Position numbers and translations under genes: made by a program. The notes under the pieces are model-generated. The model did no database searches, had not been told where the DNA came from, and was given only the letters and a program-made list of their open reading frames with translations. Shown here one piece after another: positions 1-64,000 of a DNA stretch of 64,000 bases. Every line of letters starts with the position of its first letter. Position 1 is the first letter of the stretch. Origin of the DNA: Hyphomonas beringensis (GTDB lineage Bacteria > Pseudomonadota > Alphaproteobacteria > Caulobacterales > Hyphomonadaceae); assembly GCF_000682755.1 (NCBI RefSeq), contig NZ_AWFF01000043.1, positions 1 through 64,000 of the forward strand, in the 5' to 3' direction.

Positions 1-354
1 GGGCGGAGGGTTTGGGGACTGTGCCCTCTCAGCTGCCGATCAGGCCGCAGATACCTGCGCAGGCAGGTATCCAGAGAGCGGTTTCCCCCCGAAGCGCATG
101 AGGATCGTGTTCGCGATGGATGCCTGCCTTCGCAGGCATTGGCGGGGGAGAGGACGGGGCTGTATTCGCCGAAGTTTGCTTGCCGTCCTGGACCCCGGCA
201 TGCGCCGGGGTGAGCGGAAGAGTGGGAAGTTTAGTTCGCTGTCATCCCGGAATTTGCGTCAGCAAATATCCGGGACCCAGTTCAGACTTGCGCCTCCGCG
301 TCTGGGTCCCGGATAAACGCTTGCGCGTTTTCCAGGATGACAAGGGTGGGCGCA
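1..354. repeat. Intergenic palindromic mosaic (several nested inverted repeats)
   Basis: No gene is supported here. The segment holds a series of hairpins: ATACCTGC/GCAGGTAT at 51-58/63-70, TGCCTGC/GCAGGCA at 121-127/132-138, and a compound element at 241-341. The compound element is bounded by GTCATCC/GGATGAC (241-247/335-341). Inside it lies an 11-bp perfect repeat, CCGGGACCCAG (270-280) with CTGGGTCCCGG (302-312), and small hairpins around AATTTGC/GCAAAT and AAACGC/GCGTTT. This is the look of the dispersed palindromic elements common between genes in alphaproteobacteria. Short reading frames crossing it have no coding character. It could also act as a terminator for the gene ending at 355. 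Confidence 0.7.
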
Positions 355-1383
355 TCACCCCATTTCTTCCTCATAGCCGACCAGGCGCAGGGGTTTGGCG
401 CGGCGGCCTTCGAGTTCGGCCCAGCGGACGAGGGCGTCTTCGCGGCCATAGGTGATCCAGAGGTCTTGCGGGTTTACCTCGCGGATCGTGTCCGTCAATT
501 CGTCCCAGTCGGCATGGTCGGAGATGACAAGCGGCAATTCGACGCCGCGTTGCCTGGCGCGCTGTTTCACGCTCATCCAGCCGGACGCAAAGCCGATGAC
601 GGGATCGGGGAAGCGCTGCGCCCATTTGCCTTCAAAGGCGCCGGGCGGGGCGATGACGATCTCTCCACGGAAGGCTTCGCGTGCACTTTTAGAGCGGTCT
701 TCCAGCGTGGCGGGCCGCAGATCCCCCAACTCCACGCCCGCAGCTTCATAGACCTCGCAGAGCTTTTCCAGGCTGCCATGAATATAGATGGGCCTCTCAT
801 GCCCGGCGAGGCGCAGATGCTTGATCACGCGCTGAGCCTTGCCGAGTGAATAGGCGCCGATGCAATGCGTGCGGTCCGGATTGTCGGCAACCGAGCGGAT
901 CAGCTTGTCGATTTCCTGTTCCGTAGGCGGATGGCGGAAGACCGGCAGGCCAAAGGTCGCTTCTGAGATGAAGACATGCGTATTCTCAACCGGCTCAAAG
1001 GGCGTGCAGGTCGGGTCCCAGCGGCGTTTGTAGTCTCCGGTGAAGACCATGCGCAGGCCCTTATGCTCCACCACGATCTGAGACGAGCCCAATATGTGCC
1101 CCGCCGGATAGAGCCAGACGGTGACGCCATTGATCTCGATCGCCTCACCATATTCCACAGCCTGGGTGGATTTCGCGAAACTCTCCCCATAGCGCGCGGC
1201 CATGATGGCCAGCGTGTGCGGATGGGCCAGCACTTTGCCATGGCCGCCACGCGCATGGTCTGAATGGCCATGGCTGATCACCGCCCGGTCCACCGCGCCG
1301 CGCACGGGATCAAGATAGAAATCCCCCGGCGGGCAATAGAGGCCCTTGGGCGTGGGGCAGAGGAGAAGATCAGGGCGCAGCAT
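355..1383 (-). CDS. Ligase-associated DNA exonuclease, MBL-fold
   Basis: This 342-aa protein looks like the metallo-beta-lactamase/beta-CASP-type exonuclease found with the bacterial ATP-dependent DNA ligase, Lhr-type helicase and PdeM phosphoesterase. The metal-binding motif SHGHSDH is at residues 37-43, followed by PAGHILGS near 93, a GDYKRR aspartate near 116, and a C-terminal ISDHADW motif near 290. Length is normal for the family. The other partners lie at 6044 and 8577, but on the opposite strand and about 4.7 kb away. The ATP-dependent ligase itself is not in the window and may lie beyond the left edge. It probably processes DNA ends in repair. The start is the ATG at 1383. Confidence 0.85.
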   Translation of the reverse strand: MLRPDLLLCPTPKGLYCPPGDFYLDPVRGAVDRAVISHGHSDHARGGHGKVLAHPHTLAIMAARYGESFAKSTQAVEYGEAIEINGVTVWLYPAGHILGSSQIVVEHKGLRMVFTGDYKRRWDPTCTPFEPVENTHVFISEATFGLPVFRHPPTEQEIDKLIRSVADNPDRTHCIGAYSLGKAQRVIKHLRLAGHERPIYIHGSLEKLCEVYEAAGVELGDLRPATLEDRSKSAREAFRGEIVIAPPGAFEGKWAQRFPDPVIGFASGWMSVKQRARQRGVELPLVISDHADWDELTDTIREVNPQDLWITYGREDALVRWAELEGRRAKPLRLVGYEEEMG

Positions 1384-1499
1384 GTTCAGAATGTAGGCGA
1401 TTGCACAAAGCGGGGAAGGGGCTGGCTACCGTGTCTTTCGCTTTTGGCTCAATTGGGCTAGGCGACTTAGCCGCATTCTCCGCACCGAGGGCTCCTCCC

Positions 1500-2723
1500 A
1501 TGCAAGTCGGCATCGATTTCGGCACGTCGAATACATCCATCGCGTTTCGCACTGCGAAAGGCACAGAGCTGATCGCGCTGGAGGCGGACGCCACGTCGAT
1601 TCCGACGGCGGTGTTCTATGGTTCGACGTCGGGCGAATATGCCATCGGTACAGAGGCGGTGAGCGCTTATGAGTCCGGTGAGGAAGGCCGGTTGATGCGG
1701 TCGATCAAGTCTGTGCTCGGTTCATCGCTGATTGACGAGACGACGGAAGTGGGCCGCAGGCGCCTGCCGTTTCGCGATGTGATTACGCATTTCCTGACGC
1801 GCGTGATTGCCCGCGCCGAGGCGGAGACGGGCGAGCGGGTCGACTCGGTGATCCAGGGGCGGCCCGTTTCGTTCAATGACCGCCACCCGGAGCTGGACGC
1901 GCGGGCGCAGACAATCCTTGAGGCCTGCCTCAATGCGGCGGGCGTGGACCAGGTGGAGTTCCTTGAGGAGCCGGTGGCGGCAGCGCGGTCTGTGAGCTTT
2001 CAGACAGGCCGGGAGAAACTGGTCTTCGTGGTCGATATCGGGGGCGGTACGTCGGATTTTTCGGTCGTGCGGATTTCCGCCGACAATGCGGGCTTTGATG
2101 TGCTGGGCAGCGCCGGGCTCTATGTGGGCGGCAATGATTTCGACCATATGCTGAGCTTCTACGAACTATCGAAACTGTTCGGCCATATGGAAACTTTATC
2201 AGTGAACGGGTTGCCGGTACCGTCGTCGCCCTATTCGATCCTTTCGGACTGGAAGAGCCTCAACAAGCTCTACACGCGCGACGTGCAGAAGCACATCACA
2301 TGGATGAAGATGAACAGCCCGCAGAGCGAAGGGATTCTCGCCTTCGACTATCTGGTGCGCCATCACGAGGCCCACGACTATGCCAAGCGCACAGAGCAGA
2401 TCAAGATCGGCCTCAGCAGCGCCGATGAGCAGGTCTTTGCCTATGACACGCCGGACGCGCACCTTGAGAAAATTGTCACGCGGGCGGCCTTCGAGGGGCT
2501 GATTGACGAGACGATTTCCAAGATGGATGCGGTCGCGGTCGAATGCCTCGCGCGAGCAGGGGCGGGCCCCGAGCAGATCACCGATATCGTCATGGTCGGC
2601 GGCTCGACCTTCATTCCGCTTGTGCAGGACCGGCTGGCCGCACGGTTCGGCAATGCGACGCTTTCGGCCAATGATCGCTTCGGCGCCGTGGCCAAGGGCC
2701 TCGCGGTGCATGGCGCGGCGTGA
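1500..2723 (+). CDS. Hsp70-family chaperone-like ATPase (YegD type)
   Basis: This 407-aa protein opens with MQVGIDFGTSNTS, the phosphate-1 loop of the actin/Hsp70 ATPase fold. It carries a second phosphate loop, VDIGGGTSDFS, near residue 180 and an adenosine-binding motif, MVGGSTFIPLVQ, near 365. It lacks a full Hsp70 substrate-binding domain, as E. coli YegD does, so the client and partner are unknown. An in-frame start exists at 1401, but the ATP-binding motif begins directly after the ATG at 1500, and the extra 33 residues look non-coding. It lies divergently from the exonuclease gene, 116 bp away. Cytoplasmic location is expected. Confidence 0.85.
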   Translation: MQVGIDFGTSNTSIAFRTAKGTELIALEADATSIPTAVFYGSTSGEYAIGTEAVSAYESGEEGRLMRSIKSVLGSSLIDETTEVGRRRLPFRDVITHFLTRVIARAEAETGERVDSVIQGRPVSFNDRHPELDARAQTILEACLNAAGVDQVEFLEEPVAAARSVSFQTGREKLVFVVDIGGGTSDFSVVRISADNAGFDVLGSAGLYVGGNDFDHMLSFYELSKLFGHMETLSVNGLPVPSSPYSILSDWKSLNKLYTRDVQKHITWMKMNSPQSEGILAFDYLVRHHEAHDYAKRTEQIKIGLSSADEQVFAYDTPDAHLEKIVTRAAFEGLIDETISKMDAVAVECLARAGAGPEQITDIVMVGGSTFIPLVQDRLAARFGNATLSANDRFGAVAKGLAVHGAA

Positions 2724-2734
2724 AGGCAGGCATC

Positions 2735-3556
2735 TCAGCCTGCGGATAGGCCGCGCATATAGGCGGCGCGCCGGGCGAGAGGCAGTTTGTCGAGTTCGTT
2801 ATAAATGACGATCATGGTGTGGCAGACCTGTCGGGCTTCTTCGTCTGTCGGGTTTGGGGCGCCGATATAGGCGGCACCGGTCGCAGCGTCTGGCTGATCG
2901 GTGAAAACTGTGCCCATCCAGGTGATCACGTCGTCCATCGGGGTGACTGTCCCGCCGGTCTGACCAGGTGCCTGCATGATGGCGAGCGTCACAGCGCTTT
3001 CCTTCTGGCGCAGCTGTTTCATGCGTGGTGAATCCGTGCGCGGGCTGAGACCCGCAGCGGCGCGAGCGCAATCCTGTGGGTTGGAGGCCTGGAATTCGCG
3101 GAATTCATCGCCGGTGATGGTGATCAGGTCTGCGGCCTGCTGATCTGTTGCGCGGGTGATGGCGTGATTGCTTTCCTCTGTGATGATGGAGCGTATGGCG
3201 TCGCCGCCCGCCTGACCGGCCTGATAGGCCGTTTTGCCGTCTGCGACGGCAGCCTCGGCGGTTTCCAGGAAGAGTTTGCGGGCATCAGGGCGGGTTTCAA
3301 ACACAGCCATGATGAAGGCAGAATCAGTCTCTCCGGAATCGGCCGCGTCCTGCATGGCGGAAAGGATTTCCTTCTGGAAACCCGTCAGCTGTGTGTCTGG
3401 GTCCGCCTTTGGCCCGGTGTCTCGTTCGGCGGACTGGTCCATCAGAACCGGGTCATCGGGAACATCTGTCCGTTCAGGGGAGTTTGAATCGCAGGCGGCC
3501 AGTATCAGCAGGCTTCCAAATATTGCCGCACTTGCATGTTTGTGTGTCAGCCTCAT
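2735..3556 (-). CDS. Putative lipoprotein, unknown function
   Basis: The 273-aa product starts with a signal peptide ending in a lipobox (LLILAAC) followed by an acidic, low-complexity stretch, so it should be a periplasm-facing lipoprotein. The rest is mainly helical, with many Ala, Asp and Thr residues and two Cys residues (NPQDCARAA and ARQVCHTM). I do not recognise a domain. A GTG at 3559 immediately precedes the ATG at 3556. The GGAGGG about 8 bases upstream suits the ATG. The gene ends 11 bp from the converging Hsp70-like gene, so the two probably share little regulation. Its upstream side faces the serine hydrolase at 3693 across a 136-bp divergent promoter region. Confidence 0.65.
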   Translation of the reverse strand: MRLTHKHASAAIFGSLLILAACDSNSPERTDVPDDPVLMDQSAERDTGPKADPDTQLTGFQKEILSAMQDAADSGETDSAFIMAVFETRPDARKLFLETAEAAVADGKTAYQAGQAGGDAIRSIITEESNHAITRATDQQAADLITITGDEFREFQASNPQDCARAAAGLSPRTDSPRMKQLRQKESAVTLAIMQAPGQTGGTVTPMDDVITWMGTVFTDQPDAATGAAYIGAPNPTDEEARQVCHTMIVIYNELDKLPLARRAAYMRGLSAG

Positions 3557-3692
3557 CACGTGTCCCTCCGGGTTTGTTGCCTGCTTTGGTAGGCGTCAGA
3601 TCCCGGCAAAAAGGGTCAGCGCTCATGAAGGTCTTACTTGCGACATGAAATCATGTGCATAGAGTTGCATCTGTAACAGGAGAGTTTTGCCC

Positions 3693-5249
3693 ATGCGTCC
3701 CTTGAGAACCGTCCTTGCATCGCTTGCCGTCATATCGGTGGCAGCCCTGCCAGCTGTTGCCCAGGAGGGGGGAAGCACGGAAGAGCTCGATGCTGCGCTG
3801 GCGGCGGGCTACAAGGCGGGCTTTCTGTGTTCCGGACTGTTCGTGGCAGGCCAGTCGGTGAACGAGATTGAAGCCAATGAGCTGTCCGGCATCTATACGG
3901 ATTACCAGCGCACTTTTGATCGCTTGCCGAACGCCGTGATTGATCCGCGCAAGAAGACGGTTTCTGTCTCTTATTCCGATACAATGCCGCCGCGCATGGC
4001 CGCGTATCGCCCGGGCTTCGGCTGTACGCAGCTGCCGATTGGCGCCGATGAAGGCGCGCTGAACTTCCTGCCGCGCTTTGCTGCCTGGCCGGACTTTACC
4101 GGGGAAGACCGGGGCAGCGCCATTGGCTCTAATGTGAAGGTGCAGCTGCGCCTTGGTGAGGCTGAGCGTCTGGAGGCGCCGGTCTCATTCGCCTTTGATG
4201 AGCGGACCTATGGTAATGGCACGCGCACCAGCGCCGTCGTCGTCGTGAAGGAAGGCCAGGTTGTGGCCGAGCGCTATGCCCGCGGCATTGACCATGAAAC
4301 CCCGCAGCGGACCTGGTCTGTTGCGAAATCCATCACCGCGACCGTGTTGGGCGCGGCGCGCCGCAATGGCCATATTGATCTGGATTATCCGGCCGTCATC
4401 GAGGCCTGGAACAATGGTGCAGACCCGCGCCGCGAAATTACGCTGCGCGACCTGTTGCACATGGCCAGCGGGCTGGACAGCGGGGAGCAGGGCTCGCGCA
4501 CGGACCGGATCTATTTCGGCGGTGGCCGCGTGGTTGATCAGGCGGCGACGAATGTGCTGGAGGCAGAGCCGGGCACGCGCTTCAAATATGCCAATGATGA
4601 CACGCTGATTGCGATGCGGTCTTTCCGCGAATCTCTCGGGGCGGACGATTCCTATCACCGCTTCCCATACGAAAAAGTGCTGCACAAGATCGGGGCGGTC
4701 CACACGACGATGGAAGTGGACTGGAACGGGGATTTCGTATCCTCCAGCCAGGTCTGGTCCACGGCGCGGGATTTGGCGCGGCTTGGCCAGCTTTATCTGC
4801 AGGATGGCGTCTGGGGGAATGAGCGCATCCTGCCGGAAGGCTGGGTGGAATTTGTCAGCACGCCGTCACCGGCCCAGCCGCCTGCTGGCTCGCCCGGCTA
4901 TGGCGCGCAATTCTGGCTGATGAATGATGCGCCGGGCATTCCGCAGGGCACGTATTACATGGCGGGCAATCGCGGCCAGTATGTCGTGATCGTGCCAAGC
5001 ATGGATGCGGTGATTGTCCGTCGCGGCTTTGATGTGATTGGCGGCGCGCGGTTTGACATCAATGCCTTCACACGTGACGTGCTGTTGAGCCTGCAGGCGG
5101 CTGAAGATGCCCGCCTGGCAGAGGAGGCCGAGCGTGCACAGATCGAAGCAGAGATTGAAGCGGAGATCGACGCCCGCCGGGCCCGCACGGATCGCGCCAA
5201 GAACGCAATCCGCGAGGAAATCCTGAAGAAGTACGGCCTGGAGGAATAG
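3693..5249 (+). CDS. Secreted serine hydrolase, beta-lactamase/class C family
   Basis: This 518-aa protein has a signal peptide (cleavage after LPAVAQ), a roughly 120-residue N-terminal part, and then a class-C beta-lactamase/penicillin-binding fold. The SxxK nucleophile motif is SVAK with Ser209 and Lys212. The LLHMASGLDSG stretch and a late NRGQYVVIVP segment fit the esterase/6-aminohexanoate hydrolase-like branch of the family. The last 60 residues are a charged, alanine-rich predicted coiled coil. Substrate cannot be read from sequence: esterase, peptidase or amidase are all possible. The start is the ATG at 3693, nine bases after an AGGAG. A TTG two codons upstream is less likely. Confidence 0.75.
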   Translation: MRPLRTVLASLAVISVAALPAVAQEGGSTEELDAALAAGYKAGFLCSGLFVAGQSVNEIEANELSGIYTDYQRTFDRLPNAVIDPRKKTVSVSYSDTMPPRMAAYRPGFGCTQLPIGADEGALNFLPRFAAWPDFTGEDRGSAIGSNVKVQLRLGEAERLEAPVSFAFDERTYGNGTRTSAVVVVKEGQVVAERYARGIDHETPQRTWSVAKSITATVLGAARRNGHIDLDYPAVIEAWNNGADPRREITLRDLLHMASGLDSGEQGSRTDRIYFGGGRVVDQAATNVLEAEPGTRFKYANDDTLIAMRSFRESLGADDSYHRFPYEKVLHKIGAVHTTMEVDWNGDFVSSSQVWSTARDLARLGQLYLQDGVWGNERILPEGWVEFVSTPSPAQPPAGSPGYGAQFWLMNDAPGIPQGTYYMAGNRGQYVVIVPSMDAVIVRRGFDVIGGARFDINAFTRDVLLSLQAAEDARLAEEAERAQIEAEIEAEIDARRARTDRAKNAIREEILKKYGLEE

Positions 5250-5253
5250 GGCG

Positions 5254-5937
5254 CTATCTGGAGCCTGTTCCGGACGCCGGAACGGGCTGCAGGTTTGAAA
5301 TGGCCTGATGTTCTGACTGGCTGAAAGCCTGCATCATGGCAGAGCCGCTGAGGGATGTGTCCATACTGGCAATATGGGTGCGGCCATCCGGTGCGCGGGC
5401 GCAGGCAACCTGCATGTCAAAATCATTGATCTTGGCGACAGCCATCGGCTTGAACGGCTTGGTCGAGGCCATGCGGAAGCTGAGAATGGCAGGCTCAGCC
5501 TTATCGACCACGACAGAGCCGGTGAGGTGTTTGATGACCTTCTTCTCATTCTTGTCGGCATCTGCGCTTGGCAGGGGCGTGAATGTGTAGGTGGCGGTGG
5601 TGTCCGTTTCGGAGACGAGGCTGGCATCGGCGGGAATATGTTCTGACAGACTGTTGCACCAGATATCGCCATCGCTTTTAGCCTGCATGTCTGCAACCAG
5701 CTCTGCCAGTTCCTCGCTCCAATCGGACTCGTCTGGAGACAGAACCGTCAGGCGCTCACCTTCCGGGCGGGACGGGTCCACGCGCATCAAGGCGTCGATG
5801 TCTCCGGCGCGATAGGCGAGATCGAATGTGTAGAGCGGGCCATCCGGACTGGCGGCCATCGCATCCTGCAGTGGCCCGGCAAGGGCGGGCAGGGGAGCAA
5901 GGGCGGTCAACGCAAGAGCGGTGAGAAAGCGGGGCAT
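5254..5937 (-). CDS. Secreted protein of unknown function
   Basis: The 227-aa product begins MPRFLTALALTALAPLPALAG, a clear Sec signal peptide, and continues as a soluble, mixed alpha/beta-looking periplasmic protein with two Cys residues (IWCNSLSE and QVACAR). No domain was recognised. The frame is open upstream to 6045, but the extra 36 residues are basic and would bury the signal peptide, so the ATG at 5937 is preferred. It converges on the serine hydrolase (4 bp apart) and is divergent from the Lhr-type helicase gene, with about 106 bp between the starts. Confidence 0.65.
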   Translation of the reverse strand: MPRFLTALALTALAPLPALAGPLQDAMAASPDGPLYTFDLAYRAGDIDALMRVDPSRPEGERLTVLSPDESDWSEELAELVADMQAKSDGDIWCNSLSEHIPADASLVSETDTTATYTFTPLPSADADKNEKKVIKHLTGSVVVDKAEPAILSFRMASTKPFKPMAVAKINDFDMQVACARAPDGRTHIASMDTSLSGSAMMQAFSQSEHQAISNLQPVPASGTGSR

Positions 5938-6043
5938 GGGCGGGTCTTTCTTGTAAGGCAGGCTCGGTTTCATCAGTGTTTGCCTGAACCTTAAATGAAA
6001 AAAAGAGGCAACGGGAATTTCTTGCGATAGTTTAATAGCAGAC

Positions 6044-8527
6044 ATGGCCGATAGCGATCTTACTCCCTTTCATTTGCCGGAACCGTTCGAGGCCTGGTTC
6101 GCGGGCCGTGGCTGGCGGGCCCGGCCGCATCAATTGGCGCTGGCCGAGGCGAGCCTGAAGGGCGAAAGCGCCTTGCTGATCGCGCCGACAGGCGGCGGCA
6201 AGACGCTGGCCGGCTTTCTGGGCAGTCTGGTCGAGTTGCATGAGCGCAAGCGCACGGCCAACTCGGAACGTCCCGCCCTCCACACACTCTACATCTCTCC
6301 GTTAAAAGCGCTGGCGACGGATGTTCAGCGCAATCTGATGGGACCGGTGGAGGAGATGGGCCTGGGCATTCGCATCGAGAGCCGCACCGGCGACACACCG
6401 AGCCATGTGCGCCAGCGCCAGCGCCGCACCCCGCCGGACATCTTGCTGACCACGCCAGAGCAATTGGCCCTGTTCATCGCCTCCGATCATGCGAAGGAAT
6501 TCTTTGCGGATTTGAAATGCGTGATCGTCGATGAGGCTCATGCGATTGCGGCGTCAAAGCGCGGAGATCTCTTGTCGCTGGGGCTGGCCACGCTGGCGAG
6601 CTGGGCCCCGGCCTGCCGTTTCATTGGCCTGTCTGCCACGGTGCGCGAGCCGGAAACGCTGGCGCGGTGGCTGGCGCCCGACGCGAAGGTTCTGCGGGCG
6701 GAAGGCGGGGTTTCCGCGGATGTGGACATCCTGATTTCCCGGGAACGTATTCCGTGGTCTGGGCATTCCGGACGGTTTGTCGTGCCGGAGGTCTATGAGG
6801 CGATCAAGCGCGCGACGATGACTCTGGTTTTCGTCAATACGCGCAGCCAGGCAGAGCTGATGTTTCAGGAGTTGTGGCACGCCAATGAGGACGGCCTGCC
6901 GATCGCGCTGCACCATGGCTCGCTCGCGCGAGAGCAGCGCACCAAGGTTGAGGCGGCGATGGCCGCAGGTGTGCTGAAAGCGGTTGTGTGTACGTCCACG
7001 CTGGACCTTGGCATTGACTGGGGGGAAGTGGATCTGGTGATCCAGATGGGCGCGCCGAAGGGGGCGGCCCGCCTGATCCAGCGCATCGGCCGGGCCAATC
7101 ACCGCATGGATGAGGCGAGCCGGGCTGTCCTTGTGCCGACGAACCGGTTTGAAGTGCTGGAATGCCGCGCGGCAGAGGCCGCCGTAGAGGCCGGCGAGAT
7201 TGATGGCGAAGGCATTCGCGATGGCGCGCTGGACGTGCTGGCGCAGCACATTATGGGCCGGGCCTGCGGAGACGGCTTCCGTCTGGATGAGCTGTATGAG
7301 GAAATCATCCGCGCGGCGCCGTATCAATCTCTCGATTGGGAGGCGTATGAACGCATTGTCGATTTCGTTGCGAGTGGCGGCTATGCGCTGAAAACCTATG
7401 ACCGGTTCCACCGGATTGTGCGCCGCCCCGACGGGCTGTGGGTGGCGCGTACAGCGCGGGATGCGCAGGCACACCGGATGAATGTGGGTGCGATTGTGGA
7501 ATCGCCGATGCTGGCCGTGCGGCTGGCGCAGTTCGTCGGAAAGCCAAAGCCGGGCGAAAAGCGCAGCGTGCGGGCGGGCCTGAAACTGGGCGAGATGGAA
7601 GAGTATTTCCTGTCCATGCTGACGCCCGGCGACACATTCCTGTTTGCCGGGGAGGTGCTGCGCCTTGTGGGCATTGAGGGCACGGACGCGCTGGTCGTGC
7701 GGGCCGTGGCGGAGAAACCGGCGATCCCCTCCTATAATGGCGGCAAGTTTCCGCTGACGACCTTTCTGGCTGACCGTGTGCGGAAGATGATCCATGACCC
7801 CGCGCAATGGCAGGGCCTACCCGCGCCCGTGCGCGAATGGTTCGAGATACAGAAGACAAAATCCGCCATTCCGCCGCCGGACCATCTGCTGGTCGAAACC
7901 TTTCCGCGTGGCGACCGGAATTACCTGGTCTGCTACCCGTTTGAAGGCCGCCTTGCGCATCAGACCTTAGGCATGCTGCTGACGCGGCGGCTGGAGCGGA
8001 TGGGGGGCAAGCCGACGGGCTTTGTGGCGAGCGAATATGCGCTGGCCGTTTGGGGCATGGAGGATCTGGCCGAGGTGGACATGGACACGCTGTTCCACCC
8101 GGACATGATGGGCGACGATCTGGAAAGCTGGCTGGACGAGAGCGCCCTGATGAAGCGCACCTTCGGCCAGTGCGCGCAGATCTCCGGCCTGATCCACCGG
8201 AACCTTCCGGGTAAGGAGAAGAACTCACGGCAGGTCAGTTTCTCGGCGGATCTGATCTATGATGTGCTGCGCAGCCATGAACCAGACCATATCCTGTTGC
8301 AGGCCGCCCGGCAGGACGCCGCAACGGGCCTGCTGGATGTGCGCCGCCTGTCAGATGCGCTGGTGCGTATTCGTGGCAAGATAGACCATCAGGCGCTGGA
8401 GAAGATCAGCCCGTTTGCCGTGCCCGTCATGCTGGAGATCGGCAAGGAGCCGGTGTCCGGCGCGTCCGTACAGGATGCCATCCTGGGCGAGGCGGAAGCA
8501 GACCTCGTGCGCGATGCGATGGGATAG
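6044..8527 (+). CDS. Ligase-associated Lhr-type DEXH-box helicase
   Basis: This 827-aa protein is a superfamily 2 helicase of the Lhr-core type. Walker A is APTGGGKT at residues 47-54, and the Walker B box is DEAH at 163-166. SAT (LSATV) follows, and motif VI is QRIGRANHR. The length and the long region after the helicase core (winged-helix and Lhr-specific domains) match the ligase-associated DNA-damage-response helicase. It should translocate 3' to 5' on single-stranded DNA and unwind DNA or RNA-DNA hybrids. The PdeM gene follows 49 bp downstream on the same strand, a typical pairing. The ATG at 6044 has no strong ribosome binding site. Confidence 0.9.
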   Translation: MADSDLTPFHLPEPFEAWFAGRGWRARPHQLALAEASLKGESALLIAPTGGGKTLAGFLGSLVELHERKRTANSERPALHTLYISPLKALATDVQRNLMGPVEEMGLGIRIESRTGDTPSHVRQRQRRTPPDILLTTPEQLALFIASDHAKEFFADLKCVIVDEAHAIAASKRGDLLSLGLATLASWAPACRFIGLSATVREPETLARWLAPDAKVLRAEGGVSADVDILISRERIPWSGHSGRFVVPEVYEAIKRATMTLVFVNTRSQAELMFQELWHANEDGLPIALHHGSLAREQRTKVEAAMAAGVLKAVVCTSTLDLGIDWGEVDLVIQMGAPKGAARLIQRIGRANHRMDEASRAVLVPTNRFEVLECRAAEAAVEAGEIDGEGIRDGALDVLAQHIMGRACGDGFRLDELYEEIIRAAPYQSLDWEAYERIVDFVASGGYALKTYDRFHRIVRRPDGLWVARTARDAQAHRMNVGAIVESPMLAVRLAQFVGKPKPGEKRSVRAGLKLGEMEEYFLSMLTPGDTFLFAGEVLRLVGIEGTDALVVRAVAEKPAIPSYNGGKFPLTTFLADRVRKMIHDPAQWQGLPAPVREWFEIQKTKSAIPPPDHLLVETFPRGDRNYLVCYPFEGRLAHQTLGMLLTRRLERMGGKPTGFVASEYALAVWGMEDLAEVDMDTLFHPDMMGDDLESWLDESALMKRTFGQCAQISGLIHRNLPGKEKNSRQVSFSADLIYDVLRSHEPDHILLQAARQDAATGLLDVRRLSDALVRIRGKIDHQALEKISPFAVPVMLEIGKEPVSGASVQDAILGEAEADLVRDAMG

Positions 8528-8576
8528 GTGAGGGCCGTCATTGACCCTTGCGGCTTTGCAGGCCAGATTCCTTTCC

Positions 8577-9299
8577 ATGACTGCCGCTGTTGCCAAGCCA
8601 TCTGAGACGCATCTGCATCTTGCCGGGGAGCTGCTGACGCCGCTGCCGGAGGGGGCGCTGTGGTGGGCGCGCGAGCGGGTGCTGGTCGTGTCGGACCTGC
8701 ACTTTGAAAAGGGCAGTGCCTTTGCGGCGCGCGGGCAGATGCTGCCGCCCTATGACACGGCCGCGACGCTGGCTGTGGTGGAGCGCCTGTGTGCCAGCCT
8801 GCGGCCGAAGACGATTATCTCCCTGGGTGACAGCTTTCATGACCGCGCGGCAGAGCTGCGCCTTCCGGACGCCTATGCGCGGCGCATTCAGGCGCTGACC
8901 GGTGCGCATGACTGGGTATGGGTAGAGGGCAACCACGATCCGGACCCGCCACAGCATCTGGGCGGGCGCGCGACGAAGACACTGCGAATCGGCCCCCTGG
9001 TCTTCCGGCATGAGCCGACCGGTGAGGCAGGGGAGGTGGCTGGCCACCTTCACCCGGCCGCAAAGATTATCGGGCGCGGGCGGTCCGTCCGCCGGCGCTG
9101 TTTTGCCAGCGATGGCGCGCGGCTGGTGATGCCGGCCATGGGGGCGTTTACCGGCGGCTTGAACGTTCTGGACGCAGCCTTTGCACCGATTTTCCCGGAA
9201 GGCGTGATGGCCTTTGCGCTGGGCCAGGAGCGGGTTTTCATGGTCTCAAACAAGAGCCTTGTGGCCGACAAACCTGCCGGGGCGCGCTGGCGGCGTTAA
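8577..9299 (+). CDS. pdeM: Ligase-associated metallophosphoesterase PdeM
   Basis: The product (240 aa) is a calcineurin-like phosphoesterase. It shows, in order, VVSDLHFEKG (Asp40, His42), SLGDSFHD near residue 82, EGNHDPDP near 115, and a C-terminal GHLHPAAK near 155, so all metal-binding boxes are present. This arrangement and its place directly after the Lhr-type helicase identify the ligase-associated DNA-damage-response endonuclease/phosphodiesterase. It likely works with the exonuclease at 355-1383 in DNA end processing. The frame is open from a TTG at 8541. The ATG at 8577 gives the normal family length, but neither start has a strong ribosome binding site. Confidence 0.85.
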   Translation: MTAAVAKPSETHLHLAGELLTPLPEGALWWARERVLVVSDLHFEKGSAFAARGQMLPPYDTAATLAVVERLCASLRPKTIISLGDSFHDRAAELRLPDAYARRIQALTGAHDWVWVEGNHDPDPPQHLGGRATKTLRIGPLVFRHEPTGEAGEVAGHLHPAAKIIGRGRSVRRRCFASDGARLVMPAMGAFTGGLNVLDAAFAPIFPEGVMAFALGQERVFMVSNKSLVADKPAGARWRR

Positions 9300-9528
9300 C
9301 GAAGCCGCGGTTATAATCATTTGTGCAATGCAGCGAAGCGTGCCATATGCCGCCTCAGCAGGGCGAACAGCTGCTGCTCTCGCATTGATCGTAGCCGTAC
9401 CGGTTCCGCGTCGAGTGCGCGCCAGAACCGGGATGCCGATCAAACACAGGCTTCCTAAAGAAAACAAAAGCCTAACAGGGCGCGCGGTCTCTCTAAGACC
9501 GCCCGGCGCCCGCATAGAAAGTATTGAA
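9300..9528 (+). promoter_or_regulatory. Structured leader of the DEAD-box helicase gene
   Basis: The 229 bp before the helicase gene contain three successive hairpins on the coding strand. The first is CCGGTTC/GAACCGG at 9400-9406/9425-9431, extended by an inner CGCG/CGCG pairing. The second is AGGCTT/AAGCCT at 9448-9453/9468-9473 around an A-rich loop. The third is GCGGTCT/AGACCGC at 9484-9490/9496-9502. An AG-rich stretch (AGAAAG) precedes the probable TTG start. Long folded leaders are common for cold-induced RNA helicases in other bacteria. A regulatory role here is inference. Confidence 0.45.
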
Positions 9529-10950
9529 TTGACACAGTTTACTGATCTCGGCCTTGCCGAGCCGATCCTCCGCGCCATCAAAGCTGAGGGTTATACCAAA
9601 CCAACGCCGATCCAGGCTGAAGCCATCCCGACGCTGCTGACAGGCCGCGACCTGGTGGGCATCGCCCAGACCGGCACCGGCAAGACGGCGGCCTTCGTGC
9701 TGCCGCTGCTGAGCCGCCTTGCGGCCAATCCCGGCCGTCCCGAGAAGAAAAGTGCACGTATCCTGATCCTGGCGCCGACACGTGAGTTGGCCGCCCAGAT
9801 CGCCGAAAGCGTGCGCGTCTATGGCAGCCAGATGAAACTGACGACGACCATTGTCGTTGGCGGTGTGAAGCCGGGCGGACAGGTCCGCTCTCTGGCACGC
9901 GGCGTAGACGTTCTGGTCGCAACGCCGGGCCGTCTGCTGGACCATATGGATACCGGCGCCGTGACGCTGAGAACCACTGAAGCGGTTGTGCTGGATGAGG
10001 CCGACCAGATGATGGATATGGGCTTCCTGCCGGCGATCCGGAAAGTGATGAAAGCGCTGCCGACACGCCGCCAAACGCTGCTTTTCTCGGCCACGATGCC
10101 GAAGGAAATCCGCGCCCTGGCCAGTGATTTCCTGCATGAGCCGGCTGAAGTCTCCGTGACGCCGGTTTCCAAACCTGCCGAGCGCATTGAACAGGCCGTC
10201 TACTTCGTGAAGGGCGATTCCAAGCCGCGCCTTCTGGCAGAAGTGCTGTCTGGTGATGACATGGACCGCGCCATCGTGTTCACGCGCACCAAGCATGGCG
10301 CCGACAAAGTGGTTCGCCATCTGGCGAATGAAGGCCTCTATGCCGAAGCCATTCATGGCAACAAGAGCCAGAACCAGCGCATCCGCGCTTTGGACGCGTT
10401 CAAGAGCGGCAAGGCGCCGATCCTGGTGGCTACAGATATCGCCGCACGCGGCATTGATGTTGATGGCGTCAGCCATGTCGTGAACTTCGACATGCCGAAC
10501 CTGCCGGAATCCTATGTGCACCGCATCGGCCGGACGGCCCGTGCCGGACGCAGCGGTATCGCGCTGTCTTTTGTCGGCAATGATGAGCGCGCCTATCTGC
10601 GCGACATCGAAAAGCTGATCAAACGCAAGATCGATACGCTGGAAACGCCGGATGAGAGCATGGCGCTGGACCTGTCACTGCCGGAAGAGCCAGGCCCGCA
10701 CTCCAAGCAAAGTCGTGGCAGAGGGCAGGGCGGCGGACGCCGTCAGGGCCAGCAGCCGCGTGGCCAGACACACAGCCGCGGCCGCACAGGCGGCGGTGGT
10801 GCTGGCGGCAAAGGCCCGCGCAAGGGCCCCGGCAAACCCGGTGCGTCCTCCACGCGGGGTGAGGGCAATGGCCAGCGGTCTGCCGCGGCAAATGCCCAGG
10901 GCCAGAAGCGCCGCAGCAAGCCCAAGAAGAGCTGGTCTCCGGTCAGCTAG
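9529..10950 (+). CDS. DEAD-box ATP-dependent RNA helicase (RhlE type)
   Basis: The 473-aa product has the complete DEAD-box set: Q-motif region (FTDLGLAEPI...PTPIQ), Walker A AQTGTGKT at residues 46-53, PTRELA, VLDEADQMMDMGF, SAT, and HRIGRTAR. It ends with about 100 residues rich in Arg, Gly, Gln and Lys that should bind RNA nonspecifically. This fits RhlE-like helicases that act in ribosome assembly and RNA turnover, often in the cold. Homology starts at the residue after codon 9529, so translation most likely begins at TTG 9529. An ATG at 9433 would add 32 residues encoded by the structured leader and is the alternative. A hairpin with nitronate monooxygenase control potential follows the stop. 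Confidence 0.88.
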   Translation: MTQFTDLGLAEPILRAIKAEGYTKPTPIQAEAIPTLLTGRDLVGIAQTGTGKTAAFVLPLLSRLAANPGRPEKKSARILILAPTRELAAQIAESVRVYGSQMKLTTTIVVGGVKPGGQVRSLARGVDVLVATPGRLLDHMDTGAVTLRTTEAVVLDEADQMMDMGFLPAIRKVMKALPTRRQTLLFSATMPKEIRALASDFLHEPAEVSVTPVSKPAERIEQAVYFVKGDSKPRLLAEVLSGDDMDRAIVFTRTKHGADKVVRHLANEGLYAEAIHGNKSQNQRIRALDAFKSGKAPILVATDIAARGIDVDGVSHVVNFDMPNLPESYVHRIGRTARAGRSGIALSFVGNDERAYLRDIEKLIKRKIDTLETPDESMALDLSLPEEPGPHSKQSRGRGQGGGRRQGQQPRGQTHSRGRTGGGGAGGKGPRKGPGKPGASSTRGEGNGQRSAAANAQGQKRRSKPKKSWSPVS

Positions 10951-10968
10951 CACTTTCCCCTATGTCAG

Positions 10969-11016
10969 CCTTGTTTCCGGGCCTGCCTTCCGCCATGGAT
11001 AGGCCCGTAAACAAGG
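10969..11016 (+). promoter_or_regulatory. 16-bp inverted repeat overlapping a ribosome binding site
   Basis: The left arm CCTTGTTTCCGGGCCT (10969-10984) pairs with AGGCCCGTAAACAAGG (11001-11016), with one mismatch and a 16-base loop. The right arm ends inside the AAGGAGG (11013-11019) that serves the ATG at 11027. In RNA the hairpin would hide part of the ribosome binding site. In DNA it could be an operator. No U-run follows, so it is a poor intrinsic terminator for the helicase gene. Confidence 0.5.
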
Positions 11017-11026
11017 AGGATATGCC

Positions 11027-12016
11027 ATGAAGACAGCCATCACCGAGATGTTCGGCATTGAACATCCAATCATTCAGGGCGGGATGCATTATGTCGGGTT
11101 TGCAGAAATGGCTGCGGCCGTTTCAAATGCAGGCGGACTGGGCATCATTACAGCCCTGACGCAGAAGAGCCCGGCAGATCTGGCAAACGAGATTGCCCGC
11201 TGCAAGGACATGACCGACAAGCCGATCGGCGTGAATTTGACCTTCCTGCCCGTGGTGAACGCACCGGACTATCCGGGCTATGTCAAAGCGATCATCGAAG
11301 GCGGCGTCTCAGTCGTTGAAACCGCCGGGAACAACCCGGTTCAGGTTCTGCCCGTGCTGAAAGATGCCGGTATCAAGGTCATCCACAAATGTACCGCCGT
11401 GCGCCACGCGCTGAAAGCGCAGTCTATTGGCTGTGATGCGGTTTCCGTGGACGGCTTTGAATGTGGTGGCCACCCGGGCGAGGATGATGTGCCGAACATG
11501 ATCCTGCTGCCGCGCGCCGCCGATGAACTGGAAATTCCGTTCGTGTCTTCCGGCGGTCAGGCCGATGGCCGCAGCCTGGTGGCATCGCTCGCCATGGGTG
11601 CCTCCGGCATGAATATGGGCACGCGCTTCATCGCAACGAAAGAAGCACCCGTGCACCAGAATGTGAAGGAAGCCATCGTGGCCGCGTCCGAGCTGGACAC
11701 GCGCCTTGTCATGCGTCCGCTGCGCAACACAGAGCGCGTGATGACCAATGCGGCGGTGGAGCGTCTTCTGGAGAAAGAGCGCGAGTTGGGCTCTGACATC
11801 AAGTTTGAAGACATCATCCAGGAAGTTGCCGGGGTTTATCCGCGCATCATGATGGAAGGCGAAATGGATGCCGGCGCATGGTCCTGCGGGATGGTCGCAG
11901 GCCTGATCCATGACATCCCGACCTGTAAGGAATTGATCGACCGAATCATGAAAGAAGCGGAAGACATCATTTCCAACCGTCTGGCAGGCATGCTGTCTGG
12001 TAAGGTACCTGCCTGA
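11027..12016 (+). CDS. Nitronate monooxygenase family flavoprotein
   Basis: This 329-aa protein is a TIM-barrel FMN enzyme of the nitronate monooxygenase (2-nitropropane dioxygenase) family. Visible signatures are the N-terminal EHPIIQGGMHYVG, AAAVSNAGGLGIITA, the GFECGGHPGEDD segment that contacts flavin phosphate, and VSSGGQADGRSLVASLAMGASGMNMGTRF. It is expected to oxidise alkyl nitronates such as propionate 3-nitronate, although some relatives act in other oxidations. It stands alone, followed 27 bp later by a small lipoprotein gene that may be co-transcribed. The ribosome binding site AAGGAGG is strong but lies partly within an inverted repeat. Confidence 0.88.
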   Translation: MKTAITEMFGIEHPIIQGGMHYVGFAEMAAAVSNAGGLGIITALTQKSPADLANEIARCKDMTDKPIGVNLTFLPVVNAPDYPGYVKAIIEGGVSVVETAGNNPVQVLPVLKDAGIKVIHKCTAVRHALKAQSIGCDAVSVDGFECGGHPGEDDVPNMILLPRAADELEIPFVSSGGQADGRSLVASLAMGASGMNMGTRFIATKEAPVHQNVKEAIVAASELDTRLVMRPLRNTERVMTNAAVERLLEKERELGSDIKFEDIIQEVAGVYPRIMMEGEMDAGAWSCGMVAGLIHDIPTCKELIDRIMKEAEDIISNRLAGMLSGKVPA

Positions 12017-12043
12017 TAGAAACACCCTTGAAGAGGACTCCTG

Positions 12044-12472
12044 ATGATCCGAGTATCCATTCTGGCCACAGCCTGCCTGGCACTTGCCGCGTGTGGCGCG
12101 TCAAAAGCCGAAAAAAACGCAGCGACCTGCACAGCCATGCTGGGTGGTGATCCGGACATTCAGGAGGACCTCGCCGAGGATGGCGATACGGTCGAGGCAT
12201 ATTGCGGCTGCTACAGCCAGCTGCTGGCAGACGAGCCAGAGGCCAATCAGGAGACGATCCTGAAAGTGACCCGCGTGATTGGCGATATCCGGAAAGAGGA
12301 TAATATCGGCCTGGAAGAAGCCGCCGGCACGATCGATGACGATTTCGATGAGTCTGGCAAAAGCCCTACCTATGGTGTGACCGAGGCAGAGTTTGAAACC
12401 ACAGGCCGTTATGTCGACACGGTGCGCCGTGCGCTGACCCGTGAAGACGGCGCCTGCCACACCGCAGGCTGA
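12044..12472 (+). CDS. Small putative lipoprotein
   Basis: The 142-aa product starts MIRVSILATACLALAACG with a lipobox (LAAC), so it is probably a lipoprotein. The mature part is acidic and contains Cys residues in ATCTAMLGG, YCGCYSQ and DGACHT, which could form disulfides in the periplasm. No domain was recognised. It sits 27 bp after the nitronate monooxygenase with its own GAGG ribosome binding site, and it converges on selD with only one base between the stops. Confidence 0.65.
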   Translation: MIRVSILATACLALAACGASKAEKNAATCTAMLGGDPDIQEDLAEDGDTVEAYCGCYSQLLADEPEANQETILKVTRVIGDIRKEDNIGLEEAAGTIDDDFDESGKSPTYGVTEAEFETTGRYVDTVRRALTREDGACHTAG

Positions 12473-12473
12473 T

Positions 12474-13520
12474 CTATTCTACCTTGACTTCGGGCGTGCC
12501 GGAAACGACGCGCCCGATGATCTTCGCGCCTGCATGACCATGCCGCGCAAACACGTCCAGCACCGCGTCAGCTTTCTCCGGACGGCATGAAACCAGCAGG
12601 CCGCCGCTGGTCTGTGGATCGCACAGCAAATCTTTATCCATATCTGTCAGTGTACCGCTCACCATATGCGAGACGGATTCCCAGTTGCGGCCGGAAGCCC
12701 CGGTTTTTACGCCCGTTTCGGCATGGGCACGTGCCCCCTCAAAGACCGGGACTTCGGCTTTCTCGATGATGATCTGAACCCCTGCGCCGCGCGCCATTTC
12801 GCTGGCATGGCCCAAGAGGCCAAAGCCGGTCACGTCGGTGGCCGCATGAACCCCCTTCATATCTGAAAGCTCCGTACCCGGTGTGTTGAGACGGGTGGTC
12901 GAGGCGACCATTTCTTCATATTGGGCAGGGGAGAGAATTTCCCGTTTCAGCGCGGCGGAATAGATGCCGATGCCCAGCGGTTTGCCGAGGATCAGGACAT
13001 CGCCCGCCTGTGCGTTGGAGTTCAGCAGCAATTTGTCCGGATGGCCGATGCCGAGCGCGACGAGACCGTAAATCGGCTCGGCCGCGTCAATCGAATGCCC
13101 TCCGGCAATCGGCGCCCCGGCCGCCTCTGCGACGCTGCGTCCGCCAGCCAGAATGGCGCGGATGGTTTCATTGGCAATCTTGCCGATCGGCATGCCGACA
13201 ATGGCCAGGCAGAAAATCGGCTTTGCCCCCATGGCGAACACATCCGACAGCGCATTGGTGGCCGCGATGCGCCCGAAAGTATGCGGGTCATCGACAATCG
13301 GCGTGAAGAAATCCGTGGTCGCGACCAGAGCGGTCGTCTCATTCACGCGGTAAACGGCGGCATCATCACTCTTGCCTGCATCGACCAGCAGGTCTGCATG
13401 GCCGAGTGCCAGCGGCATCTCGCTCAGAATGTCCGCCAGGACATTTGGTGCCAGCTTGCACCCGCAGCCGCCCCCATGGGCAAGGGATGTGAGGCGCAGA
13501 TCGGGAAGGGCGTCGGCCAT
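12474..13520 (-). CDS. selD: Selenide, water dikinase (selenophosphate synthetase)
   Basis: SelD makes selenophosphate from selenide and ATP, the selenium donor for selenouridine in tRNA and for selenocysteine. This 348-aa version has the catalytic loop HGGGCGCK with Cys19 at the position of E. coli Cys17 and Lys22 at that of Lys20. It is a cysteine, not a selenocysteine, form. The ATP-binding aspartates (DDAAVYR, TTDFFTP) and the FGLLGHASEMA and DPQTSGGLL motifs are present. The ATG at 13520 has AGGAG eight bases upstream. A second ATG at 13526 is too close to it. The gene is divergent from mnmH, 72 bp apart, indicating shared selenium metabolism. Confidence 0.93.
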   Translation of the reverse strand: MADALPDLRLTSLAHGGGCGCKLAPNVLADILSEMPLALGHADLLVDAGKSDDAAVYRVNETTALVATTDFFTPIVDDPHTFGRIAATNALSDVFAMGAKPIFCLAIVGMPIGKIANETIRAILAGGRSVAEAAGAPIAGGHSIDAAEPIYGLVALGIGHPDKLLLNSNAQAGDVLILGKPLGIGIYSAALKREILSPAQYEEMVASTTRLNTPGTELSDMKGVHAATDVTGFGLLGHASEMARGAGVQIIIEKAEVPVFEGARAHAETGVKTGASGRNWESVSHMVSGTLTDMDKDLLCDPQTSGGLLVSCRPEKADAVLDVFARHGHAGAKIIGRVVSGTPEVKVE

Positions 13521-13592
13521 GGGCATGTCTCCTGGTTCGGTTACATCCTAGCGCTCTGGCGCCGCGCGTAAAACCTGTTAGGTCTTTTGTGC

Positions 13593-14648
13593 ATGCCTTA
13601 TCTAGAGACCGTTACGGATATCAGCCCGCAAAACCTGTCGCGCTATGACGCGATCATTGATGTGCGCTCTCCGGCAGAGTTCGAGGATGACCATTTGCCA
13701 GGTGCGATCAGCCTGCCAGTCCTGTCGAATGAGGAGCGCGCAAAGGTCGGCACGATCTACAAGCAGGAAAGCCCGTTCCGCGCCAATCGCGTCGGTGGGG
13801 CCATCGTGGCGCGCAATATTGCTCAGCATCTGGAGACGGCGCTGGCGGACAAGCCAAAGAGCTGGCGGCCTCTGGTTTATTGCTGGCGGGGCGGCATGCG
13901 CTCCAATGCGATGGCGACGATCCTGTCATCCGTCGGCTGGCCCAGCGGCGTTGTGAAGGGCGGCTACAAGACCTGGCGGCGGGAGGTTGTCGCCGGGTTG
14001 GAGCATGAAGAGGCGCCGCTGCCGGTGCGCCTGATCGACGGGCAGACCGGCACGGGCAAGACCGCGCTGTTGCAGGCCATTGCCGAGGCCGGGGGACAGG
14101 TGATCGATCTGGAAGGCTTTGCCAATCATCGCGGCTCTGCCTTTGGCGATTTCGGGGAGGGCACGCAGCCCGCCCAGCGCCTGTTCGAAAGTCTGATCTG
14201 GGATGATTTGCGCCAGATGGATCCGGACCAGCCGATCTTTGTCGAGGCGGAATCTGCGCTTGTTGGGCGCTGCCGCGTGCCGCGCCGCCTGTGGCATTCC
14301 ATGCTGGCAGCTCCGCGCATTGAGGTGAGCGTGCCTGCGGCCGTGAGGGCGGACTATCTGGTTGATGCCTATGCGGACATTATCCGCGATGAGGCCCGCC
14401 TTGCCGGCGCGCTGGCGAAGCTGAAGGGCCTTCAGTCAAAGGAGACGCTGGCCGCGTGGCAGGAACTGGCGAATGAAAGCGCGTACCATACTCTGGCGCG
14501 GGAATTGATGGAACATCATTATGATCCGCTCTATGCGCGCAGCCGCAAGCGCCGCGATGATGCGCCGGTTGAGGTAACGGAGCTGAATGGGCTTGAGGCA
14601 GAAGATTTGAGCAAGGCGGCCCGGCAAATTCTCGCCAGAATTAGCTAG
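13593..14648 (+). CDS. mnmH: tRNA 2-selenouridine synthase
   Basis: MnmH (SelU/YbbB) replaces sulfur with selenium in the wobble 2-thiouridine of tRNAs for Lys, Glu and Gln, using selenophosphate from SelD. The 351-aa protein has an N-terminal rhodanese domain with the active-site motif YCWRGGMRS. Its Cys97 aligns with Cys97 of the E. coli enzyme. A P-loop follows (GQTGTGKT near residue 150), and the C-terminal part is ATPase-like. The ATG at 13593 is preferred over a TTG two codons upstream. It is divergent from selD. No selA, selB or tRNA-Sec is in this window, so selenium here may serve tRNA modification only. Confidence 0.93.
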   Translation: MPYLETVTDISPQNLSRYDAIIDVRSPAEFEDDHLPGAISLPVLSNEERAKVGTIYKQESPFRANRVGGAIVARNIAQHLETALADKPKSWRPLVYCWRGGMRSNAMATILSSVGWPSGVVKGGYKTWRREVVAGLEHEEAPLPVRLIDGQTGTGKTALLQAIAEAGGQVIDLEGFANHRGSAFGDFGEGTQPAQRLFESLIWDDLRQMDPDQPIFVEAESALVGRCRVPRRLWHSMLAAPRIEVSVPAAVRADYLVDAYADIIRDEARLAGALAKLKGLQSKETLAAWQELANESAYHTLARELMEHHYDPLYARSRKRRDDAPVEVTELNGLEAEDLSKAARQILARIS

Positions 14649-14651
14649 GCA

Positions 14652-15323
14652 TTAGTCTACCATCGCGATGGCAAAACCATCATGTCCTTTGCTGCCGACC
14701 GTTTGCAGGGCGGTCGCTGTAATGCCGGTAGATTTGCTCATCAGATCCAACAAATCCTGCACACCAATGACGTCCGGATCTGTTGTCTTGTCATCGAGAA
14801 TGGCGCCATTGCGGACAACATTATCCACGATGATCAGCGTGCCCTTGTGAGAGAGCTTCAATGCGCTCTCCCAATAGATGGGATTGCTGCGCTTGTCTGC
14901 GTCGATGAAAATGAAATCGTAGCTGGGCTCGCCTGAAGCAATCATTGCCTGGAGAAGGTCTGCTGCTGCACCCAGGCGTATGTCCACAAGATGGCTGAGA
15001 CCGGCATCCAAGATATTCTGCAGTGCGACAGCACGGTTTGCTTGGCTGATTTCCAGAGACACGAGCGTGCCGTCAGCAGGCAGCGCCCGCGCCAGCCAGA
15101 TCGTCGAATATCCGCCAAGTGTTCCGATTTCGAGTATCCGCCGCGCTGAGACAGCTTTTGCCAAAATCTGGAGAAAGGCACCCTGAAGCGGGGAGACGGC
15201 ATGCGGCACAAGACCGGCTTGTTGGCTGCGATGGTCGGCGGCCTCAAGGGCGGCATCTGATGGCAGAAGGTGGCTTTCGAAATACGCATCCAGGTCTTCG
15301 GGCAGGGATGTGTTCTTCGTCAT
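14652..15323 (-). CDS. SAM-dependent O-methyltransferase (catechol-type, class I)
   Basis: The 223-aa product has the SAM-binding motif RILEIGTLGGYSTIWLA, the metal and substrate motif FIFIDADKRSNPIYW, and TLIIVDNVVRNGAI. It belongs to the Mg-dependent catechol/caffeoyl-CoA O-methyltransferase family (Methyltransf_3). The acceptor substrate is unknown. Start: the ATG at 15323 lies two bases before the rnhA stop codon, so the two genes are coupled. The frame is open further upstream, but those residues lie within rnhA. It ends the five-gene minus-strand operon starting with thrB, and it converges on mnmH. Confidence 0.85.
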   Translation of the reverse strand: MTKNTSLPEDLDAYFESHLLPSDAALEAADHRSQQAGLVPHAVSPLQGAFLQILAKAVSARRILEIGTLGGYSTIWLARALPADGTLVSLEISQANRAVALQNILDAGLSHLVDIRLGAAADLLQAMIASGEPSYDFIFIDADKRSNPIYWESALKLSHKGTLIIVDNVVRNGAILDDKTTDPDVIGVQDLLDLMSKSTGITATALQTVGSKGHDGFAIAMVD

Positions 15324-15325
15324 GT

Positions 15326-15766
15326 TCAGCCGCGCGCCTCTTCCGTGCCGCGGCGGGCGAGTTCGTCGGCTTTTTCGTTGCCGGGGTCTCCGGCATGGCC
15401 CTTTACCCACTTCCAGGTGATGTCATGGCGTTGGCAGGCTTCGTCCATTGCCATCCAGAGGTCCTGGTTTTTCACCGGCTTCTTCGCGGCGGTTTTCCAG
15501 CCATTCTTCTTCCAGCCATGGATCCATTTGGTCAGGCCGTCTTTCACATAGGTGGAGTCGACGTGCAGCGTGATCCTGGACGGCTTCTTCAGCGCGTTAA
15601 GCGCCTCGATCACGGCCAGCATTTCCATCCGGTTATTGGTGGTGGCCTTGTCGCCGCCCCAGAGTTCCTTGCGCTTGTCACCCGCGACGAGCAGAGCGCC
15701 CCAGCCGCCAGGGCCCGGATTGCCGCTGCAGGCGCCATCCGTCCAGATTTCGATCAAGTCAGTCAT
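15326..15766 (-). CDS. rnhA: Ribonuclease HI
   Basis: RNase HI cuts the RNA strand of RNA-DNA hybrids. With the start at 15766 the protein is 146 aa and the catalytic set falls at exactly the E. coli numbers: Asp10, Glu48, Asp70, His124 and Asp134. This supports that ATG over the one at 15805. The [21 protein letters not shown] and HVDSTYV motifs are all intact. It follows thrB in the same operon, an arrangement common in alphaproteobacteria, but here two small membrane-protein genes are inserted between them. Confidence 0.96.
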
Positions 15767-15797
15767 GCCTTTCAGGTGAGGGGCTTTGCCGAACCCG

Positions 15798-16337
15798 TCA
15801 AGCATCGAAGACGCTGATATCCGTGGCGTGCAGCTGGTTTTCAGGTTTTACAATCGCGTAGAAAAGCAGGCCGCACAGGGCCCCGGCAATTGCGCCGATA
15901 CTGAACCCGATGAGGGCTGCGCCAAGGCCGGTTATCAGCGAGCCCAGCAGCACGCCGAACAGAGTGGTCGTTGCGCCAACCAGAATGGCCCCCCAGATGG
16001 CTGCCCAGCGCATATAGGGCCCGCGGGCGGTGATGCGCCTGTGCGGCATGCGCCCGATGGAAAAGCCAAGCGCAATCCACGCCGCCGGAACGGTGAGGAA
16101 AAACAGCAGGAAATTGTACAGGCACATGATCAGGCCAAACTGTATGCCGCTCATGACGCTGTATTTATCCGTCAGCATGAAGTCATTTCGAAACACGCCG
16201 AGCGTATCCAGGACAAAGATGATGACGAGAGACAGGAGGCTGACCATGAGACATGCCGCGAGGGACGACATTAAAAGCCCCAGCTTCACCCGCTTGATCT
16301 TTCCCGGTCCTTGCGGGCTGGCATAGGCGGGGGTCAT
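15798..16337 (-). CDS. Small membrane protein, unknown (paralogue of the upstream gene)
   Basis: This 179-aa protein has about four hydrophobic segments (near residues 22-45, 62-90, 110-135 and 140-165) separated by short basic loops. I do not recognise the family. Its start overlaps the stop of the preceding 163-aa gene as ATGA, so they are translationally coupled. The overall plan and several short stretches resemble that neighbour, suggesting tandem duplication. The rnhA start lies 31 bp downstream. It is expected in the inner membrane. Confidence 0.7.
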
Positions 16338-16825
16338 GAGAGATCGATCTGATCCGGACGGCGGATCAGCCAGAATTGCGCAGCGGTGAGTAGGCCGGCA
16401 ACCGGGCCGGACAGCAGAATGGGCCCGCTTGTCAGCACACTGACCGGATCACGAAAGCCGCTCGTGCCGAAAAAGTAGATCAGCATGACAAGCGTGCCGA
16501 GGAGGGCGCCGCTCAGCGCGTACATGCTAAAGCCTGTCCGGCGGATACGGACCAGAAAGGCATGCATGGGCACACCCCCAATGGCCATGGCCGGCCAGCC
16601 CAGCATAACGCCGAAGACCAACCCCATCAGGCCAAATCCAACAAGACTGGTGGCGATTTCACGCACGCTGGCATCGCGATAGACGCCAGAGCTGACCTCA
16701 GCCTGAAAGATCAGTTCCGGGAAGACCAGCATGGCGAGCAGTGTGGCGGAGAGCGTGGTCGCGAGGATTGGGGCAACCAGACTGGCTGCGATCAACGCTT
16801 TCCATCTCCGCCATGCTTCTTTCAC
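16334..16825 (-). CDS. Small membrane protein, unknown (first of a tandem pair)
   Basis: The 163-aa product has about four hydrophobic segments: roughly residues 12-36, 58-85, 100-118 and 130-152. Its start is a GTG at 16825 that overlaps the thrB stop (GTGA), so it is coupled to thrB. It resembles the next gene in size, membrane layout and the end of the last segment (GPVAGLLTAAQFWLIRRPDQ versus [17 protein letters not shown]). No function is assigned. Confidence 0.7.
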   Translation of the reverse strand: MKEAWRRWKALIAASLVAPILATTLSATLLAMLVFPELIFQAEVSSGVYRDASVREIATSLVGFGLMGLVFGVMLGWPAMAIGGVPMHAFLVRIRRTGFSMYALSGALLGTLVMLIYFFGTSGFRDPVSVLTSGPILLSGPVAGLLTAAQFWLIRRPDQIDLS

Positions 16826-17802
16826 GCACCATATCCTTCTGCCGTGTGCACCTTTCTATGAAAGGCGAGGCGTCCGGCATATTCGAGGGGATTCTTGGGC
16901 TTTACGAGGGCGCCTTCGGGCGTCGTGGTCCAGTCGACCATCCGCGTCAGGAAGAAGCGCAGGGCCGCGCCGCGGGCGAGCAGGGGCAGGGCCTCACGCT
17001 CAGCGGGCTGCAGCGGGCGGACGCTTTCATAGCCGGCAATCAGGGCTGCGCCTTTGGAGAAATTGTAATCGATCGCCATGCGTCCATCGCCATCCTCGAA
17101 CGCCCAGGCATTCAGGCATATGGCCAGATCATAGGCGAGCGCATCGGTGCAGGCGAAATAGAAATCGATGATGCCGGAGAAGTCGTCACCCAGGAAAAAG
17201 GCATTGTCCGGGAAGAGGTCGGCATGGATGGTGCCGCGGGGCAGGCTGAGGCTTTGCGGCTTGGCCTCGGCAATATCGGCCAGAGCCTCGTCGATCAGGC
17301 CGGAGAGGCCCGGATGCAGGGCATCGGCCTGTTCGGACTGGCCTTTCCAGAGGCGCGGCCAGGCAGCCGGCCCGAGGCTGTTCTCACGGGTCTTGTCATA
17401 ATCGGAGAGGGCAACATGCATGCGCGCCAGCCCCTCGCCAATGCCCCGGCACTGGGCCGGATTGGGGCTTCTGGGCGACAGGCCGTCCAGGAAGGAGACG
17501 ATCACGGCGGGGCGGCCTTCCAGGGTGCGCAGGGCCTTGCCGTCACGTGCCATGATCGGCTCAGGGCAGGGGAAGCCGCCCGCGGCAAGATGCTGTTTCA
17601 GGCCAATGAAATAGGGCAGGTCATCGGCATTCACCCGTTTCTCGAACAGGGTGAGAATGTAGCGACCTTTTGTGGTCTCCAGATAATAGTTGGAATTCTC
17701 CACACCCTCGGCAATGCCCTTGAAAGACAGGGCCTTGCCGAGATCATATTCGTCCAGATACGCCGCCAGCGCATCGTCGGAAACTTGAGTATAAACAGCC
17801 AT
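16822..17802 (-). CDS. thrB: Homoserine kinase (ThrB1, phosphotransferase-fold)
   Basis: This 326-aa protein is the aminoglycoside-phosphotransferase-like homoserine kinase used by most alphaproteobacteria in threonine synthesis. It phosphorylates homoserine with ATP in the cytoplasm. Key signatures are the N-terminal GIAEGVENSNYYLET (nucleotide loop), RYILTLFEKR, the Brenner box GTIHADLFPDNAFF with catalytic Asp and Asn, and IIDFYFACTDALAYDLA. The ATG at 17802 gives the family's normal N-terminus MAVYTQVSDDAL. The open frame upstream reaches into the MFS gene and is rejected. It heads the minus-strand operon continuing to rnhA. The ispH gene that often precedes thrB is absent. Confidence 0.92.
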   Translation of the reverse strand: MAVYTQVSDDALAAYLDEYDLGKALSFKGIAEGVENSNYYLETTKGRYILTLFEKRVNADDLPYFIGLKQHLAAGGFPCPEPIMARDGKALRTLEGRPAVIVSFLDGLSPRSPNPAQCRGIGEGLARMHVALSDYDKTRENSLGPAAWPRLWKGQSEQADALHPGLSGLIDEALADIAEAKPQSLSLPRGTIHADLFPDNAFFLGDDFSGIIDFYFACTDALAYDLAICLNAWAFEDGDGRMAIDYNFSKGAALIAGYESVRPLQPAEREALPLLARGAALRFFLTRMVDWTTTPEGALVKPKNPLEYAGRLAFHRKVHTAEGYGA

Positions 17803-17812
17803 ACGCGACCGA

Positions 17813-19291
17813 TTAAGCGGTCTTGGCCACCATGTCACGCTGTAGTGTCTTGCCTGCCAGCAGATAATGAATGGCTGCCCAACCATAGAGGGTTGCGAAG
17901 ACAAGAATTGACCATTGCAGTCCGCGTGCGTCGGCGCTGGAACAGGCGGCAATCTGCTCGGCGCTGAGGAGTGCCGTGTCTTTGCAGACCTGAAGTGTCA
18001 CCCCGACATCGGCGCCTGACAGCATCATGGACTTCAGCGTTGTCGACAGCAAACCGATCAGCGTGGGGCCGAGACCAAGGCCGATCAGGTTCACGGCAAA
18101 CAGCGTGATCGACACGGCTGTTGCACGTGTCCGGGCATCCACAACACCGGCCGAGACGGCATACATCGGCCCAAGATAGAAGTAATGGAGTGTCGCGGCG
18201 GCCATCAACGGGGGCAACATCAGGGCAACCGATGGGCTGAGATAGCCGAGCCAGTAGAGTGGCACGGACAGGCCCATGCCCAGCGCGGGCATCCAGGACA
18301 GGGCCGTAGGGTGCCGGACAGACAGGCGGTCTGCCAGAAAGCCCGACAGGAACACGCCAATTGCGGCCATCAGGCCAAGCACAAGAGAGAAGATCAGGGC
18401 CGCTTGCGTCAGCGTCAGCTGGTGCACACGCAACAGGAAGGAGGTTGAGAAGGCCGCCACACCATAGCCGGCAAAGGAGGCAATCGAAGCGCCTGCCACA
18501 ACGTGCACATAGGTGGGTTTGCGTGCGAGCTTTTTCAGCGCAACGAGGAAGCTTTCGGCCTCCGGCTTTGTTGCATTGGGGGGATCGGTGTAGCCGCGCG
18601 GCGGTTCCTTGACGGTCAGGCCGATAATGGTGGCAAACAGCAGGCCGGGCAGGCCGACTGCGATGAAGGCGATGCGCCAGCCTTCAAGACTTTTCCAGTC
18701 AATCATGCCGGTTAGCCAGTTCCAGCCCCAGCTCTCGAAGAGGTGGTGAACGTTTTCGCCGGTGACGTAATCATTGATCGGGCCAGCGGCGAGACCGGCA
18801 ACCATGCCGCCCAGCGGGACGCCCAGGGCGTAAATGGAGGCAGCTGTGGCGCGGCTGCCGGGTTTGAAATAGTCGGCAATGACGGATTGGGCCGGGGGCG
18901 TGCAGCCCGCTTCGCCAACACCGACAAGAAGCCGGAAGAGGAACATGCTGGCAAAGCCGACAGCGAAACCGCACAGAACGGTCATCAAGCTCCAGATGGT
19001 GAGCGAGCCGACAATGATCATCATCCGGCTGCGTCTCTCAGAGACGCGCGCAATCGGAATGCCCAGCGTGGTATAGAACATTGCAAAGGCCAGCCCGCCA
19101 AGCAGGCCCATCTGCCAGTCTTCAAGCTTCAGGCTGTTGCGGATCGGGTCGGTCAGGATTCCGAAGATCGACCTGTCTATGAAATTGAAAATATAGACCA
19201 CGAGCAGGGATGCGAGCACATAGGCTCGATACCCCTTGGTTCTGTAGCCGGTCTCGTATCCTGGGCGGGCCTCCGTGGCGGCGTCACTCAT
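17813..19291 (-). CDS. MFS transporter (spinster-like), first of a tandem pair by position
   Basis: The 492-aa product is a 12-helix major facilitator with a typical inter-helix 2-3 loop (GIPIARVSERRSRMM) and the motif VGEAGCTPPAQSVIADYF in helix 4-5. This is the branch annotated as spinster-family MFS, common in sphingomonads and Hyphomonadaceae, often near catabolic genes. The substrate is unknown. A hydrophilic insert near residues 175-200 separates helices 5 and 6. It ends 10 bp before the thrB start on the same strand and lies 39 bp after the related gene at 19331-20848, so all may share a transcript. Confidence 0.85.
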   Translation of the reverse strand: MSDAATEARPGYETGYRTKGYRAYVLASLLVVYIFNFIDRSIFGILTDPIRNSLKLEDWQMGLLGGLAFAMFYTTLGIPIARVSERRSRMMIIVGSLTIWSLMTVLCGFAVGFASMFLFRLLVGVGEAGCTPPAQSVIADYFKPGSRATAASIYALGVPLGGMVAGLAAGPINDYVTGENVHHLFESWGWNWLTGMIDWKSLEGWRIAFIAVGLPGLLFATIIGLTVKEPPRGYTDPPNATKPEAESFLVALKKLARKPTYVHVVAGASIASFAGYGVAAFSTSFLLRVHQLTLTQAALIFSLVLGLMAAIGVFLSGFLADRLSVRHPTALSWMPALGMGLSVPLYWLGYLSPSVALMLPPLMAAATLHYFYLGPMYAVSAGVVDARTRATAVSITLFAVNLIGLGLGPTLIGLLSTTLKSMMLSGADVGVTLQVCKDTALLSAEQIAACSSADARGLQWSILVFATLYGWAAIHYLLAGKTLQRDMVAKTA

Positions 19292-19330
19292 TGGGCGTCT
19301 CCTCTAAGTCCGGCTTTGTTTTTTTATATT

Positions 19331-20848
19331 TTATGTCCCCATACCGCTTGAAGGTACGTCCGGATTATACCTGTCGCGGGCAAATGAGCGGGAGGCCATG
19401 AAGTAACAGCCTGCTGCGACGACGAAGAACAGAACCGTTGCCGCCATGGAATAGCGAAGGCCATTCGCATAGGCGCGGCAAAGTTCCGGGCCGTCTGCGC
19501 CAAGTGCGGCGGGGTCTGTTCCGCACAGGCGTGGATTGAAGGTGTCCGCAAGGGCGGAGAGGCCAGCCTTGGAAATCTCCTGGCCCATGAAGAAGTCACT
19601 CATCGCGCCGACAAAGAGCGGCCCGATGCCGTTCCCGATGAGGCTGATGATCAGCAGCATCACGGCGATTGTGGTGGCGCGGGATTGCGGGCTGACAATG
19701 GCGGTGCCCACCATGTACTGGCCGCTGAGGTACAGATAGTGCGTGATGCCCGCGATGATCCAGAGACCGAAGGCGACTTCCAGGCTGGGGGAGAAGAAAG
19801 CCGCAATATAAGCAGGCACAGCAATCATCAGGCCTGCGCCCGGCAGCCAGGCGGCAATGGTCGGGAAGCGGCCTTCAAGCTTTTCGGAAATATAGCCACC
19901 CAGGAAGGTGCCCACGGCAGAGACAGCGGCCAACGGCGCGCCATACAGCACGGCTGCGTCGCGTACGCCGATGCCGTGCACCCGTTGAAGGAAGGGGGCT
20001 TGGAAACTGATCAGGCCATAGCCGACAAAGGCCACCAGCGCCGCGCCGAGGGACAGCCACCAGAAAGTCGGCTTGCCGGAGAACTCGCGGAAGGCATCAA
20101 AGAAGGGAGCCTTCTTGCCGCTATTGGCAGACGGCGGATCGGAATAGCCGCGTGGCGGTTCCTTGATGGTGAACATCAGGACCAGGGCGATGATGACGCC
20201 CGGTGCGCCGACGACAACAAACGCGATGCGCCAGCCTTCAACGGTCGACCAGTCGATGCCGGAGAAAAGTCCGCCAAGGCCAAGGGAGCCGATCCAGCCG
20301 CCGAAATCCTCACCCTTGATGCCGGCAATGGAGCCGCCAAACAGCTGGGCCAGAACGGCGCCCAGCGTGACACCCATGGAATAGATACCAAGCGCGCCAG
20401 CGCGGCTCTTGGGCGGGTAGTAATCGGTAATCAGGGAGTTGGCTGGCGGCGTACAGCCTGCCTCACCAATAGCGACGCCGACACGGAAGACCAGCAGCCA
20501 GATAAACGCCGTTGCCATACCGCACAGCGCGGTCATGACGGACCAGATGATGATGCAAAGTGCGATAATCATCACGCGATTGGCGCGGTCGGCCCACATC
20601 GCGATCGGAATGCCCATGGCGGCATAGAAAAGCGCAAACGGAGGGCCCGACAGCAGGCCCCACTGCGTATCATTCAACTGGAATGTGTTGATGATTGGCT
20701 GCGCGACGACCGAGATCAAAGTCCGGTCGATAAAGTTCAGCGTATAGACCAGCATCAGGGCGATCAGCACATAGGTGCGATACCCTTTTGATCCGAAACC
20801 TGTGATGTGTCCGCCCGTGTTTGTTTGGCCGGCTGTGGTGTCGGTCAT
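19331..20848 (-). CDS. MFS transporter, tandem paralogue
   Basis: This 505-aa protein is clearly related to the adjacent 492-aa transporter. Shared stretches include KGYR-YVL near the N-terminus, NFIDR, FYAAMGIPIA, IIWSVMTALCG, IGEAGCTPPANSLITDYY, and a KEPPRGYSDPP segment before the central loop. Both have about 12 helices. It likely arose by tandem duplication, with substrate specialisation afterwards. It is the upstream gene on the minus strand, with a 136-bp intergenic region before it that should hold the promoter. Substrate unknown. Confidence 0.85.
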   Translation of the reverse strand: MTDTTAGQTNTGGHITGFGSKGYRTYVLIALMLVYTLNFIDRTLISVVAQPIINTFQLNDTQWGLLSGPPFALFYAAMGIPIAMWADRANRVMIIALCIIIWSVMTALCGMATAFIWLLVFRVGVAIGEAGCTPPANSLITDYYPPKSRAGALGIYSMGVTLGAVLAQLFGGSIAGIKGEDFGGWIGSLGLGGLFSGIDWSTVEGWRIAFVVVGAPGVIIALVLMFTIKEPPRGYSDPPSANSGKKAPFFDAFREFSGKPTFWWLSLGAALVAFVGYGLISFQAPFLQRVHGIGVRDAAVLYGAPLAAVSAVGTFLGGYISEKLEGRFPTIAAWLPGAGLMIAVPAYIAAFFSPSLEVAFGLWIIAGITHYLYLSGQYMVGTAIVSPQSRATTIAVMLLIISLIGNGIGPLFVGAMSDFFMGQEISKAGLSALADTFNPRLCGTDPAALGADGPELCRAYANGLRYSMAATVLFFVVAAGCYFMASRSFARDRYNPDVPSSGMGT

Positions 20849-20984
20849 ACGCCGATGCTCCTCCCGTGTTTACGCGGGCGCATCTGGCGGCGCCTCTCTG
20901 TTGTAGTCCCTACGGTAAACTGGTTCCGCCGACACGCAAGCCCTTACTCTGAGTTAGGACAATTTGCGCATCGGCGTCAGTTGT

Positions 20985-21869
20985 CTATTCGCTGAGAGTC
21001 AGCATCACTTCAGAGTTGGCAACGCTAATGGTGGAGGTGTCACCCGTCATCGGATCCGGGCGCAGCGCGGTCGGATAAGCTTCTGACAGCGCCTTCAGCG
21101 CTTTGCGAATCGCTTCGGCGGCATCGGCATTGTCCGCCTCGATTGCAGCTTCGTTCTGGGCAAACTTTTTCTGGGCGGTCTTGTAGAAGCCGTAGCCGTC
21201 CAGATATGGCTCGTAACGGTCTGTCTCCAGTGCGGCGCGATGCATGGCGCTGGCGCGATTGATCAGGTCTGCGACGACGCGCGCGCTGACATAGCCTTCG
21301 CTATTATCGGTTGCCGGAGCCTTGGCAGCTGCAGCGTCCAGAGCTGCAAGGATTGCGTCGGTACGATCATTGATCTGGTCTTGCGATTCGCCGGAAAAAA
21401 CGGCTGCGGAGGCGCCTGTGAAGAGATCTGTGAAGTCTGAGACGCCCTGTGCCTGGAATACGGGCTCCATGTCGAACAGGACTTCGGACACGGGGTGGGC
21501 ATACATTTCACCGGCGGCGTCCTTCTCACCTTCTGCAAAGGCATCGCGGGCGGCCAGAACGTGGGCCATGGCCACACCAATAGCGGATTTGTAGACAACG
21601 GGATCGGTATAGGCCGCTTCAATGGAAACTCCGCCTTCGCCCTCGCCGCCTTCACCTTCACCGCCCATGCCGGATTCACCTTCGCCAGCGATTGCGGCGG
21701 GCTGGGCCGCTGAGGCGTCAGGCGTTTCAGCGGTGTCAGGCTGGGCAACTTCAGACGGGGTGTCATTGGATGACGTTGCGGGTTCGCTGCAGCCTGCAAG
21801 GGCGCCGGTCATCAGGACCGTCCCGAGGCCGAGCGTGGTCCATTGTTTCAGTTTGGTCTCGAATGTCAC
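20985..21869 (-). CDS. Putative lipoprotein, unknown function
   Basis: The 294-aa product has a signal sequence ending in a lipobox (GALAGC) and a low-complexity linker rich in Glu and Gly (repeats of GEGEGG). A helical domain of about 200 residues follows, containing YAHPVSEVLFDMEPVFQ. No family was recognised with confidence. An imelysin-like helical fold is possible but unproven. Translation probably starts at GTG 21869, which has AAGAGGA about eight bases upstream. The ATG at 21908 would put a basic tail before the signal. Its promoter region (75 bp) is shared divergently with the dioxygenase gene at 21945. Confidence 0.6.
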   Translation of the reverse strand: MTFETKLKQWTTLGLGTVLMTGALAGCSEPATSSNDTPSEVAQPDTAETPDASAAQPAAIAGEGESGMGGEGEGGEGEGGVSIEAAYTDPVVYKSAIGVAMAHVLAARDAFAEGEKDAAGEMYAHPVSEVLFDMEPVFQAQGVSDFTDLFTGASAAVFSGESQDQINDRTDAILAALDAAAAKAPATDNSEGYVSARVVADLINRASAMHRAALETDRYEPYLDGYGFYKTAQKKFAQNEAAIEADNADAAEAIRKALKALSEAYPTALRPDPMTGDTSTISVANSEVMLTLSE

Positions 21870-21944
21870 GGTGACTTTCCTCTTGGTAGCGGGGTAGTGT
21901 AGCCTCAATGACGCAAATGCAACTTATTCGCAAGTGGGGCGGGC

Positions 21945-22622
21945 ATGCTTCTTACGCTTTCCGGCATTTTGAATGCCTCTGATCTGGAAGATACCAGAGA
22001 CCTTATCGCTACGCTGGGCTGGCGCGACGGCGCGGAAACGGCAGGCGGCATGGCGCGCGCGGTCAAGCGCAACCAGCAGGCGGATCTGACCTCCCGGACT
22101 GGCAAGCAGCTGCGCGAACAGTTGAAGGACAAGATCGAGCGCCATCCTGTGCTGCGGGCCGCGACCCAACCCCGGCGCTTTTCAAAGCAGATGATCAGCA
22201 AAACGGAAAATGGCGGCGGCTATGGCTTCCATGTCGACAATGCCTTCATGGGGGCAGGGGACAGCCGCATTCGCACGGACATGTCCTACACATTGTTCCT
22301 GTCAGAGCCGGACACGTATGAAGGCGGCGAGTTGCAGGTGGAACTGGCGGGCATGACGCAATCGGTCAAGCTGCCGGCGGGCGACATGGTGCTCTATCCA
22401 TCGACCAGCCTGCACAGAGTCGCGCCTGTTACATCCGGGACGCGTCTTGTCTGCATCGGCTGGATCGAGAGTTCCGTGCGGGATGAAGCGGTGCGGGAAG
22501 TGCTGTTCGATCTGGAAAACCTGCGGTCCGGCATGGCCAAGAAGATGGATCTGCAATCGCCGGAACTGCTTGTCCTGTCGAAAACGATTTCGAACCTGCT
22601 GCGGCAGTTCGGACAGAGCTAG
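21945..22622 (+). CDS. Fe(II)/2-oxoglutarate dioxygenase, PKHD/PiuC type
   Basis: This 225-aa protein matches the PKHD-type hydroxylase family (PiuC/YbiX) in length and motifs. The iron ligands are His96 and Asp98 (FHVDNA) and His157 (STSLHRVAPVTSG). Arg167 would bind 2-oxoglutarate. In other bacteria such genes lie beside TonB-dependent siderophore receptors and are iron-regulated. No receptor is adjacent here. The gene converges on the RadC-type gene, and the two TAG stops share a CTAG. Confidence 0.88.
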   Translation: MLLTLSGILNASDLEDTRDLIATLGWRDGAETAGGMARAVKRNQQADLTSRTGKQLREQLKDKIERHPVLRAATQPRRFSKQMISKTENGGGYGFHVDNAFMGAGDSRIRTDMSYTLFLSEPDTYEGGELQVELAGMTQSVKLPAGDMVLYPSTSLHRVAPVTSGTRLVCIGWIESSVRDEAVREVLFDLENLRSGMAKKMDLQSPELLVLSKTISNLLRQFGQS

Positions 22623-23317
22623 ATCAGGCCGGCAGACTTCAGGCTGGTCACGCCGCCCGTTCCAGCGATCAGGTGATCGTGTACGGTGATGTCAAACGGA
22701 TCGAGCGCATCGATGATCTGCCGCGTGATATCTATGTCGGCGCGGGACGGTGTGGTGTCGCCTGACGGGTGGTTATGCACCAGGATCAGCGCTGAGGCTT
22801 GCAGCTCCAGCGCGCGGCGGGCCACTTCCCGGGTGTAGACCGGCGCATGGTCCACAGTGCCATGACCCATGATCTCGTCGGCGATCAGCTGGTTCTTGCG
22901 ATCCAGGAACAGGATACGGAACTGCTCGCGTTTTTCATGCTGCAGCTCTGTGCGCACATAATCCATCAACTGAGACCAGGATGAGATGGCCGTCTTTTTC
23001 TGAATGGTTTCGCGGGAGGCGCGGGCATTCAATTCCGCGATCGCCTTCAGATAGGCAGCCACGGTTTCCCCGACGCCTTCCACTTTTACAAGGTCTGCAG
23101 ACGGGGCAGCGAGGATGGCGGACAGGCTGCCGAAACGCGCTTGAAGCGCTTTTGCGATGGGTTTGACATCCCGCCGCGGAATGAAGGCCATCAGCAAGAC
23201 TTCCAGCACTTCGTAATCGGCAAGGGCAGATGCGCCACGCGTCAGCAGCTTACCACGCAGGCGCTGGCGATGGCCTTGCCAATGGGGTTCTTCTGAAGTG
23301 TCCCCGCCCCCCGGCAT
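22619..23317 (-). CDS. radC: RadC family JAMM/MPN-domain protein
   Basis: The 232-aa product has a helix-hairpin-helix-like N-terminal region (VEGVGETVAAYLKAI) and a C-terminal JAMM metalloprotease-like domain with LVHNHPSGDTTPSRADID, so the His-x-His and Asp ligands are intact. RadC proteins were once linked to DNA repair, but their true activity is unsettled. It lies just upstream of the converging dioxygenase stop. On its own strand it follows map: the map stop at 23322 is 4 bp before its start, suggesting co-transcription with map. Confidence 0.88.
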   Translation of the reverse strand: MPGGGDTSEEPHWQGHRQRLRGKLLTRGASALADYEVLEVLLMAFIPRRDVKPIAKALQARFGSLSAILAAPSADLVKVEGVGETVAAYLKAIAELNARASRETIQKKTAISSWSQLMDYVRTELQHEKREQFRILFLDRKNQLIADEIMGHGTVDHAPVYTREVARRALELQASALILVHNHPSGDTTPSRADIDITRQIIDALDPFDITVHDHLIAGTGGVTSLKSAGLI

Positions 23318-23321
23318 CTGC

Positions 23322-24146
23322 CTACAGCTTCACCTTGTGCGGCTGGTGCCAGCCTTTGGGGGAGGTGGTGAAGATTTCCACGCCATCCTCTGTCACGCCG
23401 ACAGAATGCTCATACTGGGCAGACAGTTGACGGTCGCGCGTTACGGCGGTCCAGCCATCGGGCAGGATGTTCGCATCCTTGCGGCCCAGGTTCAGCATGG
23501 GCTCCACCGTGAAGAACATGCCGGGCTTCAGTTCCGGGCCGGTATTGTAGGCAGCGGAGTGCACGACATTCGGCTCGTCATGGAACAGTTTGCCAAGGCC
23601 ATGGCCGCAGAAGTCTTCGACGACGGACATGCGGTTTTTATGGGCAATCTCGGAAATGGCGCCGCCAATGTCTCCAAAGCGGCGACCGGGGCGGATCTGG
23701 GCGATCCCGGCCATCATGGCTTCATAGGTCACATCCACCAGACGCTCTGCCTTGCGCTTCAACTCACCCGCCCCGAACATGCGCGAATGGTCGCCATGCC
23801 AGCCATCAATGATGACCGTGATGTCGATATTGGCGATGTCGCCTTCTTTCAGCGGTTTCGGGCTGGGGATACCATGACAGATGACGTGGTTGACCGAAAT
23901 GCAGGTCGCATGACGATAGCCGCGATAACCGATCGTCGCGGACTGCGCGCCATGGTCCAGCACATATTCGCGAACCAGATTGTCCAGATGCTCTGTCGTG
24001 ACGCCCGGTTTCACTTCCGGCACCAGCATGTCCATGCATTCGGCAACAAGGCGTCCGGCCTTGCGCATGCCTTCGAAGCCTTCGGCATCGTGAATGCGGA
24101 TTTCGCCCGTACGCATGGGCAGGAGGAGGGCTGTGTCGTTCATCAT
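23322..24146 (-). CDS. map: Type I methionine aminopeptidase
   Basis: MetAP removes the initiator methionine from nascent proteins. The 274-aa protein has the full metal set: Asp in NIDITVIIDGWHGD, the next Asp and His region (DHSRMF, CGHGLGKLFHDEPNV), Glu in TVEPMLNLG and Glu in QYEHSVGVTEDG. The expected imidazole contact VICHGIPS is also present. The start is ATG 24146 (or the next ATG, 24143), with GGAAAG just upstream. The 61 upstream residues of the open frame overlap osmC and are not supported. It precedes radC by 4 bp. Confidence 0.92.
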   Translation of the reverse strand: MMNDTALLLPMRTGEIRIHDAEGFEGMRKAGRLVAECMDMLVPEVKPGVTTEHLDNLVREYVLDHGAQSATIGYRGYRHATCISVNHVICHGIPSPKPLKEGDIANIDITVIIDGWHGDHSRMFGAGELKRKAERLVDVTYEAMMAGIAQIRPGRRFGDIGGAISEIAHKNRMSVVEDFCGHGLGKLFHDEPNVVHSAAYNTGPELKPGMFFTVEPMLNLGRKDANILPDGWTAVTRDRQLSAQYEHSVGVTEDGVEIFTTSPKGWHQPHKVKL

Positions 24147-24207
24147 TCGGCTTTCCGGTATGTTCCCGGCCAATGTGGCAGCTATGGCCGGGAATTTCCA
24201 GTCTGCG

Positions 24208-24648
24208 TCAGTATTCCAGCTGCGCGTCGAGGCTGATGTCGATGGCGCCAAGGGCGACGGAAACCGGGCATCCGGTCTTCGCCTTGCCGGCAATAGACTC
24301 GAAAACCTCTTTCTCGATACCTGGGACATTGGCTTTCAGGGTCAGCGCGCTGCTCTTGATCTCAAAGCCGCCGCCATCCTTGGGCTCGACTGTGACTTCG
24401 GATTTCGTGACCAGGCTCTCAGCCGGCGTCCCGTTTTCGGCCAGCAGGTGGGACAGCTGCATGGTGAAGCAGCCCGCATGGGCCGCGGCCAGCAATTCTT
24501 CCGGATTTGTGCCGGATTTTCCGTTCTCGTCCTCAAAGCGGGCCTTGAAGGAATAGCCGTGATCCATCAACGCGCCGCTTTGCGTGTCGAGAGAGCCGGT
24601 TCCTTCTTTGAGATTGCCTTTCCACTGGGCGGTCGCATGGCGTTTCAT
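24208..24648 (-). CDS. osmC: OsmC-family peroxidase
   Basis: The 146-aa protein is an OsmC-type hydroperoxide reductase that detoxifies organic peroxides in the cytoplasm with two redox cysteines. Cys60 lies in AAAHAGCFTMQLSHLL and Cys127 in GKTGCPVS, as in OsmC rather than Ohr. The ATG at 24648 follows AAGGA by about eight bases. The upstream in-frame start at 24678 is less likely. It lies 61 bp upstream of map on the same strand. Its 200-bp upstream region is shared with the divergent serine hydrolase. Confidence 0.9.
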   Translation of the reverse strand: MKRHATAQWKGNLKEGTGSLDTQSGALMDHGYSFKARFEDENGKSGTNPEELLAAAHAGCFTMQLSHLLAENGTPAESLVTKSEVTVEPKDGGGFEIKSSALTLKANVPGIEKEVFESIAGKAKTGCPVSVALGAIDISLDAQLEY

Positions 24649-24848
24649 GACATGTCCTTTTTGACAAACAGGTTTCACAAATCTGCGCTAGGCAGGGTTC
24701 CTTGAAATCAATGCGCGCCGTGCCGCAACGTTCCGGTCAGGGGCTATGTGTCCTGCAGGGGAAGGGGGCAACGAAATAGCGCTTGCCGAACGTGCGCGCG
24801 GAAATAAGGTCGCGCGTATCATTGTAAAAACCTATGAGGGAAGTGCTG

Positions 24849-26192
24849 ATGTCGATAATCCAGTCCTGCCGGAAGAGCTTGTTGGCGTGCAGCGCGGCGA
24901 TTGTTTTGTTGGGAGCGTGCACGAACGCCCCGGCAAACCAGGAAACGCTGCTGTCTGAGAGCTGGCCGGCCTTGGCCCCTGTCCAGCCAACGGATGATTT
25001 CGATGCCGCAGGTCTTGAGGCGCTGGCTGACCAGATGCAGGCCTTTGTCGATCAGGGCAGTGTGATCGGGATGCAGACCCTACTCGTGAAGGACGGGAAG
25101 GTCGCGCAATATGGCAGCTATGGTGTGCGCGATGTGGAAACCGGCGCGCCGGCGCAGCCCGATACGCTCTATCGCATCTATTCCATGTCGAAGCCGATCA
25201 CCGGTGTCGCGCTGATGCAGCTGTATGAGCAGGGCAAGTTCTCTCTGGATGATCCGATCACGAAGTATATTCCCGAGTTTGAGAATCTGAAAGTTCTGGA
25301 CGGCACGAATGAGGACGGGACGCCGAAGCTGAAAGATCTGCAGCGCCCTGCCACGATGCGCGAACTGATGAGCCACACGGCCGGCTTCGCCTATGGGCTG
25401 GGCGGAGACGATTATGCCAATGCGCAGTTCCGCGAGCAGGAGGTGCTGAGATCACCGGACATGCAGACCTTTATCGACAGGCTGGCCGGCATTCCGCTGC
25501 TCTACGAGCCCGGCACGCAATGGTATTACTCCGCTGCGGTGGATGTGCAGGGATATCTGGTCGAGAAATTCTCCGGCATGCCTTTCGGGGAGTATCTGAA
25601 GGCCAATATCTTCACGCCGCTGAACATGAACGATACCGGTTTTTACGTGCCGGAGGCCGAATATGACCGCCTGGCAGATGTGATGTTCTATTCGTCAGAG
25701 GCTGGCAAATTCATCCCGCTCTACAGCGAGAATATCCAGTTCCGGAAAAAGACGATTCCCTTCGAATCCGGTGGGGGTGGCCTGGTGTCCTCCCTGGATG
25801 ATTATGCGCGCTTCTGTCAGATGATGCTGAATGGTGGCACGCTGAGCGGGCACCGCGTGCTGAAGCCGGAAACCGTTCTGCTGATGCGGTCTGACCAGCT
25901 GCCTGAGGGACTCGGCATTGGCATTGATGGCACGCTGAGCGGGCCGGAAAGCATGCAGCAGCATAAATTCGGGCTGGATTTCGGGATCATTACAGACCCC
26001 GTCGCGATGAAATCTCCGGCAGGCAAAGGGACATATTATTGGGGCGGGGCCGCCGGCACCTGGTTCTGGATCGATCCGGAGAATGACCTCTTCTTCATTG
26101 GCATGATCCAGCGCTTCGGGGCCTTACCCAACGAGACCGCCGATTTCCGCGCGGAATCCATGCGTCTGGTCTATGAGGCGCTTGAAGATTAG
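24849..26192 (+). CDS. Lipoprotein serine hydrolase, beta-lactamase/esterase family
   Basis: The 447-aa product starts with a signal peptide and lipobox (VLLGAC), so it should be a membrane-anchored periplasmic enzyme. The class-C nucleophile motif is SMSK with Ser112 and Lys115. YYSAAVD supplies the tyrosine motif near residue 225, and GGAAGTWFW near 400 is the KTG-like box. This is the EstB/6-aminohexanoate-dimer-hydrolase-like branch, and the substrate is unknown. The ATG at 24849 follows GAGGGAAG closely and is preferred over 24834. A second, unrelated-looking member of this superfamily lies at 3693. Confidence 0.8.
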   Translation: MSIIQSCRKSLLACSAAIVLLGACTNAPANQETLLSESWPALAPVQPTDDFDAAGLEALADQMQAFVDQGSVIGMQTLLVKDGKVAQYGSYGVRDVETGAPAQPDTLYRIYSMSKPITGVALMQLYEQGKFSLDDPITKYIPEFENLKVLDGTNEDGTPKLKDLQRPATMRELMSHTAGFAYGLGGDDYANAQFREQEVLRSPDMQTFIDRLAGIPLLYEPGTQWYYSAAVDVQGYLVEKFSGMPFGEYLKANIFTPLNMNDTGFYVPEAEYDRLADVMFYSSEAGKFIPLYSENIQFRKKTIPFESGGGGLVSSLDDYARFCQMMLNGGTLSGHRVLKPETVLLMRSDQLPEGLGIGIDGTLSGPESMQQHKFGLDFGIITDPVAMKSPAGKGTYYWGGAAGTWFWIDPENDLFFIGMIQRFGALPNETADFRAESMRLVYEALED

Positions 26193-26215
26193 GCCAGTCT
26201 GGGCAAAGTGGCGGG

Positions 26216-26986
26216 ATGACCAAATCAGCCCCCACTGCCGCCGTCCTTCTCATTGGCGATGAATTGTTGTCGGGCCGCACGCGCGACATCAATCTGCAAC
26301 AGATTGCATCCTATCTGGCGCCGCTCGGCATTCCCGTGCGCGAGACGCGGATTGTACCGGATGTCGAGGATGAGATCGTCGATGCAGTGAATGCGCTGCG
26401 GGCGAAGTACACTTATGTCTTCACGACCGGCGGCATTGGCCCGACACATGATGACATCACGGCAGACGCCATCGCCAAGGCGTTCGGCGTTGGCATTTCA
26501 GAGCATCCTGAAGTCACGGCCATGCTGGCTGAGCGCTATCGTGAGATGGGCACAGAATACACGCCCGCCCGTCGCCGCATGGCTCGCGTGCCGCATGGGG
26601 CGAGCATTGTTGAAAATCCTGTTTCCGGCGCGCCCGGTTTCCAAACGGGGAATGTCTTCACGCTGGCCGGAGTGCCCTCTGTCGCCCGCGCCATGCTGGA
26701 GGATATCGGCCCGCGGCTTGAGACCGGCGCGGTGGTCCACAAGGTTACGATCCGGGGCAGGGGCCTGCGCGAAGGCGACATTGCCGAGCCGCTGGGCGCA
26801 CTGGCAAAGGACATGCCGGAGGTCTCGCTCGGCTCTTATCCCTGGTTTGTCAGCATGACGGACAGCGGTGTCCATCTGGTGGCCCGCGCGACGGATGAAG
26901 CGCAGTTGAAAGTGGCCGCCGACAAGCTGGAAGAGATTGTCAAAGCCTGCGGTGTGCAGGCGGAGCGGCTGGAGGAGGCCGGCTGA
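26216..26986 (+). CDS. CinA/MoaB-type molybdopterin-binding domain protein
   Basis: This 256-aa protein has the MoCF_biosynth fold: AAVLLIGDELLSGRTRDIN at the N-terminus and VFTTGGIGPTHDDIT near residue 75, as in the N-terminal domain of CinA. The C-terminal nicotinamide deamidase domain of full CinA is missing, so this is a stand-alone version. Such proteins have been linked to ADP-ribose pyrophosphatase activity in CinA, but that is not shown here. The stop overlaps the start of the next gene (TGATG), so the two are coupled. Confidence 0.85.
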   Translation: MTKSAPTAAVLLIGDELLSGRTRDINLQQIASYLAPLGIPVRETRIVPDVEDEIVDAVNALRAKYTYVFTTGGIGPTHDDITADAIAKAFGVGISEHPEVTAMLAERYREMGTEYTPARRRMARVPHGASIVENPVSGAPGFQTGNVFTLAGVPSVARAMLEDIGPRLETGAVVHKVTIRGRGLREGDIAEPLGALAKDMPEVSLGSYPWFVSMTDSGVHLVARATDEAQLKVAADKLEEIVKACGVQAERLEEAG

Positions 26987-27471
26987 TGGCTTTCCTGAGC
27001 CGCACTCCGGTTCTGTGGGGCAGTTTCATTCTGTTTCTGCTGATTGGTGTCGGGTTTGGTCTCTTCAGTGGTGCCGTTGGGGGCACATATCTTGATACGC
27101 TGGATAGTGGGGAGGCCTCCCGCGCGCTGATCGCCAGCATGACGGACGCCCAGCGCAGCGCGCATTTCTGGGTGACGGTTCTGCTGGATACCGCTTACCC
27201 GCTGGCCTATGGCGCGCTGTTTGCGGGGTTGGCACTCCGGTTCTTCGGCCGCTTTGGTAGGCTGGCGGCCTTGCCAGCCATAGCCGTCGTGGTGGTCGAT
27301 CTGACGGAGAACATGGTGCAGGCCCTGGCCCTTTCGGGCGCGGCAGATGCGCTGGATGCGAAGGACTGGCTGACGCCCTTGAAGTTTGGCCTGTTCTTTC
27401 TCGCCGCAGCGATCGCGCTGGTCGCCTTGCTGATTGCCATTGTGAGCAGGGTGCGCGGCAAGGCGGGATGA
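26986..27471 (+). CDS. Small inner-membrane protein, unknown
   Basis: The 161-aa product has about four hydrophobic segments, near residues 10-32, 62-84, 90-108 and 132-155. The first loop contains LDTLDSGEASRALIASMTDAQRSAH. It is translationally coupled to the CinA-type gene by a one-base overlap. I do not recognise the family. The next gene (enoyl-CoA hydratase) is 72 bp away with its own strong ribosome binding site. Confidence 0.7.
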   Translation: MAFLSRTPVLWGSFILFLLIGVGFGLFSGAVGGTYLDTLDSGEASRALIASMTDAQRSAHFWVTVLLDTAYPLAYGALFAGLALRFFGRFGRLAALPAIAVVVVDLTENMVQALALSGAADALDAKDWLTPLKFGLFFLAAAIALVALLIAIVSRVRGKAG

Positions 27472-27543
27472 TACGCCGCGACGTTAGGCATGGCGTCAGT
27501 CTGGGTGGACCGCTAATAGAAACAGATAGCAGGAGGAAATTGC

Positions 27544-28326
27544 ATGTCAGAAGAAATCGTACTCGTTGAACGGGATGGCCCGGTGGCCCTGGTCACGCTG
27601 AACCGCCCCGATGCGCTGAACGCCCTGAGCCGCGCCCTGCGCGCCGAGATCGTCCGCGTGTTCACAGAGCTGAAGGATGATGAAGATGTGCGCGCGGTCG
27701 TGCTGACCGGCTCTGGCCGCGCCTTCACGGCGGGGATCGACCTGAAAGAAGCGGGCCAGACCGGCTTCGCCCTCGGCGCAGATGAGGATTCCAAATCCAT
27801 CGATATTGCCCGCGCCCTGAAAGAGTATCCGTGGCCGATCATTGGCGCGATCAATGGCTTTGCCATTACGGGCGGGTTTGAGCTGGCCCTGATGTGCGAT
27901 GTTTTGCTGGCCTCTGAACATGCAAAGTTTGCCGACACCCATGCCCGGGTTGGCATCGTGCCAGGCTGGGGTCTGTCGCAGAAACTGTCCCGCCTGATCG
28001 GCATCAGCCGCGCCAAGGAATTGTCGTTCAGCGGCAACTTCCTGGACGCCCACACGGCAGAGCGCTGGGGCCTGGTGAACCGCGTCTATCCGTCTGACGA
28101 ACTGATCCCGCACGCCATGAAACTGGCGCAGGATATGTGCAGTACACAGCCGGATCTTCTGAAGCAGTACAAGGCCCTGATTGATGATGGTTTTGGCATG
28201 CCCTTCGCTGAAGCCATGAAGGAAGAGCTGCGCCGCTCCATTGCGCATTCAGAGTCCGTCACCGCCGATGCGGTTGAAGAGGCCCGCAAGCAAGTGACCG
28301 AACGCGGCCGCGGCCAGCAAGACTAA
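27544..28326 (+). CDS. Enoyl-CoA hydratase/isomerase family protein
   Basis: The 260-aa crotonase-fold protein has AFTAGIDLKEAG and GFAITGGFELALMCD, giving the oxyanion hole and one catalytic Glu. Where classical hydratases have the second Glu (PEILIG), this has ADTHARVGIVPGWGLS, so a His or Ala sits at that site. Many crotonase relatives share this ADTHARVG variant, and their reaction is less certain. It has a strong AGGAGG ribosome binding site and is followed 15 bp later by a thiolase gene, so the pair probably acts in beta-oxidation or a related acyl-CoA pathway. Confidence 0.85.
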   Translation: MSEEIVLVERDGPVALVTLNRPDALNALSRALRAEIVRVFTELKDDEDVRAVVLTGSGRAFTAGIDLKEAGQTGFALGADEDSKSIDIARALKEYPWPIIGAINGFAITGGFELALMCDVLLASEHAKFADTHARVGIVPGWGLSQKLSRLIGISRAKELSFSGNFLDAHTAERWGLVNRVYPSDELIPHAMKLAQDMCSTQPDLLKQYKALIDDGFGMPFAEAMKEELRRSIAHSESVTADAVEEARKQVTERGRGQQD

Positions 28327-28341
28327 AAGGGGATACGTGCG

Positions 28342-29553
28342 ATGAGAGACGTTGTAATCTGTGAGCCGGTCCGCACAGCGGTCGGCGGTTTTGGCGGCAG
28401 CTTCAAGACAGTCCACGCCCACGAACTGGCAGCCCATATCGTCAGCGAGCTGATGGCGAGAACGAAACTGCCGGCCGAATTGGTGGAAGACTGTATCTTT
28501 GCGCAATGCTATCCGACGATGGAGGCCCCGGCCTTCGGGCGCATGATCGCGCTGGATGCCGGACTGACGACATCAACGGGCGGCTACCAGATTGACAGGC
28601 GCTGCGGCTCCGGTCTGCAGGCGGTCATCAACGCCATCATGCAGGTTGCGACCGGCGCCAATGATGTTGTCATTGCTGGCGGGGCAGAGAGCATGTCCAA
28701 TGCGCCTTTCTTCTCCATTGATATGCGGTGGGGCCTGAAGGGCGATGGTCTGATGCTGCATGATGGCCTGTCACGCGGACGCTATACCGCTGGCGGCAAG
28801 CACCATCCCGTGCCCGGCGGCATGATCGAGACGGCTGAAAACCTGCGCAAGGAATATCAGATCCCCCGGGAGGCGCAGGACGAATTCGCCTATCACTCCC
28901 ATATGAAAGCCGCCGCGGCCCAGAAGGCCGGCAAGTTTGCTGAGGAGATCATCCCTTACACGGTAAAGGGCCGCAAGGCTGACACAGTGGTGGATGCTGA
29001 CGAGCATATCCGCCCGGATTCTTCTCTTGAAAAACTTTCCACGCTGCGTGCCATTCGGGGCAGGGTGGACGATCAGGCGACCGTCACGGCGGGCAATGCG
29101 TCTGGCCAGAATGATGGCGCGGCCGCCTGCATCGTCTGTACGCGCGAAGTGGCCGACAAGTATGGCCTGAAGCCGCTGGGCCGGCTCGTCTCCTGGTCTG
29201 TGGCCGGTGTGGGGCCTGAAGTCATGGGCATCGGCCCGGTTCCATCTTCCCAGAAGGCGCTGAAAACGGCGGGCCTGGAAATGAAGGACATTGACCTGAT
29301 CGAACTGAACGAGGCTTTCGCCGCGCAGGTGCTCGCCTGCACCACGGCGCTGGAGATGACCGACAGCGATATGGAGCGGCTGAACGTCAATGGCTCCGGC
29401 ATCTCGCTGGGCCATCCGGTTGGCTGTACAGGCGTGCGTATCCTGACGACCCTGCTGCGTGAGATGGAGCGCCGCGAGGCACGCTATGGCCTTGAGACGA
29501 TGTGCATCGGCGGCGGGCAGGGGCTCGCGGCGGTGTTTGAGCGGGTCAGCTAG
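28342..29553 (+). CDS. Thiolase (acetyl-CoA acyltransferase)
   Basis: The 403-aa product is a thiolase: nucleophile Cys88 in DRRCGSGLQAV, NEAFAAQ with its catalytic Asn, GHPVGCTG with the catalytic His, and the C-terminal CIGGGQGLA with the second Cys. It cleaves 3-ketoacyl-CoA or condenses acetyl-CoA. Direction and chain length cannot be read from sequence. It is co-directional with and 15 bp after the enoyl-CoA hydratase gene. Its TAG stop overlaps the stop of the converging membrane-protein gene through CTAG. Confidence 0.92.
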   Translation: MRDVVICEPVRTAVGGFGGSFKTVHAHELAAHIVSELMARTKLPAELVEDCIFAQCYPTMEAPAFGRMIALDAGLTTSTGGYQIDRRCGSGLQAVINAIMQVATGANDVVIAGGAESMSNAPFFSIDMRWGLKGDGLMLHDGLSRGRYTAGGKHHPVPGGMIETAENLRKEYQIPREAQDEFAYHSHMKAAAAQKAGKFAEEIIPYTVKGRKADTVVDADEHIRPDSSLEKLSTLRAIRGRVDDQATVTAGNASGQNDGAAACIVCTREVADKYGLKPLGRLVSWSVAGVGPEVMGIGPVPSSQKALKTAGLEMKDIDLIELNEAFAAQVLACTTALEMTDSDMERLNVNGSGISLGHPVGCTGVRILTTLLREMERREARYGLETMCIGGGQGLAAVFERVS

Positions 29554-29996
29554 AAGGTGTCTTCCACGGGTGGCTTGGTATTCAGCGCGATAATCATCGC
29601 GACAATGAAGAAGATCCACCCGAGGAAGGCCAGCAGGGATGCCCCGGAATAATAGACACTCATGATCTGGCCCCCATCGGGCATGGACATTGAGTCATAT
29701 ATCAGCTTCTGGCGGATCAAATTGGCCATGACGGCGGACACCTGGCTGAGCGACATGACGACCAGATGCAGGATGCCAAATACCAGCAGAGGCGTTGAGG
29801 GCCGTATTTTGAGGGTCAGCATATAGGCGAGGCCTATTCCCACGCACATCGTAAGGGTCAACACGGCGACCGGCATGTTCATGGCTAGCATGCTGGGGAT
29901 GGTTTCCTGTGGAACACCCACGCCGGAAACGCCTATCGCGGCCACAAAGACCAGTGCCCCGAGGACAAACCAGATCGCGGGAAGTGCAATTTTCAT
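29550..29996 (-). CDS. Small membrane protein, unknown
   Basis: The 148-aa product has about four hydrophobic segments (residues 5-27, 36-60, 68-90 and 115-138). No family was recognised. The ATG at 29996 follows AGAGGGA by about eight bases. The open frame extends further upstream to 30131 but would run into the tRNA-Leu gene, so the longer form is rejected. It converges on the thiolase gene with a shared CTAG at the two stops. Confidence 0.65.
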   Translation of the reverse strand: MKIALPAIWFVLGALVFVAAIGVSGVGVPQETIPSMLAMNMPVAVLTLTMCVGIGLAYMLTLKIRPSTPLLVFGILHLVVMSLSQVSAVMANLIRQKLIYDSMSMPDGGQIMSVYYSGASLLAFLGWIFFIVAMIIALNTKPPVEDTF

Positions 29997-30078
29997 CTCG
30001 AATATCCCTCTGCCTGCAAGTTTGTTCGATGACACATAGCATCCCCGGGCAAAACCCGTTATGTCCATTTTTTGCTGC

Positions 30079-30165
30079 GCGGGCGTGGCGAAATTGGTAA
30101 ACGCAACGGACTTAAAATCCGTCGGCCGCAAGGCCTTGCCGGTTCAATCCCGGCCGCCCGCACCA
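30079..30165 (+). tRNA. tRNA-Leu (anticodon UAA)
   Basis: The acceptor stem GCGGGCG (30079-30085) pairs with CGCCCGC (30155-30161), followed by A and an encoded CCA. The anticodon stem ACGGA/TCCGT encloses the loop CTTAAAA, giving anticodon TAA. A long variable arm (GGCCGCAAGGCC) and the T arm GCCGG TTCAATC CCGGC fit a class II leucine tRNA. Confidence 0.95.
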
Positions 30166-30317
30166 CCTCCCTGACTGTGCCAAAACCGCGCCTCATGGCG
30201 GGGCGGAGACAGGCTCGCCGCTCAAAACATATGCCCATTCCCCTGCATTCAATGCAGATTCGCGCTGTCTGGTGAGTGGTATGCTGCTTGCACTTCTCTC
30301 CTCAGAGGAGAAGTTTC

Positions 30318-30476
30318 ATGTACCCAGCCATTCTGTCCTGCCGGGCCCCGGCCTATAAGGTTATCCGTCTTAACGGTGAGCTGTTGATCGGCCGCCAGAT
30401 GCCGGTTTCATGCGTCCCGCGCATAAGCGCTATCCAGATTGGCGGGGAACAAAAGGGCAAGGTCGAACATAGATAG
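30318..30476 (+). CDS. Possible small protein (52 aa), perhaps a truncated PilZ-like domain
   Basis: The interval 30166-30511 has no clear gene except this frame. An AGGAGAAG (30306-30313) sits directly before the ATG at 30318, itself part of a small hairpin (CTTCTCTCCTC with GAGGAGAAG). The product contains YKVIRLNGELLIG followed by PVSCVPRIS, which loosely recalls the first strands of a PilZ (cyclic-di-GMP binding) domain cut short. That resemblance is weak, and a degenerate remnant or a chance frame are both possible. Confidence 0.3.
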   Translation: MYPAILSCRAPAYKVIRLNGELLIGRQMPVSCVPRISAIQIGGEQKGKVEHR

Positions 30477-30511
30477 GGCACGATAAGAGATAATGCAGAA
30501 GGATTGTTCTC

Positions 30512-31048
30512 ATGTTTCGTGCGCTTGTTGCATCAACTGCTTTGGCCTTGATGGCTCTGCCGGCAGCTGCCGGTCCAGAAGCTGAAGCCGTCATCGAGGG
30601 AGCCGCCAGCCAGATTGGCGATCCTGTAAAAAGCCGCGAGGCTATCCGTCAATCTGTCGATATTGACACGGTTGCGAATTTCACGCTGGGCAAGCATGCC
30701 CGCCGCGTTTCTGAAGAAGAGCGCGCCCGCTTTTCCGAGGCGTTCGAGAACTATCTGCTGGATAGTCTTGAAGAGCATGGCGAGCAATTCCGTGAGGCCA
30801 AAGTCACCATTCTGGGCTCGAAAGATCGCGGCGATGATGACTCCATCGTTGAAACCCGTGTTGACCGTCCCGGTGAAGACCCGGAAACCATACGCTGGAG
30901 AGTGATCAAGAAAGATAGCGACTGGCGCGTGGTGGATGTTGAGATTGCCGGCCTTTGGCTAGCCATTGAACAGCGCGCCCAGATTGCGGCCATCATGGAC
31001 CGTCCGCGGGCGACCATTGATGACGCCATCAAGGCCCTGAAATCCTGA
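30512..31048 (+). CDS. MlaC/Ttg2D-like periplasmic phospholipid-transport protein
   Basis: The 178-aa product has a Sec signal peptide (LALMALPAAAG) and then the pattern of the MlaC/toluene-tolerance family: an N-terminal helix, DIDTVANFTLGKHARRVSEEERARFSEAFENYLLDSL, and the strands TRVDRPGEDPETIRWRVIKKDSDWRVVDVEIAGLWLA. MlaC carries phospholipids between the outer and inner membranes. The other mla genes are not adjacent, so this is a lone copy. An AAGGA ribosome binding site precedes the ATG at 30512. A strong terminator follows. Confidence 0.85.
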   Translation: MFRALVASTALALMALPAAAGPEAEAVIEGAASQIGDPVKSREAIRQSVDIDTVANFTLGKHARRVSEEERARFSEAFENYLLDSLEEHGEQFREAKVTILGSKDRGDDDSIVETRVDRPGEDPETIRWRVIKKDSDWRVVDVEIAGLWLAIEQRAQIAAIMDRPRATIDDAIKALKS

Positions 31049-31075
31049 TCCGCTTCAGGGGCGCCTGAAGGGCTA

Positions 31076-31111
31076 GAAAGGGCGGGTGGCATGATAGCCG
31101 CCCGCCCTTTC
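31076..31111. terminator. Strong hairpin between convergent genes
   Basis: GAAAGGGCGGG (31076-31086) pairs with CCCGCCCTTTC (31101-31111). The pairing extends inward through TGGC/GCCG to give about 15 bp with a six-base loop. A T-rich CGATTCTTTATT follows on the plus strand. It probably terminates the mlaC-like gene, and its position between two convergent stops may serve the M16 protease gene too. Confidence 0.75.
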
Positions 31112-31117
31112 GATTCT

Positions 31118-34018
31118 TTATTCGGCGATTTTGCCGCCATGTATATCCAGCTCGGTGAGCGTTCCGCCCGCAAACGCCTTTACGGCGTCGAACTGGGTCG
31201 CCTTGTCGCCGACAATGACATACATCATGTCCGGTTCATTGAGGTATTCAGCAGCGAGTGATTTGAAACCGTCTGCATCCATGGACAGCAATTCCTGTTG
31301 CTCTGTTTCCAGATAATCATCCCCAAAGCCATATTTGCTGATCATGCGCAGCATGCCGAGCTTGGCATCGAGGCTTTCATAGGCGCGGGTATTGTCTTTA
31401 AGCACCTTGTTTTGCGTCAGCTCGACAGCGGCCTGATCAAAGTTCGGGCCATAGTCCCTGATCATTTCACGGATGATTTCAAGAGATGGCTGCGTCGCAT
31501 TTGCCCTAACGCTGGTATAGGCACGCCAGGGCTGTTTCACATGCCCGTCAGAGATATAGGAATAAGCACCATAGGTGTAACCCTTCTCAATACGGAGCGT
31601 TTGGGCAAGGTCGCCGCTGATGCCTCCGCCAAGCTTTTCGTTGAGGAAACTGACACGCGGCGCATCGTCTTCGTCTGAGGCAACGGTCAGCTTGCCAGTG
31701 AAGATAACGCTTTGCTTGCTGTCAGGCACATCAATGAAGAACACCTTGCCGGCATTGTCCTGCGCGGGGATGGCGTAGTCCGGCAGATCGACATCCGGCG
31801 TATGCACGATGTCAGCAAGATCCGCGAATGCCGCTTCAGCGCGGGCAGGGGACACGTCCCCCACAACATGCACAGTCGCGTGACTGCTTAGCAGCGTGGA
31901 ATAGGCGGCCTGCAAGTCTTCCAGGGTGATGCCTTCCACCGTTTCCAGTGTGCCGCTTCTGGAGGTGCCGAGCGGATGCTCATCGCCGTATATCAGACGA
32001 TTGAAGGCCAGGGACGCAATGGCGGTAGGGTTCGCATCCCGGCCGCGGAGTTCTGTCAGTGTCGCGGTTTTTACCCGGTCGAAATCCTCAGGCTTGAAGC
32101 GCGGTGCGGAGAGGATTTCCTCGACAAGATCGACCGTGTCTTCAAAGTTACGGGCGAGGGAGGTTGCGCTGATCGTGATTTCATCCGTGTCCGCGCTGAT
32201 TGTCAGGCCAGAGCCGATCAGGCCGATCGCCTGTTCCATCTCCGCCGGGGTGCGCGTGGCTGTGCCCTCGCTCATCAATTCGGCCAGCAGATTGGCTGTG
32301 CCTTTCTTGTCCGCCGGATCCAGCCAGGCACCGCCATCGAAACTTATCTCGAAAGTGACCAGCGGGATCTCGCTGCTTTCAATGCCCAGCAGGTCTATAT
32401 CTTTCGGCAGGCTGGCATGCCAGATGTCCGGCATCTCGAACAGAGGCAGATCCCCAAAGGGCGGCTCTGACCGGTCATGCGTGGAGGTGGTGCGCTCATA
32501 TTCGGCTTCTGCGCCCTGGCTGACCTCTTCTGCGGCCACATCATTGCGCACTTCCTCGATCCAGACGGTCGCCAGCTCTGCGTCTTCCAGAGCGAGGTCA
32601 GCTTCGCCTTCCGGCACGAAGCTGGTGATCACCGCAGGCTTGTCCTTGATATAGGTTTCGTAGGCCGTCATCACGTCTTCTGCCGTGACGTTTCGCAGCA
32701 AGTCGGCAGACTTGATGGAATATGCCGGGTCCCCCGCGAACTCATTGTCCTGCGACATCTGGATTGCCTTGCCCATTACGGTGGACAGGTTCGAGTACAG
32801 AATGGTTTCCTGTTCGGCCTTGATGCGGGCAAGGTCTGTCTTGTTGACGCCGTTTGCCTCGAATTCGGAAAGGCCCTTTTCGATGGCCGCATAGACATCA
32901 TCCAGGTCCGTGCCAGCATTGGCCCGGACGCTCAGGACGAATTCGCCCGCCAGTTCCATGCTGTTATTGTAGCCCCTGACATTTGGTGCGAGTTTTTCTT
33001 CATCGACAATCGTCCGATAGATGGGGGCGTTCTTGCTGCCCGCCAGAAGGCTTGCCAGAACGTTCAGCGCCTGCTCATCCTTGCTGTAGGCCTCAACAGT
33101 AGGGAATGTGATCCGCAGTTCCGGAAGTGTCGCGAAATTGTCCTCGAAATAGAGAGACTTTGTTTCCTCCAGCGTCACCGGCATCGGGGGCAGGGCCTCG
33201 ACATCACCACCAGAGCGGATCTCGCCGAACCAGCGATCCACCTTCTCTTTGGTCTCTTCAATGTCGATGTCACCGGAGATGACCAGCGTTGCGTTCGACG
33301 CGCCATAATAGTCATCATAGAAACCGCGCACATCCTCCAACGTGGCGGCCTGCAGATCCGGCAGCGCGCCAATCACGGTCCAGCTATAGGGGTGGCCTTC
33401 CGGGTACAGCGCTTTGCGGATCACTTCCTGCGTATAGCCATAGGGCGCATTGTCGACGCGTTCGCGCTTCTCGTTCTTGACGACCTGCTTCTCGCGTTCA
33501 AGCGCTTCCTGGGTGACCGTATTGATCATGTAGCCAAGGCGGTCGGAGTCGATCCAGAGGATCTTGTCGAAGGCATCCTTGGGCACGACTTCGTAATAGA
33601 TCGTTCCGTCGCTCCAGGTGCCGCCATTGCGCTGGCCGCCCCATTCCGGAATGGCCTTGCGGTTCCAGCCACGTGGCACGTTTTCGGAATCATTGAAGGA
33701 CATATGCTCAAAGAAGTGCGCAAAACCTGTACGGCCCGGCTTCTCGCGATTGGAGCCGACATGCACCACAGTCGAGAAAGCAACGATAGGGTCGGATCGG
33801 TCGACGTTCAGGATAACTTCCAGCCCGTTGTCCAGCGTGAACTTCTCATAGTCCAGCTGGAAGTCCCCAGTCTCTGTTTTCTCGGTTTCATCAGGCGCGA
33901 TTTCCGGGGTATCGCGTTCCACAGTGACCGTCTCTGTGAGTTCGGTTTCCGGTGTGGCGCAGGCCGCCAGCAGGCCTGCAGCTGCGCCGGCCATCAACAT
34001 GTATTTGAACGGTTTCAT
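31118..34018 (-). CDS. M16 family zinc metallopeptidase, lipoprotein
   Basis: The 966-aa product begins with a signal and lipobox (LLAAC, Cys20). It has two M16 halves. The N-terminal half carries the inverted zinc motif HFFEH (His101, Glu104, His105) with the distal glutamates in LEREKQVVKNEKRERVDN. The C-terminal half, starting near residue 510, lacks the motif and should be the inactive clamshell partner. It likely degrades peptides in the periplasm and resembles pitrilysin/PqqL-like enzymes. The ATG at 34018 is clear. The gene is flanked by terminator hairpins at both ends, which implies a single-gene transcript. Confidence 0.9.
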   Translation of the reverse strand: MKPFKYMLMAGAAAGLLAACATPETELTETVTVERDTPEIAPDETEKTETGDFQLDYEKFTLDNGLEVILNVDRSDPIVAFSTVVHVGSNREKPGRTGFAHFFEHMSFNDSENVPRGWNRKAIPEWGGQRNGGTWSDGTIYYEVVPKDAFDKILWIDSDRLGYMINTVTQEALEREKQVVKNEKRERVDNAPYGYTQEVIRKALYPEGHPYSWTVIGALPDLQAATLEDVRGFYDDYYGASNATLVISGDIDIEETKEKVDRWFGEIRSGGDVEALPPMPVTLEETKSLYFEDNFATLPELRITFPTVEAYSKDEQALNVLASLLAGSKNAPIYRTIVDEEKLAPNVRGYNNSMELAGEFVLSVRANAGTDLDDVYAAIEKGLSEFEANGVNKTDLARIKAEQETILYSNLSTVMGKAIQMSQDNEFAGDPAYSIKSADLLRNVTAEDVMTAYETYIKDKPAVITSFVPEGEADLALEDAELATVWIEEVRNDVAAEEVSQGAEAEYERTTSTHDRSEPPFGDLPLFEMPDIWHASLPKDIDLLGIESSEIPLVTFEISFDGGAWLDPADKKGTANLLAELMSEGTATRTPAEMEQAIGLIGSGLTISADTDEITISATSLARNFEDTVDLVEEILSAPRFKPEDFDRVKTATLTELRGRDANPTAIASLAFNRLIYGDEHPLGTSRSGTLETVEGITLEDLQAAYSTLLSSHATVHVVGDVSPARAEAAFADLADIVHTPDVDLPDYAIPAQDNAGKVFFIDVPDSKQSVIFTGKLTVASDEDDAPRVSFLNEKLGGGISGDLAQTLRIEKGYTYGAYSYISDGHVKQPWRAYTSVRANATQPSLEIIREMIRDYGPNFDQAAVELTQNKVLKDNTRAYESLDAKLGMLRMISKYGFGDDYLETEQQELLSMDADGFKSLAAEYLNEPDMMYVIVGDKATQFDAVKAFAGGTLTELDIHGGKIAE

Positions 34019-34094
34019 CCTATCCCTTCCCTATGTGGGGCGCCCCCGCACCTCACCACTGGTTTCATGGGAAACAGATGACACGAATTTCAAT

Positions 34095-34127
34095 CCCCCG
34101 TCACCCCTTGGGGCAACAGGCCGGGGG
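34095..34127 (-). terminator. Terminator-like nested hairpin after the antiporter gene
   Basis: CCCCCG (34095-34100) pairs with CGGGGG (34122-34127), and a CCCCTTGGGG palindrome sits inside. Read on the minus strand, the hairpin directly follows the antiporter stop and is followed by ATTGAAATT, a modest T-containing tail. Confidence 0.45.
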
Positions 34128-35954
34128 TCAGGCTGCTTCCTCGACCGTGTCTTCGAGGTCTTCATCGTCATCTTCATCCGCGCGGCTGTGCCGGTCTGTG
34201 CCGTCACCGATGGTGAAGAGGTCAGCTTCGCGGCTCAGCCAGTCTTTCAGGCCTTCATCCGGCACGCCCAGGATACGCAGCATGTCAGCCACCATCTCGA
34301 TGCCTTTGGGCTCCCCACCCAGCAGGTGCGCGCGGACATTCAGCTCCAGATAGCGGTCCAGATCATGATGATTATCGACGGCCACAAAGCGGATCAGGTC
34401 CGGATACTGGCGGCGGATTGTGGGGGTCACTTCCGCAGAGATCTCATAGCGCGCCTGGCCCAGCACAAGCGCCCGGGCATTGTTGCCTCCGATCGCCTCG
34501 ATCAGTTTCATGTTCGTGGCATCGCCAAAGGAGACATTGTAGCCGTCTGCCACGGCAGCGAGGAAACGGTCCGGCTCATTGTCGATGGCGATATAGGGAA
34601 TGTCGAAATCGATCAGGGCATCAATGGCCAGGCGTCCGGCAGACGTCATGCTGATCACTATGACCGGGCGGCCAACAGTGGGATTGGTTGCGCTTTCCAT
34701 CGTTACCTGCTTGCGCCGGGCAAGTTCACGCGACAGCTTGCCGCCAAGAATGGCCCAGCTGGGCGCGAGCGCCAGGGACAGCGCGACCGCAGCGATCAGG
34801 CTGCCCATCAGGGCAGGGGGCATGCCCGCCATGATCGAGGACAGCGACAGAATAACCAACGTGAATTCAGAGCCCTGAGCCAGCAGTGTGCTGAGTTGCA
34901 CCGCGCCAGGTACGGTCCATTTGTTGGCGCGGGCCGCGAGATAGCCAAGCCCGGTTTTGACGACGAGGATCGCCAGAGCGCCAAGGATGACCAGCGGCAA
35001 GTTACGGATCAGACTAGGCAAGTCGATCGCCAGCCCCACGCTGATGAAGAAGAAAGACAGCAGCAGCCCGCGGAATGGCCCCATCTCAGTCTGCACCTGA
35101 TGGCGAAAGCGTGTGCCTGAGACGGCAAGGCCGGCCAGGAATGCCCCCAGCGTCAGCGACAAGCCGATCACGGCGGTCGCGCATGCTGCGGCGAGAACCA
35201 ATAGCAGGGTAAATGCGGTGAAGGCCTCATCATTGCGGGTCGCGGCCAGCGTGCGGAAGACGGGATTCAGCAGGTAGCGCGAGAACATCATGGCAGCGCC
35301 AAAGGCGATCACGGCCTGAATCACTGCCAGTAACAGGGCCAGAACCAGCGGCACGGCGGCACCGCCCATAAGATGCTCCGAGACAAGGCCAGCCAGGCCT
35401 GTTGCGCCGGTTTCTTCCTCCCCCAGGGATGTGGCGAAGATCATCAGGAAGATCGCGACAATATCCTGAAAGATCAGGACATGTGTTGCCGTGCGGCCAA
35501 TGGGGCAGGAATTCTGCTCCCGCTCTGTCAGGATACGCGCGACGACAGCCGTTGAAGAGAGGCCAAGGCTCAGGCCCACAGCAATCGCGATGGGCCAGGA
35601 GATGCCCAGCATGTAAAGCGCCCCGGCGCTCAACAGGCCGGTCAGCGCCAGGTGCATGGGCGCAAGGCCCAGCAAATCGCCCCGGCTTTCCTTCAGTTCC
35701 CGCAGCGAGACGTGCATCCCGATATCGAACAATAGGAACACCACGCCCAGCTCTGCCAGCAAATGGGTGCCGCCGCTCTCCTGGATCAGGCCCAGCATGT
35801 GCGGGCCGATCAGAATGCCTGCCAGAAGGTAGCCGACAATGGGGCTGAGGCTCAGCGCGCGCGAAACCAGAGCCGCAGCCGCGCCAAAGCCCAGCAGGGT
35901 GATTGCCGGCACAAGGGCGTCGACGGCTTCTGCGGGACTGAGTTCAGCTGCCAT
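34128..35954 (-). CDS. CPA2 cation:proton antiporter (Kef type) with altered RCK domain
   Basis: The 608-aa product has about 12 membrane helices (residues 15-395) typical of KefB/KefC-like CPA2 exchangers: PIVGYLLAGILIGPH, GVVFLLFDIGMHVSLREL and SSTAVVARILTE. A C-terminal TrkA-N/RCK-like domain follows. There the dinucleotide-binding glycines (normally GxGxxG) are replaced by VIVISMTSAGR, while DNEPDR and the D in FGDATN remain. It is probably a K+/H+ exchanger with changed or lost nucleotide gating. An acidic tail (EDDDEDLEDTVEE) closes the protein. The ATG at 35954 fits the family. The longer frame is unsupported. Confidence 0.85.
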   Translation of the reverse strand: MAAELSPAEAVDALVPAITLLGFGAAAALVSRALSLSPIVGYLLAGILIGPHMLGLIQESGGTHLLAELGVVFLLFDIGMHVSLRELKESRGDLLGLAPMHLALTGLLSAGALYMLGISWPIAIAVGLSLGLSSTAVVARILTEREQNSCPIGRTATHVLIFQDIVAIFLMIFATSLGEEETGATGLAGLVSEHLMGGAAVPLVLALLLAVIQAVIAFGAAMMFSRYLLNPVFRTLAATRNDEAFTAFTLLLVLAAACATAVIGLSLTLGAFLAGLAVSGTRFRHQVQTEMGPFRGLLLSFFFISVGLAIDLPSLIRNLPLVILGALAILVVKTGLGYLAARANKWTVPGAVQLSTLLAQGSEFTLVILSLSSIMAGMPPALMGSLIAAVALSLALAPSWAILGGKLSRELARRKQVTMESATNPTVGRPVIVISMTSAGRLAIDALIDFDIPYIAIDNEPDRFLAAVADGYNVSFGDATNMKLIEAIGGNNARALVLGQARYEISAEVTPTIRRQYPDLIRFVAVDNHHDLDRYLELNVRAHLLGGEPKGIEMVADMLRILGVPDEGLKDWLSREADLFTIGDGTDRHSRADEDDDEDLEDTVEEAA

Positions 35955-36016
35955 ATGGGAAAGGGCTCCGGATTTGTATGATCCTGTATAAGGTAAGGGC
36001 TTATTGCGGAAAAACA

Positions 36017-36050
36017 AAGGCCGCTGGTTCCTGAGAGAACCAGCGGCCTT
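36017..36050 (-). terminator. Intrinsic terminator of the porin gene
   Basis: A 14-bp perfect stem, AAGGCCGCTGGTTC with GAACCAGCGGCCTT, encloses a six-base loop. On the minus strand it is followed by TTTGTTTTTCCGC. It lies 64 bp after the porin stop and before the divergent-facing antiporter start region. Confidence 0.85.
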
Positions 36051-36113
36051 CACCTGGCTGCACACGAAGGAGGGCAAATGTCCGTGTGCAGTTTGGGAAG
36101 ATGTCAGGCCTGA

Positions 36114-36791
36114 TTAGAGGCTTTTGGAGAAGGTCAGCACGACCCGCTCGTCTGCGATGTCGGTGTTGTCGATGTCCGTATCCCAGTAGCGCAGGTCGAT
36201 ATCGATGCCGACTGGCGTGGAATAGGTGCCGCCGAGTGACCAGTTCGTGTAGTCACCGCCAGCGTCATAGTCGTAATTGCCGACGCTGCCGTCCATGGAG
36301 AAGCTATCCGTGAAGGAATAGCCTGCAGTGGCCTGATAATACATGTTTTCATTATCAGGATCCCAGTAGACTTCGCCGCCAATGCCCAGACCGCTTGCGA
36401 ACTCATAGCCGAGAGCACCCTTGATCTCGACAAAATCATAGTCGGAATCGTCTGCATCCGGATAGGCGTAATAAATCACGCCAACATCCCAGGTCACGCC
36501 ATTGCTGAACGAGCTGGCCAGGCCAGCATAGAAGTCCAGCTCGACATTGGCGTCATCTGCGCCGTCTTCGAAGTCGACATTCGATGCCCATGTCCCCGCA
36601 TAGAAGATGTCGTTTGCGTAGTCGAATCCGCCGGAAACTGCCATGTCCCCATTGGACTGGGACACACCGCGCCAGACATAATCCGTGCCAAGCGCAACGT
36701 TGCCTGACCATTCTCCCTCAGCTGCTGCTGTACCAGCAACAGCCAGCATGGCTGCCAGTGCAACGCCCGCGCGATAAAGCTGCTTTTTCAT
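36114..36791 (-). CDS. TorF-family putative outer-membrane porin
   Basis: The 225-aa product has a signal peptide (AVAGTAAAEG) and then alternating beta-strand sequence. The N-terminal motif WSGNVALGTDYVWRGVSQSNGDMAVSGGFDY is characteristic of the TorF (TIGR02001) porin-like family. The composition is rich in Asp, Tyr and Gly, as expected for a small outer-membrane beta barrel. The substrate is unknown. It is a single gene with a strong terminator downstream. Confidence 0.85.
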   Translation of the reverse strand: MKKQLYRAGVALAAMLAVAGTAAAEGEWSGNVALGTDYVWRGVSQSNGDMAVSGGFDYANDIFYAGTWASNVDFEDGADDANVELDFYAGLASSFSNGVTWDVGVIYYAYPDADDSDYDFVEIKGALGYEFASGLGIGGEVYWDPDNENMYYQATAGYSFTDSFSMDGSVGNYDYDAGGDYTNWSLGGTYSTPVGIDIDLRYWDTDIDNTDIADERVVLTFSKSL

Positions 36792-36962
36792 TTTTTATAC
36801 CCCGTTGTTGAAATGCGCTGTCGCCAGCGCCACGCACAGAATTGCGCGGCTTCATCCGGGATCGGAAACAAATTTATGACGTTTTAGCGGGGCGTTTCGG
36901 AACGCCGCAGAATTGTGCAGCAGGCCGCGTCAATGCCTTAGCTTTGTGCGCGGCCTTGCCGG

Positions 36963-37778
36963 TCAGCGTGCCTTGGCAGGGGCGTATCCCAGATGCATTC
37001 CGGCATCCACGATCAGAGTTTCGCCGGTGACGTGGCGTGAGGCATCAGTCAGGAAGAAAAGCGCCGAATCGGCAATGTCTTCGGGGCCGCTGGCGACATT
37101 CAGCGGCACGGACGCGGCGACGCTTGCCTCCATTTTGAGGTATTGTTCTTCGTCCATCTGGTCCTTGAACCAGCGTGTGCCGATAAAGCCTGGGCAGATG
37201 GCGTTCACCCGGATGGCCGGGGCCAGCGCGCGGGCGAGCGACAGCGTCATTGTGTTGAGCGCGCCTTTCGTTGCGGCATAGGCCACCGAAGACCCTATGC
37301 CTGTAACACCCGCTATAGAAGACGTGTTCAGCACGGTTGCCGCGCGTCCTGTTTGCTCATGGCTTGCAACCATAAGGGGCTTGCAAGCCTGCATCATCAG
37401 GTAGGGGCCGACAACGTTCACGGCATAGAGGTGCAGGAAATCTTCGCGGTTGAGGGCGTCCAGATCCGCGTGATCGCGGGCATGCTTCGTGGTGCCTGCA
37501 TTGTTGACCAGAATATCGAGCCGTCCGAGCTGGGCAGCGGCGTCGGCCAGATTGCGACAGCCTTCCTCCGTGGAGACATCGGCCTGTATCAGCCGGGCCT
37601 GCGCGCCTTCTGCCTGACAGTCCGCGACGGTCGCTTCGCCATCTTCCACAGAGCGGCTGCAATTGATGATCACATCTGCGCCGCGCCGGGCGAGCCGCAG
37701 GGCAATTTCCCGTCCCAGGCCGGTGGCCGAGCCTGTGACGAGGGCTTTGCGTCCTGCAAGGTCTTTCTGGTCTGACAT
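36963..37778 (-). CDS. SDR family oxidoreductase
   Basis: The 271-aa product is a classical short-chain dehydrogenase/reductase. It has VTGSATGLGREIA for the cofactor, NNAGTT, Ser in SSIAGV, YAATKGA for the catalytic Tyr/Lys, and ICPGFIGT. The substrate cannot be named. Residues ARRGADVIINCSRS after the first strand could favour NADP over NAD, but this is weak. The ATG at 37778 is the family start. The open frame to 37844 lacks homology and overlaps the opposite upstream region. It lies alone, divergent from the gene at 37919. Confidence 0.87.
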   Translation of the reverse strand: MSDQKDLAGRKALVTGSATGLGREIALRLARRGADVIINCSRSVEDGEATVADCQAEGAQARLIQADVSTEEGCRNLADAAAQLGRLDILVNNAGTTKHARDHADLDALNREDFLHLYAVNVVGPYLMMQACKPLMVASHEQTGRAATVLNTSSIAGVTGIGSSVAYAATKGALNTMTLSLARALAPAIRVNAICPGFIGTRWFKDQMDEEQYLKMEASVAASVPLNVASGPEDIADSALFFLTDASRHVTGETLIVDAGMHLGYAPAKAR

Positions 37779-37918
37779 GATGAGGGCTCCCTTTGCATGA
37801 TTATTTTCCGTCCGTACCTGCGGGGAACAGGCTAATGTCGTCAACAGGTTTCATGGTTTCATCAAGGAAGCGGAAAGACCTGATTGATAGGTCTCTAAAG
37901 TATCTTGGAGGCCCCTTG

Positions 37919-38863
37919 ATGGACTTGAAGTCCAGCGATCTTGTGCAACGCATTCAATCTGCCGCGCGGCTATCCGAGGCAGATATGTGGCGTCTCGCGA
38001 CCGAAATGTGCGCAGATGGTATCCGCACGGCGTCAGAAGCCGAGGCGGTTTTGCACTGCCATGCCCGGCTGGACCGCCTGGAAGGGGACTGGCCCAAGCG
38101 CTTCACCCGAGCGCTGAGAGACTATCTGCTGCTGCGTACCGAGCCCGAGGGCGAAGTGTCGGCGGACAATCTCGCCTGGCTGAGAGAGCATGTTGCCCCG
38201 CAAGGCCGCGTCCGCACGAAGAGCGAGCTGGACCTCCTGATCATGATGTACAAACAGGCCGAGGACGTGACCGATGGTTATGGCGTCTTTGTGCTGGACG
38301 CCCTGTGCGAATGGCTGATTGCCGCCGGAAAGGTGGATGGGGACATTGTGGAGCGTATAGGAGCGGTGCTGGCGATGGGAGACAAGGGCGGAACGCCCTG
38401 GGTCAGCCATGCTGAGGCGGCCGTGTTGCTGCGCACGAATGATCGGCTGGGTCATGCGGGTGATGATCCGGCCTGGAGCCGCGTTTTCGCACGTGGGGTC
38501 GGCAATTATCTGATGGCGCGCGCGCATCCCAATCCGGAAAGTGACCGGCAGGCCCTGGCGCGGCAGAACTGGGTGGGATCGGCCGACAGCCGACCCGGTC
38601 AGTATATTGGCTGTCTGGCGCTTGGTTTTAACAAAGGCCGCTGGTTTGACGGTGTCAGCTTGTCTCCGGAGCAGGCCAGCCTTGCGCGGCAAATGGCTAG
38701 CGAGGCCGCCAATGACCAGGCCGTGGCCCAAATCCGGAAACGCAGCTGGTTGCGCCGACGGCTCGGCTGGGAGAAGACAGGTGAGGCAGATCGGGCTCTG
38801 GTGGACTTCCTCAATCAGGAAGCCCCCGGCCTGACGACTGGTCTGGTCGTGGCAACGGGATAA
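37919..38863 (+). CDS. Hypothetical protein, TerB-like helical layout possible
   Basis: The 314-aa product is soluble and helical, with stretches such as ADMWRLATEMCADGIRTASEAEAV and RVRTKSELDLLIMMYKQAEDVTDGYGVFVLDALCEWL. This recalls helical TerB-like proteins, but the match is not firm. A basic tail (RKRSWLRRRLGWEKTG) comes near the end. The ATG at 37919 has GGAG eight bases upstream and is preferred over 37793. It lies 16 bp before a potassium-channel gene, so a shared transcript is likely. Function unknown. Confidence 0.6.
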   Translation: MDLKSSDLVQRIQSAARLSEADMWRLATEMCADGIRTASEAEAVLHCHARLDRLEGDWPKRFTRALRDYLLLRTEPEGEVSADNLAWLREHVAPQGRVRTKSELDLLIMMYKQAEDVTDGYGVFVLDALCEWLIAAGKVDGDIVERIGAVLAMGDKGGTPWVSHAEAAVLLRTNDRLGHAGDDPAWSRVFARGVGNYLMARAHPNPESDRQALARQNWVGSADSRPGQYIGCLALGFNKGRWFDGVSLSPEQASLARQMASEAANDQAVAQIRKRSWLRRRLGWEKTGEADRALVDFLNQEAPGLTTGLVVATG

Positions 38864-38878
38864 TCAGGGGAGAGACCA

Positions 38879-39343
38879 ATGCTGTTTCTGAATCTCGCTA
38901 TGGCCTCGATCCTGGTCTTTGTTACTTTCCTTATACACTTCATTGGTCTGGTGGGGTTATCCGCGCTGATCCGCAATCGGCATGTCCATCATGTGAATAT
39001 CACGACTGTGGCGGGGCAGGGCGCGGCCATCCTGTTCATCGTGTTCAGCCTGTTCGCGCTGCACTCGGTTGAGATCTGGGTCTACACTTTTGTTTACAGA
39101 CTGCTCGGCATTTTCCCGGATATCGGCACAGCGGTCTATTATTCCACATCTGCCTTTACGACGGTCGGGTTCGGGGATGTCGTGATCGGCAAGGATTGGC
39201 GAATGCTGGGCGCTGCGGAGAGCATGAATGGCTTTCTGTTGATTGGCTGGTCGACCGCCTTCCTCGTCTCCATCACGGCCAAGGTGCGTGTGCTGGAAGC
39301 GCGGATTGAAGAGCTGGAAGAAGAGCCCGAGGAGCGCCGCTAG
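38879..39343 (+). CDS. Two-helix potassium channel-like protein
   Basis: The 154-aa product has an N-terminal hydrophobic segment, a second segment at about residues 50-75, a pore loop with the K+ selectivity filter TTVGFGD (Thr95 to Asp100), and a following inner helix (GFLLIGWSTAFLVSI). A short acidic coiled coil (VRVLEARIEELEEEPEERR) follows. This is an Ion_trans_2-type channel without a regulatory RCK domain. It follows the 314-aa gene by 16 bp and ends in a CTAG shared with the converging DUF2157-type gene. Confidence 0.85.
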   Translation: MLFLNLAMASILVFVTFLIHFIGLVGLSALIRNRHVHHVNITTVAGQGAAILFIVFSLFALHSVEIWVYTFVYRLLGIFPDIGTAVYYSTSAFTTVGFGDVVIGKDWRMLGAAESMNGFLLIGWSTAFLVSITAKVRVLEARIEELEEEPEERR

Positions 39344-40332
39344 GCGTTGCCAGCTTCGTCTTCGCCCGGGCGCAGCAGGAAGCGTGCTGCCGCCACGGCT
39401 AGCCCGACCAGAACCAGTCCGCCAATCACCAGGGTTTCCGGTTTGGCGCCCAGATACTCGAAATACTGGGTGTAGCCATGGATCGCCAGAAACACGATGG
39501 ACGTGATCGACAGGAAGCTGTTGCGGCGAACCATAATGATGGTAGCGATCAGGGCACCAGCCCAGCCTATGGTGAAGACATAATCGGGAATGGTCAGGGC
39601 GGTGTCGCGCCACTCTGAACGCTCCGACCAGCGGTCAGGCGCAAACCAGTGCTCACCCATGCGATCACCCCACAGCGAGCCAACCCAGAAGCCGAAATTC
39701 ATCATGAAGATGGCCGTACGGGCAGAGACGGTCAGCAGGGTCTGCCAGGTCTCGGCGAGCACGCAGCGCGCCTTGTACAGGCCGGCCGCCAGCAGGCCGA
39801 AGGCCACAATGGTGATCGTGGGTTCTTCAACAAACAGTGCATAGCTGGCGTGCCAGTATCCCGTGCCGGACCCCAGCACCGCGCCGAGCGACAGCACCGC
39901 GAAAGCGCCGAGGAGCGCCGACCGGAACCAGATGGCCGAGGCCGTCATGATCACGGCAATCATGACGGTGGGCAGCGTGCCGTCGTCAACGTCCTGAAAC
40001 TCCCATCCGACCCAGCCGGCAACGCCCAGCGTGCCCATCAGGACGAGCGCCATTGAAAGAGTTTTCAGGGAATGCCCCTTGGCGCTGCGGCGCAGAATTT
40101 CTGCCCCGATGAGAGACATGATGGCCAGGACAAGCCCTGTGATGGCGTTCGGAACCAGCGCGATCGTGCCCCCGGCAACAGAGATGGCGCCGAAAATCAG
40201 GAGGAGATTGATGAGCAGTGTGTTGCGCTGATCCGGCAGCGCGAAGCCCGACAGGCGCTCAGCTTCCGCGTGGTCAAGGTGTCCGTCGGCAACCAGCTTG
40301 TCGAGGTCCAGGGTGATCCGGCTCATCTGCAT
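39340..40332 (-). CDS. DUF2157-type membrane protein
   Basis: The 330-aa product has a short N-terminal soluble part (ITLDLDKLVADGHLDHAEAERLSGF), as in DUF2157 proteins, followed by about eight to ten hydrophobic segments. The function of the family is not known. It converges on the K+ channel gene. Upstream lies an 18-bp near-palindrome at 40343 that may control this gene or the biotin carboxylase gene on the other strand. An ATG two codons into the frame is an alternative start. Confidence 0.7.
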   Translation of the reverse strand: MQMSRITLDLDKLVADGHLDHAEAERLSGFALPDQRNTLLINLLLIFGAISVAGGTIALVPNAITGLVLAIMSLIGAEILRRSAKGHSLKTLSMALVLMGTLGVAGWVGWEFQDVDDGTLPTVMIAVIMTASAIWFRSALLGAFAVLSLGAVLGSGTGYWHASYALFVEEPTITIVAFGLLAAGLYKARCVLAETWQTLLTVSARTAIFMMNFGFWVGSLWGDRMGEHWFAPDRWSERSEWRDTALTIPDYVFTIGWAGALIATIIMVRRNSFLSITSIVFLAIHGYTQYFEYLGAKPETLVIGGLVLVGLAVAAARFLLRPGEDEAGNA

Positions 40333-40342
40333 AATCCTTAAC

Positions 40343-40360
40343 TTAGTGAGCGCTTACTAA
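40343..40360. promoter_or_regulatory. Palindromic operator-like site
   Basis: TTAGTGAGCGCTTACTAA is a near-perfect 18-bp palindrome (two symmetric mismatched positions). It lies 10 bp before the start of the DUF2157-type gene (minus strand) and about 110 bp before the pccA-type start. Such TTAGTRAGCGCTYACTAA sites resemble operators of TetR-family repressors. No TetR gene is adjacent. Confidence 0.5.
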
Positions 40361-40470
40361 CATAAGTGCGGCGTATTGGCAAGACGGTTTCCTCGATGGC
40401 AAATGTGGACATCCCGAAAAGAGCGGCTTACTGCAATGTCCGAAAGAGTTTGCAGTGGGCTAGAGACAGT

Positions 40471-42474
40471 ATGTTTAAGAAAATTCTGATCGCCAACCGG
40501 GGAGAAATCGCAGTTCGGGTAATCAAGACCTGTCGGCGCCTTGGCGTCAAAACGGTCGTTGTTTATTCGGATGCGGATGCAGGTTCGATGGCCGTCGAGA
40601 TGGCGGACGAGACCGTGCACATCGGCCCGGCGCCGGCTTCGGAATCCTATCTGGTCGCCGACAAGATCATCGCGGCGGTCAAGGAAACCGGCGCAGAAGC
40701 CATCCATCCGGGCTTTGGTTTCCTGTCCGAGAACCCTGCTTTTGCCAAGCGTCTTGAGGAAGAGGGCATTGGCTGGATTGGCCCAAATGCTCACGCCATT
40801 GAAGCGATGGGCGACAAGATCAGCTCCAAGAAACTCGCTGCCGAAGCTGGCGTGTCCACAGTGCCAGGTCATATGGGCCTGATCGAGGACACGAAGGAAG
40901 CGGTCAAGATTTCCCGTGAGATCGGCTATCCGGTCATGATCAAGGCGTCTGCCGGCGGCGGCGGCAAGGGCATCCGCATCGCCGAGAATGACAAGGAAGT
41001 CGAAGAAGGCTTCCCCGCCGTGAAAGCCGAGGCGAAGTCTTCCTTCGGGGATGACCGCGTCTTCATCGAGAAATTCATTCTTGAGCCGCGCCACATCGAG
41101 ATCCAGGTGCTGGGCGACAAGCATGGCAACTGCATCTATCTGAACGAGCGCGAATGCTCCATTCAGCGCCGGAACCAGAAAGTGATCGAGGAAGCGCCGT
41201 CTCCGCTGCTCGATCCTGAAACCCGCAAAAAGATGGGCGAGCAGGCCGTGGCCCTCGCCAAGGCTGTGAACTATGACAGCGCCGGCACCGTGGAATTCGT
41301 CGCTTCCGGCAAGGACAAGGGCTTCTACTTCCTTGAAATGAATACCCGCCTGCAGGTGGAGCACCCGGTGACGGAGATGATCACCGGCGTAGATCTGGTC
41401 GAGCAGATGCTGCTTGTCGCCTATGGCGAGACGCTGAAACTGAAACAGTCCGACATCGGCATCAATGGCTGGGCCGTCGAGAGCCGTGTCTATGCCGAAG
41501 ATCCGTATCGCAACTTCCTGCCGTCGATTGGCCGTCTTAAGCGCTTCAAGGCGCCGCCGGAAGGCAAGCTGGGCGAGGGCGAAGTGCGCATGGATTCCGG
41601 CGTGCGTGAAGGCGACGAGATTTCCATGTTCTATGACCCGATGATCGCCAAGCTGATCACCTGGGGCAAGGATCGTGATACGGCGCTGGATGTGCACGGG
41701 GAAGCGCTGGACCGTTTCCACATTGAAGGCATTCAGGACAACATGCCCTTCATTGCCGCTGTTATGGATGAGCCGCGCTTCCGCTCCGGCCAGATCACGA
41801 CGGCGTATATCAAGGACGAGTTCCCGGACGGCTTCAACGGGGTTGAGCCCACCGATGATCAGGAAACCCAGCTTATCTGCGCCGCGGCCTATGTGCATGG
41901 CTTCCTGTCGCGCCGCGCGGCGGACGTAAGTGGCCGCATGGCGCCGCCGGAAGAGGCGCGCTCGGAATGGGTCGTCATTCTGGGAGACAAGCACTATCCG
42001 GTGACACTGGAACTGGGCGATGTTGGCGAAGCGGAGATCACCATCAATGGCGGCAAGACGCATACGCTGGTGACCGGCTGGTATCCAGGCGTGCATCTGG
42101 TCGAAGGCCTGCTGGATGGACAGTCCTTTGCCGTGAAGTTCGCAGACCGGACCGAAGGGTATCTCTTCCGCCACCGCGGTGTGGCCCTGCGCGCCTTGGT
42201 CTGCACGCCTCAAGTGGCTGACCTGCATTCCCGCCTTCCTGAAAAGGAAAAGCCGGACATGTCCAAACTGGTCATCTCTCCGATGCCTGGTCTTGTCGTC
42301 TCGATGGATGTCGAAGTCGGCCAGGACGTGCAGGAAGGGGAGGCCGTTTGTGTTGTCGAGGCGATGAAGATGCAGAACATCATTCGCGCCGAAACCACGG
42401 GAACGGTCAAAGCCATCAATGTCGCCGCCGGTGACAGCGTGGCGGCCGATGAGGTCATGGTCGAATTCGACTAA
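40471..42474 (+). CDS. pccA: Propionyl-CoA carboxylase alpha subunit (biotin carboxylase + BCCP)
   Basis: The 667-aa product begins MFKKILIANRGEIAVRVIKT and has the biotin carboxylase ATP-grasp domain (SAGGGGKGIRI, RHIEIQVLGDKHGN, ECSIQRRNQK, FLEMNTRLQVEHPVTEMITG). It ends with the biotin domain carrying EAMKM near residue 633. The length and internal BT-type region fit a propionyl- or acyl-CoA carboxylase alpha subunit rather than AccC. The partner beta subunit is not in the window. A second, similar protein at 58970 belongs to leucine degradation. The ATG at 40471 fits the family exactly. Its 138-bp upstream region contains a palindromic operator-like site. Confidence 0.88.
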   Translation: MFKKILIANRGEIAVRVIKTCRRLGVKTVVVYSDADAGSMAVEMADETVHIGPAPASESYLVADKIIAAVKETGAEAIHPGFGFLSENPAFAKRLEEEGIGWIGPNAHAIEAMGDKISSKKLAAEAGVSTVPGHMGLIEDTKEAVKISREIGYPVMIKASAGGGGKGIRIAENDKEVEEGFPAVKAEAKSSFGDDRVFIEKFILEPRHIEIQVLGDKHGNCIYLNERECSIQRRNQKVIEEAPSPLLDPETRKKMGEQAVALAKAVNYDSAGTVEFVASGKDKGFYFLEMNTRLQVEHPVTEMITGVDLVEQMLLVAYGETLKLKQSDIGINGWAVESRVYAEDPYRNFLPSIGRLKRFKAPPEGKLGEGEVRMDSGVREGDEISMFYDPMIAKLITWGKDRDTALDVHGEALDRFHIEGIQDNMPFIAAVMDEPRFRSGQITTAYIKDEFPDGFNGVEPTDDQETQLICAAAYVHGFLSRRAADVSGRMAPPEEARSEWVVILGDKHYPVTLELGDVGEAEITINGGKTHTLVTGWYPGVHLVEGLLDGQSFAVKFADRTEGYLFRHRGVALRALVCTPQVADLHSRLPEKEKPDMSKLVISPMPGLVVSMDVEVGQDVQEGEAVCVVEAMKMQNIIRAETTGTVKAINVAAGDSVAADEVMVEFD

Positions 42475-42538
42475 GGCCCGGCCTGGTCAGATTAACCCGC
42501 TGCTAACCGAATTATACCGGTATCCTCTCCTTAACGGT

Positions 42539-42563
42539 GGGGGACAAAGAGATTTTGTCCCCC
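42539..42563 (+). terminator. Hairpin after pccA
   Basis: GGGGGACAAA (42539-42548) pairs with TTTGTCCCCC (42554-42563) over a short loop. Only a weak ATTCCC tail follows, so termination strength is uncertain. Confidence 0.5.
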
Positions 42564-42623
42564 ATTCCCATGGCCGGGAACGAAACATGTGTTACAAAGA
42601 CCGGCCTGCAACGGAGGGACGTC

Positions 42624-43136
42624 ATGGCACTTTATTTTAGTCCGAACGGACGCATCGCACAGTCGACATACTGGCAGGGCGTGATCGTTCTGCTGGTCAT
42701 CAGCGTGATTTTGACTGTTCTGTCGGCGTATTCTTCGCCGTTTATAGGCTTTCTATCGATACTCCTGTTCTGGCCCTGGATCGCCGTTCATGTGAAGCGC
42801 TTTCATGATGCGGGGAAAACAGGCTGGCTGACCGTCGCCATGGTTGTTCTGGCCATTATTGTTTCCTTTATCGCGGGCCTCATCCTGCCGCCGCTTTTTG
42901 GCGTCGATGTGGCTGGCATGCAGGCCGAGATGCAGCGAGATTTGGAAAACATGGCCGCCAGCAATGACCCTGCCGCCATGATGGCTGCCACGATGGAGCA
43001 TTCCCGCCGCATCGCCCAAGCCAGCCTTGTTCCGAATATCATTGCCTCCGCCCTGTCGGTCGGTGTGGTCGGATTTGTCATGGGGCTGTTCAAGTCAGAC
43101 CCGGTCGAAAACCAGTACGGTCCGCCGACAGCCTGA
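42624..43136 (+). CDS. DUF805 membrane protein (array member 1)
   Basis: The 170-aa product starts MALYFSPNGRIAQSTYWQGV, which is the DUF805 pattern (aromatic-rich N-terminus before the first helix). HVKRFHDAGKTGWL follows near residue 55. It has about four hydrophobic segments and ends SDPVENQYGPP, a typical DUF805 tail. The function of the family is unknown. ACGGAGGG lies just before the ATG at 42624. It is the first of four neighbouring genes of this type, with a strong terminator after it. Confidence 0.85.
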   Translation: MALYFSPNGRIAQSTYWQGVIVLLVISVILTVLSAYSSPFIGFLSILLFWPWIAVHVKRFHDAGKTGWLTVAMVVLAIIVSFIAGLILPPLFGVDVAGMQAEMQRDLENMAASNDPAAMMAATMEHSRRIAQASLVPNIIASALSVGVVGFVMGLFKSDPVENQYGPPTA

Positions 43137-43163
43137 ATTTCATCATTAGATTTGTAGTGGTCA

Positions 43164-43192
43164 GGGTATGGCGTTGCGCCATACCCATTTTT
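43164..43192 (+). terminator. Strong intrinsic terminator between DUF805 genes
   Basis: GGGTATGGCG (43164-43173) pairs with CGCCATACCC (43177-43186) and is followed by ATTTTTT. It separates array members 1 and 2. Confidence 0.9.
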
Positions 43193-43210
43193 TAAAGGGG
43201 ACCTTTAAGA

Positions 43211-43645
43211 ATGGTCAGTTTTCCAGACGCAGTAAAAATGTTCTTTGCCCGTTATACCGATTTTCAGGGACGGTCTCGCCGGTCTGAATACTGGTGGGTA
43301 CAATTGTTCAATTTCCTAGTGATGGTTGTGGGCATGGTGCTTGCTGGCGTCTTGGGCTCAATCGGGGCCTCCAGTGATGGACCCGGTCCTTTGGCCTATC
43401 TGGTCTTTATCGTTCTTGTTCTCTACGCCTTGGCAGTTCTCATCCCAGGTATCGCGCTGACAGTTCGCCGTCTGCATGATGTGAACATCACGGGCTGGAT
43501 TTTGCTGGCTGCACTGATCCCGTTCATTGGCAGCCTGGTGGGGATTGCCGTTTTTGTGATTAGCCTGATCCCTGGTACGGTTGGCCCGAACAAATATGGT
43601 TCTGATCCGAAAAACCCCGGCATGGCGGCAGATACCTTCGTTTAA
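43211..43645 (+). CDS. DUF805 membrane protein (array member 2)
   Basis: The 144-aa product contains FFARYTDFQGRSRRSEYWWVQLFN, the clearest DUF805 signature of the four, and then ALTVRRLHDVNITGWI and a C-terminal GPNKYGSDPK. It has four hydrophobic segments. In this member the tail GPNKYG is complete, whereas member 1 has NQYG. Role unknown. It lies between two intrinsic terminators, implying its own promoter in the short intervals around it. Confidence 0.88.
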   Translation: MVSFPDAVKMFFARYTDFQGRSRRSEYWWVQLFNFLVMVVGMVLAGVLGSIGASSDGPGPLAYLVFIVLVLYALAVLIPGIALTVRRLHDVNITGWILLAALIPFIGSLVGIAVFVISLIPGTVGPNKYGSDPKNPGMAADTFV

Positions 43646-43671
43646 GATCTGCCCCACATAGGTAAGATTGC

Positions 43672-43701
43672 AGAGCCGGGCCCTGTGCCCGGCTCTTTTT
43701 T
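43672..43701 (+). terminator. Strong intrinsic terminator
   Basis: AGAGCCGGGC (43672-43681) pairs with GCCCGGCTCT (43687-43696) over a five-base loop and is followed by TTTTT. It ends the transcript of DUF805 array member 2. Confidence 0.92.
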
Positions 43702-43790
43702 GTTGCATGCATTTATCGTTTATTGATAAGACGTGTACATAGAGAGGGGATGACCCTATCCGGGCGCGCACCTCAGGAGACCTGCACAAT

Positions 43791-44327
43791 ATGGACGTAC
43801 AACATGTCCTTCTCAGTCCGAAAGGCCGTATTGGCCCGCGCACTTTCCTGCGCGGCTTCATCCTGCTGACGGGCGGCTACATGCTGATGCAACTGGGGGA
43901 AGTCTTCATCTCGCCGGTCTTCGGCCTGATATCCCTGGGCTTTATCTACATGTATGTTTGCGTCTTCTCGAAGCGCCTGCACGATGCCGGGCAATCCGGC
44001 TGGCTCTACCTCTTGTTCCTGCTCGGCTACATTGTTGTGAACACCATCGTCACCATGGTGCTGCTGCCCATGCTGACGCCGCACGCCTATGAAATGTACA
44101 TGGAGTTCTTCGGCTATGTGATGAGCGGAGATTCCTCCAGTGCCGAGGCCTTCATGCAGGAAAACCAGTCTATCCTGGCGCGCGCCCTGTCGCCCACGCT
44201 GATCGCCAGCTTCCTGCTCAGCAGTGCTGTGCTTGGCTTTATCGGCAGCAGGCTGCCCTCTGACCCTGACAGCAATCGCTACGGTCCGCCTCCGGGCAGG
44301 GGCGGCGCGGCCAACACGTTTTCATGA
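43791..44327 (+). CDS. DUF805 membrane protein (array member 3)
   Basis: The 178-aa product has the DUF805 plan: LLSPKGRIGPRTFLRGF at the N-terminus, VFSKRLHDAGQSGWLYLLF, four hydrophobic segments, and a C-terminal SDPDSNRYGPPPGRGG. It is closest to array member 1 in size and layout. It lies 23 bp before the fourth gene, so members 3 and 4 are probably co-transcribed. Confidence 0.87.
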   Translation: MDVQHVLLSPKGRIGPRTFLRGFILLTGGYMLMQLGEVFISPVFGLISLGFIYMYVCVFSKRLHDAGQSGWLYLLFLLGYIVVNTIVTMVLLPMLTPHAYEMYMEFFGYVMSGDSSSAEAFMQENQSILARALSPTLIASFLLSSAVLGFIGSRLPSDPDSNRYGPPPGRGGAANTFS

Positions 44328-44350
44328 GTTCCTGAAAGGACTGCAAGACC

Positions 44351-45163
44351 ATGTCGTCTCATCATATGGCTGAACCCATCGATCACCACCGGCCCTGGAT
44401 CCGGGATGAACGGGATGATCCTGCACGGATGGACTGGCTGCAGACCTTGTTCAATCCCTTCGGCATGACCAGCAAGCTGCATTTCAGCCGGGCCTGGACC
44501 TTCATGTTCATGGGGCGCATTCTGTTGTTTATCGTGCCGGTCTTTTCGGTGTCCATCGCTAGCATGGCCGGGGCCGATCTTGGCGCAGCCTGGAAACCGC
44601 TCGGTTTCTTCCCGCTGCCCATACCTGCACTGCTGGTGCCGTTTTTCGTCTTCACGATTGTCACGGCCCTCACTTCCTGGGTCGCACATATGCGCCGTCT
44701 GGCAGATGCCAACCGTTCGACCCTGAAAGCGATGATCGTGTTGATTCCGCTTATTCTAGGGCTTGTCGGTTTTGCTGGCGGTGTAATGATGGGGGTCACA
44801 GGGTACGAAGCCCAGAAGGCTCAATCCGCGCCTGCAGCTGTTGAGAAGAAAGAAGAGGGCAGTGCGGCCGCAGATGCTGCCCCTGTCACAGAGGCCAAGG
44901 CTGAGGCTAAGCCAAAGCCAGCGCAGGCCCGTGGTCGCCGTGGCCCGCAGCCGACCATGAAACAAATGGCGCTGGGCGGGGGCATGGGGCTGGCCACTCT
45001 GTTGTGGGCACTAGCTGGGCTGCCGGTCATGTTGTGGACCCTGTTGCATGTCGCGCGTCTGCCGAATGGCGGTGTCGGCCCGTTGCGCACCGGGAGTGAT
45101 CTGACCCAGGAAGAGCAGCGCAAATTGTCCACCGCACCTAAACCCTATCAGACGACGGCCTGA
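44351..45163 (+). CDS. DUF805-like membrane protein (array member 4, divergent)
   Basis: The 270-aa product keeps elements of the DUF805 layout: an N-terminal [23 protein letters not shown] and [17 protein letters not shown] in the position of the KRLHDAG motif. It also has an Ala/Lys/Glu/Pro-rich hydrophilic insert (residues about 157-195) between membrane segments. The tail NRYG-type motif is absent. It may be a derived member. It ends overlapping the converging lipB gene by 16 bp. Confidence 0.7.
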
Positions 45164-45870
45164 ACCGAGCCTTCCAGTGGCGCTGCAACCCGCACGAGAC
45201 GACTTTCAAAGACCGTCTCGAACGCGTCCTTCAGCGCCATATCGACCTCCGCCAGCGTGGCGGGAATGCCAAGGTCCACCAGGCTGGTCACGCCATAGCG
45301 CGGGTCAGCGATGCCGCACGGGGTGATGCCGGAGAAATGCTCCAGCTCCGGTTCCACGTTCAGGGAAATTCCGTGGAAGCTGACCCATTTCTTCAGGCGC
45401 ACGCCGATGGCGGCAATCTTGTCTTCGCGCAGCGGGCCGCCAGCCTGTGTCCGGTCTACCCAGACGCCCACGCGGCCATCTCTGGGGCCTGACTCGACAT
45501 TGAAGGCGCCCAGCGCAGCAATGATCCAGGCTTCCAGATTCTGCACGAAAGCACGTACATCGCGCCCACGGCGGGCAACATCGACCATCACATAGGCCAC
45601 ACGCTGGCCGGGGCCGTGATAGGTATACTGGCCGCCACGACCGGCATCGAAAACCGGGAACCGATTGGCGTCTCGCAGGTCTTCAGGCTTGGCCGAGGTG
45701 CCGGACGTATAGAGCGGCGGATGCTCCAGGAACCACACCAGATCCGGCGCGCCATCCTCACGAATTGCGCGGGCGCGGGCCTCCATGAACTGGACGGCGG
45801 CTTCGTAAGGGACCTGGCTGTCAGAGACGGCCCATTCGGTGTCTGGAAATTTCTGCATCACGGGAGGCAT
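45148..45870 (-). CDS. lipB: Octanoyltransferase LipB
   Basis: LipB transfers octanoyl groups from acyl carrier protein to lipoyl domains, the first step of lipoate assembly. The protein (240 aa) shows [18 protein letters not shown], the nucleotide-like [17 protein letters not shown], the lysine in [18 protein letters not shown], and the catalytic Cys in FSGITPCGI. The start is ATG 45870, with ATG 45858 the alternative. The frame is open further upstream but overlaps the tRNA-Leu gene. It converges on DUF805 array member 4 by 16 bp. Confidence 0.93.
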
Positions 45871-45943
45871 ATAGGCGACATTCGGGGCTTCACAAAGGGC
45901 TGGTGTCGCCTTATACGGCCCGTCTGCCTCGAATGAGAAATGT

Positions 45944-46028
45944 GCGGTCGTGGCGGAATTGGTAGACGCGCAGCGTTGAGGTCGCTGTGGGGCAACCCGT
46001 GGAGGTTCGAGTCCTCTCGACCGCACCA
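45944..46028 (+). tRNA. tRNA-Leu (anticodon GAG)
   Basis: The acceptor stem GCGGTCG (45944-45950) pairs with CGACCGC (46018-46024), followed by A and an encoded CCA. The anticodon stem CAGCG/CGCTG encloses TTGAGGT, giving anticodon GAG. A long variable arm and the T arm GGAGG TTCGAGT CCTCT fit a leucine tRNA. Confidence 0.95.
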
Positions 46029-46029
46029 T

Positions 46030-46686
46030 TCATTTCCTGAAAACATCAATCTGATGTCGCCGCGCTGCGGCTACGCAGTCCGTTTCAGGATCTCGCTCTT
46101 CCTCTCCAGCTTCGGCCATGGCGGAATAGGGAGTCACCGTAAAATGCGTCAGCAGCTCTTGCGCAGGGGCGTAGTCCGGCGCGAGGCGTGTGGCTTCCAG
46201 CAAATCAAGATAGGCGGCCTTTGTATTATCGCGCTGCAGCTGTGCCGTAGCGCGATTGTACAGGGCTGTGGGCATAAGGTCGGGCGAGACGCCATTCAGG
46301 TCTGACAGCAGGGTTGCGGCCTCTTCGGCGCGCTCCAGCCGGATCAGGGCGGCGCTGAGGCTTATGACGCTGTCTTTTGGCGCCCCAAGATCCTGCGCTT
46401 TGGAGAGGTGAATGACGGCCTCTTCCAGATTGCCCAAGCGCAGGCGCACCGTCCCCGCATTGGCCAGGGCAGCCGCGCGGCCTTTGGCGGTGAGGTCCGG
46501 CTGCGCTGCGCCTTCATCGCACAGATGCAGCAGACGCAGGGAAGCTCCATCCGTGCGTGCCAGTTCGTCGGCGCATTCACTGGCGGGGCTGGTGCCGGCC
46601 CGGTAAATGTCTGGCCCGGCGAGGGCGGGTATGGCTGCCAGTCCGAACAGGCCGGAGAGGAGGAAGGCGCGGACGGTGGATCGCAT
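46030..46686 (-). CDS. Secreted TPR-repeat protein, unknown function
   Basis: The 218-aa product has a signal peptide (LFGLAAIPALAG) and about three tetratricopeptide-like repeats: AAALANAGTVRLRLGNLEEAVIHLSKAQDLG, SAALIRLERAEEAATLLSDL and ALYNRATAQLQRDNTKAAYLDLLEATRLAPDY. These usually mediate protein contacts. The ATG at 46686 is preceded by GGAG at six bases. A second ATG is at 46698. Its promoter region holds repeats shared with the divergent marR gene. It ends next to the converging tRNA-Leu. Confidence 0.75.
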   Translation of the reverse strand: MRSTVRAFLLSGLFGLAAIPALAGPDIYRAGTSPASECADELARTDGASLRLLHLCDEGAAQPDLTAKGRAAALANAGTVRLRLGNLEEAVIHLSKAQDLGAPKDSVISLSAALIRLERAEEAATLLSDLNGVSPDLMPTALYNRATAQLQRDNTKAAYLDLLEATRLAPDYAPAQELLTHFTVTPYSAMAEAGEEERDPETDCVAAARRHQIDVFRK

Positions 46687-46701
46687 GAGAAACTCCATTA
46701 G

Positions 46702-46844
46702 TGTATATGCACGACAAAAATCGTGCTGCATTGGGAAGAAAAGTCCCGCCCGGTGTGGGGTTCCGGGCGGGGGTAGTGATGCCGCCGCGTTACGGGAAAA
46801 CCGCCTGAGTGACGAAAGCGACGACAATTATGATGTATATGCAC
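46702..46844. promoter_or_regulatory. Repeat-rich control region between the TPR gene and marR
   Basis: The 11-mer TGTATATGCAC occurs twice, at 46702-46712 and 46834-46844, in the 234-bp divergent interval. The first copy lies in the near-palindrome GTGTATATGCAC. It overlaps a perfect inverted repeat GCACGA (46709-46714) with TCGTGC (46721-46726). The second copy is inside GTATATGCACTATAC, arms GTATA/TATAC. Such sites are candidates for autoregulation by the MarR protein. No binding data exist here. Confidence 0.5.
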
Positions 46845-46920
46845 TATACTGCGTAATCAAGATAGAAGAGGGAATTCCTTTCATTAGAAATACTGAACAT
46901 ATTGAAGTTTCCGCGCGGGC

Positions 46921-47364
46921 ATGTATCTACACGTTATGAGCACTTCTTCGATGCATGATGATGTCACCGGACGCTGCACAGCCGGGCGTCTGCTGCGGGC
47001 TGCACGCCGCATTACCCGGGAATATGATGACGCGCTGCGTCCTGTCGGCCTGACAGTGACGCAGTTCGGCCTGCTCAATGCAGTCGGTCGTTACGAGCCT
47101 GACTCCATCTCCGAACTGGCGGACCTGCTGGCGCTGGATCGCACAACGCTGTCGCGAAACCTGAAGCCTCTGGAGAAGGCTGGCCTCATCTTCCGAGGGG
47201 AAGAGAGCGAAGGCCGCCGTCGCCGCTTGCTGCTGACCACATTGGGGGTACGCCGTCTGGAAGAGGCCTATCCGCTTTGGCAGGAGGTGCAGGACCGCAC
47301 CGAAGCCCGACTGGGGGAAGAAGGCCGGAACCATCTGAAGGCCGGTCTGAACGCGCTCCGCTAA
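46921..47364 (+). CDS. MarR-family transcriptional regulator
   Basis: The 147-aa protein has a winged helix-turn-helix core: LTVTQFGLLNAVGRY, SISELADLLALDRTTLSRNLKPLEKAGLI for helix-turn-helix and recognition helix, and a wing, ESEGRRRRLLLTTLG. N- and C-terminal helices for dimerisation are present. MarR proteins repress divergent genes and respond to small ligands or oxidants. The divergent TPR-protein gene and the repeats between them suggest local control. The start could be 46921 or ATG 46936. Neither has a clear ribosome binding site. Confidence 0.85.
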   Translation: MYLHVMSTSSMHDDVTGRCTAGRLLRAARRITREYDDALRPVGLTVTQFGLLNAVGRYEPDSISELADLLALDRTTLSRNLKPLEKAGLIFRGEESEGRRRRLLLTTLGVRRLEEAYPLWQEVQDRTEARLGEEGRNHLKAGLNALR

Positions 47365-47509
47365 TGCGGTCAGGCCTGAGCGGGGAGGGGCGCCAATTTC
47401 CACCCCGGTCCGCCTGCCTTGTGGAAGCCCTGTGAGATTCGCGCGAATCCCTGCTAGGTCAACGTAATCGGGCCTTGCCGCATTGGCTGTAGCCCGGCAA
47501 GAGAGCGCC

Positions 47510-48892
47510 ATGACTGAAACGCCCACCCAGCCGACGCAGGCCGCCGAGACGCCGAATGTCGATCCGGTCCTGCTGGACGATCTCATCGATGCGGTCGATG
47601 AGCGCGATACGCGCTGGCTGGCGCGCACACTTCAGCGCATGCACCCTGCGGATGCCGCAGACCTTCTGGAAGCGCTGTCCTTTGACACCTTCTCCGAGGC
47701 CGTTGAGCTGCTCGGCGGAGAATTGCCCGCCGACATCCTGATCGAGCTGCGCGATTCCTATCGGGAAGAGGCCGTTGAGGTTCTGCCGGACGCGGCCGTG
47801 GCCAGTGCGCTCGATGAACTCGATTCAGATGATGCGACGACCATTCTGGAAGACCTTGAGGATGAACGCCGCGAGCGCATCCTGGAAGACCTGGCGCCGA
47901 TTGACCGGGCTCAGCTGGAGCGCGGCCTCTCCTATGAAGAGGAAACGGCCGGCCGTCTCATGCAGACGGAATTCGTCGCCGCGCCGGAATACTGGACCGT
48001 TGGCCATGCCATCGACCACGCCCGGGCTTTGGGCGAAGAACTGCCGGAAGTTTTCTACGAACTCTACGTGACCGATCCGGGCCACCGCCTGCTGGGGACG
48101 GTCTCGCTGGCCACCTTGCTGCGCACCCCTCGTGATGTGCAGCTGTCAGACATTATGGAAGATCCGCTCTCCACCCTGAAGCCGGAGATGGACCAGGAAG
48201 AGGTGGCCTTCCAGTTCCGAAAATACTCACTGGCCTCTGCGCCGGTGACCGATGATGGCGGCCGTCTTGTCGGTATGATCACCGTCGATGACATGGTCGA
48301 TGTCATGCAGGAAGAAAACGCCGAAGACCTGCTCTCTCTTTTGAACGTGAACTCGGCCGATGGCGCGGACACGGTATGGGATACTGTGAAGGCCCGCGCC
48401 CCGTGGCTGGGCGTCAATCTGTTCACGGCCTTCATCTCGTCTGCCATCATTTCGCTGTTTGAGGCGACGATTGCCCAGATTGTGGCATTGGCTGTCCTGA
48501 TGCCGGTTGTGGCGGCGCTGGGTGGCAATGCCGGCAGTCAGGGCCTGGCCGTTGCCGTGCGCGCGATTGCTGAGCGTCAGCTGGATGGTGACGCAGCCCG
48601 TCGCGCGGTCTGGCGCGAAGTGACCAGTGCGCTGGTTAATGGCCTGATTTTCGCGGTGGGGGTCGGGCTGATTTCGCTGGTCTGGTTCCGTGATATCGAA
48701 CTGGCGCTTGTGATGGGGGCGGCGATGCTCGCGACATTCATCTGGGCGGGCTTCTCCGGCATTCTCGTGCCCCTGGGGCTGAAGCGTCTTGGGGCAGACC
48801 CTGCGGTCGCCTCGTCCGTCTTCGTGCTGACGCTGACAGATGTGATGGCCTTCTTCAGTTTTCTCGGGCTTGCCACGATCGTCCTGTTGTAA
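47510..48892 (+). CDS. mgtE: Magnesium transporter MgtE
   Basis: The 460-aa protein has the MgtE architecture: an N-terminal superhelical domain with repeats such as ADLLEALSFDTFSEAVELLGGE, then a pair of CBS domains (about residues 130-255). A five-helix transmembrane region follows with NAGSQGLAVAVRAIAERQL, and the conserved pore stretch is near residue 345. The CBS and N domains should sense cytoplasmic Mg2+ and gate the channel. The ATG at 47510 fits the family; 47483 is less likely. It appears to be a single-gene unit. Confidence 0.93.
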   Translation: MTETPTQPTQAAETPNVDPVLLDDLIDAVDERDTRWLARTLQRMHPADAADLLEALSFDTFSEAVELLGGELPADILIELRDSYREEAVEVLPDAAVASALDELDSDDATTILEDLEDERRERILEDLAPIDRAQLERGLSYEEETAGRLMQTEFVAAPEYWTVGHAIDHARALGEELPEVFYELYVTDPGHRLLGTVSLATLLRTPRDVQLSDIMEDPLSTLKPEMDQEEVAFQFRKYSLASAPVTDDGGRLVGMITVDDMVDVMQEENAEDLLSLLNVNSADGADTVWDTVKARAPWLGVNLFTAFISSAIISLFEATIAQIVALAVLMPVVAALGGNAGSQGLAVAVRAIAERQLDGDAARRAVWREVTSALVNGLIFAVGVGLISLVWFRDIELALVMGAAMLATFIWAGFSGILVPLGLKRLGADPAVASSVFVLTLTDVMAFFSFLGLATIVLL

Positions 48893-48999
48893 ACAGGCGT
48901 TTTTTTCGCTGTTTCTCGCCCCTCGGGTGAATGGGCGCGAGTTTTGCAGCACTGGCAGGTAGTTAAAAGTCCAAGTGTTTCAAAATGGGATGCCGCTGC

Positions 49000-50190
49000 A
49001 TGGCCCGGCAAATGCGCACATCAGATAAGGGGGTCGAGCTTATCAAGAGCTTCGAAGGCTTCCGTGCGCGCGCCAGCCGCCTGCCGGACGGACGCTGGCT
49101 GATCGGCTATGGCCATACCGAAACCGCACGCGCCGGCCTGACCGTCGGTGCCTTTGATGCCGAGCTGATCCTGCGTTTCCATGATCTCAAACAGGTCGAA
49201 GACGTGCTGTACACCTGCGTGTTCACACCGCTCAGCCAGAACGAATTCGATGCGCTGGCCTCCTTTGTCTTCAATATCGGGTCAGAGGCTTTCGAGTCGT
49301 CTGATGTGCTGGCTTTTCTCAATTCGGGCGACCGCATTCTGGCAAGCGAAGCGATGATGAGCTGGCGCCGGGGCAGCGTTGATGGCCAGGCCCGCATTAT
49401 TGATGCGCTGGCGCGTCGCCGGGCCGCCGAAATTGCGCTCTTCCTGTCCCAGTCTGGCGGGCCGGTTGCCATTCCAGGCGCGCTGGTGCGTCCGGAGCGC
49501 GACCCGCATTCCGGCGTGGCCATGCCGCGGGAAAAGCCGATCATAGTTGAGGCCCGCACGGAAGCTGACCGTTTGCGCGCTGCGCGCCCGGCTGATCGGG
49601 AGACTGCGCCGCAAGCCGCTGCCCGCGCCGTGGCCGAGCGCCTGACGCGTATCCTGGGTGAGAATGCCTCGCGCGCCTCAGGCGAGCAGGCGGAACAGGA
49701 AAGCGGCGATCCGACCGTGGATGAGATCACCCGCGCCGTGTCTGCTCTGGCAGATCCGGAGGGGACGAATGAAGCGCCGCCGCCTGCTTCCATGTCAGAG
49801 CGCCACCGCCAGGCCCGCCAATCCGCGCCTGAGTTCGATGCCTCCCTCAGCCTGGAGCCTTTGCGCCTGCCGGAAACAGACCGCCGCCTGATTGATGATC
49901 TGGCCCCGATCTATGTTGACCCGGCCAAGGCAGAGCCACCCCTGGATGATCGCCCGCTTGGGTTCGACAAGGGGCAAGGCAATCTGCGCTGGGTGCCGTT
50001 TGCCTTGCTGGCCGGTCTTGGCATGGTTGGACTCTATGAGGGGATGCGCCGGTTCGTTGGCACAGCCGCAAACCATATGGGTCAGGCTGCGACGCAATCC
50101 TATGCTGGGCCATTGATTGCGCTCGGCAGCGGCTTTCTGCTTTTCGTGTCCGTCTACTACCTCTATCGTATGCTGGCAGAACAAGAATAG
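49000..50190 (+). CDS. spmX: SpmX-like muramidase-domain polarity protein
   Basis: The 396-aa product has an N-terminal GH24 lysozyme-like domain (about residues 7-150) with IKSFEGFRARASRLPDGRWL and GYGHT, TPLSQNEFDALASFVFNIG, and ALARRRAAEIALFL. A charged linker (150-325) is followed by two C-terminal membrane segments (about 335-355 and 365-390). This is the architecture of Caulobacter SpmX, which uses its muramidase domain to localise DivJ at the old pole. Glu19 is kept, but the Asp and Thr of the phage-lysozyme catalytic triad are not clearly conserved (Leu34 sits where Thr is expected). Start ATG 49000 is tentative; 48985 is possible. It lies just upstream of liuA. Confidence 0.78.
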   Translation: MARQMRTSDKGVELIKSFEGFRARASRLPDGRWLIGYGHTETARAGLTVGAFDAELILRFHDLKQVEDVLYTCVFTPLSQNEFDALASFVFNIGSEAFESSDVLAFLNSGDRILASEAMMSWRRGSVDGQARIIDALARRRAAEIALFLSQSGGPVAIPGALVRPERDPHSGVAMPREKPIIVEARTEADRLRAARPADRETAPQAAARAVAERLTRILGENASRASGEQAEQESGDPTVDEITRAVSALADPEGTNEAPPPASMSERHRQARQSAPEFDASLSLEPLRLPETDRRLIDDLAPIYVDPAKAEPPLDDRPLGFDKGQGNLRWVPFALLAGLGMVGLYEGMRRFVGTAANHMGQAATQSYAGPLIALGSGFLLFVSVYYLYRMLAEQE

Positions 50191-50226
50191 GCTGACAGGG
50201 CGGGAAAGCCTTGCTAGGGCAGGGCC

Positions 50227-51399
50227 ATGATTCCGAACACATATCCCACTTTGAACTTCGATCTCGGCGAAACTGCCGACATGATCCGTGAAACTGTGGC
50301 AAGTTTTGCCCAAAACGAAATCGCGCCGCGCGCCGCTGAAATCGACCGGACGGATACCTTCCCGCGAGACCTGTTGCCCAAGATGGGTGAGCTGGGCCTG
50401 CTGGGCATCACGGTTGAAGAAGAATGGGGCGGAACGGGCCTCGGCTATCTTGAGCATGTCGTCGCGATGGAGGAAATCTCCCGCGCGTCTGCGTCCGTGG
50501 GCCTCTCCTATGGCGCGCATTCGAATCTCTGTGTGAACCAGATCCGCCGCTGGGGCAGTGACGACCAGAAGGCCCGTTACCTGCCAAAGCTGATGAGCGG
50601 GGAGCATCTCGGCTCGCTCGCGATGAGCGAAAGCGGGGCCGGCTCTGACGTCGTGTCCATGAAGCTGCGCGCCGAGAAAAAAGGTGACCGCTATGTGCTG
50701 AACGGCACCAAGATGTGGATCACCAATGCGCCGGATGCCGACACGCTGGTCGTCTATGCCAAGACAGAGCCGGATGCCGGATCAAAAGGCATCACCGCCT
50801 TCCTGATTGAGCGTGACATGAAAGGTTTCTCCGTCGCGCAGAAGCTCGACAAGCTGGGCATGCGCGGGTCGGAAACCGGCGAGCTTGTGTTCGAAGACTG
50901 CGAAGTGCCGGAAGAGAATATCATGGGGCCGCTGAATGGCGGGGCCCGTGTCCTGATGAGCGGCCTCGACTATGAGCGCGCCGTTCTGTCTGCTGGTCCG
51001 ACCGGTATCATGCAGGCCTGTATGGACGTCGTGATCCCGTACATCCACGACCGCAAACAATTCGGCCAGTCGATCGGTGAGTTTCAGCTGATCCAGGGCA
51101 AGGTCGCCGACATGTATGTCCAGATGAACGCGGCCAAGGCCTATGTCTATGCCGTCGCCAAATCCTGCGACCGGGGCGAGACGACCCGCAAGGATGCTGC
51201 AGGGGCCATTCTGTACGCGGCTGAAACCGCGACGAAGCTGGCGCTGGATGCGATCCAGATCCTCGGCGGCAATGGCTATATCAACGAATACCCGACCGGG
51301 CGCCTTCTGCGCGACGCCAAGCTCTACGAGATTGGGGCAGGGACATCCGAAATCCGCCGCTGGCTGATCGGCCGCGAACTCTTCGGCGAGACGGCGTAG
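50227..51399 (+). CDS. liuA: Isovaleryl-CoA dehydrogenase
   Basis: The 390-aa flavoenzyme oxidises isovaleryl-CoA to 3-methylcrotonyl-CoA in leucine breakdown. Acyl-CoA dehydrogenase signatures are present: [41 protein letters not shown] and YLPK...[22 protein letters not shown]. The catalytic base is Glu250 in [13 protein letters not shown], the position that distinguishes isovaleryl-CoA dehydrogenases. liuB, liuC and liuD follow in the next 10 kb. It lies 37 bp after spmX, and the patatin gene on the other strand starts the interruption. Confidence 0.93.
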
Positions 51400-51402
51400 C
51401 GC

Positions 51403-53199
51403 TCAGGCTGCGCCGCTGATCGCCTTGATGTTCTTGTCCTTCAGGGCGTTGATCGTCGCCTCATAGCCAGCCTGGACGGTCTCTTCATAGATCTTCCAGT
51501 CACGCAACTGCACATCGGCCATGTCGGGCAGGATCAGCACATCCGTCATGTCGTGGCCGAATTGTGTATCTGCACGGATGGTTGCCGCGCGCATCAGCAG
51601 GCCGGCAATCGGCGGCGCGCTGGAGAACCCGTTCTTGAACACCCACTGGAAGAAGCCGGGCGGGTTGGCGAACTCTTCGACATCCATATTTTCCGGCTGG
51701 CGGGTCACGTCGGATCCGATGACGAGGCCGCGGTGCAGATCGCGCATCACATCGGCCGGGAAATTGTTCAGCACCGCGCCATCGACCAGCACATCCTTGC
51801 CGTCCACGACTGGCGGCAGGATACCGGGCAGGGAGATCGTCGCACGCAGGGCCTCGCGCAGCAGACCCGTGCGGTGAATGCGCGAGCTGCCGGAGGTCAG
51901 ATTGGTGGAGGTACAGAAGAAGGGCACTTTCAGGTCGCAGATATCCACTTCGCCGAAATGCTCCTTCAGGCGATGGTTGACGCGCGCGCCCTTCACCATG
52001 CCGACAACGGGCAGGTGATAGTCCCCCAACGGATTGGAATCGACAAAGGCCTTGCGGATGCGCTGTTCGATTTCCTCATCGCTCCAGCCCATCGCCACGC
52101 AGGCCGCGACGACTGAGCCCATGGACGCCCCGCCGGCAAAGTCGATAGGGATGCCCAGTTCTCTCAATGCTTTTACGACGCCGATATGTGAATAGGCCCG
52201 CGCGCCGCCGCCGGACAGGATCACGCCGACGGACACGCCGCACATGATGCGCGCCAGGCGGTTGCAGTCTTCACCCTCCATGCCGCTCCAGTGGAAGATG
52301 CGGCTGGCGCCCGCAGCAGACAGCCAGCGGCTGGCCGGGGCACCGGGACGATCCTCTGCATGGTGCAGCAGTATGACATCGACCAGTTTCAGGGCGCGGG
52401 CCGGGGATTCATCATCCGGCATCAGCGGATGGGAGGGGTGCGCATCTGCCCGGCCGACCACCCAGATCCGGTCAGCCTGCCGCGTCGACAGGCGATACCA
52501 GGCACTGTCGCCAATCGTCGAGACGAGGATGACCACATCATGCGTCTTCTCCAACTCGTCAAAATAGGCGGCCGGTTTGCCATCCCCCTGGCGATTGGTG
52601 ACGACAATGCATTTCTTGCCGAGCCGGTCGCAGGCCTGTTTCAGGGCGCGCGCCCGCAAGGAGAGATCAATCGTGGGGGAGGTGGCCACCAGCGCGAAGA
52701 CTTTCGGCGCAGCGCCCGCCACTCGCTCCATTGGCTTGCCCAGCCGCGTGATGATGATGCGAATCATCGATTCCAGCAATTCCGGCTCCGCGCGCACCAT
52801 CCGGTCCCAGCCCTTGCGGGAGACGCCGACGAGTTCGGTATCGCGGATGGCATAGACGGAACTGTTATGCGGGGCATCATTCGGCAGGCCGTCGCCGGTC
52901 AGGTCGATGCCGCCCTGGAAGAGAGACATTTCGCCTGCAGGCTCACCGGACCGGATATGTCCGATGAATTCCGTCTTGCCGTGCGGGCCTTGCCGGAAGA
53001 TGCCCAGCGTGCCGGACATGACGAAATACAGCGTGTCAGCTGGTTCGCCTGCCAGGAAGAGCGGCTTGCCTGCGGGAATTGAAAACCAGGTGGTTTCCTT
53101 GCCGGCGGCCTTCATGGCGCGGCCCGGCACATCCTTCAGAAAGGAGATCGCCTGGAGACGGGGAGTGATATCGGTGCCCATGTCCCAGAACATGCCCAT
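51403..53199 (-). CDS. Patatin-like phospholipase with N-terminal cyclic-nucleotide-binding domain
   Basis: The 598-aa product has an N-terminal cNMP-binding fold (about residues 15-130: LFLAGEPADTLYFVMSGTLGIF, GEPAGEMSLFQG). A middle segment follows, then a patatin domain with GVILSGGGARAYSHIGV (oxyanion hole), FAGGASMGSVVAACV (Ser359) and LVDGAVLNNFPADVM (catalytic Asp). This is the neuropathy-target-esterase-like class of bacterial lysophospholipases. The N-terminal domain may bind cyclic nucleotide, though key contacts were not checked. It runs opposite to the liu genes, between liuA and liuB. AAGGA precedes the start. Confidence 0.88.
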   Translation of the reverse strand: MGMFWDMGTDITPRLQAISFLKDVPGRAMKAAGKETTWFSIPAGKPLFLAGEPADTLYFVMSGTLGIFRQGPHGKTEFIGHIRSGEPAGEMSLFQGGIDLTGDGLPNDAPHNSSVYAIRDTELVGVSRKGWDRMVRAEPELLESMIRIIITRLGKPMERVAGAAPKVFALVATSPTIDLSLRARALKQACDRLGKKCIVVTNRQGDGKPAAYFDELEKTHDVVILVSTIGDSAWYRLSTRQADRIWVVGRADAHPSHPLMPDDESPARALKLVDVILLHHAEDRPGAPASRWLSAAGASRIFHWSGMEGEDCNRLARIMCGVSVGVILSGGGARAYSHIGVVKALRELGIPIDFAGGASMGSVVAACVAMGWSDEEIEQRIRKAFVDSNPLGDYHLPVVGMVKGARVNHRLKEHFGEVDICDLKVPFFCTSTNLTSGSSRIHRTGLLREALRATISLPGILPPVVDGKDVLVDGAVLNNFPADVMRDLHRGLVIGSDVTRQPENMDVEEFANPPGFFQWVFKNGFSSAPPIAGLLMRAATIRADTQFGHDMTDVLILPDMADVQLRDWKIYEETVQAGYEATINALKDKNIKAISGAA

Positions 53200-53248
53200 T
53201 CTGATATCCTTTTCATAGCCTTTGTCTTTCGCTTGTCTGTTTCAAATT

Positions 53249-53272
53249 CACGTGACGCCCGCGTGACACGTG
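53249..53272. promoter_or_regulatory. CACGTG-flanked inverted repeat upstream of liuB
   Basis: Two CACGTG boxes (53249-53254 and 53267-53272) flank a GTGACGC/GCGTGAC-like inner symmetry, centred about 55 bp before the liuB start. It lies between divergent starts of the patatin gene and liuB. It is a candidate regulator site. It does not match the LiuR consensus as I know it. Confidence 0.4.
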
Positions 53273-53317
53273 CGGCCCATGCGGCTAAGCAGGCTTAAAA
53301 TTCCAATGGGAGGCCTC

Positions 53318-54925
<1,608 letters not shown>

Positions 54926-55054
54926 GGAGCGCTGGCTGGCGCAATTATTACAATTCGTTCGTGAACCCCTTTTCACGCATCATTACCGGACTTCCGGCGT
55001 ACATTGAGCATGGCCGCTCTGGTCAGCGGCCGGAAACGTCAAAGGAGTTCGGAG

Positions 55055-55363
55055 ATGATCATGCGCACCAGCTTTCTTGTCACCGCAGCCATGTCGACGG
55101 CCCTGATGGGCCATGCAGGCGAAATGCCTGACTTCTCATTGCTGGACCTGGATGATGATGGTCTGATCACTGAGGATGAGTTTGTGAGCTACAAAGCCAA
55201 CGCGGGCATGGCCAGCGAGGCTGAAGCAAAAGCAAAGTTCACCAAGCTGGACCTCAATTCGAACGGGACTGTCTCCGAAGAGGAACTTGCCAAAGCTCTT
55301 GACGCATGGCGGGGACAGTCCGGGCCCAAGGAAGCGAGCAGGGTATCGACGCCTGATTGGTAG
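55055..55363 (+). CDS. Secreted EF-hand calcium-binding protein
   Basis: The 102-aa product has a signal peptide (TAAMSTALMGHAGE) and two EF-hand loops: DLDDDGLITEDEF and DLNSNGTVSEEEL, each with the Asp/Asn ligands at positions 1, 3, 5 and Glu at 12. It should be a periplasmic or extracellular Ca2+ buffer or sensor. The start has AAAGGAG seven bases upstream of ATG 55055. It sits in the middle of the leucine-degradation cluster without an obvious functional link. Confidence 0.8.
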   Translation: MIMRTSFLVTAAMSTALMGHAGEMPDFSLLDLDDDGLITEDEFVSYKANAGMASEAEAKAKFTKLDLNSNGTVSEEELAKALDAWRGQSGPKEASRVSTPDW

Positions 55364-55387
55364 TCTGCCTGCTCTGTCTTCCGAATG

Positions 55388-55419
55388 GGGGGCTCGCCGG
55401 TCCTGCGAGCCCCCTTTTT
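55388..55419 (+). terminator. Intrinsic terminator after the EF-hand gene
   Basis: GGGGGCTCGC pairs with GCGAGCCCCC over a seven-base loop, and TTTTT follows. It separates the EF-hand gene from the next small gene. Confidence 0.88.
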
Positions 55420-55466
55420 CCTGACCGCTTCTTGATTGCTGCGCCGGATACCTCACCTTGAAAAGG

Positions 55467-55697
55467 ATGGACGATAGAGAGATCACCCGCCTGCAGAAAC
55501 GTATCGCGCGGCAAGACCCCGGCACGTTTCACTTTCCTGAAATTTACGGGCCCGAATGGGACCAGCTCTATATCGGAGACAAGGTCCGCAAGGGCCGCGA
55601 TTTCCTTGAGGCCGTGCGGGCTGGCAAATTCCCCGGCGTCGAGGACACAGGCGAAAAGCGTAATGGCGGCCGCCTCTATCGCTGGCAGGGGGAATGA
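55467..55697 (+). CDS. Small protein, DUF1413-like, unknown
   Basis: The 76-aa product contains RIARQDPGTFHFPEIYGPEWDQLYIGDKVRKGRDFLEAVRAGKFPGVEDTG, which recalls the small DUF1413-type proteins, though this is from memory. The ATG at 55467 is preceded by GAAAAGG immediately before it, a poor spacing. A TTG at 55458 is the alternative start. No function is known. It is soluble and basic with a GGRLYRW tail. Confidence 0.6.
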   Translation: MDDREITRLQKRIARQDPGTFHFPEIYGPEWDQLYIGDKVRKGRDFLEAVRAGKFPGVEDTGEKRNGGRLYRWQGE

Positions 55698-55769
55698 GGC
55701 GGCAGGCATTCGCCTCTTCTCGACTCGGCCACGCGACGGTATGCACCCTGCAACTCAAAAGGGCAGGGC

Positions 55770-56798
55770 ATGGCACCCAACAGATTCGATTTCATACGCC
55801 TTGGTCTGGCCTCGACCGTTTTTGTCTACCACGCCATTGCGCTGAGCGCGTTGATGCCGTGGAGGGGTCTGGAAAGAAGCTTCGCTGAGGCAGCTGAAAT
55901 TGCCATCCAGGGCTTTTTCATCGTTTCCGGCGCGCTGGTTGCCGGGTCTTTGTTCCGCTCTGCCAGCCTGGCTGACTATGCAGGCAAGCGCATCCGGCGG
56001 CTCTATCCGGCCTATGCTGTCGTGGTTCTTGTTCCGGCCCTGGTCAGCCTGGTTTTGACCGGCGATGTGATGGGGGTGGGTAAATACCTGGCCGCCAATC
56101 TCGTCTTCCTCAATTTCCTGTCTCCCACACTGCCGGGCCTGTTCGAGGGCAATCGCTTTACGGAAGTGAATGGGGCGCTGTGGACCCTCAAGATCGAGGT
56201 CATGTTCTATCTCGCTCTGCCGCTGATCGCAGTGTTTCTGAAAGCCATGGGGCGGTGGCGCTGGCTCGGCCTGCTTGCACTCTACATGGTAGGGGAGGCC
56301 TGGCGGATGTGCGTTCCGGTTTTTCTGGATCATCCGCTGGCGCCAGAGGTCGCCCGCCAGCTGCCCGGGCAGATGGCCTTTTTCGCCAGCGGAATTGCGC
56401 TGCGGTATTTGTGGGATAATGCGAAGGCCCGGCCGATCCTTTACGGGGGGATCGGGGCACTCCTGTTTGCGGCGAGCGAGCTCAGCCCCATGCTGCAGCC
56501 GTTGCGGGCTGTAGGGCTGACAGGGCTGATCGCGTCGGTCGCCTTCCTGCCGGGGCCATCTCTGAACGCAGCACGATATGGGGATATCAGCTATGGCGTC
56601 TACATCACGCATTTCCCCATCTTGCAGGGACTGGTGGCGGTTGGTGTGTTCGCGGGCGCGGGCCTGGTTGGCGGCTTCGCGCTGTCTGCGCTTCTTGTAG
56701 TGGGGGCCAGTTTTATGCTGTGGCATGTTGTAGAGAGACGCGCCTTGCGTCCCTCCAGCCACTACCGCAAGGTGGCAGCCAGTAATGTACAGGAATGA
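55770..56798 (+). CDS. Membrane acyltransferase, acyltransferase_3/OafA family
   Basis: The 342-aa protein has about ten hydrophobic segments and the OafA-type features: N-terminal RFDFIRLGLASTVFVYHAIALSAL with the conserved His, and YAGKRIRRLYPAY between helices. LWTLKIEVMFYLALPL follows near residue 140. It should O-acylate an envelope glycan, lipopolysaccharide or peptidoglycan, acceptor unknown. Its stop overlaps the liuC start (ATGA), so it is coupled to the leucine gene, probably for transcript economy rather than function. Confidence 0.85.
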   Translation: MAPNRFDFIRLGLASTVFVYHAIALSALMPWRGLERSFAEAAEIAIQGFFIVSGALVAGSLFRSASLADYAGKRIRRLYPAYAVVVLVPALVSLVLTGDVMGVGKYLAANLVFLNFLSPTLPGLFEGNRFTEVNGALWTLKIEVMFYLALPLIAVFLKAMGRWRWLGLLALYMVGEAWRMCVPVFLDHPLAPEVARQLPGQMAFFASGIALRYLWDNAKARPILYGGIGALLFAASELSPMLQPLRAVGLTGLIASVAFLPGPSLNAARYGDISYGVYITHFPILQGLVAVGVFAGAGLVGGFALSALLVVGASFMLWHVVERRALRPSSHYRKVAASNVQE

Positions 56799-57607
56799 AA
56801 TCCATGCGTGATGCCGAATATGATCTGATCCAGCTTGAGATGACGCAGGAAGGCCTCGCGGTCGTCACACTGAACCGGCCGGATGTACACAATGCCTTTA
56901 ATGCGGAGCTGATTGCCGAGCTGACAGATGCTTTCAAATCCATCGCCGACCAGCGCACCATCCGCATGATGATCCTGCGCGGCAACGGCCAGAGCTTCTC
57001 GGCGGGCGCTGACCTCAACTGGATGAAGCTGGCCGCAGAAGTTCACACGCAGAGCGATAATGAGCGCGACGCCATGAATCTGGCAGAGATGCTGCGCGCC
57101 CTTTACGAGATGCCGCAGATGACGCTGGCGCTGGTACGCGGCGCTGCCATGGGCGGCGGGGCCGGTCTGGTGGCTGCGTGCGATGTGGCCGTTGCCATGA
57201 AGGACACCAAGTTCCGCTTCTCTGAAGTGCGGCTCGGCCTCACCCCGGCGACCATCAGCCCCTTTGTCATTGAGGCTATCGGGGCTCGCACGGCCCGGGC
57301 CCTGTTCGTGACGGCTGAGACCTTTGACGCTGACTATGCCGAGAAGATCGGCCTCGTCCAATATGTGGTCGAGGACGAGAAGGCCATGCTCGCCATGGAA
57401 GAGCATCTCGCCAATCTTGTCTTCTCCGCCGCGCCCGGCGCGATTGCGGATGCCAAGGAATTGGTGCGCGATGTCGCCGGCGTGTTCATTGACCGCGAGG
57501 TCAGCCACGAGACATCCCGGCGCATTGCTGCCCGCCGTGCTTCGGATGAGGGCAAAGAAGGCGTCACAGCCTTCCTCGAAAAGCGCAAGCCGGGCTGGAA
57601 CCGCTAG
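56795..57607 (+). CDS. liuC: Methylglutaconyl-CoA hydratase
   Basis: The 270-aa crotonase-fold protein hydrates 3-methylglutaconyl-CoA to HMG-CoA. It has LRGNGQSFSAGADLNWMK, GAAMGGGAGLVAACDVAV and KFRFSEVRLGLTPATISPFVIEAIG. The Glu in FSEV and the Gly-rich loop fit the LiuC/AUH group. The start is coupled to the acyltransferase by ATGA. A second ATG at 56804 has a better-spaced AGGA and is an alternative. Confidence 0.9.
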   Translation: MKSMRDAEYDLIQLEMTQEGLAVVTLNRPDVHNAFNAELIAELTDAFKSIADQRTIRMMILRGNGQSFSAGADLNWMKLAAEVHTQSDNERDAMNLAEMLRALYEMPQMTLALVRGAAMGGGAGLVAACDVAVAMKDTKFRFSEVRLGLTPATISPFVIEAIGARTARALFVTAETFDADYAEKIGLVQYVVEDEKAMLAMEEHLANLVFSAAPGAIADAKELVRDVAGVFIDREVSHETSRRIAARRASDEGKEGVTAFLEKRKPGWNR

Positions 57608-57633
57608 GCGCTGAAAGTGGGGATGGGCGCTCC

Positions 57634-57954
57634 CTAAACGGGAATGCCCATATCCCTCAGAAAGTGCATGGTTGCGTCCACCGGATTGATGCCGGTGAGG
57701 GATTCTATCTGGTTCTGGAACACATAGGCGACCACGCCGAATAACAGGATATAGATCGCAAACTGTAACAGGGACTTCAGGATGAAGGCGCCTGCGCTGC
57801 CGGCAACCATGCCGATGGCACCCAGAATGATGGCGGCCGTGACGGGCTCAAGATTGCTGACATCCTGCGCCTGCGTATAGCCGATATATCCGCCGACAAC
57901 GGCGCCCACGATGCCTGCGACACTGCTGAGCCGCACACCTGAAGCATAGGCCAT
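57634..57954 (-). CDS. Small membrane protein, unknown
   Basis: The 106-aa product has about three hydrophobic stretches (residues 11-28, 38-62 and 64-80) with glycine-rich SSVAGIVGAVVGGYIGY. No family was recognised. GGGGAG precedes the ATG at 57954. It is opposite to the liu genes, between liuC and the DUF817 gene. Confidence 0.65.
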   Translation of the reverse strand: MAYASGVRLSSVAGIVGAVVGGYIGYTQAQDVSNLEPVTAAIILGAIGMVAGSAGAFILKSLLQFAIYILLFGVVAYVFQNQIESLTGINPVDATMHFLRDMGIPV

Positions 57955-58095
57955 GAGATCACTCCCCTTGGTTTCTCTGTATTAACCCTTACGACAGGTA
58001 ATGGGTTGGGGCAAAGCCGGAAAATAGCCCCCTGGGCCCGGCGCACGCCCTTGGCTGGCCGTATTGGCGCCGTGATCGGAGGCGATAGAGGCTGC

Positions 58096-59028
58096 ATGAC
58101 ACGAACAGGACCCACCTCTGCCCGAGCCCGGACCTATCTCCATGCGGCCCGCGCGGCCCTGCATGCGCGGTTCGTCAAAGGGCCGTGGAGCCAGGCTGCG
58201 TTCGAATTTGTCACCTTCGGCATCAAACAGGGATGGGCCTGTCTGTTCGGCGGGCTGATGCTGGGCCTCTTGCTGGGAACCTTCCTCTGGTATCCGGACG
58301 CGGCCCCCCTGGCGCGCTATGACGTCCTTGTCCTTGGCGCGGTTGGCATTCAGATCATGATGCTCTGGACCGGGCTGGAGACCTGGGAAGAGGCGAAGAT
58401 CATCTTCGTTTTCCACATTGTCGGCACGGTGATGGAACTGTTCAAGACAGCCCATGGCAGCTGGATCTATCCGGAGGCGAGCCTGCTGCGCATCGGCGCG
58501 GTGCCGCTGTTTACCGGCTTCATGTATGCGGCCGTTGGCTCCTACATCGCGCGCGTATGGCGCATCTTCGATTTCCAGTTTGACCGCTTTCCACCCCTCT
58601 GGCTGCAGGGCGTGCTGGCTGCGGCGATCTATGTGAATTTCTTTGCCCATCACTGGCTGCCGGATGTCCGGATCGCGCTCTTCATCGCGACGGCGCTGAT
58701 TTATGGCCCGTGCCTCATCTGGTTTCGCGCCGACGAGACGCAAAGGCCAATGCCGCTCGTGATCGGCTTCCTGTTGGTGGCGCTTTTTATCTGGTTTGCC
58801 GAAAATCTTGGAACATTCGCCCGCGCCTGGGCCTATCCCGGGCAAGAACATGGCTGGCACATGGTCTCTTTATCAAAACTCGGTTCGTGGTATCTGCTTA
58901 TGATCATAAGTTTTGTCCTGGTCGCCGCCATTCACAAAGGCGCGCGCCGGGTGCCGGGAGGGCCCTCAGATGAAGATCCAGAAGCTGCTCGTCGCGAACC
59001 GGGGCGAGATCGCCTGCCGCATCTTTGA
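58096..59028 (+). CDS. DUF817-family membrane protein
   Basis: The 310-aa product has about eight hydrophobic segments and the DUF817 landmarks AAFEFVTFGIKQGWACLFG, DVLVLGAVGIQIMMLWTGLETWEE and KTAHGSWIYPE. The function of the family is unknown. The frame runs 59 bases into liuD. The last 20 residues (PSDEDPEAARREPGRDRLPHL region) are hydrophilic and arise from the overlap, and the true conserved end may be earlier. ATG 58096 follows GAGG. A longer frame from 58006 lacks support. Confidence 0.8.
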   Translation: MTRTGPTSARARTYLHAARAALHARFVKGPWSQAAFEFVTFGIKQGWACLFGGLMLGLLLGTFLWYPDAAPLARYDVLVLGAVGIQIMMLWTGLETWEEAKIIFVFHIVGTVMELFKTAHGSWIYPEASLLRIGAVPLFTGFMYAAVGSYIARVWRIFDFQFDRFPPLWLQGVLAAAIYVNFFAHHWLPDVRIALFIATALIYGPCLIWFRADETQRPMPLVIGFLLVALFIWFAENLGTFARAWAYPGQEHGWHMVSLSKLGSWYLLMIISFVLVAAIHKGARRVPGGPSDEDPEAARREPGRDRLPHL

Positions 59029-60874
59029 AACATGCCGGGAGCTGGGCATCGCGACCGTCGCGGTCTATTCCGATGCCGATGCGCGCGCCAAGCATGTGCG
59101 AGAGGCCGATGAGGCCGTGCATATCGGTCCTGCGCCAGCGCCGGAAAGTTATCTGAAGGGCGAGACCATCATTGCGGCGGCCAGTGCTGTCGGCGCGGAT
59201 GCGATCCATCCGGGCTATGGCTTCCTGTCCGAGAATGCCGACTTTGCCGAGGATGTGCGCAATGCGGGGCTCATCTGGGTCGGTCCGTCGCCCAAGGCGA
59301 TCCGATCCATGGGGCCCAAGGATGAGGCCAAGCGCATTGCCGAGGAGGCCGGTGTGCCCGTGCTGCCCGGCTATCGCGGCGAGGCGCAAGATGCCGAAAC
59401 ACTCACCAAGGCGGCCAAGGAGATCGGTTTCCCGCTGCTAATCAAGGCCGTGGCCGGGGGAGGGGGACGCGGCATTCGCCTTGTCTCCAAGGCGGCGGAG
59501 TTGAAGGCCGAACTGGAAAGCGCCGTGCGCGAGGCCGAAAGCGCCTTTGGCGATGGTCGCGTGATGCTGGAAAAACTGGTCCAGCAGCCGCGCCATATCG
59601 AGGTGCAGGTATTCGGTGACTCGCATGGCAATGTTGTCCATCTGTATGAACGCGACTGTTCGCTACAGCGCCGCCGTCAGAAAGTGATCGAGGAAGCGCC
59701 CGCCCCCGGCATGCCGGAAGAGGTGCGCGCCGCGATGACAGACGCCGCCGTCCGGCTGGCTCAGGCGGTCGGCTATGAGGGTGCTGGCACGGTGGAATTC
59801 ATCGTGGACGGATCAATGCCTCTGGCCAAAGACACGTTCTGGTTCCTTGAAATGAACACCCGTCTTCAAGTGGAGCATCCGGTGACCGAGATGATCACCG
59901 GGCAGGATCTGGTCGCCTGGCAATTGCTGGTCGCGAGCGGCGGGGAGCTGCCGCTCAGCCAGGCAGACATCCCTCTGATAGGCCATGCCATTGAGGCGCG
60001 GATTTGCGCCGAAGACCCCGCCGACGGGTTCCGCCCCGGCGCGGGCCTGATCCTGGAGTTCGGCCTGCTGGAGCCGGTCGATGGCGAGATCATTCGTTGG
60101 GATGCGGGCTTTGAAACGGGCGATCGTGTCCCGTCCAATTATGATTCCATGATCGCCAAATTGATCGTGTCCGGCGAGACGCGGGATGAGGCGATTGATC
60201 AGTTGACGGAGGCCCTGTCGCACACACAGCTGGCTGGTGTGCCATCGAATACCGGCTTCCTGCGCCGCTGCGCGCTGTCTGATGCCTTTCGCACGGGGAC
60301 GCATCATGTGAACTGGATTGCCGAGCAGGGCGAAGCCCTGACCCAGCCGCCCGGCGCGCATCAGCACGCCTGTGTTCTGGCCGTATGCGATATCGAACTG
60401 GATGATGCAGGCGCCGTCATGCCCTGGGATATTCGCGATGGCTTCCGGGCCAATGCCCATGCGGTGCGTAAGGCGGCCGTCGCTGTGGACACGGATGCCG
60501 ACTGGTTCGATCCGGCCGAGCATGAGGTGGACCCGGAGGCTCCGCTGCCCTTCGTGACGGATCTGTCCCCGCGCCGCTATGCGGTGACGACGGGCGGTGA
60601 CACAGTGCTGGTTGAGGTGCCGGATTATGACGCTGATGTCGAAGCGGTTCTGGGCGGCGACAGTGTCAGCGCGCCGATGCCGGGCAAACTGCTCGCCGTG
60701 AATGTGAAGCCGGGCGACACTGTGGCCAAGGGCGATGCGGTGGCCGTGATGGAAGCCATGAAGATGGAGCACAGCCTGGCCGCCCCGCGCGACGGCATCG
60801 TGGAGTCCGTCGAGGCCGCCACGGGCGATCAGGTCGCCGAAGGGGATGTTCTGGTTACGCTTGAGGCGGAGTAA
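58970..60874 (+). CDS. liuD: Methylcrotonyl-CoA carboxylase biotin-containing (alpha) subunit
   Basis: The 634-aa protein starts MKIQKLLVANRGEIACRIF and has the biotin carboxylase ATP-grasp motifs (AVAGGGGRGIRL, QPRHIEVQVFGDSHGN, FLEMNTRLQVEHPVTEMITG). The C-terminal biotin domain carries VMEAMKMEHSL. Together with LiuB it forms methylcrotonyl-CoA carboxylase. Note the shorter BT-domain region compared with the PccA-type protein at 40471. ATG 58970 follows GGGAGGG by eight bases, all within the end of the DUF817 gene, which implies translational coupling. It closes the liu cluster. Confidence 0.92.
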   Translation: MKIQKLLVANRGEIACRIFETCRELGIATVAVYSDADARAKHVREADEAVHIGPAPAPESYLKGETIIAAASAVGADAIHPGYGFLSENADFAEDVRNAGLIWVGPSPKAIRSMGPKDEAKRIAEEAGVPVLPGYRGEAQDAETLTKAAKEIGFPLLIKAVAGGGGRGIRLVSKAAELKAELESAVREAESAFGDGRVMLEKLVQQPRHIEVQVFGDSHGNVVHLYERDCSLQRRRQKVIEEAPAPGMPEEVRAAMTDAAVRLAQAVGYEGAGTVEFIVDGSMPLAKDTFWFLEMNTRLQVEHPVTEMITGQDLVAWQLLVASGGELPLSQADIPLIGHAIEARICAEDPADGFRPGAGLILEFGLLEPVDGEIIRWDAGFETGDRVPSNYDSMIAKLIVSGETRDEAIDQLTEALSHTQLAGVPSNTGFLRRCALSDAFRTGTHHVNWIAEQGEALTQPPGAHQHACVLAVCDIELDDAGAVMPWDIRDGFRANAHAVRKAAVAVDTDADWFDPAEHEVDPEAPLPFVTDLSPRRYAVTTGGDTVLVEVPDYDADVEAVLGGDSVSAPMPGKLLAVNVKPGDTVAKGDAVAVMEAMKMEHSLAAPRDGIVESVEAATGDQVAEGDVLVTLEAE

Positions 60875-60958
60875 ATCTCTCGTCCCGCCCATGCCTGAAC
60901 TTCGCTTAGCATGAATGTGGGCTCAACATGAGTCTGGTCAAAGAGGGGATAGAAACAA

Positions 60959-61113
60959 CTTGTCCTGTGTGAGGGGACAAGGGGCCCCGGAGTAACCCCC
61001 ACCTTCCAGATGCTGGTGTGATCCCGGATGTGCCGGTTTGGAGATCGGCATACCCTGTCTGCGGCCGATGGCTTGGGTGTGGTGACCGCAGAGGAGGAAA
61101 CGTCTGGAAGGTG
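60959..61113. ncRNA. Candidate structured RNA element, unidentified
   Basis: This stretch is not coding and has a multi-branched folding pattern. CACCTTCCAGA (61000-61010) pairs perfectly with TCTGGAAGGTG (61103-61113), enclosing two hairpins: TGCCG/CGGCA (61031-61035/61046-61050) and TCTGCGG/CCGCAGA (61058-61064/61086-61092). Beside it, CTTGTCC/GGACAAG (60959-60965/60975-60981) forms another hairpin. Read on the minus strand, this last hairpin is followed by TTGTTTCT, like an intrinsic terminator. It may be an independent small RNA or the 3' region of the 110-aa gene. It does not match my memory of tmRNA, RNase P, SRP or 6S RNA. The strand is unclear. Confidence 0.45.
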
Positions 61114-61129
61114 AGGGCCGCTGCGTAAC

Positions 61130-61462
61130 CTAGGCTGCGACAGCGTAACCGTGATGGATCTGCACCGGCGCGCGATGGGCTTCGGCGCGATAACGGCGGT
61201 GCACGATTGGCGGCGCGCAGATTTCCCCGAAATGATTGGCGGCGCGGGCGCTCGCCTCGGTCTTGAGGATCAGCTCGCCATATTCATTCTTCTCGACACT
61301 GACCTTTGCGGCAGAGCCGTCTGCTTCCGCGGCCCAGAACTCAATGCCGCCCATGGCCAGCTCGATGGCCTGGTCCAGTTCCATGCGGAAACCGTCTCCG
61401 AAGACAACATCCTTCGCATGGGCCGGGTCAAACTCACATCCCTTGATGACCAATTGTACCAT
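61130..61462 (-). CDS. Small protein of unknown function
   Basis: The 110-aa product begins MVQLVIKGCEFDPAHAKDVVFGDGFRMELDQAIELAM and ends with a basic His-rich segment (VHRRYRAEAHRAPVQIHHGYAVAA). It is soluble, without signal peptide or membrane segment, and I do not recognise it. ATG 61462 has GAGGAG about eight bases upstream. The 15-base longer start at 61477 is less likely. A GTTC-N7-GTTC LexA-like box lies about 100 bp upstream. The structured element at 60959-61113 is directly downstream of its stop. Confidence 0.6.
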   Translation of the reverse strand: MVQLVIKGCEFDPAHAKDVVFGDGFRMELDQAIELAMGGIEFWAAEADGSAAKVSVEKNEYGELILKTEASARAANHFGEICAPPIVHRRYRAEAHRAPVQIHHGYAVAA

Positions 61463-61560
61463 TGTGCAACTCCTCAAGATTTCGGGGCTGGGGCCCGGTG
61501 TTCCGCGTGTTCTTCAATATGAGAACATAAGCAGAATATTCATCTTTTGGAAAGGAAAAA

Positions 61561-61575
61561 GTTCCGACTTTGTTC
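61561..61575. promoter_or_regulatory. LexA-like box (GTTC-N7-GTTC)
   Basis: GTTCCGACTTTGTTC is an exact match to the direct-repeat LexA motif of alphaproteobacteria. It lies in the AT-rich interval between the gltX stop and the 110-aa gene. About 35 bp to the left is a GTTCT...AGAAC palindrome (61509-61526). A match of this kind is expected about twice by chance in 64 kb, so support is only moderate. Confidence 0.35.
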
Positions 61576-61643
61576 TAAAAAATGAAAACGCAGAGGAAAT
61601 CAGGGGCTTAACCGTCCAAATTCATTCCGGTGCGGTTTATGAC

Positions 61644-62984
61644 CTAGCCCTGCAGACGCTCCAGCGCCCGCTCACGACCGATCAGGGGCAGAAGGGCGCC
61701 CATGTCGGGGCCGTGGTCCTGGCCGGTCAGCGCCTTGCGCAGAGTCATGAACAGGCCGCGGCCCTTGCGTCCGGTCTCTGCCTTCACGGCATTGGCCCAT
61801 TGGCTCCAGGTCTCGCCCGTCAGCTCCCCCTCCGGCAGCAGACCGGCGGCTGTGGTGACGAACTCCTTGTCCTCATCATCAATCACCGGGGTGATCGTGC
61901 CGAACACGGTCTCCACCCATGCGGCGACGTCCGGCAGCAGGGAGCAGTTCGCGCGCACCACGGTCCAGAAGGCTTCATCGGCGGCGCGCGGGTCAACCGC
62001 TGCGAGGCGATCCTTCACCGCCTCAAAGGGCAGGGCGTGCAGCAGCGTGGCGTTGACGGCCAGCAGCTCGGCCTCGTCAAAACGCGCCGGGGCGCGGCCG
62101 ATCTTGTCAAAGCTGAATTCCTCGACCAGCTGGTCCAGCGTCTCGCGCGCCTCGACATTGTCGGACGTGCCGATCTTTGCCAGCAGGCTGCAGACCGCCA
62201 TCGGCTCATAGCCCTGCGCGCGCAGCTCGCCCATGGAGAGTGAGCCGAGCCGTTTCGACAGGCCCTGGCCATCCGCGCCGATCAGCAGCGGCGTGTGCGC
62301 CATGTCCGGCGCCGTGCCGCCAAGTGCCTTGAAGATCTCGATCTGCGCGCCGGAATTGGTGACGTGGTCTTCCCCGCGCACGACATGCGTAATGCCGGCT
62401 TCGATATCATCCACCACAGAGGGGAGGGTGTAGAGGTAAGAGCCATCCTCGCGGATCAGGATCGGGTCCGACAGGCTGGACGTGTCGATGCTTTGCGGGC
62501 CGCGCACAAGGTCGTTCCACTCGACGCGCTCGCCCGACAGCTTGAAGCGCCAGTGCGGCTTGCGGCCTTCGGCTTCCAGCTTGGCCTTCTCCTCATCGCT
62601 GAGGTCCAGCGCCGCGCGGTCATAAACCGGCGGGCGACCGCGGGAGAGGGCGATCTTGCGCTTGCGCTCTAGCTCGTCAGCGGACTCAAAGCAGGGATAG
62701 AGCAGGCCCATTCCGCGCAGCTTTTCGGCGGCTGCGTCATATTCGCCAAACCGGTCGGACTGGTTGAACGTATCGGCCCAGACCAGGCCCAGCCATTCGA
62801 GATCCACCTTCAGCGCATCTTCATACTCCTTTGTGGAGCGTTCTGTGTCGGTATCGTCGATGCGCAGGATGAACTTGCCCTGCTGACCCTTGGCATACAG
62901 CCAGTTGATCAGTGCGGTACGCACATTTCCGACGTGCAGACGGCCGGTGGGCGAAGGGGCAAAACGAACAATCGGTGCAGTCAT
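61644..62984 (-). CDS. gltX: Glutamyl-tRNA synthetase
   Basis: The 446-aa class I synthetase charges tRNA-Glu. It has FAPSPTGRLHVGNVRTALINW (HIGH-like HVGN, residues 17-20) and the KMSKS-equivalent GLSKRLGSLS near residue 235, as well as VRGEDHVTNSGAQIEIFKALG. Length matches the discriminating or non-discriminating alphaproteobacterial GluRS. Many alphaproteobacteria have two, and which one this is cannot be told. A single gene with 127 bp before the next start upstream. Confidence 0.94.
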   Translation of the reverse strand: MTAPIVRFAPSPTGRLHVGNVRTALINWLYAKGQQGKFILRIDDTDTERSTKEYEDALKVDLEWLGLVWADTFNQSDRFGEYDAAAEKLRGMGLLYPCFESADELERKRKIALSRGRPPVYDRAALDLSDEEKAKLEAEGRKPHWRFKLSGERVEWNDLVRGPQSIDTSSLSDPILIREDGSYLYTLPSVVDDIEAGITHVVRGEDHVTNSGAQIEIFKALGGTAPDMAHTPLLIGADGQGLSKRLGSLSMGELRAQGYEPMAVCSLLAKIGTSDNVEARETLDQLVEEFSFDKIGRAPARFDEAELLAVNATLLHALPFEAVKDRLAAVDPRAADEAFWTVVRANCSLLPDVAAWVETVFGTITPVIDDEDKEFVTTAAGLLPEGELTGETWSQWANAVKAETGRKGRGLFMTLRKALTGQDHGPDMGALLPLIGRERALERLQG

Positions 62985-63117
62985 GGGGTCAAACCTGTGT
63001 CTCTTAAGGCGCTTTCGACATCAAATTGCGGAAAAAGCCAAGGGAGGGATGCCACATTGTTGCTATTGTTTATGATAATGTGAGACGGGCAGGTGAGTCG
63101 CCATCTAGGAGATGTGG

Positions 63118-63942
63118 ATGAAACGGGGCTGGATTTTGGCTGCAGCGGGGCTGCTTGCGGCCTGTGGGGAACGGGCTGAAGAGCCGATCGAAACAGATGT
63201 GACGGTGGTGGAAGCCCCCGAACCCATTGAAACACCTGCAGAAATTGCGAAATCGGATGTCGAGACGGACTATCAGGCCGTCTCCGGCTATGGCGAGGGA
63301 TGGTATGTCAGCCCCGGCTGGCCGGGCGAATATCCGGCCGGGTTTGCCGTGCTGGACCCGGGCGTTGTCGTGAATGGCTGGTCACAGCCGAATTCCAGCG
63401 TGCCGGTAGATCTGGAATGCGCGCTGCCGCAATACGCCAACTACCAGTTGTGGAACCGCGACCGGGTGGAGCAGGACGATCTCGACTTCTTCGTCGCCAC
63501 GAAGACCTTTCCGGTGACACTCTCTCAGGATGCGTCCATCGAATATGTCTCCGATACCGGCATCAAGACGCTGGATCTGAAGGCCGGCGACCAGCTGACC
63601 TATCTGCGCTATCTGGGGGAGGGGTTCACCATCGTCTCCTTCGGTGGCGAGGAGTATGACATCAACGAGGCCGAGCTGCGCGAGATCAGCGATATCGCCA
63701 GCCTGCCAGCGCCGACAGAAGACCAATGGGTCAATGTCGCTTGCGAGGATGGCAGCCGCGCCTGGCTGCTCTATGCCACCATGGTAGACTTGCCGGGTGT
63801 CGTGGCGTCTCCGATCATGGGCTATGGCGAGGCGTCAGACATCGCGCCCGATGATGTGGCAGAGGTGCGCGCCGGCGCAGCGGCCATGGCAGCGGCCTAT
63901 GAGGGCATCGAGCCAGAGGCCGCACTGCCGGATCAGGAATAG
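63118..63942 (+). CDS. Putative lipoprotein, unknown function
   Basis: The 274-aa product has a signal peptide with lipobox (GLLAAC) and an acidic, Glu/Pro/Thr-rich linker (ETPAEIAKSDVETD). The folded part has many Tyr and Trp residues (GYGEGWYVSPGWPGEYPAGFAVLDPG) and two Cys residues (LECALPQ, VACEDG). It looks like a periplasmic beta-rich domain, unidentified. ATG 63118 has AGGAG six bases upstream. ATG 63112 is too close to that site. It lies divergent from gltX. Confidence 0.65.
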   Translation: MKRGWILAAAGLLAACGERAEEPIETDVTVVEAPEPIETPAEIAKSDVETDYQAVSGYGEGWYVSPGWPGEYPAGFAVLDPGVVVNGWSQPNSSVPVDLECALPQYANYQLWNRDRVEQDDLDFFVATKTFPVTLSQDASIEYVSDTGIKTLDLKAGDQLTYLRYLGEGFTIVSFGGEEYDINEAELREISDIASLPAPTEDQWVNVACEDGSRAWLLYATMVDLPGVVASPIMGYGEASDIAPDDVAEVRAGAAAMAAAYEGIEPEAALPDQE

Positions 63943-64000
63943 CCCCGAAAAGGAGCAGGCCTGACCCGCAACAGCGCCTCGGCCCTCAATTGTCCCGGAA

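What the first reader, a model, noticed from the sequence alone, without database searches (positions are those of the whole stretch)
60875..61129. Multi-branched structured element of unknown identity
Between liuD and a converging 110-aa gene lies a segment with an 11-bp perfect outer stem that encloses two further hairpins, next to a GC-rich hairpin with a T-rich tail on the minus strand. Such a nested, three-way design over about 150 bases is unlikely by chance and does not match any RNA class I know. It could be a free small RNA or a 3' UTR element.
Basis: partly seen in the sequence, partly recalled or inferred. Interest (0 to 1): 0.7.

Follow-up and report, generated by a model that had tools for sequence, protein, structure and literature searches.

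The report
Conserved branched RNA after a gene
Just beyond the stop codon of a small gene of unknown function, Hyphomonas bacteria keep a folded, probably transcribed element whose paired letters change together, which marks it as a likely working RNA structure not found in the RNA-family library searched.

Summary
The structure is real. Its core is window 60996-61119, read on the MINUS strand: an outer stem P1 (15 pairs, one G-U) enclosing hairpins P2 and P3; P1 begins 12 nt after the stop of a convergent 110-aa gene. It matches no Rfam family. The three-way form is single-copy at the same place in 8 of 42 Hyphomonas genomes; ten more carry a 62-75 nt form on the same kind of stem. All 18 genomes with the gene have one or the other. 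Stems change in compensating ways, unpaired parts are conserved, and the element is more conserved than fourfold-degenerate sites of liuD (73 of 73 pairs) and of the 110-aa gene (71 of 73). One-sided stem changes are G-U on the minus strand at 16 positions and A-C at 3, pointing to an RNA in the gene's 3' UTR. The stem ends match a dispersed palindromic repeat concentrated in Hyphomonas (237 end matches in 42 genomes, control 1), so it is probably an old repeat copy kept as a 3'-UTR structure. Most likely role: defining and protecting the mRNA 3' end between convergent genes. Transcription was not testable. Bases 60875-60987 are a separate, fast-changing spacer with the relic of another repeat.

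The parts
61103..61117 (-). 5' arm of outer stem P1 (CCCUCACCUUCCAGA); with 61118 it holds an exact GCCCTCACCTYCC repeat end
60996..61010 (-). 3' arm of outer stem P1
61058..61092 (-). hairpin P2 (stem 61084-61092 / 61058-61066; loop holds CCACAC, 8 of 8 long forms)
   Evidence: minus-strand fold; hand alignment; alignment A4; word count
61026..61055 (-). hairpin P3 (stem about 61046-61055 / 61026-61035, one A-C mismatch)
61011..61025 (-). junction strand between P3 and P1, mostly unpaired (UCACACCAGC, 6 of 8 long forms)
61117..61127 (-). conserved leader between the stop of the 110-aa gene and P1 (YACGCAGCGGC)
   Evidence: CGCAGCGG after the stop in 18 of 18; ACGCAGCGGCYYYYRCC at this locus in 18 of 18 and at 3 other places in 42 genomes
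61130..61462 (-). 110-aa gene whose 3' UTR holds the element (no significant family; weak DUF3892 resemblance)
58973..60874 (+). convergent biotin-dependent carboxylase subunit (reader: liuD; the profile search shows biotin carboxylase and carrier domains, not the exact enzyme)
60875..60987 (.). lineage-specific spacer, not part of the element; relic of a second palindromic repeat at 60899-60914; CGGAGTAA at both borders (60867-60874, 60988-60995)
60959..60981 (-). terminator-like hairpin with T-rich tail, in the unconserved spacer
   Evidence: read; not listed
61521..61576 (.). conserved upstream region of the 110-aa gene with SOS-type boxes (GTTC-N7-GTTC at 61561-61575, plus-strand reading; ATTC-N7-GTTC at 61523-61537, minus-strand reading)

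Best explanation
The element is a structured RNA on the minus strand, inside the 3' UTR of the 110-aa gene. It is a conserved leader (YACGCAGCGGC), then an outer stem P1 closing a three-way junction with hairpins P2 and P3. It most likely arose from a copy of a Hyphomonas palindromic repeat that settled between two convergent genes and was kept. Proposed mechanism: the stable stem at the end of the coding region gives the mRNA a defined, exonuclease-resistant 3' end where there is no good intrinsic terminator, and limits antisense overlap with the convergent liuD transcript. Shown here: conservation, covariation, constant tie to the 110-aa gene, strand bias, ends shared with the repeats. Inferred: that it is transcribed, that it descends from the repeat, and the 3'-end role. 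The conserved unpaired parts suggest a further ligand (protein or RNA) that I cannot name.
For: 18 of 18 genomes with the 110-aa gene have the element after it. liuD is present in 41 of 42 genomes; of 12 fetched liuD flanks without the gene, 9 lack the element, 2 (G002, G005) hold a full repeat copy and 1 was unreadable. When an insert separated liuD from the element in G063, the element stayed with the 110-aa gene. Outer stem in 20 genomes, minus reading: 272 Watson-Crick, 22 G-U, 3 A-C, 1 mismatch. All three stems in 8 genomes: 233, 23, 5, 2. Stem positions with G-U versus A-C: 16 to 3, p 0.004 (count made by eye; test). The minus strand folds with lower z than the plus strand in 6 of 6. Element identity exceeds fourfold-site identity of liuD in 28 of 28 and 45 of 45 pairs and of the 110-aa gene in 26 of 28 and 45 of 45. 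Unpaired columns are more often invariant (25 of 53) than P2+P3 columns (10 of 47), p 0.011. Repeat ends. 24 of 45 classified intergenic repeat places lie between convergent genes and 5 between divergent ones (p 0.0005).
Against: No transcript data. No U-tract after P1 outside G019, so it is not an intrinsic terminator. A plain 3'-end barrier does not explain conserved unpaired parts. RNAalifold on a MAFFT alignment recovers P1 but not the P2 and P3 proposed, and on the MAFFT alignment two of five covariation measures do not exceed shuffles (253/500 and 491/500). The better counts come from an alignment made by hand to the structure, and its shuffles ignore relatedness. P2 and P3 alone also show A-C positions on the minus strand (one each). 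G-U bias can partly come from transcription-linked C-to-T change (recalled). In G000 versus G016 the 110-aa gene's fourfold sites are also fairly alike (41 of 48), so part of that pair's 97% reflects local history.
Confidence: 0.5

Rival explanations
1. A trans-acting small RNA cut from the 3' UTR (or with its own promoter), using the conserved leader or CACC-rich unpaired parts as seed.
For: Conserved stretches: leader 18 of 18, CCACAC 8 of 8 and UCACACCAGC 6 of 8 long forms. Body of about 125 nt. 3'-UTR-derived sRNAs are a known class (PMC7821165, passages).
Against: No U-rich 3' end of the kind recalled for Hfq-bound sRNAs, except in G019; I saw no shared seed between the interiors of long and short forms (by eye); targets not tested.
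Confidence: 0.2
2. A DNA-level element: a palindrome acting as cruciform, protein site or mobile-repeat end, with RNA folding incidental.
For: Ends shared with a dispersed palindromic repeat; the liuD-gltX junction is empty in G012 and holds a full repeat copy in G002 and G005.
Against: G-U over A-C asymmetry and better folding of one strand are not expected of a DNA-level palindrome; internal hairpins change in compensating ways on their own.
Confidence: 0.15
3. A binding platform for a protein, for instance autoregulation by the 110-aa product.
For: Constant pairing of gene and element (18 of 18); conserved unpaired parts.
Against: The protein has no recognised family or solved-structure match. 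For RNA-only autoregulation: direct pairing of the element with the gene's own start region is no better than shuffled in the 8 of 18 genomes tested.
Confidence: 0.1
4. A decayed repeat with no function.
For: Patchy distribution; paired family copies vary in length from 39 to 200 nt.
Against: More conserved than fourfold sites of liuD in 73 of 73 pairs and of the adjacent gene in 71 of 73, while the neighbouring spacer gave no BLAST match in the closest relatives; compensating changes.
Confidence: 0.05

Closest known systems
REP-type extragenic palindromes (GTAG/CGTC super-families; PMC3733652, abstract and passages seen)
   Same: Dispersed palindromes, mostly outside genes, mostly between convergent or same-direction genes, G-T pairing in stems, argued to act as RNA; dimers can form larger structures
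   Different: No GTAG or CGTC tag as a rule at the ends (2 and 0 of 87 flanks); ends are GCCCTCACCTYCC; 19 of 24 paired copies are 102-200 nt; no link to Y1 transposase. The window element itself is single-copy, diverged and vertically kept
Functional bacterial 3' UTR structures and 3'-UTR-derived sRNAs (review PMC7821165, passages seen)
   Same: Sits directly after a stop codon, between convergent genes
   Different: That review reports that most 3' UTRs of orthologous genes differ between species of Staphylococcus, Bacillus and Enterobacteriaceae; this one is conserved across species of a genus, with covariation
Caulobacter intergenic repeats (CIR; recalled, no paper seen)
   Same: Long intergenic repeats with inverted organisation in a related alphaproteobacterium (recalled)
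   Different: CIR are recalled to carry a GANTC methylation site; GANTC is absent from 19 of 20 elements and 23 of 24 paired repeat copies
Intrinsic (Rho-independent) terminators
   Same: GC-rich stem after a stop codon
   Different: No U-tract after P1 by eye except in G019; multi-branched

Membership tests
Any Rfam 15 family | Score at or above the family's gathering threshold | tested here: not met
   Only two tRNAs in the whole window; none in 11 ortholog loci; three chance-level hits far below threshold at E up to 10
Intrinsic terminator | Stem-loop directly followed by a U-tract | tested here: not met
   Minus strand continues GGGGGUUACUCC after P1; the scan of 60800-61700 lists none here. 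Exception G019, UUUCUUUUUU
REP (GTAG/CGTC) | Terminal GTAG or CGTC tag | tested here: not met
   Directly outside the end: GTAG in 2, CGTC in 0 of 87 distinct flanks; commonest are GAAG 10, CGCA 8, AAAG 6
REP (GTAG/CGTC) | Location at gene 3' ends, convergent or same-direction | tested here: met
   24 convergent, 16 tandem, 5 divergent, 6 intragenic, 6 unknown of 57 places from six genomes, with a crude gene caller
REP with RAYT | Y1 transposase (PF01797) in repeat-rich genomes | tested here: not met
   9 of 42 genomes have a match (4 over the cut-off); the six with most repeat ends (G008, G015, G010, G026, G005, G031) have none
MITE | Terminal inverted repeats | tested here: met
   24 distinct copies with GCCCTCACCTYCC at both ends
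MITE | Target-site duplication | tested here: not met
   None seen by eye in the flanks of the 24 paired copies
Structured RNA | Compensatory base changes | tested here: met
   Changes on both sides at 4 of 17 P1, 6 of 10 P2 and 7 of 7 P3 pairs on a hand alignment; for P1 also on MAFFT alignments, where P2 and P3 are misaligned and two of five whole-structure measures do not beat shuffles
Structured RNA | Transcription | not testable with these tools
   no RNA-seq available

The most novel reading that the evidence does not exclude
A dispersed palindromic repeat was recruited as the 3' UTR of a DNA-damage-inducible gene and evolved into a new regulatory RNA with a conserved leader and CACC-rich loops that act on other RNAs or bind a dedicated protein.
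Probability: 0.15. Interest if true: 0.75.

Novelty: new variant of a known kind. Interest (0 to 1): 0.5.

Why it matters
It offers, in one genus, what look like stages in the making of a conserved RNA from a repeat: an empty junction, a full repeat copy, a short form and a three-way form beside the same gene. It also gives a covariation-backed structure absent from Rfam 15, in 18 genomes, next to a probably SOS-controlled gene, which makes a concrete experiment possible.

Tried and rejected
Known RNA classes by Rfam: none. Integron attC was considered from memory and dropped on its core motif; no call tested it. Intrinsic terminator: no U-tract. RAYT mobilisation: no association. Target-site duplication: none seen. 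CIR-type methylation site: nearly absent. Pairing of the element with the start region of its own gene: not above shuffles in 8 of 18 genomes. Structure search with the predicted 110-aa protein: no match at E 0.001. Other copies of the three-way form: none in 42 genus genomes (E up to 1) or 105 family genomes (E up to 0.1), both with strict filters that can lose weak matches. Literature: searches. In those listings and in the passages read I saw no description of this element or repeat, only a table row with palindrome counts for H. jannaschiana (PMC12306157); most subscription papers are not held, so this is weak evidence that it is undescribed.

Full report
WHAT IS THERE. The window lies in the genus Hyphomonas: named relatives of the 110-aa gene include H. 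pacifica, H. atlantica and H. jannaschiana (11 loci, 3 of them uncultured or labelled only to family or order). Between the end of a biotin-dependent carboxylase gene (reader: liuD; stop ends at 60874) and the end of a convergent 110-aa gene (stop 61130-61132) are 255 bases. The element proper is 60996-61119. On the minus strand it reads, 5' to 3': P1 arm, junction, hairpin P2, hairpin P3, junction, P1 arm. No Rfam family matches.

CONSERVATION. A DNA search found similar sequence in 12 of 61 genomes (own included), all in the genus. The 110-aa gene is in 18 of 42 genus genomes. Reading the sequence between it and liuD shows an element in all 18. Eight (G000, G016, G009, G025, G063, G003, G024, G019) have the 122-127 nt three-way form. 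Ten have a 62-75 nt form with the same kind of outer stem and a different interior. A covariance model of the long form finds one locus in each of those 8 and none in the other 34 genus genomes (E up to 1) or in the rest of 105 family genomes (E up to 0.1); both used strict filters. On 20 sources already held, the same model also hits 4 of 10 short-form loci (E 0.0004 to 0.0015), the G005 but not the G002 repeat copy (E 0.0002), and, weakly, the plus strand of six long forms.

SELECTION. Mean identity of the element against fourfold-degenerate sites of liuD is 0.78 against 0.58 in the long-form group (higher in 28 of 28 pairs) and 0.94 against 0.70 in the short-form group (45 of 45). Fourfold sites of the 110-aa gene average 0.66 and 0.75; the element is higher in 26 of 28 and 45 of 45 pairs. 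Element identity was taken from pairwise alignments without gap columns, which flatters it somewhat. Between G000 and G016 the element is 97% identical, while the spacer 60875-60987 beside it gave no BLAST match. For that pair the 110-aa gene is also fairly similar (41 of 48 fourfold sites), so part of the 97% is local history.

COVARIATION AND STRAND. In 20 genomes the outer stem, read on the minus strand, has 272 Watson-Crick, 22 G-U, 3 A-C and 1 mismatched cell; the A-C cells are at the innermost position. In the 8 long forms all three stems give 233, 23, 5 and 2: 97% paired against 80% when whole arms are dealt anew, 0 of 2000 shuffles as high. That alignment was made by hand to the structure, and the shuffles ignore relatedness; both favour it. 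On the plain MAFFT alignment, paired cells, covariation score and cells with two-sided change exceed all 500 shuffles, but the number of pairs with two-sided change (253 of 500) and of further pair types (491 of 500) do not; P2 and P3 are misaligned there. RNAalifold on a MAFFT alignment recovers P1 only. Counting stem positions by eye show G-U and 3 show A-C on the minus strand (p 0.004); on the plus strand the numbers would be reversed. Six of six orthologs folded have a lower z-score on the minus strand (-4.0 to -7.2) than on the plus strand (-1.7 to -4.7), and all six form P1, P2 and P3 there (6 of the 8 long forms were folded). Unpaired columns are more often invariant than P2 and P3 columns (25 of 53 against 10 of 47, p 0.011). 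A leader YACGCAGCGGC sits between the stop codon and P1 in 18 of 18.

WHOSE UTR. The element goes with the 110-aa gene. liuD is present in 41 of 42 genomes. I fetched 30 of the 41 liuD flanks: 18 belong to genomes with the gene; of the other 12, nine show no element in the 330 bases printed, two (G002, G005) hold a full repeat copy, and one (G028) ran off its contig. In G012 liuD directly abuts the converging gltX (name read from the sequence, no family search). In G063 a 306-aa reading frame lies between liuD and the element, with the liuD end sequence on both sides, and the element remains beside the 110-aa gene. The 110-aa gene has its own conserved upstream region: ATTC-N7-GTTC was found in 17 of 18 by script (the G063 start was mis-set), and AATATTCTGSTTATGTTCTC occurs without mismatch at this locus in 18 of 18. 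GTTC-N7-GTTC is the alphaproteobacterial LexA motif according to PMC3323433 (passage), and an exact one is at 61561-61575. A two-mismatch version of the 20-mer, with a perfect GTTC-N7-GTTC, precedes a Y-family-polymerase-like reading frame in G005 (that name is my reading, no family search was run). So the element is probably the 3' UTR of a short, DNA-damage-inducible mRNA. In the own genome the generic pattern GTTC-N7-GTTCT is no commoner than its reversed control (11 against 16), so this rests on conserved position.

ORIGIN. The P1 ends match GCCCTCACCTYCC. That 13-mer occurs 237 times in the 42 genus genomes (38 of 42 with a hit) against 1 for the reversed control (summed). Not every hit is a repeat: in the window's own genome two of four (C26, C67) showed no partner end when read. 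Outside the genus the CCC version is in 23 of 182 sampled order genomes, at most twice each, against 15 of 18 sampled genus genomes. Many hits are inverted pairs: 24 distinct paired copies of 39-200 nt were collected, counting two orthologs of this element and two copies at the liuD-gltX junction. At least 8 of the 19 copies over 100 nt fold into an outer stem, two side hairpins and a long central stem. Places of the 13-mer lie mostly at gene 3' ends: of 57 in six genomes (56 stretches fetched), 24 convergent, 16 tandem, 5 divergent, 6 intragenic, 6 unknown, with a crude gene caller. G032 and G004 orthologs of the window element carry exact 13-bp ends on both sides. No target-site duplication was seen and Y1 transposase does not track the repeats, so how they spread is unknown.

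MECHANISM. P1 lacks a U-tract in all but G019 (by eye), so intrinsic termination is unlikely. A stable stem near the stop codon, between convergent genes, fits a 3'-end barrier against exonucleases after factor-dependent termination (mechanism recalled; trimming of Rho-dependent 3' ends is stated in the abstract start of PMC12350095 shown in the listing). REPs of other bacteria show the same location bias and G-T pairing and are argued to act as RNA (PMC3733652, abstract and passages). Conserved unpaired parts and leader are not explained by a barrier and leave room for an sRNA or a protein ligand. I tested only direct pairing with the gene's own start region, in 8 of 18 genomes: nothing above shuffles.

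VERDICT. A real, conserved, covarying structure, most likely a 3'-UTR RNA on the minus strand, probably descended from a palindromic repeat concentrated in this genus. Not in Rfam 15, narrow in distribution, function inferred.

Noticed in passing
window 61521-61576: Conserved upstream region of the 110-aa gene with SOS-type GTTC-N7-GTTC boxes; AATATTCTGSTTATGTTCTC without mismatch at this place in 18 of 18 genomes with the gene, plus G026; a two-mismatch version precedes a Y-family-polymerase-like frame in G005 (L215).
   Followed up: partly
window 60899-60914 and borders 60867-60874 / 60988-60995: Relic of a second dispersed palindromic repeat (ACTTCGCTYAGSATGA; in 27 of 211 overlapping loci, four of them with inverted pairs about 45 bp apart) in a spacer bordered by CGGAGTAA on both sides.
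   Followed up: partly
L047:574-1494 with L015 (G063): A 306-aa reading frame lies between the end of liuD and the element, with the liuD end sequence (CTGGAGGCGGAGTAA) present on both sides, as if the liuD 3' end were an insertion site.
   Followed up: no
Hyphomonas genomes G008, G015, G010, G026 and others: Dispersed palindromic repeat family with GCCCTCACCTYCC ends, up to 37 end matches per genome; several copies sit near contig ends, so they may break assemblies.
   Followed up: yes
G032:C1:207269-207529 (L042): A second, diverged copy of the 110-aa gene (E 5e-22) just upstream of the first in G032.
   Followed up: no
window 61133-61462: The 110-aa protein has no family match; one of 11 orthologs hits DUF3892 at E 0.17; the predicted fold has mean pLDDT 80 with a low-confidence tail and no solved relative at E 0.001.
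   Followed up: partly
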